This document shows, in pieces, positions 1-24,492 of a stretch of DNA of 24,492 bases (position 1 is the stretch's first letter; the number at the start of each line of letters is the position of its first letter). Made by a program: the position numbers and the translations under genes. The notes under the pieces are model-generated. The model made no database searches and had not been told where the DNA came from. It saw only the letters and a list, made by a program, of their open reading frames with translations. This stretch comes from Streptomyces sp. NRRL S-31. GTDB taxonomy: Bacteria > Actinomycetota > Actinomycetes > Streptomycetales > Streptomycetaceae. The stretch covers positions 1 through 24,492 of the forward strand of contig NZ_JOCB01000116.1 in NCBI RefSeq assembly GCF_000718775.1, read 5' to 3'.

Positions 1-774
1 GGGGGTGCCCTCGGAGCGGGGGAAGAACTCGTACCAGGAGCCGTACAGGGCGCGTTCGCGTTCCACCAGCAGCGGCATCGGGTCGGAGGCGGTCACCAGC
101 TCCCGCAGCGGGTGCCGGGCGAGCACCGCCTCCACCCGAGGAGCCAGCGCCGCCGCGAGGCGCCAGGCCGCCGGACGGCCGCCGTCCCGCAGGGCCGCCA
201 CCGCGTCCAGGACGGGCTGCCGGTCCGCCTCCGGGACCCCGGCGGCGGCCCGCTCGTACAGCAGCGCGCCCTCCGTCAGGACCAGCTCGCTGTCCAGGCC
301 GGCCGGGATCTTGATCCGGGCGTGGTGCCGCCAGGTGCCGACCGGGTCCGACCACGCCTCAACCGTGTAGGTCCACAGGCCGGGTTCGCCCGGGGTGACG
401 GTGGCGCCCCAGCGGTCGGTGCCCGGGGCGAGTTCCCGCATCGGCGTCCAGGGACCGGGCCGGCCCCCGGGGTCGCGGAGCACCACGTTCGCCGCGACGG
501 CGTCGTGGCCCTCCCGGAACACGGTGGCCGTGACCTCGAAGGACTCCCCGGTGACCGCCTTGGCGGGCCTGCGGCCGTGCTGGACCACGGGACGTACGTC
601 GAGGATGGGGATGCGGCCCGAGGCGGTGGCCGCGCCCGGTGCGGACCGCTCCCCGGCGGCGGGCGGCACGGCGGTGCCGGGCGGCGCGGCACCTTTCCCG
701 CCCGTCGTCTTCTTTCCTGGTGCCTTGGCCTTGCTGCTGGTCGGGGGTGCTGACGAGTGGTGCGTGGCGGGCAT
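1..774 (-). CDS. glgE: GlgE, maltose-1-phosphate maltosyltransferase (N-terminal part)
   Basis: The ORF starts at ATG 774 and is still open at base 1, giving 258 residues of a family usually near 660-700, so the GH13 catalytic domain lies outside the window. GlgE transfers maltosyl units from alpha-maltose-1-phosphate to the non-reducing end of alpha-1,4-glucan in the cytoplasm. The first ~55 residues are a Lys/Ala/Pro-rich, probably disordered tail. From about residue 58 (GRIPILDVRPVV) the sequence reads as the GlgE N-terminal beta-sandwich domain (DUF3416), with GLWTYTVEAWSDPVGTWRHH near 123-142 and LYGSWYEFFPRSEG near the edge. AGGAG lies about 6 nt upstream of ATG 774; an in-frame ATG at 792 is possible but less well placed. 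It is divergent from glgP, consistent with GlgE-pathway clustering. Confidence 0.93.
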   Translation of the reverse strand, partial: MPATHHSSAPPTSSKAKAPGKKTTGGKGAAPPGTAVPPAAGERSAPGAATASGRIPILDVRPVVQHGRRPAKAVTGESFEVTATVFREGHDAVAANVVLRDPGGRPGPWTPMRELAPGTDRWGATVTPGEPGLWTYTVEAWSDPVGTWRHHARIKIPAGLDSELVLTEGALLYERAAAGVPEADRQPVLDAVAALRDGGRPAAWRLAAALAPRVEAVLARHPLRELVTASDPMPLLVERERALYGSWYEFFPRSEGTP

Positions 775-1113
775 GACCGCTCCTGTCCGCATCAACGTGG
801 TTGTGGGCGGATGGGTGTGGGGAGGTGGGTCCTGCGGGTGAGCTGTGGTGCGCCTGTGGGGTGAGTACCGAAAAGGAGCCTTCCCACCGGGTTCGGGTGG
901 GCAATCCGGCACTCTGTTAACTACTCGCGCGTACGTCCACCCGCAGAACCGGCCCCTTCCTTCCGGGTGCCCGGTGACCGGGTGTTGACGCCCCCTCCGA
1001 CACCCCCGGCGGGGTACGTCCCCACCGACCGCGCGGTAACCACTACCGTCGGATACGACGACGAGACGTACAGCTCGGTGCGTCTCACCCGCAACGCGTC
1101 CCGAGGTAGGAAT
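775..1113. other. glgE-glgP divergent intergenic region
   Basis: This 339-bp stretch holds no convincing gene and must carry both divergent promoters. Visible items are a 6-bp hairpin (CCCACC 883-888 with GGTGGG 896-901), an AT-rich spot with the palindrome GTTAAC at 916-921, and a TTGACG hexamer at 985-990. No well-spaced -10 follows TTGACG; TACCGT at 1044-1049 is too far away to pair with it. The glgP ribosome-binding site GAGG is at 1103-1106. I cannot assign promoters with confidence. Confidence 0.5.
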
Positions 1114-3732
1114 GTGAAGGCGATCCGTCGGTTCACCGTCCGTCCCGTTCTCCCCGACCCCCTCCGGCCGCTGAACGACCTGGCGCGCAATCTGCGCTGG
1201 TCCTGGCATGCGGAAACGCGCGATCTCTTCCAGTCCGTCGACCCCGAGGCATGGGCCTCGGCCGGCGGCGACCCGGTACGGCTGCTGGGCGGCGTGCGGC
1301 CGGCCCGGCTGGCCGAACTGGCCGCGGACCGGCGGTTCCTGCGCCGCCTCGCCGCCGCCGCCGACGACCTCGACGACTATCTGACCGGAGACCGCTGGTA
1401 CCAGGCCCAGTCCGACGGCCTGCCCGCCGCCGTCGCCTACTTCTCCCCGGAGTTCGGCATCACGGCCGCGCTCCCGCAGTACTCCGGCGGCCTCGGCATC
1501 CTCGCCGGCGACCATCTGAAGGCGGCCAGCGACCTCGGCGTACCGCTGGTCGGGGTGGGACTGCTGTACCGGCACGGGTACTTCCGGCAGACCCTCTCCC
1601 GGGACGGCTGGCAGCAGGAGCACTACCCGGTGCTGGACCCCAACGAACTGCCCCTCACCCAGCTGAAGGAGTCCGACGGCACCCCCGCCCGGGTCTCCCT
1701 CGCCCTGCCCGGCGGCAAGGAGCTGCGTGCCCGGATCTGGCTGGCGCGGGTCGGCCGGGTGCCGCTGCTGCTGCTCGACTCGGACGTGGAGGAGAACGAC
1801 CTCGGCGAACGCGGGGTCACCGACCGGCTCTACGGCGGCGGCAGCGAGCACCGGCTGCTCCAGGAGATGCTCCTCGGCATAGGGGGTGTGCGGGCGGTGC
1901 GGACGTACTGCCGGCTCACCGGGCACCCGGTGCCGGAGGTGTTCCACACCAACGAGGGGCACGCCGGGTTCCTCGGTCTGGAACGGATCGCCGAACTCTG
2001 CGCCGGCGGGCTGGACTTCGACTCCGCGCTGGAGGCCGTGCGGGGCGGCACGGTGTTCACCACGCACACCCCGGTCCCGGCCGGCATCGACCGCTTCGAC
2101 CGGGAGCTGGTCGGCCGGCACTTCGGCCCGGACGCCGAACTCCCGGCCCTCGACGTGCGACGCGTCCTGGCGCTGGGCGAGGAGACCTACCCGGGCGGCG
2201 AGCCCAACCTGTTCAACATGGCCGTGATGGGGCTCCGGCTGGCCCAGCGGGCGAACGGGGTGTCCCTGCTGCACGGACAGGTCAGCCGGGGCATGTTCGC
2301 CGGACTGTGGCCGGGGTTCGACGCCGAGGAGGTGCCGATCACCTCCGTGACCAACGGGGTGCACGCCCCGACCTGGGTGGCGCCGGAGGTGCTGCGGCTC
2401 GGGGCCCGGCAGGTGGGTGCCCAGCGGACCGAGGACGCGCTGAGCGTCGGCGGCTCCGAGCGCTGGGACTCGGTCGCGGACATCCCGGACCAGGAGATCT
2501 TCGAGCTGCGCCGCACCCTGCGCGAGCAACTGGTGCTGGAGGTGCGGGAGCGGCTGCGGGCCTCATGGCGGCAACGCGGCGCCGGCGACGCCGAGCTGGG
2601 CTGGATCGACGGGGCGCTGGACCCGGACGTGCTGACGATCGGGTTCGCCCGCCGGGTGCCGTCGTACAAGCGCCTGACGCTGATGCTGCGCGACCGGGAC
2701 CGGCTGACGGAACTGCTGCTGCACCCCGAGCGGCCGGTGCAGATCGTGATCGCGGGCAAGGCGCACCCGGCGGACGACGGCGGCAAGCGGCTGGTGCAGG
2801 AGCTGGTCCGGTTCGCGGACGACCCCCGCGTGCGGCACCGGATCGTCTTCCTGCCCGACTACGGCATGGCGATGGCGCAGAAGCTCTACCCGGGCTGTGA
2901 CGTCTGGCTGAACAACCCCCTGCGGCCGCTGGAGGCGTGCGGCACGAGCGGGATGAAGGCGGCGCTCAACGGCTGCCTCAACCTGTCGGTGCTGGACGGC
3001 TGGTGGGACGAGTGGTTCAAGCCGGACTTCGGCTGGGCCATCCCGACCGCCGACGGGGTCGGCACCGACCCCGACCGCCGGGACGACATCGAGGCGGCGG
3101 CCCTGTACGACCTGCTGGAACAGCGGGTCGCGCCGCGCTTCTACGAGCGCGGGCGGGGCGGACTGCCCGACCGCTGGCTGGAGATGGTCCGCCAGACGCT
3201 GTCCCTGCTGGGCCCGAAGGTGCTGGCGGGCCGCATGGTCCGCGAGTACGTCGACCGGCTCTACGCCCCCGCCGCGCGGGCGCACCGGGCGCTGACCCCG
3301 GACACCGCCCGGGAGCTGGCCGAGTGGAAGTCCCGGGTGCGGGCCGCCTGGCCGGGGGTGAGCGTGGATCACGTCGAGACCACCGCGACGACGGCCACGG
3401 CGGAGCTGGGCACCACCGTGGGCCTGCGGGTCCGGGTGGGCCTGGGCGGGCTGGGTCCGGACGACGTGGAGGTGCAGGCGGTGTCCGGCCGGGTGGACGC
3501 GGAGGACCGCATCACCGACGCCACCGTCGTCCCGCTGAAGGCGACGGGCGCCCCCGACCTGGAGGGCCGCCTCCTCTACGAGGGTCCCCTCTCCCTGGAC
3601 CGCACCGGCCCCTACGGCTACACGGTCCGCGTGCTGCCCGCCCACCGGCTCCTCGCCAGCGGCGCCGAAACGGGCCTGGTGACGGTGCCGTCGCAGGAGG
3701 TGGTGGAGGGAGCGGGGATGGTGCTGCGCTGA
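1114..3732 (+). CDS. glgP: Alpha-glucan (glycogen/maltodextrin) phosphorylase
   Basis: This cytoplasmic PLP enzyme of 872 aa splits alpha-1,4-glucan with phosphate to give glucose-1-phosphate. It is the actinobacterial type with an N-terminal DUF3417 region (about 10-120, LNDLARNLRWSWH at 20-32, AYFSPEFGIT at 108-117) and a GT35 phosphorylase core. The PLP-binding lysine is K615 in EACGTSGMKAALNG, and FARRVPSYKRL (511-521) is a phosphate/PLP-site segment. About 140 C-terminal residues form a predicted beta-rich tail. GTG 1114 is chosen because GAGG at 1103-1106 has 7-nt spacing and homologues begin MKAIRRF; the frame is open back to GTG 967 but that extension is not family-like. It converges on the DUF1990 gene 15 bp away. 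Confidence 0.95.
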   Translation: MKAIRRFTVRPVLPDPLRPLNDLARNLRWSWHAETRDLFQSVDPEAWASAGGDPVRLLGGVRPARLAELAADRRFLRRLAAAADDLDDYLTGDRWYQAQSDGLPAAVAYFSPEFGITAALPQYSGGLGILAGDHLKAASDLGVPLVGVGLLYRHGYFRQTLSRDGWQQEHYPVLDPNELPLTQLKESDGTPARVSLALPGGKELRARIWLARVGRVPLLLLDSDVEENDLGERGVTDRLYGGGSEHRLLQEMLLGIGGVRAVRTYCRLTGHPVPEVFHTNEGHAGFLGLERIAELCAGGLDFDSALEAVRGGTVFTTHTPVPAGIDRFDRELVGRHFGPDAELPALDVRRVLALGEETYPGGEPNLFNMAVMGLRLAQRANGVSLLHGQVSRGMFAGLWPGFDAEEVPITSVTNGVHAPTWVAPEVLRLGARQVGAQRTEDALSVGGSERWDSVADIPDQEIFELRRTLREQLVLEVRERLRASWRQRGAGDAELGWIDGALDPDVLTIGFARRVPSYKRLTLMLRDRDRLTELLLHPERPVQIVIAGKAHPADDGGKRLVQELVRFADDPRVRHRIVFLPDYGMAMAQKLYPGCDVWLNNPLRPLEACGTSGMKAALNGCLNLSVLDGWWDEWFKPDFGWAIPTADGVGTDPDRRDDIEAAALYDLLEQRVAPRFYERGRGGLPDRWLEMVRQTLSLLGPKVLAGRMVREYVDRLYAPAARAHRALTPDTARELAEWKSRVRAAWPGVSVDHVETTATTATAELGTTVGLRVRVGLGGLGPDDVEVQAVSGRVDAEDRITDATVVPLKATGAPDLEGRLLYEGPLSLDRTGPYGYTVRVLPAHRLLASGAETGLVTVPSQEVVEGAGMVLR

Positions 3733-3747
3733 CCCGCCCCGGCGTGC

Positions 3748-4269
3748 TCAGCCCTCGCCGGCCCGGGCGGACAGCCGCCTGAGCACCGTGCCGCACCGGC
3801 GGGCGTACGCGTGCTGCAAGCCCCGGGTCGCCGCGCCGCCGGCCTTCGCGTACCACTTGGCCGGCCGGCTGAAGGCCGCGACGGTGAGCCAGACCGTGCC
3901 GTCTCCGGTGCGGTCGACCACGAAGGCCTCCTCGCCGCACTCGGGGTGGCCTTCGAGGGTGCCGTAGGCCCAGCCGGCGCGGCGGGGTTCCTCGACCGTC
4001 CAGACGATGCGGCAGGGGGCCTTGACCACGCCGGCCAGGGTGACCGTGACGTCGGCACCGGGGGCGGCGCGGTCGGCCGTGGCGTCGATGCCGACGCCCA
4101 GGGCGCGGTGCATCTCCCAGGTCAGGACCGCCTCGGCGGCCCGCCGGAACACCTCGTGGCCCTCTCCGATACGGGTGCGGACGAACATCGGGTGGAAGCC
4201 GGGCGGGCAGAACGCCAGGTCGTCGCGGGTCGCGCCGACCGGCTCGTAGGTGAAGGGCGCCGGGGACAT
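3748..4269 (-). CDS. DUF1990 (UPF0548) family protein
   Basis: This 173-aa cytoplasmic protein has no signal peptide or membrane segment. It has the hallmarks of the DUF1990/UPF0548 family: an N-terminal FTYEPVGATR, then GFHPMFVRTRIGEGHEVF and WEMHRALGVG, and a C-terminal TVAAFSRPAKWYAKAG stretch. Biochemical function is unknown; distant similarity to START/SRPBCC-type folds is sometimes proposed for such proteins. ATG 4269 is the only start that keeps the conserved N-terminus; GTG 4276 lies in another frame. No Shine-Dalgarno sequence precedes ATG 4269. Instead TACCCT sits 8 nt upstream (minus-strand positions 4283-4278), suggesting a leaderless mRNA. The gene begins just after the terminator of the protease gene upstream, so it is probably transcribed separately. 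Confidence 0.85.
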   Translation of the reverse strand: MSPAPFTYEPVGATRDDLAFCPPGFHPMFVRTRIGEGHEVFRRAAEAVLTWEMHRALGVGIDATADRAAPGADVTVTLAGVVKAPCRIVWTVEEPRRAGWAYGTLEGHPECGEEAFVVDRTGDGTVWLTVAAFSRPAKWYAKAGGAATRGLQHAYARRCGTVLRRLSARAGEG

Positions 4270-4277
4270 GGGTCACA

Positions 4278-4283
4278 AGGGTA
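4278..4283 (-). promoter_or_regulatory. Candidate -10 element for a leaderless DUF1990 transcript
   Basis: The minus strand reads TACCCT, matching TANNNT, and is separated by 8 nt from ATG 4269. No ribosome-binding site is present. A -35 box would fall inside the terminator hairpin and I see no good match there. Assigned by spacing only. Confidence 0.35.
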
Positions 4284-4322
4284 GGGCGGCACCCGGGAGG
4301 AGGTACTCCCGGGTGCCGCCCT
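4283..4322 (-). terminator. Strong hairpin terminator after protease 1
   Basis: A perfect 17-bp inverted repeat (AGGGCGGCACCCGGGAG at 4283-4299, complement at 4306-4322) with a 6-nt loop starts 17 bp past the protease stop codon. There is no U-tract, which is common for streptomycete terminators. It separates the protease from the DUF1990 gene. Confidence 0.85.
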
Positions 4323-4338
4323 GGCGCGCCGTGTGCGA

Positions 4339-5997
4339 CTAGCTGACGTTGACCCCGGTCCAGGCGGCGGCGACCGCCTTGTACTCGGTGCTGGTCGAGC
4401 CGTACAGCGCGGACGCCGCGTTCAGGGTCGCCGTGCGGGCGGCCTTGTAGTTGGTCGTCGACGTCATGTACGTCGTCAGCGCCTTGTACCAGATCTGGAG
4501 CGCCTTGGCGCGGCCGATGCCGGTGACCGCGGCGCCGTTGTACGTCGGCGAGTTGTAGGTGACACCGTTGATCGTCTTCGAACCGCTGCCCTCCGCGAGG
4601 AGGTAGAAGAAGTGGTTCGCGACGCCGGACGAGTAGTGCACGTCCTTGTTGCCGACGGTGGAGGACCAGTAGTCCGCCGAGCCGCCGTCCTTGCTGGGCT
4701 TGTCCATGTAGCGCAGCGGGCTGCCGTCGCCGTTGATGTCGATCTCCTCGCCGATGAGGTAGTCACCGACGTCGTTGGGGTTGTTCGCGAAGAACTCGAC
4801 ACCCGTGCCGAAGATGTCCGAGGTGCCCTCGTTCAGGCCGCCGGACTCACCGGAGTAGTTCAGGCCCGCGGTGTTGGAGGTGACGCCGTGGCTCATCTCG
4901 TGGCCGGCCACGTCCAGCGAGGTGAGCGGGTTGACGTTGCCGCTGCCGTCGCCGTAGGTCATGCAGAAGCAGCTGTCGTCCCAGAAGGCGTTCACGTAGG
5001 CGTTGCCGTAGTGGACGCGGGAGTAGGCGCCGACACCGTTGTTCTTGATGCCGCTGCGGTTGAAGGTGCTCTTGTAGAAGTCCCAGGTCTCCTGGGCGCC
5101 GTAGGCGGCGTCGGCGGCCGCCGTCTGGTCGGTGCTGGAGCTGGACGCGGTGCCGGTGCCCCAGACGTTGTCGGCGTCCGTGAACAGCGTGCCGGTGCCG
5201 GACGTCTTGCGGGCCAGGTTGTAGGTCTTGTGACCGCCCCGGCCGGCGTCGGTCAGCTGGTACGTCGAGCCCGACAGGGTGGTGTCGAGGCTGACGGTGC
5301 CGGAGTACAGGCTCTTGCCGGTGCCGGTCACGTTCTCGACGCCCTGGTACTCGAAGAGCTTCTTGCCGGAGGCGGCGTCGGTGATGACGTGCAGTTGGTT
5401 CGGGGTGCCGTCGTCCTGGAGGCCGCCGACGACCGTCTCGTAGGCGAGGACGGGCTTGCCGGAGCCGGCCCAGATCACCTTGCGGGCGCCGTCCGCGCTG
5501 GTCTTGGCGGAGCCGAGGGCCTTGGCGGCGGACACCGCCTGCTTCTCGGCCTTGGCGGCGGTGACCTGCGGCTTGAGCGAGGCCACCTTGATGACCGACT
5601 TGTTGGCCTTGGTGATGCCCTCGGCCTTGCCGGACTTGGCCGTGTGGACGATCAGGTCGCCGCCGAGCACCGGCAGACCGGCGTAGGTGCGCTCGTAGCG
5701 GGTGTGGACGGTGCCGTCGACGTCCTTGACGACGTCCTTGACGACCAGCTTCTCCTTGGCGCCGAGACCTATGTGCCGCGCGGTCCGGGCGGCGTCGGCC
5801 TGGGCCTGCCGGATGAGGGTGGTGCGGGCAGCGGCGGACAGCGTGGTCGGGGCTGCGGCCAGGGGCTTGGCGGCGGCACCGGCCGGGGTCTGGGCGCTCG
5901 CGCTGGTGGTCAGACCGGTGGAGACGAGGGCTCCGGCGGCGACAGCGGTGGCGACGGCCAGGGTGATGCGCTTGTGACGCGCGTAGAGGGGGCTCAC
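4339..5997 (-). CDS. Secreted M4 (thermolysin-family) neutral zinc metalloprotease 1
   Basis: A 552-aa secreted preproenzyme. Residues 1-35 are a Sec signal peptide (RHKR, a hydrophobic core, then SASA). The propeptide carries an FTP domain (about 55-120) and a PepSY-like segment (about 125-215, KPVLAYETVVGG). The catalytic domain has HEMSH at 366-370 (zinc ligands H366, H370; catalytic E367), the third ligand E390 in GGLNEGTSD, and catalytic H454 in DVHYSSGVANHFFYLL. DSCFCMTYGDG contains a close Cys pair. The protein ends at the M4 C-terminal domain and has no P domain, unlike its neighbour. GTG 5997 is chosen because AGGAG is 6 nt upstream and the signal peptide follows; the frame is open to ATG 6117. 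Probable extracellular peptide scavenging. Confidence 0.94.
   Translation of the reverse strand: MSPLYARHKRITLAVATAVAAGALVSTGLTTSASAQTPAGAAAKPLAAAPTTLSAAARTTLIRQAQADAARTARHIGLGAKEKLVVKDVVKDVDGTVHTRYERTYAGLPVLGGDLIVHTAKSGKAEGITKANKSVIKVASLKPQVTAAKAEKQAVSAAKALGSAKTSADGARKVIWAGSGKPVLAYETVVGGLQDDGTPNQLHVITDAASGKKLFEYQGVENVTGTGKSLYSGTVSLDTTLSGSTYQLTDAGRGGHKTYNLARKTSGTGTLFTDADNVWGTGTASSSSTDQTAAADAAYGAQETWDFYKSTFNRSGIKNNGVGAYSRVHYGNAYVNAFWDDSCFCMTYGDGSGNVNPLTSLDVAGHEMSHGVTSNTAGLNYSGESGGLNEGTSDIFGTGVEFFANNPNDVGDYLIGEEIDINGDGSPLRYMDKPSKDGGSADYWSSTVGNKDVHYSSGVANHFFYLLAEGSGSKTINGVTYNSPTYNGAAVTGIGRAKALQIWYKALTTYMTSTTNYKAARTATLNAASALYGSTSTEYKAVAAAWTGVNVS
4944..5034. repeat. 91-bp segment identical between the two protease genes (copy 1)
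   Basis: All 91 bases match 7227-7317, a constant offset of 2283. The segment encodes the conserved core from about VGAYSRVHYG to MTYGDG. It lies in the same orientation in both genes, and both flanks then diverge by single substitutions. Confidence 0.9.
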
Positions 5998-6057
5998 GCA
6001 AGCTCCTTCGTGGGGGAGTCCGGTCAGTGTGGGGTTACTGGCCGGAGAGTGTGGCGT

Positions 6058-6160
6058 TGTGAAGTTGCTGTGCTGCTGCGGCGGGTGGAGAGAGAGTGAC
6101 ATCAAGGGCGCGTACATGTCAGGCCCCTGAAGTGATGTTGGCCGAAAATCGCCTGTCCGG
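6058..6160 (-). promoter_or_regulatory. Conserved upstream module of protease 1
   Basis: Read on the minus strand, this stretch holds CCGGACA (6160-6154), GGCCAAC (6143-6137), CCTGACA (6123-6117) and CACAGCAACTTCACA (6072-6058). The same four blocks in the same order precede protease 2 at 8532-8434. GGCCAAC to CCTGACA is 13 nt in both copies. CTGACA followed 17 nt later by TCACTC may be the -35/-10 pair. The outer blocks could be an activator or repressor site. Confidence 0.55.
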
Positions 6161-6191
6161 TAAACGTTGCGGGCGTGTGAACGGGCGCCGC

Positions 6192-6212
6192 CCGGGGGTG
6201 CGTCACCCCCGG
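6192..6212 (-). terminator. Hairpin terminator after protease 2
   Basis: CCGGGGGTG at 6192-6200 pairs with CACCCCCGG at 6204-6212 across a 3-nt loop. It begins 34 bp past the protease 2 stop codon and lies upstream of the protease 1 regulatory module. No U-tract follows. Confidence 0.7.
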
Positions 6213-6246
6213 ACGGCCCCGTGATCCCGGGCCCGTGGCGTGTGGT

Positions 6247-8301
6247 TTACGGGAAGGTCAGCTTCCAGCCGTTGATCGTTCCGGTGTCGTAGGTGGCCTG
6301 ATCCTGTACGCGCAACTTCCACGTTCCATTGGCCGGTTCGGCCGCGGCGTTGACCGTGTAGGTCTCGTTCACGTCGTCCGCCGAGTCCGAGGAGCTGGCG
6401 TTCTTCAGCCGGTAGGCGGTGCCCGACGGGCCGACGAGGTCGATCACCAGGTCGCCCCGCCAGGTGTGCGTGATGTCGACGCTCACCTGGAGGCCGGCCG
6501 GCGCGTTCCCGGTCCGGCCGGAGACGGTGATGTCCGAGGTGACGGCGGGTCCGTTGTCCGGGACGGCCACCGGCGTGCTGCTCTCGTACGACGTGCCGCC
6601 GCCGCTCCCGCCGCCGGAGCGCGCGCCCACCCCGATACCCGCCCAGGCGTCCTGCACCGCCTTGTACTCGGCGCTGGAGGTGCCGTACAGCTCGCCGGTC
6701 GCCGCGAGGGTGCCGGTGCGCGCGCCCGCGTAGTTGGTGGTGGACGTCCACTTGGTGGTCAGCGCCCGGTACCAGATCTGGAGCGCCTTGTCCCGGCCGA
6801 TGCCGGTGACCGGGAGGTTGTCCGCCGTCGGCGAGTTGTAGCTGACGCCGTTGACCACCTTGGCGCCGCTGCCCTCGCTCAGCAGGTAGAAGAAGTGGTT
6901 GGCCGGGCCGGACGAGTAGTGCACGTCGACCCCGCCGATGCCCGAGTACCAGTTGTCCTTGGACGCGCCGTCCTTGCTGGGCTTGTCCATGTACCGCAGC
7001 GGGGTGCCGTTGCCGTTGATGTCGATCTTCTCGCCGACGAGGTAGTCGCCGACGTCGGTGGCGTTGTTCGCGTAGAACTCCACGCCGGCCGCCATGATGT
7101 CGCTGGTCGCCTCGTTCAGGCCGCCGGACTCCCCGCTGTAGTTGAGGTTCGCGGTGGCCGAGGTGACGCCGTGGCTCATCTCATGGCCGGCGACGTCGAT
7201 CGAGGTCAGCGGCTTGGCGTTGCCGGTGCCGTCGCCGTAGGTCATGCAGAAGCAGCTGTCGTCCCAGAAGGCGTTCACGTAGGCGTTGCCGTAGTGGACG
7301 CGGGAGTAGGCGCCGACGCCGTTGTTCTTGATGCCGGTGCGGCCGAAGGTGGCCTTGTAGAAGTCCCAGGTGAGCGCGGCGCCGTAGTGGGCGTCCGCGC
7401 CCGCGGTGGCGGCGTTGGAGGTGGCCCCGTTGCCCCAGGTGTCCAAGGACTGCGAGTACAGGGTGCCGGTGCCGGAGGTGCCGCGGTTCAGGTTGTACGT
7501 CTTGTGTCCGCCGCGCGCCCCGTCGGTGAGCGTGTACGTCGAGCCCGACTGGGTGGTGGTCAGCGCGACCTGACCGCTGTACTGGGTGTTGCCCACGCCG
7601 TTCCTCACCCCCTGGTACTCGTACAGCTTCCGGCCGGTGGTGGCGTCGGTGATGACGTGCAGCCGGTTCGGGGTGCCGTCGTCCTGGAGCCCGCCGACGA
7701 CCGTCTCGTACGCCAGCACGGGCTTGCCGGAGGCCGCCCAGACCACGGTGCGGACGCTGTCCGCGGCCGGCGCCGTCCCGCCGAGCGCCCTCGCCCGCTG
7801 CACGGCCTGCCGCTTTGCCGCGGCCCGCGGCACCGCCGGGGTGAGACCGGCGACCTTGAGCGTGGCGCCGGTGGCCCGGACCACGTCCACGGTCCTGCCC
7901 GACCTGGACGCCACGACCAGGTCGCCGCCGAGCACCGGCAGACCGCCGTACGTCCGCTCGTAGCGGGTGTGCAGGGTGCCGTCGGCGTCCTCGACGACGT
8001 CCTTGACGACGAGCCGCTCCTTGCCGCCGAGGCCGATCGACCTGGCGGTGGCCGCCTTGGTGGTGTCGGCGCGCCGGATCAGCTCGGCGCGCTGCGAGGG
8101 GGTGAGCTCGACCGCCACGTGCGCGGGGTTCGGCCGGCCGGCCGGCGGTTGCGCCGGGGCGGCGGTGGCCGAGCCGGACTGGACGGCGGCGGCGATCAGC
8201 GCGGCGACACCGGCGAGGGCGACGGTGGCGGTGCGGCGGGGCGTGCGGGTGCGCGACGGGGTGTGGGAGGTGCGTCCGCGAGAGGAACTGCTTCTCAACA
8301 C
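6247..8301 (-). CDS. Secreted M4 neutral zinc metalloprotease 2 with C-terminal P domain
   Basis: A 684-aa secreted preproenzyme, paralogous to the next gene downstream. The signal peptide (about 1-48) has an Arg-rich n-region and ends near SATAA. FTP (about 65-130) and PepSY-like (about 140-225) propeptide regions follow. The catalytic domain has HEMSH at 373-377, third zinc ligand E397 in GGLNEATSD, and catalytic H461 in DVHYSSGPANHFFYLL. A Gly/Ser linker (about 561-570) joins a P/Homo-B domain at about 580-684 (SVDITHTWRGDLVIDLVGPSG, NGTWKLRVQDQ, GTINGWKLTF), usually a folding or substrate module in secreted proteases. GTG 8301 has AGGAG only 3 nt away; the next codon, TTG 8298, has better 6-nt spacing, so the start may shift by one codon. 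Confidence 0.94.
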   Translation of the reverse strand: MLRSSSSRGRTSHTPSRTRTPRRTATVALAGVAALIAAAVQSGSATAAPAQPPAGRPNPAHVAVELTPSQRAELIRRADTTKAATARSIGLGGKERLVVKDVVEDADGTLHTRYERTYGGLPVLGGDLVVASRSGRTVDVVRATGATLKVAGLTPAVPRAAAKRQAVQRARALGGTAPAADSVRTVVWAASGKPVLAYETVVGGLQDDGTPNRLHVITDATTGRKLYEYQGVRNGVGNTQYSGQVALTTTQSGSTYTLTDGARGGHKTYNLNRGTSGTGTLYSQSLDTWGNGATSNAATAGADAHYGAALTWDFYKATFGRTGIKNNGVGAYSRVHYGNAYVNAFWDDSCFCMTYGDGTGNAKPLTSIDVAGHEMSHGVTSATANLNYSGESGGLNEATSDIMAAGVEFYANNATDVGDYLVGEKIDINGNGTPLRYMDKPSKDGASKDNWYSGIGGVDVHYSSGPANHFFYLLSEGSGAKVVNGVSYNSPTADNLPVTGIGRDKALQIWYRALTTKWTSTTNYAGARTGTLAATGELYGTSSAEYKAVQDAWAGIGVGARSGGGSGGGTSYESSTPVAVPDNGPAVTSDITVSGRTGNAPAGLQVSVDITHTWRGDLVIDLVGPSGTAYRLKNASSSDSADDVNETYTVNAAAEPANGTWKLRVQDQATYDTGTINGWKLTFP
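7227..7317. repeat. 91-bp segment identical between the two protease genes (copy 2)
   Basis: Identical base for base to 4944-5034. The first mismatches are at 7226 and 7318. Confidence 0.9.
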
Positions 8302-8315
8302 TGACTCCTTCTGCG

Positions 8316-8336
8316 TGGCCGCGGGGTGCGCGGCCA
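8316..8336 (-). other. Stem-loop in the protease 2 leader
   Basis: TGGCCGCG (8316-8323) pairs perfectly with CGCGGCCA (8329-8336) across a 5-nt loop. On the mRNA it ends 7 nt upstream of the AGGAG ribosome-binding site at 8308-8304, so it could affect translation or mRNA stability. Protease 1 has no equally good hairpin there. Confidence 0.5.
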
Positions 8337-8433
8337 GGGGAGACCGGACGGAGGGTTGGGGCGTCCGGGGCAGAACAGGGCGTTGCGCGGAACCAGGTGC
8401 GGGTGCTGGCCGGCCCGTTCGACGTGCGGAAGC

Positions 8434-8532
8434 TGTGAGGTTGCTGTGAGTCGGCCAGGGAAGAGTGGCAGGAGATCTCCCTACTTGTCAGGACCGCGTC
8501 ACTAAGTTGGCCAAAAACGGTTCGTTGTCCGG
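8434..8532 (-). promoter_or_regulatory. Conserved upstream module of protease 2
   Basis: On the minus strand: CCGGACA (8532-8526), GGCCAAC (8512-8506), CCTGACA (8492-8486) and CACAGCAACCTCACA (8448-8434). The order matches the protease 1 module; GGCCAAC to CCTGACA is again 13 nt, and CTGACA to CCACTC is again 17 nt. The last block differs from its partner at one of 15 bases. Confidence 0.55.
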
Positions 8533-8612
8533 TCGTTCATGTTCGTTATGCGGACCGTTGGACGGATGTGCACCCGGGGCGCCGCACCGGCCCCCGGACC
8601 CGGCGCCACGGC

Positions 8613-8660
8613 GGGGTGCGGCGGGTGTGCGGCGAGGGGTGCGGCGGGGGTCCGGCGGGG
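8613..8660 (+). repeat. G-tract cluster with a 10-bp direct repeat
   Basis: Five runs of 3-5 G lie within 48 bp (8613-8616, 8623-8625, 8636-8639, 8646-8650, 8657-8660). GGGGTGCGGC occurs twice (8613-8622, 8636-8645). The spacing would allow a G-quadruplex on the plus strand, upstream of the exporter operon. Confidence 0.4.
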
Positions 8661-8699
8661 CGCGGCCAAAACTCGGTGGGCGATACAGGCGGCGGTCCG

Positions 8700-8705
8700 T
8701 ACGCT
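8700..8705 (+). promoter_or_regulatory. Candidate -10 element for a leaderless exporter operon
   Basis: TACGCT matches TANNNT and is 8 nt from ATG 8714. There is no clear Shine-Dalgarno sequence, as at the DUF1990 and enoyl-CoA hydratase genes. No convincing -35 is seen. Confidence 0.35.
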
Positions 8706-8713
8706 CGCGGTTG

Positions 8714-10504
8714 ATGCCCACGACACGTGCAACCACCGACCGCTCCGCCCCGCGCGCCCTGCTCCGGCTGTGGCCGTACGTCCGCCCCGTGCGCGCACGG
8801 CTGATCACCGCCGCGGTCGTCGCGGTCGTCGCCTCCTGTACCGGGCTGGTGATCCCGCTCGTCCTCAAGTGGATGGTCGACGGGCCGGTCGCCGCCCATG
8901 ACCCGGCCGGCGTGTGGCTGGGCGCCCTGTACCTGCTCCTGCTCGGTGTCGCCGAGGCGGTCCTGTTCGGCGTCCGGCGCTGGCTCGTGGCCCGCCCGCT
9001 GTCGTACGTGGAGGCGGGGATGCGGGCGGACCTCTACCGCCGTCTGCAACGCCTGCCCGTGGCCTTCCACGACCGCTGGGCCTCCGGCCAGCTGCTCTCG
9101 CGCGCCACCACCGACCTGATGCTGCTGCGGATGTTCCTCGCCTTCCCGCTGACCTTCCTGCTCGTCAACGGCGTCACCATCCTCGTCGGCCTGGTGATCA
9201 TGCTGATGCAGGACTGGGTGCTGGGGCTGGTCGTCCTCGGCCCCGCCGTCCCCGTGATGTGGACCTGCGCGGTCTTCGAACGGCGGTACGCCGAGGTGTC
9301 GCGGCGCGCCCAGGACCAGGTCGGGGACCTCGCCACGGTGGTCGAGGAGAGCGTCCTCGGCATCCGCGTCGTCAAGGGCTTCGGCCGGCACCGCAGCCAG
9401 GCGCGCGCCTTCCGGGAGCTGGCGGTCCGGCTCCGGGACACGGAACTGCGCAAGGCGCGGCTGCTCGCCTCGATCTGGAGCGTCATCGTGACGCTGCCCG
9501 AGGTGGCGATCGGGGCGGCGCTGGTCCTGGGCGCGGTGCGGGTGGCCGACGGCGGCCTCTCGGCGGGCACGCTGGTCGCCTTCCTGAGCACGGCCCTCGC
9601 ACTGCGCTGGCCGGTGGACTCCATCGGGTTCCTGCTGGCGATGAGCCAGGAGGCGGCCACGGCCACCGAACGGTACTTCGAGGTGATGGACGAGGAACCG
9701 GAGGACGGCACGGCCGCGGCCGGCCCCGCCGCCGGCGCACCGGTGAAGGACCCGGCCGCGCGAGGGCTCCGCTTCGAGGACGTCCGGTTCCGCTACCCCG
9801 ACGCGCCCCCCGGCTCCCCGCCCCTCCTCGCCCACGTCGACCTGCACATCCGGCCCGGCGAGTCCATGGCCCTCGTCGGCGCCACCGGCAGCGGCAAGAC
9901 GACGCTCACCGCCCTCGTCCCCCGGCTGTACGAGGTCACCTCCGGCCGGATCACCCTGGACGGCGTCGACATCACGGCCATGACCCGCGAGGAACTGCGC
10001 GCCAGGGTCGCCGTCGCCTTCGAGGAACCCACCCTGTTCTCGGCGAGCGTCGGCGAGAACGTGCTCATGGGCGCCCCGGACGGCGCCGGTGAGCCCGAGC
10101 TGGAACGGGCCCTCGCCATCGCCCAGGCCGACTTCGCGCACGCGCTCCCGCAGGGCACCGGCACCCGCGTCGGCGAGCAGGGCCTCAGCCTCTCCGGCGG
10201 CCAGCGGCAGCGCCTGGCGCTGGCCCGCGCGGTGGTCGGCCGCCCCGAGTTCCTGGTGCTGGACGACCCGCTGTCCGCGCTCGACGTGCACACGGAGGCC
10301 GCCGTGGAGGCCGCGCTGCGCCACGTCCTCACCGACACCACCGCGCTGATCGTCGCCCACCGCCCGTCCACGGTGCTGCTCGCCGACCGGGTCGCCCTGC
10401 TCTCCGGCGGCCGGATCGCCGCCGTCGGCACCCACCAGCAACTGCTGCGGGAGAACGCCGAGTACGCCCATCTGATGTCCGGGGAACAGGAGGACTCCCG
10501 TTGA
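8714..10504 (+). CDS. ABC exporter half-transporter, degenerate-site subunit
   Basis: A 596-aa type IV ABC exporter half: six transmembrane helices (about 25-310) fused to a nucleotide-binding domain (about 353-590). Walker A is GATGSGKTT (389-397), the signature is canonical LSGGQ (493-497) and the H-loop is H549. Two ATP-hydrolysis residues deviate: the Q-loop glutamine is replaced by E437 (AFEEPTLF), and the Walker B catalytic glutamate by D518 (LVLDDPLSALD). These are marks of the non-hydrolysing subunit in heterodimeric exporters. Substrate is unknown; drug, lipid or peptide are all possible. ATG 8714 is chosen because homologous sequence begins at MPTTRATTDRS; the frame is open to 8465 without family-like sequence. 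The stop codon overlaps the start of the next gene by 4 nt. Confidence 0.92.
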   Translation: MPTTRATTDRSAPRALLRLWPYVRPVRARLITAAVVAVVASCTGLVIPLVLKWMVDGPVAAHDPAGVWLGALYLLLLGVAEAVLFGVRRWLVARPLSYVEAGMRADLYRRLQRLPVAFHDRWASGQLLSRATTDLMLLRMFLAFPLTFLLVNGVTILVGLVIMLMQDWVLGLVVLGPAVPVMWTCAVFERRYAEVSRRAQDQVGDLATVVEESVLGIRVVKGFGRHRSQARAFRELAVRLRDTELRKARLLASIWSVIVTLPEVAIGAALVLGAVRVADGGLSAGTLVAFLSTALALRWPVDSIGFLLAMSQEAATATERYFEVMDEEPEDGTAAAGPAAGAPVKDPAARGLRFEDVRFRYPDAPPGSPPLLAHVDLHIRPGESMALVGATGSGKTTLTALVPRLYEVTSGRITLDGVDITAMTREELRARVAVAFEEPTLFSASVGENVLMGAPDGAGEPELERALAIAQADFAHALPQGTGTRVGEQGLSLSGGQRQRLALARAVVGRPEFLVLDDPLSALDVHTEAAVEAALRHVLTDTTALIVAHRPSTVLLADRVALLSGGRIAAVGTHQQLLRENAEYAHLMSGEQEDSR

Positions 10505-12357
10505 CCGCCACGACCGCCTCCACCCCCGCCGTCACCGACGACGATCCGTCCCGCCCGGCGGACGCGGGCGACCCCTTCGACCGGGACGTCCTGCCCACCC
10601 CGCCCGGCGCCACCGCGGCCCTGCTGCGCTCGCTGCTCGCGCCCCTGCGGGCCCGGGTCGCGCTCACCACGCTCCTGCTGCTGCTCCAGCAGGCGGCGGT
10701 GCAGGCGGGCCCACTGCTGGTGGCGTACGCCATCGACACCGCCGTACCGGCGTTCCGCGACGACCGGCACGGCCCGCTGGTCGCGGTCGCCGTCGGCTAC
10801 CTGCTGTGCGCGCTCGCCTCCGGCATCCTCCAGTTCGCGTTCGTGGAGACCTCCGCCCGGGTCAGCCAGGACGGGCTGCTGGACCTGAGGGGGCGGATCT
10901 TCCGGCACGCGCAGGCGCTGAGCGTCGACTTCCACGAGCGGTACACCTCCGGCCGGCTGATCTCCCGGTCCACCACGGACGTCGAGTCGCTGCGCGAACT
11001 CCTGGAGGAGGGGCTCCAGGAGCTGGTGACCGTGGTGCTGTCCTTCGTCTCCATCGCGGCGCTGCTGCTCTGGCTGGACCTCGGCCTCGGCGCGGTCGCG
11101 GTGGCCTCCTTCGTGCCGCTGTACGCGCTGGTCCGGCTCTACCGGCGGCGCGCGGGGCGGGTGTTCGGGGAGCGCTCCACGGCGATCGCGGCCGTGATCG
11201 TGAAGTTCGTGGAGACCATGAACGGCATCCGTCCGGTGCGCGCCTTCCGCCGGGAGGCCGCGAACGACGCCGAGTTCGCCGGGCTGAACGCGCGGCACGC
11301 CCGCACGAACGGGGACACGCTGCTGGAGATGGCCCGCTACGTGGTCGGCTCCCGGCTGGTGGCCAACACGGCGGTCGCCGGGATCGTGCTCTGGGGCGCC
11401 CACCGGGTGGCGTCCGGCTCACTGGAACTGGGCGTGCTGGCGGCGGCCGTGCTGTACCTGCGCCGGCTCTACGACCCGATCGACCGGCTGGGCATGTTCC
11501 TCAACTCCTACCAGTCGGCCGCCGCCTCACTGGAGAAGATCGCCGGACTGCTGGCCCAGACGCCCTCCGTGCCGGAGCCCGCCCGGCCGCGCGAACTCCC
11601 GCCGCTGACGACGGAGTTCCCCGGCCGCGAGGTGGTCTTCGACGGGGTCCGGTTCGGCTACCGCACCGGCGGCGAGGTGCTGCCCCGCTTCGACCTCACC
11701 CTGCCCGCCGGGCAGACGGTCGCGGTCGTCGGCTCCACCGGCGCCGGCAAGTCCACCCTGGCCAAGCTGCTCGCCCGCTTCTACGACCCCTCCGACGGGC
11801 GGGTGCTGCTGGACGGCGTGGACCTGCGCGAGCTGGCGATGCCGGAACTGCGGCGCGGGGTGGTCATGGTGACGCAGGAGGCGTTCCTGTTCTCCGGCAC
11901 GGTCGCCGACAACATCGCCATCGGCCGGCCCGACGCCACCCGCGAGGAGATCGAGGCGGCCGCGAAGGCGATCGGCGCCGACGAGTTCATCAGTGCGCTG
12001 CCCGACGGCTACGACACCGACGTCCGCAAGCGCGGCGGGCGCATCTCCGCCGGGCAGCGCCAGCTGGTCGCCTTCGCCCGGGCACTGCTCGCCGACCCGG
12101 CCGTGCTGATCCTGGACGAGGCGACCAGCTCGCTGGACATCCCGGGGGAGCGGGCCGTCCAGCGCGCGATGTCGACGGTGCTGCGCGGCCGGACGGCCGT
12201 CGTGATCGCGCACCGGCTGTCCACCGTGGAGATCGCGGATCGGGTCCTGGTGATGGAGCACGGCCGGATCGTCGAGGACGGCCGCCCGGCCGAACTCATC
12301 GCGGGCACCGGCCGCTTCGCGAACCTGCACCGGGCGTGGCGGGACAGCCTGGCGTAG
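10501..12357 (+). CDS. ABC exporter half-transporter, catalytic-site subunit
   Basis: A 618-aa partner of the preceding gene. An N-terminal cytoplasmic tail of about 40 residues precedes six transmembrane helices (about 50-335) and a nucleotide-binding domain (about 375-615). Walker A is GSTGAGKST (411-419), the Q-loop is intact (Q459, VTQEAFLFSG), Walker B keeps the catalytic E540 (LILDEATSSLD), and the H-loop is H571. The signature is altered to ISAGQ (515-519). With the neighbour's changes, this predicts one consensus ATP site (this Walker A/B plus the partner LSGGQ) and one degenerate site. TTG 10501 overlaps the upstream TGA (TTGA), with AGGAGG shortly upstream, so the two are translationally coupled. 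It converges on the sulfatase 8 bp away. Confidence 0.93.
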   Translation: MTATTASTPAVTDDDPSRPADAGDPFDRDVLPTPPGATAALLRSLLAPLRARVALTTLLLLLQQAAVQAGPLLVAYAIDTAVPAFRDDRHGPLVAVAVGYLLCALASGILQFAFVETSARVSQDGLLDLRGRIFRHAQALSVDFHERYTSGRLISRSTTDVESLRELLEEGLQELVTVVLSFVSIAALLLWLDLGLGAVAVASFVPLYALVRLYRRRAGRVFGERSTAIAAVIVKFVETMNGIRPVRAFRREAANDAEFAGLNARHARTNGDTLLEMARYVVGSRLVANTAVAGIVLWGAHRVASGSLELGVLAAAVLYLRRLYDPIDRLGMFLNSYQSAAASLEKIAGLLAQTPSVPEPARPRELPPLTTEFPGREVVFDGVRFGYRTGGEVLPRFDLTLPAGQTVAVVGSTGAGKSTLAKLLARFYDPSDGRVLLDGVDLRELAMPELRRGVVMVTQEAFLFSGTVADNIAIGRPDATREEIEAAAKAIGADEFISALPDGYDTDVRKRGGRISAGQRQLVAFARALLADPAVLILDEATSSLDIPGERAVQRAMSTVLRGRTAVVIAHRLSTVEIADRVLVMEHGRIVEDGRPAELIAGTGRFANLHRAWRDSLA

Positions 12358-12365
12358 CCGGCCCG

Positions 12366-13772
12366 CTAGCCGGGGTACGGCAGCAGACCGCTCGCGATCC
12401 TCTCCCACGCCCCCTTCAGCTCGGCCAGCAACGCGGGCCGGTCCCGCCCCAGATCGGCCTGTTCGCGCAGGTCGGACGCGAGGTGGTAGAGGTGGTCGGT
12501 GCCGGCGGCGTCCTGGTAGTACTTCCAGTCGCCGCGGCGCAACGCCCGGTTGGCCCGCACCCGCCAGAACAGGTCGCGCTCGGGGAGTTCCTCGCCGCGC
12601 AGCAGGTAGCCGGCGAGGCTGGTGCCGTCCAGCGGGTGGGCGGGGTCGGGACGGGCACCGCCCAGCTCCAGCAGGGTCGCGGTCCAGTCGGGGGAGAAGT
12701 TCGGCTCGTGGCTGACCTGGTGGCCGTCGATCCGGGCCGGCCAGCGCACGATGGCCGGCACCCGGATGCCGCCCTCCTTCAGGACGAATTTCTCGCCGCT
12801 CAGCGGCCACTGGTACGACCAGCGCTCCCCGCCGTTGTCGCTGGCGAACAGCACCAGGGTGTTCTCCTCCTGCCCGGAGCGGCGCAGCGCGGCCAGCACC
12901 TCGCCGACCGCCGCGTCCAGGCTCTGCACCATCTCGGTGTACTTGGCGACCGAGCCGCCGTCGCGGTGGTTGAGGGCCTCGGTGACCTGGCCCGGATTCT
13001 TCGCGGCCCGGATCCGCGCGGCGATCTCCGCGCCGGTCTCCTCGTCGCCCTCGGCGAGCCAGGGCCAGTGCGGGGTGGTGAAGTTGAGGTTGAGCAGCCA
13101 GGGCCGGGTGTGCTTCCGGCCGACGTACTCGACGGCCCGTTCGGTCAGGACGGTCGTGTAGTAGCGCAGGTCCCGGTACTCGGCGTCGCCCTCGTACAGG
13201 TCGTGTTCGCCGAGCTGGCCGAGCTTGGAGAAGTACTCCAGGACACCGCCGAAGTTGCCGAAGAACTCGTCCCAGCCGGACTTGGTCGGGCTGTGGTCGG
13301 GCAGCCAGCCGCAGTGCCACTTGCCGATGAGCGCCGTGTCGTAGCCGGCCTTCTTCAGCAGGGAGGCGAGGGTGGGGTGGTCCGGGTCCAGGCCCTGGGA
13401 CCTGTCGGCCACGGGCTCGGCGAGGCCGCCCTCGGTGCGGCCCGGGTAGCGGCCGGTGTAGAGGCTGAAGCGGGTCGGCGAGCAGGTCGCCGAGCCGGAG
13501 TAGGCGTCGGTGAAGCGCACGCCCTGGCGGGCCAGCCGGTCCAGGTTCGGGGTCTTGATGTGCGGGGCGCCGTAGGAGGAGAGGTCGGCCCAGCCGAGGT
13601 CGTCGCCCAGGATGACCAGGAAGTTGGGGCGCGTCCCGGGGGCGGCGGCGGTACGGGCCCGGAAGGGGCGTTCGGCGGGGGCGGCCTGCGCGGGCGTGGC
13701 GGCGCCGGCGACGGTGGTGACCGCGCCGCCGCCGAGCAGACCGCCGAAGGCACGGCGGGATATGTCGGGCAT
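12366..13772 (-). CDS. Tat-exported type I sulfatase (formylglycine-dependent)
   Basis: A 468-aa arylsulfatase-type enzyme that hydrolyses sulfate esters, probably outside the membrane. The N-terminus has a Tat motif (ISRRAFGGLL) and a signal ending near PAQAAPA (about 28-33). Sulfatase marks are metal-binding GDDLG (D57, D58), the formylglycine site CSPTR with C97 and R101 followed by TGRYP, KWHCG (K151, H153), SDNGG (D312, N313) and LKEGG (K332). C97 would need a formylglycine-generating enzyme encoded elsewhere. ATG 13772 is chosen because GAGGA (13783-13779) is 6 nt upstream and the Tat motif follows directly; an upstream extension to 13811 would run into the hairpin. The leader contains a short cysteine-containing ORF and hairpin, so expression is probably tied to cysteine or sulfur supply. 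Substrate is unknown. Confidence 0.93.
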   Translation of the reverse strand: MPDISRRAFGGLLGGGAVTTVAGAATPAQAAPAERPFRARTAAAPGTRPNFLVILGDDLGWADLSSYGAPHIKTPNLDRLARQGVRFTDAYSGSATCSPTRFSLYTGRYPGRTEGGLAEPVADRSQGLDPDHPTLASLLKKAGYDTALIGKWHCGWLPDHSPTKSGWDEFFGNFGGVLEYFSKLGQLGEHDLYEGDAEYRDLRYYTTVLTERAVEYVGRKHTRPWLLNLNFTTPHWPWLAEGDEETGAEIAARIRAAKNPGQVTEALNHRDGGSVAKYTEMVQSLDAAVGEVLAALRRSGQEENTLVLFASDNGGERWSYQWPLSGEKFVLKEGGIRVPAIVRWPARIDGHQVSHEPNFSPDWTATLLELGGARPDPAHPLDGTSLAGYLLRGEELPERDLFWRVRANRALRRGDWKYYQDAAGTDHLYHLASDLREQADLGRDRPALLAELKGAWERIASGLLPYPG

Positions 13773-13791
13773 GCGGAATCCTCGGAACGGC

Positions 13792-13812
13792 CGTGCCCCG
13801 ACGCGGGGCACG
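13792..13812 (-). promoter_or_regulatory. Leader hairpin beside the sulfatase ribosome-binding site
   Basis: CGTGCCCCG (13792-13800) pairs perfectly with CGGGGCACG (13804-13812) over a 3-nt loop. On the mRNA it ends 8 nt before GAGGA and 19 nt before the start codon. It may be the anti-terminator, terminator or translation-gating element of the attenuator. Confidence 0.6.
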
Positions 13813-13814
13813 AC

Positions 13815-13850
13815 GAGGTGAAGGAGGGAGGGAAGAGGTGGAGGAGGGTG
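13815..13850 (-). promoter_or_regulatory. G-free, C-rich leader tract between leader peptide and sulfatase
   Basis: For 36 nt the minus strand has no G and is mostly C and T. It starts 4 nt past the leader-peptide stop. It has the composition of a Rho-loading (rut) region. It also contains TCCTC (13845-13841), exactly complementary to the sulfatase GAGGA, so it could instead mask that site. Function is inferred from composition and position only. Confidence 0.5.
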
Positions 13851-13854
13851 CGGC

Positions 13855-13950
13855 TCAGCGACAGAGGGCGCTGGACTGCCGGCACAGATCCACGTGCCGC
13901 CGCCCCACGAGCGCGAGGGGCGCGCATGCGTGTTCGATGGTCGGCTTCAT
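13855..13950 (-). CDS. Cysteine-containing leader peptide upstream of the sulfatase
   Basis: A 31-codon ORF (ATG 13950, stop TGA 13857-13855) ends 82 nt before the sulfatase start. Its C-terminus reads RRHVDLCRQSSALCR, the pattern I recall from short 'putative leader peptides' placed before sulfur-assimilation genes in Streptomyces. Cysteines fall at residues 9, 23 and 30 (TGC, TGC, TGT); the last is the penultimate codon. Known family behaviour: cysteine-rich leader peptides in mycobacteria act as cysteine-responsive attenuators. Inference here: ribosome stalling at Cys codons when cysteine is scarce raises sulfatase expression. There is no good Shine-Dalgarno (GGGA only 2 nt away), so a leaderless start is likely. 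It is too short for most gene callers. Confidence 0.8.
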   Translation of the reverse strand: MKPTIEHACAPLALVGRRHVDLCRQSSALCR

Positions 13951-13959
13951 GATCCCAGG

Positions 13960-13989
13960 ACGGTGCCAGGCGTCCGTACCGGCCGTCAA
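13960..13989 (-). promoter_or_regulatory. Candidate promoter of leader peptide and sulfatase
   Basis: The minus strand has TTGACG (13989-13984), then 18 nt, then CACCGT (13965-13960). The -35 is near-perfect for the housekeeping sigma factor; the -10 matches the A and T of TANNNT but starts with C. Only 9 nt separate it from ATG 13950, so transcription would begin at or next to the leader-peptide start. Confidence 0.45.
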
Positions 13990-14010
13990 GACGCTGTCCG
14001 GCAGGCGGGA

Positions 14011-15249
14011 TCACGGCACCCCCAGCTCGAAGAGGGCGTAACCGGCGTACGAGCCGGAGGCCAGGGCCGCGATGCCCAGCAGCGTGCACTGCACCGGCAG
14101 GCTCAGCCGGCGCATGGCGACCGCGAGCGGCAGGAACAGCGGGAAGCAGGGCAGCAGGTAGCGGGAGATGTTGGCGACGATCTGCTGGCTGCCGAGGACC
14201 AGCGCGAGCGTGAGGACGGTGTACAGGACCAGCACCGCCGGCGGGCGCAGCCGCAGCAGCAGCGGCAGCAGCGCGGCCGCGAGCAGGATGACGGCGACCG
14301 AGATGACGTCCGCGAAGGGGTAGGCGAAGAGGTAGTCGAACTTGCCCACCGGCACGGACGTCAGCACGTCGAGGGTCTGCTCGCCGTAGTCGAAGCTGTG
14401 CGCCCAGGCGCCCGACTGGAGCTTGAAGTAGCCGCCCAGGTCGCCCATCCGGTCACCGACCCACAGCAGGTAGCCGAGCAGTCCGAGCGGGGCCATGACC
14501 ATCGCCAGTACCGGGCGCAGCACGCCGTCCTCGCGCCGGCGCAGACAGAGCAGCGCGGCCACGCCGAGCGCGGCGATCAGCGCGGCGGCCGTGGGCCGGT
14601 TGAGGCCGGCCGCGAAGGTGAGCACACCGGCGGTGAGCCAGCGGCGGGTGAGCACGGCCCAGCAGGCCCAGGCCGCCAGGGCCACGTAGAGGGAGTCGGA
14701 GTAGACCGCCCACTCCACGCCCGAACCCGGCCACACCGCCCACAGCCCGGCCGCCGCCAGCCCGGCCCGCCGCCCGCCGAACCGGTCCGCGATCGCGTAG
14801 ACGCCGAGGGCGGCGGCGAAGGAGGCGACGATGGAGACGAGCAGCCCGGCGCCGTACGAGCCGAGCCCGGTGAGCGTCGAGGTGAGCCGGATCAGGGCCG
14901 GGTAGAGCGGGAAGAACGCCGCCGAGTTGCCCTCCAGCGTGATCAGGCCGGTGGCGCCCGGGACCGGGACGAGCTTCGGGTCGTAGCCGTGCAGCGCGAT
15001 CTGCTGGTACCACCAGCCGTCCCAGGTGGCCAGCACGTCCCAGGCGTGCGCGCCGCCGCCGAACCGGGGGTGCTTGGCGCGGTAGTCCCCGGTGGCGGAG
15101 AGCAGGTACATGAAGGAGCAGAAGCCGGCCAGCTTCAGCGTGCCGAACAGGGCGAGGACCGGCCCGTGGTGGCGGGCGGCGGCCCGCAGCCGCGCGCCGG
15201 GCGTGCTGCGGGCGGGCGCCGCGTCGAGGCGGGGCAGGGTCGCGGTCAC
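14011..15249 (-). CDS. GT-C integral-membrane glycosyltransferase (PIG-V/mannosyltransferase-like)
   Basis: A 412-aa polytopic membrane protein with about nine or ten hydrophobic segments (about 30-52, 131-155, 162-175, 188-200, 205-235, 245-265, 312-333, 337-360, 362-378, 386-405). The loop after the first helix has WDGWWYQQIALHGYD (76-90), the acidic/aromatic pattern of GT-C mannosyltransferases related to PIG-V, and ISRYLLPCFPLFLPLA (361-376) is the matching late motif. Such enzymes transfer sugar from polyprenyl-phosphate to an acceptor outside the membrane. GTG 15249 overlaps the TGA of the upstream GT2 gene by 4 nt, so the two are coupled and probably act in sequence. Acceptor and sugar are unknown. 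Confidence 0.85.
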   Translation of the reverse strand: MTATLPRLDAAPARSTPGARLRAAARHHGPVLALFGTLKLAGFCSFMYLLSATGDYRAKHPRFGGGAHAWDVLATWDGWWYQQIALHGYDPKLVPVPGATGLITLEGNSAAFFPLYPALIRLTSTLTGLGSYGAGLLVSIVASFAAALGVYAIADRFGGRRAGLAAAGLWAVWPGSGVEWAVYSDSLYVALAAWACWAVLTRRWLTAGVLTFAAGLNRPTAAALIAALGVAALLCLRRREDGVLRPVLAMVMAPLGLLGYLLWVGDRMGDLGGYFKLQSGAWAHSFDYGEQTLDVLTSVPVGKFDYLFAYPFADVISVAVILLAAALLPLLLRLRPPAVLVLYTVLTLALVLGSQQIVANISRYLLPCFPLFLPLAVAMRRLSLPVQCTLLGIAALASGSYAGYALFELGVP

Positions 15250-16055
15250 CGGGCCACCGGCCCCGGACGGCGGCGGCCCAGGGTGCGCCGCATCCGGGCG
15301 ATCCCGCGCAGGTCCGCCAGCGCGGTGGCGAACAGGTCGACGCTGCTGTCCGGGTCGTCCACCCAGTCCACCGGCACCTCGTGGATCCGCAGCCCCGCCC
15401 GCTCGGCGAGCACCAGCAGCTCCGTGTCGAAGAACCACTCCCCGTCCCGTACCAGCGGCAGCAGCCGCTCGGCGGTCTCCCGCCGGACGGCCTTGAACCC
15501 GCACTGCGCGTCGGAGAAGCCGACGGCGAGCGTGCAGCGCAGCAGGACGTTGTAGCACCGGGATATGACCTCGCGCTTGGTCCCGCGCACCACCCGCGCG
15601 CCGGGCGCAAGCCGGGTGCCGATGGCCAGGTCGGAGTGGCCCGAGATGAGCGGGGCGACCAGCGGCAGCAGCGCGGTGAGCCCGGTGGACAGGTCCACGT
15701 CCAGGTACGCCAGCACGGGAGCCCGGGACCCCGACCAGGCGGCCCGCAGCGCCCTGCCGCGGCCCTTCTCGGCCAGCCGCAGCGAGGTCACCCCGGCGAG
15801 TTCGGCGGCGAGCCGGGCGGCGATCGCCGGGGTGCGGTCGGTGCTCGCGTTGTCGGCGATGGTGATCCGGAACGGGTAGGGGAAGGTGTCCCGCAGGTGC
15901 GCGTGCAGCCGGCGGACGTTGGGCTCCAGGTCCTTCTCCTCGTTGAACACCGGTACGGCCACGTCCAGGACGGGCTCCTCCGGGGGCGTGCGCAGGAGGG
16001 CGGGCCGGGGCACCGGCACTCCGGCCGGGGGCCGGCTCGGTCGGATGTGGGTCAC
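15246..16055 (-). CDS. GT2 glycosyltransferase, polyprenyl-phosphate sugar synthase type (Dpm1/ALG5-like)
   Basis: A 269-aa soluble or membrane-associated GT-A enzyme. Its motifs are DVAVPVFNEEKDLEPNV (31-47, nucleotide-sugar binding start), ADNASTDRT (67-75), YLDVDLSTG (117-125, the DXD-type metal site D119/D121), SDAQCGFKAVRRE (181-193) and GEWFFDTELLVLAERAG (205-221). This pattern is typical of dolichyl- or polyprenyl-phosphate mannose/glucose synthases. There is no C-terminal membrane domain. GTG 16055 is chosen on GGGGA about 6 nt upstream and on protein similarity; the upstream frame to 16121 is not family-like. It follows the repeat protein by 69 bp and overlaps the GT-C gene, to which it likely supplies lipid-linked sugar. 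Confidence 0.9.
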   Translation of the reverse strand: MTHIRPSRPPAGVPVPRPALLRTPPEEPVLDVAVPVFNEEKDLEPNVRRLHAHLRDTFPYPFRITIADNASTDRTPAIAARLAAELAGVTSLRLAEKGRGRALRAAWSGSRAPVLAYLDVDLSTGLTALLPLVAPLISGHSDLAIGTRLAPGARVVRGTKREVISRCYNVLLRCTLAVGFSDAQCGFKAVRRETAERLLPLVRDGEWFFDTELLVLAERAGLRIHEVPVDWVDDPDSSVDLFATALADLRGIARMRRTLGRRRPGPVAR

Positions 16056-16124
16056 GTGGTTCCCCGTCTGTTCTCGGGTGTGGGGCGTGCGGAGGGCACG
16101 GGCGGGCGAGGCGGGCGGCACGGG

Positions 16125-16916
16125 CTAACCGCCCGGTCCGGCCGTCTCGGAGGGGCGGTCCGACGGCTCGGCGGGCGTGCTCGCCGGCGCGGTGGTGCCG
16201 CCGCCGGCCCGGGCGGTGGCCGTGGCGGACGGCGGCCCGTGTCCGGAGTCGGCCGGGGTCCCGCCGGCCGTGGGCGCCCGGGTGGTGCTCGGGGTGTCGC
16301 CCGGTACCGGCGGGGAGGACGTCGAGGAGGTCGAGGTCGCCGGGGAGGTCGAGGACGACGAAGACGACGAGGACGACGAGGACGACGATGACGTGGTCGA
16401 TGTGGTCGATGTCGACGTGGGCGGCGGTCCGCTGGGCGTCCGGGTCGGCGGCGGTGACGGTGTCGTGCTCGGCGTGGGACCCGGGCTGGTGAAGGGCCGC
16501 GGGGGCGGTGCGGTGGGCCGGTCGTCGGTGTGGCCGTGCGGCCACAGGAACAGCCCCAGGCCCAGCCCGGCCACCGCCAGCACGGAACCGGCGGCCCGGC
16601 GTGCCGCGCGCACCCGGCGCCGGGCCCGCACGCCCGCGCGCAGCGACTCCCGGTGCCGGGCCTCGAAGGGCGCCGGCTGCCGGTCCAGCCGCATGAGCCG
16701 CGTCAGCTGCCGCTCGAAGGGGTCCAGGGCGTCGGGCTGATCCGTCGGATCGGGCCGGCCGACGCGATCCGGCCGGTACCCGCCGTCCGTCCGCTCCATC
16801 CGGTCCGTCCGATCCCCGAGGTCCGTGCGATCCCCGCGGTCCGTGCCATCCCCGTGGCCCGTGTGATCCCCGCGGTCCATGTGGTCCATGTGGTCCATGT
16901 GGTCCATCTCCCTCAC
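16125..16916 (-). CDS. Single-pass membrane protein with repeat-rich N-terminus and Ser/Thr/Pro-rich outer domain; possible anti-sigma partner
   Basis: A 263-aa protein not assigned to a known family. Residues 4-45 are six-residue repeats like TDRGDR and MDHMDH. A basic stretch (65-107, FERQLTRLMRLDRQ, then many Arg) leads to one transmembrane helix at about 108-125. The rest is Ser/Thr/Pro-rich, with 14 serines in a row (176-189), and is probably extracytoplasmic. Its position right after a SigE-family sigma gene is where anti-sigma factors usually lie, but no zinc motif (HxxxCxxC) is visible. GTG 16916 overlaps the sigma stop (GTGA); ATG 16907 and the in-frame ATGs at 16898, 16889 and 16880 are alternatives. 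The Ser/Thr-rich part could be a glycosylation target of the downstream enzymes. Confidence 0.75.
   Translation of the reverse strand: MREMDHMDHMDHMDRGDHTGHGDGTDRGDRTDLGDRTDRMERTDGGYRPDRVGRPDPTDQPDALDPFERQLTRLMRLDRQPAPFEARHRESLRAGVRARRRVRAARRAAGSVLAVAGLGLGLFLWPHGHTDDRPTAPPPRPFTSPGPTPSTTPSPPPTRTPSGPPPTSTSTTSTTSSSSSSSSSSSSSSTSPATSTSSTSSPPVPGDTPSTTRAPTAGGTPADSGHGPPSATATARAGGGTTAPASTPAEPSDRPSETAGPGG
16351..16389 (-). repeat. 9-nt tandem repeat encoding the poly-Ser run
   Basis: Plus-strand units GAGGACGAC, GAAGACGAC, GAGGACGAC, GAGGACGAC and a partial GATGACG occur head to tail. On the coding strand they give TCG/TCC/TCT serine codons. A second short run, GTGGTCGAT twice, follows at 16393-16410. 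Copy number is likely to vary between strains. Confidence 0.8.
16783..16908 (-). repeat. 18-nt minisatellite, about seven units, in coding sequence
   Basis: Units of 18 bp run without gaps from 16783: for example CGGTCCGTCCGATCCCCG (16801-16818), AGGTCCGTGCGATCCCCG (16819-16836), CGGTCCGTGCCATCCCCG (16837-16854). The last two units resolve into 9-bp repeats of TGGTCCATG type. The 18-bp unit keeps frame and encodes hexapeptides such as TDRGDR, TDLGDR and MDHMDH. Confidence 0.85.
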
Positions 16917-17425
16917 GCCACCGGCTCGACGACGTCGGCCAGCAGCCGGCGCAGCCGAGCCACCCCGCGCGCGGCATGGGACCGGGCCGTGCCCACGGGA
17001 CACCCCAGGGTCTCGGCGACCTGCCGGTCGGGCAGGTCCTGGTAGTAGCGCAGCACCACGGCGGCCCGCTGCTGCGGGGTCAGCCGCGCGAGCGCCGCCT
17101 CCAGCCGGGAGCGCTCGGCGACGGTCACCGACAGATCGCCGGCCGCCGCCGTCTCGGGCAGCTCCTCGACGGGCCGTTCGCCCCACCAGCGCCGGCGGGC
17201 GGAGCGGGCCGCGGCCCGCGCCAGCACCTTGCGCACATACGCCTCCGGCGCCTCGTCGGCGACCTTCGGCCAGACGAACCACAGCTTGACCAAGGACTCC
17301 TGCAACAGGTCCTCGGCCCGGTGCCGGTCGCCGCCGGTGAGCAGACGGGCCAGATGGAACAACACCGACCAGCGGGCCGCCACGAACGCGTCGTACTCAC
17401 CGGCCCTGGCCTGCTCCATCCCCAT
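16913..17425 (-). CDS. SigE-family RNA polymerase sigma-70 factor (ECF-like)
   Basis: A 170-aa two-domain sigma factor. Region 2 covers about 8-80 (YDAFVAARWSVLFHLARLLTG, then HRAEDLLQESLVKLWFVWPKV) and region 4 about 108-165 (LARLTPQQRAAVVLRYYQDLPDRQVAETLGCPVGTARSHAARGVARLR), with the DNA-recognition helix at VGTARSHAARG. The length and the VLRYYQDL…PVGTARSH pattern fit the actinobacterial SigE70 family. ATG 17425 is used; ATG 17419 is 2 codons later and there is only a weak GGGGA nearby. The stop overlaps the next gene (GTGA), so sigma and the membrane protein are coupled. Target promoters are unknown. It lies downstream of glgX but with a hairpin in between. Confidence 0.92.
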   Translation of the reverse strand: MGMEQARAGEYDAFVAARWSVLFHLARLLTGGDRHRAEDLLQESLVKLWFVWPKVADEAPEAYVRKVLARAAARSARRRWWGERPVEELPETAAAGDLSVTVAERSRLEAALARLTPQQRAAVVLRYYQDLPDRQVAETLGCPVGTARSHAARGVARLRRLLADVVEPVA

Positions 17426-17475
17426 GGGTCCCCGTTCTCGCCGGCTGTCTACACCAGGAGAAAGGCCCTGGACCC

Positions 17476-17496
17476 CCGCCGGCGCTGCACCGGCGG
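17476..17496 (-). terminator. Putative glgX terminator
   Basis: CCGCCGG (17476-17482) pairs with CCGGCGG (17490-17496) over a 7-nt loop, 37 bp past the glgX stop. It is modest in length and lacks a U-tract, so partial read-through into the sigma gene is possible. Confidence 0.5.
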
Positions 17497-17532
17497 AGCG
17501 TGATCCGCGTCACTCCCGGGCGTCGGACGGGT

Positions 17533-19776
<2,244 letters not shown>

Positions 19777-19823
19777 TGTCGGCCCCTCTTCTCAGTGGCT
19801 CGCCCGAGGGGCGTGCCCGGCCG

Positions 19824-19866
19824 CCGGGCGGCCCGGGGGAGCGTCCCGGCACCCCCGGCCGCCCGG
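19824..19866. other. Long stem-loop in the glgX/transpeptidase intergenic region
   Basis: A 10-bp stem (19824-19833 with 19857-19866), one bulged C and a further 5 bp (19835-19839 with 19852-19856) enclose a 12-nt loop. A second hairpin, CGCCCTCC (19907-19914) with GGAGGGCG (19919-19926), lies nearby. Both fall in the 242-bp divergent region and could sit in the glgX leader or act as DNA sites. No promoter hexamers stand out. Confidence 0.5.
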
Positions 19867-20018
19867 TACGACCGCGCCCCGACGGCTCCGACGCGGGTGC
19901 CGGGGGCGCCCTCCGGGCGGAGGGCGGGCTCCCCGGCGTGTCGTCCTTCCCTCCTGTTCTGCCCAGCGCGTGGCTCGCACTCACGTTTCCCCGGAGCGGG
20001 CCGGTCGTTGGGCCCCGT

Positions 20019-21242
20019 GTGAGGCACGCACAAGGACGCGCACGGCGCGTGGGGGCCGCGCTGGCCGCCGTACTGACATGGACGGGGCTGCTCGCGGGCT
20101 GCTCCGCGGACGGCTCGGGACCGCTGGGCATGGGCGGGATGCCGGGCAGATCCCCGGCTCCCGAGGACGTCATCCGGGTGACCCCCGACGACGGCGGCAC
20201 GGGCGTACGCCCGGGCGACCGGCTGCGGGTCCGGCTGCCCGCCGGGCGCCTGGAGAAGGTGACCGTCGTCAAGTCCCGGGACGCGCAGGACTCACCGGTC
20301 CCCGGGCACATCAGCGAGGACGGGCTGACCTGGCAGCCCGACGAGGACCGGCTGGCGCTCGCCGCCCGGTACACCGTCGACGCGGTGGCGCTGGACGCCC
20401 GGGGCCGCCGCTCGGCCCGGCACACCACGTTCACCACCTACGTCCCGGACGAGCGGTTCATCGCCTACGTCACCCCGGAGAACCGCGCCACGGTCGGCAC
20501 CGGGATGATCGTCTCGCTCGCCTTCAGCCGGGAGATCACCAACCGCGCCGCCGTCGAACGGGCCGTCAGCGTCACGGCCCGGCCGCCCGTGGAGGTCCGT
20601 CCGCACTGGTTCGGCAAGGACCGCCTGGACTTCAGGCCCGAGCGGTACTGGAAACCCGGCACCGAGGTCACCGTCAGCCTGGGCCTGCGGGACGTGGAGG
20701 GCGCGCGGGGCATCTACGGCCTCCAGGACAAGACCTTCTCCTTCACCGTCGGCCGCAGCCAGGTCTCGCTGGTGGACGTCACCAAGCACAGCATGGACGT
20801 GCGGCGCGACGGACAGCTCCTCGCCACCGTCCCGGTCACGGCGGGCGCCCCCAAACACCCGAGCTACAACGGGAAGATGGTGGTGATGGACATGCTGGAG
20901 GTCACCCGCATGAACAGCCAGACCGTCGGCTTCGGCGGCGAGTACGACATCCCCGACGTCCCGCACGCCATGAAGCTCACCGACTCCGGCACCTTCCTGC
21001 ACGGCAACTACTGGGCGCCGGACGCCCCCGGGCAGACCAACGTCAGCCACGGCTGCGTGGGTCTCAGGGACGTCAAGGGCGGCAGCTCGGACACCCCGGC
21101 GGGCTGGTTCTTCGACCGCACCCTGGTCGGCGACGTCATCGAGGTGGTGCACAGCAAGGACAAGACGGTCGCGCCCGACAACGGCCTCGGCGGGTGGAAC
21201 ATGGGCTGGCGGGAGTGGCGGGAGGGCAGCGCGGTGCGGTGA
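20019..21242 (+). CDS. L,D-transpeptidase lipoprotein (YkuD) 1
   Basis: A 407-aa lipoprotein of the cell envelope that would form 3-3 cross-links in peptidoglycan. The signal peptide (RARR, hydrophobic stretch) ends in the lipobox LLAGC with lipidated C28. Two Ig-like domains (about 50-140 and 145-245; HWFGKDRLDFRPERYWKPG at 196-214) resemble those of mycobacterial Ldt enzymes. The YkuD catalytic domain (about 248-375) has H328 (TFLHGNYW) and SHGCVGL with H344 and catalytic C346, followed by the C-terminal WNMGWREW tail. GTG 20019 is the best start because it gives a full n-region; no clear Shine-Dalgarno is seen and GTG 20049 would remove the positive charges. A tandem paralogue follows. Confidence 0.92.
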   Translation: MRHAQGRARRVGAALAAVLTWTGLLAGCSADGSGPLGMGGMPGRSPAPEDVIRVTPDDGGTGVRPGDRLRVRLPAGRLEKVTVVKSRDAQDSPVPGHISEDGLTWQPDEDRLALAARYTVDAVALDARGRRSARHTTFTTYVPDERFIAYVTPENRATVGTGMIVSLAFSREITNRAAVERAVSVTARPPVEVRPHWFGKDRLDFRPERYWKPGTEVTVSLGLRDVEGARGIYGLQDKTFSFTVGRSQVSLVDVTKHSMDVRRDGQLLATVPVTAGAPKHPSYNGKMVVMDMLEVTRMNSQTVGFGGEYDIPDVPHAMKLTDSGTFLHGNYWAPDAPGQTNVSHGCVGLRDVKGGSSDTPAGWFFDRTLVGDVIEVVHSKDKTVAPDNGLGGWNMGWREWREGSAVR

Positions 21243-21335
21243 CGGGCCGCGGGGGCCCCCCAAACCGGCGGCGGCGGGCGGATGTTGCGACGGAACGGTG
21301 ACATTCGCCTGACACCGCGCCCAGAACCCGGCAGT

Positions 21336-21341
21336 TAATAT
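21336..21341 (+). promoter_or_regulatory. Candidate -10 element of transpeptidase 2
   Basis: TAATAT is a rare AT-rich hexamer here and matches TANNNT, 62 nt before the start. CTGACA (21309-21314) is 21 nt upstream, too far for a normal -35, so pairing is doubtful. The 161-bp gap shows no strong terminator for the upstream gene. Confidence 0.35.
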
Positions 21342-21403
21342 GCGCGCACCGAAGTGGTGGGGAGCTGGCCGGGTCTGACCTGGTCCGGCGAGGGGAGAAC
21401 AAC

Positions 21404-22639
21404 TTGAACATGCGGCCTGAACCGGGGGCGTCGGTGCGGGGGCGGCGGGGCCGTAGGGGACTGGCACTCATAGCCGGCGCCCTGGTGCTGTCGCTCGCCG
21501 CGTGCGGCGGAGGCGGGGATGCCGGTTCCGGCTCCGGCTCCGGGCACGGGAAGACCGCGGGCGGCACCCAGGGCGGACGGTCCACGGCCGCGGTCAGCAT
21601 CGCGCCCGCGTCCGGCGCCACCGGCGTCGACACCAGCGGCACCCTCAAGGTCGGGGTGGCCAAGGGCAGGCTGACCGAGGTCACCGTCAAGGACGACGAG
21701 GGCGCGAAGGTCGAGGGGGCGCTCACCGCGGGCGGCACCTCCTGGACGCCGTCGGCCCACCTGGCGGCCGGCACCCGGTACACCGTGCACGCGGTCGCCG
21801 AGGACTCCGCGGGCCGCCGGGCCACCGAGGACTCCAGCTTCACCACGCTGACCCCGAAGAACACCTTCACCGGCTACTTCACCCCCGAGGACGGCTCCAC
21901 CGTCGGCGTCGGCATGCCGTTCTCCATACGCTTCACCCGGGGCATCACCCGCCCCGGGGACGTCGAGAAGGCCGTCCGGGTCAGGACCGAGCCCGCCGTG
22001 GACGTGGCCGGCCACTGGTTCGGCAACGACCGCCTGGACTTCCGCCCGGAGAAGTACTGGAAGGCCGGCACCAAGGTCACCGTCGACCTCGACCTGGACG
22101 GCGTCGAGGGCCGCGACGGCGTCTACGGCAAGCAGCGCAAGACCGTGAAGTTCACCATCGGCCGCAACCAGGTCTCCTACGTGGACGCCAAGAAGCACAC
22201 CATGAAGGTCACCCGGGACGGCAAGACCGTCCGGACCCTCCCGGTCACCACCGGCAAGCCCGGTTACGACACCTGGAACGGCCAGATGGTCATGAGTGAG
22301 AAGCTCGCCGTGACCCGCATGAACGGCGAGACGGTCGGCTACGGCGGCGAGTACGACATCAAGGACGTCCCGCACGCCATCCGCCTCACCACCTCCGGCA
22401 CCTTCATCCACGGCAACTACTGGGGCGGCGACGCCTTCGGCAACTACAACGCCAGCCACGGCTGCGTCGGTCTGCGCGACGTGCGCGGCGGCTACGACGG
22501 AGCCGTCCCGGCCGCCTGGTTCTTCGACCACTCGATGCTCGGCGACGTGGTGGTCGTGAAGAACTCCCACGACCGCACGGTGGCCCCGGACAACGGCCTC
22601 AACGGCTGGAACATGTCGTGGGCCGACTGGCGGAAGTGA
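21404..22639 (+). CDS. L,D-transpeptidase lipoprotein (YkuD) 2
   Basis: A 411-aa paralogue of the preceding gene. The lipobox is SLAAC with C34, followed by a Gly/Ser linker (35-60). Ig-like domains cover about 62-150 and 155-255 (GHWFGNDRLDFRPEKYWKAG at 203-222). The YkuD domain (about 256-385) has H336 (TFIHGNYW) and SHGCVGL with H352 and catalytic C354, then the tail GWNMSWADWRK. TTG 21404 is preferred because GGGGAG (21392-21397) is 6 nt upstream; ATG 21410, two codons in, would have 12-nt spacing. Own promoter is likely (TAATAT at 21336), and a terminator follows, so the two paralogues may be regulated apart. Confidence 0.93.
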   Translation: MNMRPEPGASVRGRRGRRGLALIAGALVLSLAACGGGGDAGSGSGSGHGKTAGGTQGGRSTAAVSIAPASGATGVDTSGTLKVGVAKGRLTEVTVKDDEGAKVEGALTAGGTSWTPSAHLAAGTRYTVHAVAEDSAGRRATEDSSFTTLTPKNTFTGYFTPEDGSTVGVGMPFSIRFTRGITRPGDVEKAVRVRTEPAVDVAGHWFGNDRLDFRPEKYWKAGTKVTVDLDLDGVEGRDGVYGKQRKTVKFTIGRNQVSYVDAKKHTMKVTRDGKTVRTLPVTTGKPGYDTWNGQMVMSEKLAVTRMNGETVGYGGEYDIKDVPHAIRLTTSGTFIHGNYWGGDAFGNYNASHGCVGLRDVRGGYDGAVPAAWFFDHSMLGDVVVVKNSHDRTVAPDNGLNGWNMSWADWRK

Positions 22640-22655
22640 GCCCCGGCTGACGTGA

Positions 22656-22688
22656 GGACCCGGTGCTGTGACCTACGGCACCGGGTCC
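22656..22688 (+). terminator. Hairpin terminator after transpeptidase 2
   Basis: GGACCCGGTGC (22656-22666) pairs perfectly with GCACCGGGTCC (22678-22688) over an 11-nt loop, starting 17 bp past the stop codon. It lies directly upstream of the enoyl-CoA hydratase promoter. Confidence 0.8.
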
Positions 22689-22706
22689 GATGTCGTTAGT
22701 GGCCGT

Positions 22707-22712
22707 TAACCT
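22707..22712 (+). promoter_or_regulatory. Candidate -10 element for leaderless enoyl-CoA hydratase mRNA
   Basis: TAACCT matches TANNNT and is 7 nt from ATG 22720, with no Shine-Dalgarno sequence. This places the transcription start at the start codon. No clear -35 is seen. Confidence 0.45.
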
Positions 22713-22719
22713 GGCCTCC

Positions 22720-23487
22720 ATGACCGTCACTCTGGAAGTCGCCGAAGGCGTCGGCACCCTGCGTCTGGACCGGCCGCCCATGAACGCGCTGGACATCGCC
22801 ACCCAGGACCGGTTGAAGGAGCTGGCCGAGGAGGCCGCCCGCCGCGACGACGTGCGCGCCGTGGTGATCTACGGCGGCGAGCGGGTGTTCGCGGCGGGCG
22901 CGGACATCAAGGAGATGCAGAACATGGACCACGCGGCGATGGTGCTGCGGTCCCGTGCCCTCCAGGACTCCTTCACCGCCGTGGCCCGCATCCCCAAGCC
23001 GGTCGTCGCCGCCGTCACCGGCTACGCGCTCGGCGGCGGCTGCGAGCTGGCCCTGTGCGCGGACTACCGCATCGCCGCCGACAACGCCAAGCTCGGCCAG
23101 CCCGAGATCCTGCTCGGCCTGATCCCGGGCGCCGGCGGCACCCAGCGGCTGCCCCGGCTGGTCGGCCCCTCCAAGGCGAAGGACCTGATCTTCACGGGCC
23201 GTCAGGTCAAGGCCGACGAGGCCCTGGCGATCGGCCTGGTGGACCGGGTCGTCCCGGCCGCCGAGGTGTACGAGCAGGCGCACGCCTGGGCCGCGCGGCT
23301 CGCCCGGGGCCCGGCCATCGCGCTGCGCGCGGCGAAGGAGTCCGTCGACACCGGACTGGAGGCCGACATCGACACCGGTCTCGCCGTCGAACGGAACTGG
23401 TTCGCGGGTCTGTTCGCCACCGAGGACCGTGAGCGGGGCATGCGCAGCTTCGTCGAGGAGGGGCCGGGCAAGGCGAAGTTCGTCTGA
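22720..23487 (+). CDS. Enoyl-CoA hydratase/isomerase (crotonase family)
   Basis: A 255-aa cytoplasmic enzyme that likely hydrates trans-2-enoyl-CoA in fatty acid or branched-chain acyl-CoA breakdown. Oxyanion-hole segments are [10 protein letters not shown] (57-66) and [19 protein letters not shown] (101-119). Both catalytic glutamates of true hydratases are present: E109 (GGCEL) and E129 ([21 protein letters not shown]), supporting hydratase over other crotonase activities. The C-terminal helical part is normal length and ends KAKFV. ATG 22720 is chosen over ATG 22690, because homologues begin MTVTLEV and the upstream ATG lies beside the terminator. Not clearly linked in function to its neighbours. 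Confidence 0.93.
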
Positions 23488-23582
23488 CCGTCAGCCGGAT
23501 GAACCTCCAGCCCGCCCTCGCCGGGGGCCCTGCCGTTGACGCGTCGTCGCATTCGGGTCCCTCGATGGAGCGGTTTATGGGA

Positions 23583-23593
23583 GCCTTATAGGC
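23583..23593. promoter_or_regulatory. Palindrome in an AT-rich promoter-like patch
   Basis: GCCTTATAGGC is an inverted repeat with 4-bp arms in an unusually AT-rich patch (about 23573-23611) that also contains TTAAAT and TACTGT. It lies 35 bp upstream of TTG 23628, the likely regulator start. It could be the promoter/operator of that gene; no regulator can be named. Confidence 0.35.
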
Positions 23594-23627
23594 ACCTTAA
23601 ATCTGTACTGTCGAGGGAGCCCGGCGC

Positions 23628-24290
23628 TTGCCCGGAAGTGAGCCGTCGCCGCAGGTCAACCATGCCGTACCAGACATCGAGATGCCGACGGCATATGCCG
23701 CTCGACTGGCGCGGAACGGGGGCGTACGGGGGGCGTATTCCTCCGGAACGCCTCCCAAGTACCCGCCGGACGGCCATCATGGGGGCATGGCGGGGCTGGA
23801 GGGCATCGAACAGCCGCGGGGACACAGCCGTGCGACCGCGGCGCGCTGGTCGCCCGCGGTCGAGGACGAGCAAGGACTCAAAGCACTCGAACTGTTCGGC
23901 GACCCGGCGCAGTCGGAGGTCCCGCTGCCCTCCCGCCCGGAGTCCGCGGCCACCGCCCGCCGGCTCGCCCAGGTCGTCCTCCTGCGCACCTGGCGGCTCA
24001 CCCCCAAGCTCACCGAGGACGCCGTCCTCCTCGTGTCCGAACTCGTCGGCAACGCCGTACGGCACACCGGCGCCCGCGTCTTCGGTCTGCGCATGCGGCG
24101 CCGCCCCGGCTGGATCCGGGTGGAGGTCCGCGACCCCTCGCGCGGTCTGCCCTGTCTGATGCCGGTCCAGGACATGGACGTCAGCGGACGCGGACTCTTC
24201 CTGGTGGACAAGCTCGCCGACCGCTGGGGCGTGGACCTGCTGCCGCGCGGCAAGACGACCTGGTTCGAGATGCGGGTCGCCGACCGGTAG
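23628..24290 (+). CDS. RsbW-like ATP-binding regulator (HATPase_c_2, anti-sigma type)
   Basis: Up to 220 aa with a single GHKL ATPase domain (about 95-215) and no phosphatase or sensor domain. Motifs are the N-box ELVGNAVRHTG (138-148, Mg-binding N142), the G1-type D169 in VEVRDPSRGLP, and the G2-type SGRGLFLVDKLADRWG (186-201). Such proteins act as anti-sigma kinases or their relatives and are numerous in Streptomyces; the partner is unknown. The start is uncertain. TTG 23628 has AGGGAG with 8-nt spacing, but residues 1-53 show weaker codon bias. ATG 23787 (MAGLEGIEQPRG), residue 54 here, starts the strongly coding part, with only a G-run next to it. It is preceded by an AT-rich promoter-like patch. 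Confidence 0.87.
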   Translation: MPGSEPSPQVNHAVPDIEMPTAYAARLARNGGVRGAYSSGTPPKYPPDGHHGGMAGLEGIEQPRGHSRATAARWSPAVEDEQGLKALELFGDPAQSEVPLPSRPESAATARRLAQVVLLRTWRLTPKLTEDAVLLVSELVGNAVRHTGARVFGLRMRRRPGWIRVEVRDPSRGLPCLMPVQDMDVSGRGLFLVDKLADRWGVDLLPRGKTTWFEMRVADR

Positions 24291-24291
24291 G

Positions 24292-24308
24292 GGCCCGTTT
24301 CCGGGGCC
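24292..24308 (+). terminator. Weak hairpin after the ATP-binding regulator
   Basis: GGCCC (24292-24296) pairs with GGGCC (24304-24308) over a 7-nt loop, 2 bp past the stop codon. Only 5 bp, so low confidence. Confidence 0.3.
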
Positions 24309-24369
24309 GCGACCCGACACCCCCCGTCAACTGGACGAATCGCCGGTTTTCCCCGCCTTTCCCCCTTAA

Positions 24370-24492
24370 ATGGTGCGGGTGACCTCCACCCACCGCCGTG
24401 ATGTGCTGCGGGCCGGCGCCGGGCTCGCCGCCGGCGGTGCGCTCGCCGCCGGCTGCGGTACCGGCCGGGCCGCCCCGCCCGCCACCCCGGCC
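24370..24492 (+). CDS. Tat-type lipoprotein, N-terminal fragment
   Basis: Forty-one residues are visible before the window ends. They read as a twin-arginine lipoprotein signal: HRRDVLRAG, a hydrophobic Gly/Ala stretch, and the lipobox LAAGC with C29, followed by a Pro/Ala linker. Nothing of the mature domain is visible, so function cannot be assigned. No Shine-Dalgarno precedes ATG 24370. GTG 24379 is an alternative; TTAAAT lies 7 nt before it, so a leaderless start there is possible. Confidence 0.65.
   Translation, partial: MVRVTSTHRRDVLRAGAGLAAGGALAAGCGTGRAAPPATPA

Follow-up and report, generated by a model that had tools for sequence, protein, structure and literature searches.

The tnaC leader peptide of E. 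coli senses free tryptophan through a ribosome that stalls near the leader stop codon, past which lies C-rich RNA. In M. smegmatis, polycysteine leaders related to the leader described here reportedly act by translational attenuation, according to work by Canestrari in 2020. Leaders of cys operons in Actinobacteria were predicted as early as 2005; they were described as short ORFs that have Cys codons close to their end and lack a terminator, and Rho was proposed for them from polyY motifs, a proposal called rather weak, with motifs that were not conserved (PMC1262725). The cysteine passage of that article names Mycobacterium, P. acnes and B. longum, and neither Streptomyces nor sulfatases. 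Cysteine leaders were later seen by ribosome profiling in M. smegmatis and proposed as attenuators (PMC4633059, 2015), and their testing in 2020 by Canestrari is cited in PMC13236596, PMC9031893 and PMC9094748.

Here, we analyzed a leader ORF ahead of a sulfatase gene in a 24,492-nt stretch of DNA from Streptomyces sp. NRRL S-31 (contig NZ_JOCB01000116.1), hereafter the window. The features of the locus, in the direction of transcription, are as follows.

13984..13989, minus strand: -35-like box TTGACG; TTGA lies 36-39 nt ahead of the leader ATG in relatives
13960..13965, minus strand: -10-like box CACCGT, 9 nt ahead of the ATG, identified by eye; CANNNT in many relatives
13855..13950, minus strand: leader ORF of 31 codons, MKPTIEHACAPLALVGRRHVDLCRQSSALCR, probably leaderless; matches NF042934 and is conserved in relatives
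13882..13884, minus strand: codon of the internal Cys23, UGC
13861..13863, minus strand: codon of Cys30, UGU, the proposed sensing codon
13815..13850, minus strand: G-free C/U-rich tract of 36 nt, a candidate Rho loading region from its C-G skew statistics
13793..13811, minus strand: hairpin GTGCCCCG-CGT-CGGGGCAC upstream of the Shine-Dalgarno (SD) sequence, role uncertain
13779..13783, minus strand: SD-like GAGGA of the sulfatase, from the sequence and accessibility prediction
12366..13772, minus strand: type I sulfatase of 468 aa with Cys97 in CSPTR and a Tat-like N-terminus (SRRAF); PF00884, E 4.7e-60

The leader ORF runs from the ATG at 13950 to the TGA that ends at 13855, its peptide has the C-terminus RRHVDLCRQSSALCR, and 82 nt separate its stop from the sulfatase ATG at 13772. 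An earlier note on this DNA had described exactly such an ORF, with a penultimate Cys codon at this distance from a sulfatase and a G-free tract after its stop; both observations are confirmed by the sequence, and no other G-free run on either strand of the window is as long, the next longest being 23 nt. Cys occupies codons 9, 23 and 30, so that no run of consecutive Cys codons is present, and only Cys30 is encoded by UGU, the codon of Cys23 being UGC. A scan of the window at Rfam gathering thresholds gave no match.

The downstream protein is the single match over the PF00884 cut-off in this genome, and its CSPTR motif is unchanged in all nine aligned orthologues. Since the genome also holds two matches over the cut-off to the FGE domain (PF03781), the CSPTR sulfatase could be matured, and the domain, the motif and the presence of FGE together place the protein among type I (FGly) sulfatases. 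The top-scoring solved chains are an entry named "Sulfatase", carrageenan sulfatases and an N-acetylgalactosamine-6-sulfatase. With SRRAF read by eye as a Tat motif, the enzyme is probably secreted. Tail to tail with its stop at 12366, and 8 nt from it, a plus-strand ORF of 618 aa (window 10501-12366 region) ends at 12357.

The leader peptide matches the NCBIfam model NF042934 (cis_reg_atten, "putative leader peptide") over residues 12-30, with 36.6 bits against a cut-off of 27 (E 2.4e-9). Its scores against NF042936 (Ms4527A; 21.2 bits) and NF042933 (Ms5788A; 15.2 bits) are below the cut-off of 45, and no Pfam family matched the peptide up to E 1. The placement is that of an NF042934-type leader, with a same-strand gene that fits sulfur metabolism, the sulfatase, downstream at the distance given above. 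A Streptomyces plasmid leader with the same motif and UGU codon, located ahead of an ABC transporter, is annotated as 'putative leader peptide'. Nine leaders score over the NF042934 cut-off in this genome, and the domains encoded by the genes picked behind them are CDO, sulfatase, PALP, luciferase-like monooxygenase, nitrite/sulfite reductase, GST, FMN reductase, rhodanese and flavin reductase. Among the matches listed, all 17 genus genomes have an NF042934 match; of 79 genomes covering the class, among them 5 from the window's own genus, 57 have one over the cut-off.

For family-wide counts, we assembled 119 leaders, comprising 28 + 80 loci of genus genomes and 11 of the window's own genome, 2 of these below the cut-off; nine over-cut-off rows were left out, two of which were sulfatase loci already included. 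We picked downstream ORFs for all but 2 of the 119 leaders, and these 117 ORFs fall into 28 clusters, the sulfatases forming one (5/117); the 28 clusters do not amount to 28 independent gene types, because clusters 3, 9 and 17 represent one leader type for which the picker chose different genes. Pfam assignments of 27 downstream proteins include nitrite/sulfite reductase, rhodaneses, a PALP enzyme, cysteine dioxygenase, permeases, luciferase-like monooxygenases and flavin reductases, together with a GST-like protein, NMT1-like and family 5 binding proteins, an SDF symporter and a molybdopterin oxidoreductase. By name, many of these genes fit sulfur metabolism; the 27 also include an acyl-CoA dehydrogenase, a PAP2 protein, a DUF1684 protein and a Trans_reg_C domain, and two proteins had no family. 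Leaders at L200, L201, L232 and L257 precede an SDF symporter, a DUF1684 protein, a PAP2 protein and a molybdopterin oxidoreductase, which are candidate members of the sulfur network.

Ahead of orthologous sulfatases, the leader is present at 45 of 55 loci of the window's genus, its own included (one orthologue locus each from 55 of 150 genomes searched; some are partial matches, e.g. L056 and L057, and a 61-residue fragment in G122 was left out). A second set consisted of the best 80 loci among the matches listed, with 8 duplicates, 30 further named Streptomyces loci and 42 more distant relatives. The leader occurs in 22 of the 30, where the sulfatases are at least 68% identical and where one of the 8 leader-negatives, L079, has an unreadable upstream stretch of N; it was found in 0 of the 42, which include Nocardioides, Actinomadura, Micromonospora, Burkholderiales and Planctomycetes. 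The leader-sulfatase link is thus widespread in Streptomyces, and the leader, conserved in 67 distinct sulfatase loci, is a real member of a sulfur-linked leader family, as the earlier note had supposed. In S. clavuligerus ATCC 27064, the pair is located on plasmid pCLA1 (NZ_CP027859.1), with the leader running from 1627433 down to 1627341 and the sulfatase directly downstream. The leader is also retained at L017, L056 and L057 ahead of sulfatase genes that match partially or end early.

The leaders take two forms. In clade A, whose sulfatases are mostly 79-100% identical to that of the window, the peptide reads RRHVDLCRQSSA(L/I/V)CR; in clade B, with sulfatases mostly 70-77% identical, it reads RRHVDL(V/G)RV(A/S)SA(I/L/V)CR. 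Over the 19-codon core in 66 distinct of 75 loci (13 A, 53 B), pN/pS is 0.157 in clade A and 0.205 in clade B, and it rises to between 1.98 and 4.42 in shifted frames, from which we conclude that the core is selected as a peptide. Conservation of the frame and of the Cys codons had been proposed as a check on the leader: the frame and the last Cys are indeed kept, but Cys23 is found mainly in the close clade, and most other sulfatase leaders have Val or Gly at its position.

Leader control appears to be dispensable, because a census of clade A gives 13 loci with the leader against 12 readable close orthologues with none and one with a remnant, besides one unreadable locus. The remnant, at L015, is a 9-codon frame, MRPSPALCR, that retains UGU. 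The sisters L016 and L083 (support 98/95) retain the TTGAC promoter and have lost the leader ORF, and L010 and L076, sisters with support 100/99, differ in that only L010 has the leader. On the assumption of an ancestral leader, favored by its occurrence in clades A and B alike, these two pairs together with L015 mean that it was probably lost at least three times. The tree of 38 sulfatases, in which 15 of 35 inner branches are open, the bootstrap is not settled and L017, L052 and L040 form long branches, was used only for these few well-supported pairs.

One codon is nearly constant across the family. Cys located 11 codons past the His/Ala of the core is encoded by UGU in 109 of the 111 genus leaders with Cys there (117 of the 119 leaders could be placed; L159 and L170, left out, both also read UGU). 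UGU likewise encodes the last conserved Cys in 65/67 distinct sulfatase leaders, a set that overlaps the genus set through the sulfatase cluster of the latter, and in 26/26 class leaders from 15 other families, which are the best-scoring loci of a longer list and among which L273-L275 are near-identical. Elsewhere in these leaders, Cys is mostly encoded by UGC, with UGU in 26/121 (genus), 14/65 (sulfatase) and 11/59 (class). Fisher p-values for this difference are 9e-38, 5e-21 and 2e-13, respectively, and are a guide only, since the sequences are related rather than independent and the values overstate the evidence. As background, UGU makes up 14% of Cys codons in flanking open frames (208/1448), 7.7% in called ORFs (48/621) and 1.6% in the sulfatases (3/189).

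A motif at the RNA level was considered as the reason for UGU and is not favored: the neighboring codons vary (ATC, CTC, GTG and GCG before; CGC, CCG and TGA after), and this variation on either side favors a codon-level cause. Set against this, the base that follows UGU/UGC is a pyrimidine (C or U) in 105/111 genus, 67/67 sulfatase and 25/26 class leaders, even though the residue encoded next is not constant (R, P, Q, L, H, C, stop and others). The core residues ahead of the Cys are kept with varied codons: D in 117/117, R(+5) in 117/117, R(-2) in 116/117 and L(-5) in 113/117. Invariant amino acids thus lie within ~16 residues of the candidate stall codon, as in arrest peptides, and a single codon preceded by a conserved nascent chain looks like such a peptide. 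Because one fixed UGU is conserved, a run of Cys codons is not needed. In six leaders of the GST cluster (L064, L218, L221, L229, L235 and L248), the last Cys is replaced by Ser or Gly; five of the six read RVCSA, with Cys at +7, four codons earlier.

The region upstream of the leader is similarly constant. Of 74 loci whose leader ATG could be scored, 73 have TTGA 36-39 nt 5' of it (65 of 66 once duplicates are removed), compared with ~0.4% by chance; for the exception, L029, an internal Met served as the start, and measured from its first Met the distance is 38. A generic sigma-70 scan found no promoter at the window leader. From the spacing of TTGA and the CANNNT box, transcription would begin at the leader ATG or right beside it, which suggests that the leader transcript is leaderless. 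At L046 (2899-3051), the leader is missing, and the sulfatase frame starts at an ATG 38 nt past TTGAC, and no other ATG of the frame precedes the Tat-like RR; a deletion joining the leader start to the enzyme would give this arrangement.

Past the leader stop, the RNA is rich in C and poor in G, as in the Rho-type arrangement of tnaC. The mean C-G skew of the 60 nt past the stop is 0.49 in 13 clade A leaders, 0.34 in 54 clade B leaders and 0.30 in the 113 family leaders whose gap is 60 nt or longer, with no negative value. Control 60-mers from 5' intergenic regions at the same loci (81 stretches upstream of other genes) have a mean skew of 0.03, with 45% of 233 negative, and the skew 3' of ordinary genes is 0.04 (n = 63) and 0.05 (n = 22). 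The skew is weaker in a mostly non-Streptomyces set (30 loci, 26 of them outside Streptomyces), with a mean of 0.18 and 3/30 negative, all controls being from Streptomyces-set loci. Over the 70 nt ahead of the sulfatase start, it is at least 0.25 in 10 of 12 leader-bearing clade A loci, the exceptions being two loci with longer gaps (L014, -0.08; L119, 0.08); it ranges from -0.18 to 0.15 in 10 loci with neither leader nor old promoter, and is 0.21 at L016, 0.15 at L083 and 0.31 at the remnant-bearing L015.

The core R-x-H-V-D-L-x-R-x(5)-C under peptide-level selection, the UGU at the last Cys, the promoter-like box and the C-rich stretch right past the stop together lead us to regard the leader as probably a cis-acting cysteine-responsive attenuator of the predicted exported sulfatase. 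Beyond the conservation of codon and peptide, we infer each step of the following mechanism. When Cys-tRNA is plentiful, the ribosome would pass the UGU and be released at the stop, and Rho would then act on the bare C-rich RNA and stop transcription ahead of the sulfatase gene or in its early part. Under cysteine shortage, the ribosome would stay at the UGU, perhaps with help from the nascent peptide, itself conserved, inside the exit tunnel; Rho would be kept off, as in tnaC, and the sulfatase would be made and would free sulfate from sulfate esters outside the cell. The Rho step taken by itself falls somewhat short of probable, and its weak point is the geometry of the ribosome: with UGU in the A site, the ribosome would cover only the first few nucleotides of the tract, so that masking must be partial or must operate via transcription-translation coupling. 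The excess of C over G could equally be a means of keeping the spacer unstructured.

An alternative end point for the same sensor is translational attenuation, in which a ribosome halted at Cys codons opens an RNA fold that masks the SD of the sulfatase; such control is reported for the related M. smegmatis leaders (work cited in PMC13236596 and PMC9031893). The earlier note had drawn attention to a 9-bp hairpin beside the ribosome-binding site, and this hairpin exists, with 8 pairs, or 9 if the flanking C-G is counted. At the threshold used, however, a strong hairpin near the SD occurs in only 5 of 13 clade A loci (L003, L004, L005, L010 and L119), with smaller stems seen by eye in some others, and the C-rich tract is the more general feature. 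We folded 12 of the 13 clade A leaders (L081 was left out) with and without a ribosome; the stall state labeled C22 sat one codon ahead of the real Cys23. The SD is mostly paired in these predictions, as a switch would require, and at L009 its accessibility is 0.28-0.48 with the ribosome stalled or the RNA naked, compared with 0.07 with the ribosome at the stop. L009 is, however, the only one of the 12 folded loci that changed clearly in the way a switch predicts. At the window locus, predicted SD pairing is independent of the ribosome position, with a value of 0.21 in all four states, and mean accessibility is 0.19 both in the 12 leader-bearing orthologues and in 13 others, a weak comparison, as several of the latter have no good SD; among these 13 are L015 with its remnant and L016 and L083 with their retained promoter. 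As there is no general SD difference, we did not adopt the hairpin as a switch; we consider SD unmasking an unlikely account of the leader and cysteine-responsive attenuation by Rho-type termination the more likely one.

Classical attenuation by alternative antiterminator and intrinsic-terminator hairpins is considerably less probable still. In its favor is L014, which is unlike the other clade A loci in that its 220-nt gap holds G+C-rich stems followed by CTGTTTCG. Terminator-like sites occur in 5 of the 116 gaps of the family and in 7 of the 67 of the sulfatase set, with no excess over shuffled sequences (means of 6.1 and 8.1), and the scan found none within the window stretch. That the peptide is instead a small functional protein encoded in an operon with the sulfatase would agree with the purifying selection on it, but roughly ten diverged copies per genome ahead of different genes, variable N-termini and a UGU kept at one codon, which peptide function does not require, make this highly improbable. 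A chance ORF, to which the 12 of 26 readable close orthologues lacking the leader might point, is contradicted by the family score, conservation, codon pattern and promoter spacing and can practically be dismissed. Taken together, our results partly support the interpretation of the leader as a sulfur-responsive attenuator.

Cysteine-responsive attenuation at this locus would bring extracellular sulfate-ester hydrolysis into the set of genes behind Streptomyces cysteine leader peptides, and sulfur scavenging could then be run by ribosomes rather than by a DNA-binding regulator. Among the matches listed from the open-access literature (titles and abstract starts), we found neither a link between a leader peptide and a Streptomyces sulfatase nor the UGU rule or a family-wide C-rich tract, which does not prove their absence from that literature. 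What is new here is that the last conserved Cys is nearly always UGU, which points to one precise sensing codon; together with the invariant core, the rule makes of a vaguely named family a sensor that can be tested at one predicted codon. We speculate that the whole actinomycete family may work by nascent-chain-assisted arrest, in which R-x-[HA]-V-D-L-x-R would prime the ribosome to halt at one rare UGU 11 codons past the His/Ala, so that one hungry codon would sense cysteine, with C-rich RNA in Streptomyces handing the decision to Rho and the family controlling a sulfur network that includes the predicted exported sulfatase; we offer this as a possibility that is more doubtful than not.

Cysteine leader peptides of actinobacteria are a kind already known, of which the window leader is a further case. 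It shares with tnaC the proposed stall near the stop, the C-rich RNA beyond it and the conserved residues of the nascent chain; the signal differs, being free tryptophan for tnaC and presumably low Cys-tRNA here. Like the leaderless polycysteine sORFs of mycobacteria, it is probably leaderless and has Cys near its stop ahead of a sulfur gene, whereas it lacks their run of Cys codons, and predicted folding gives it no structure for an RBS switch, L009 being different in this respect. L262, a polycysteine leader from another family, carries R-x-x-V-D-L-C-R and UGU at the same place as the window leader. With the cys-operon leaders predicted in 2005 (PMC1262725), it has in common the Cys codons near the stop, the lack of a terminator and the Rho idea, which the C-rich tract revives; it differs in belonging to Streptomyces and to a sulfatase, neither of which is named in the cysteine passage of that article. 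With NF042934, finally, it shares the 19-residue core, and where the name of that model gives neither a mechanism nor a target, the window leader has as its target a sulfatase with a Tat-like start.
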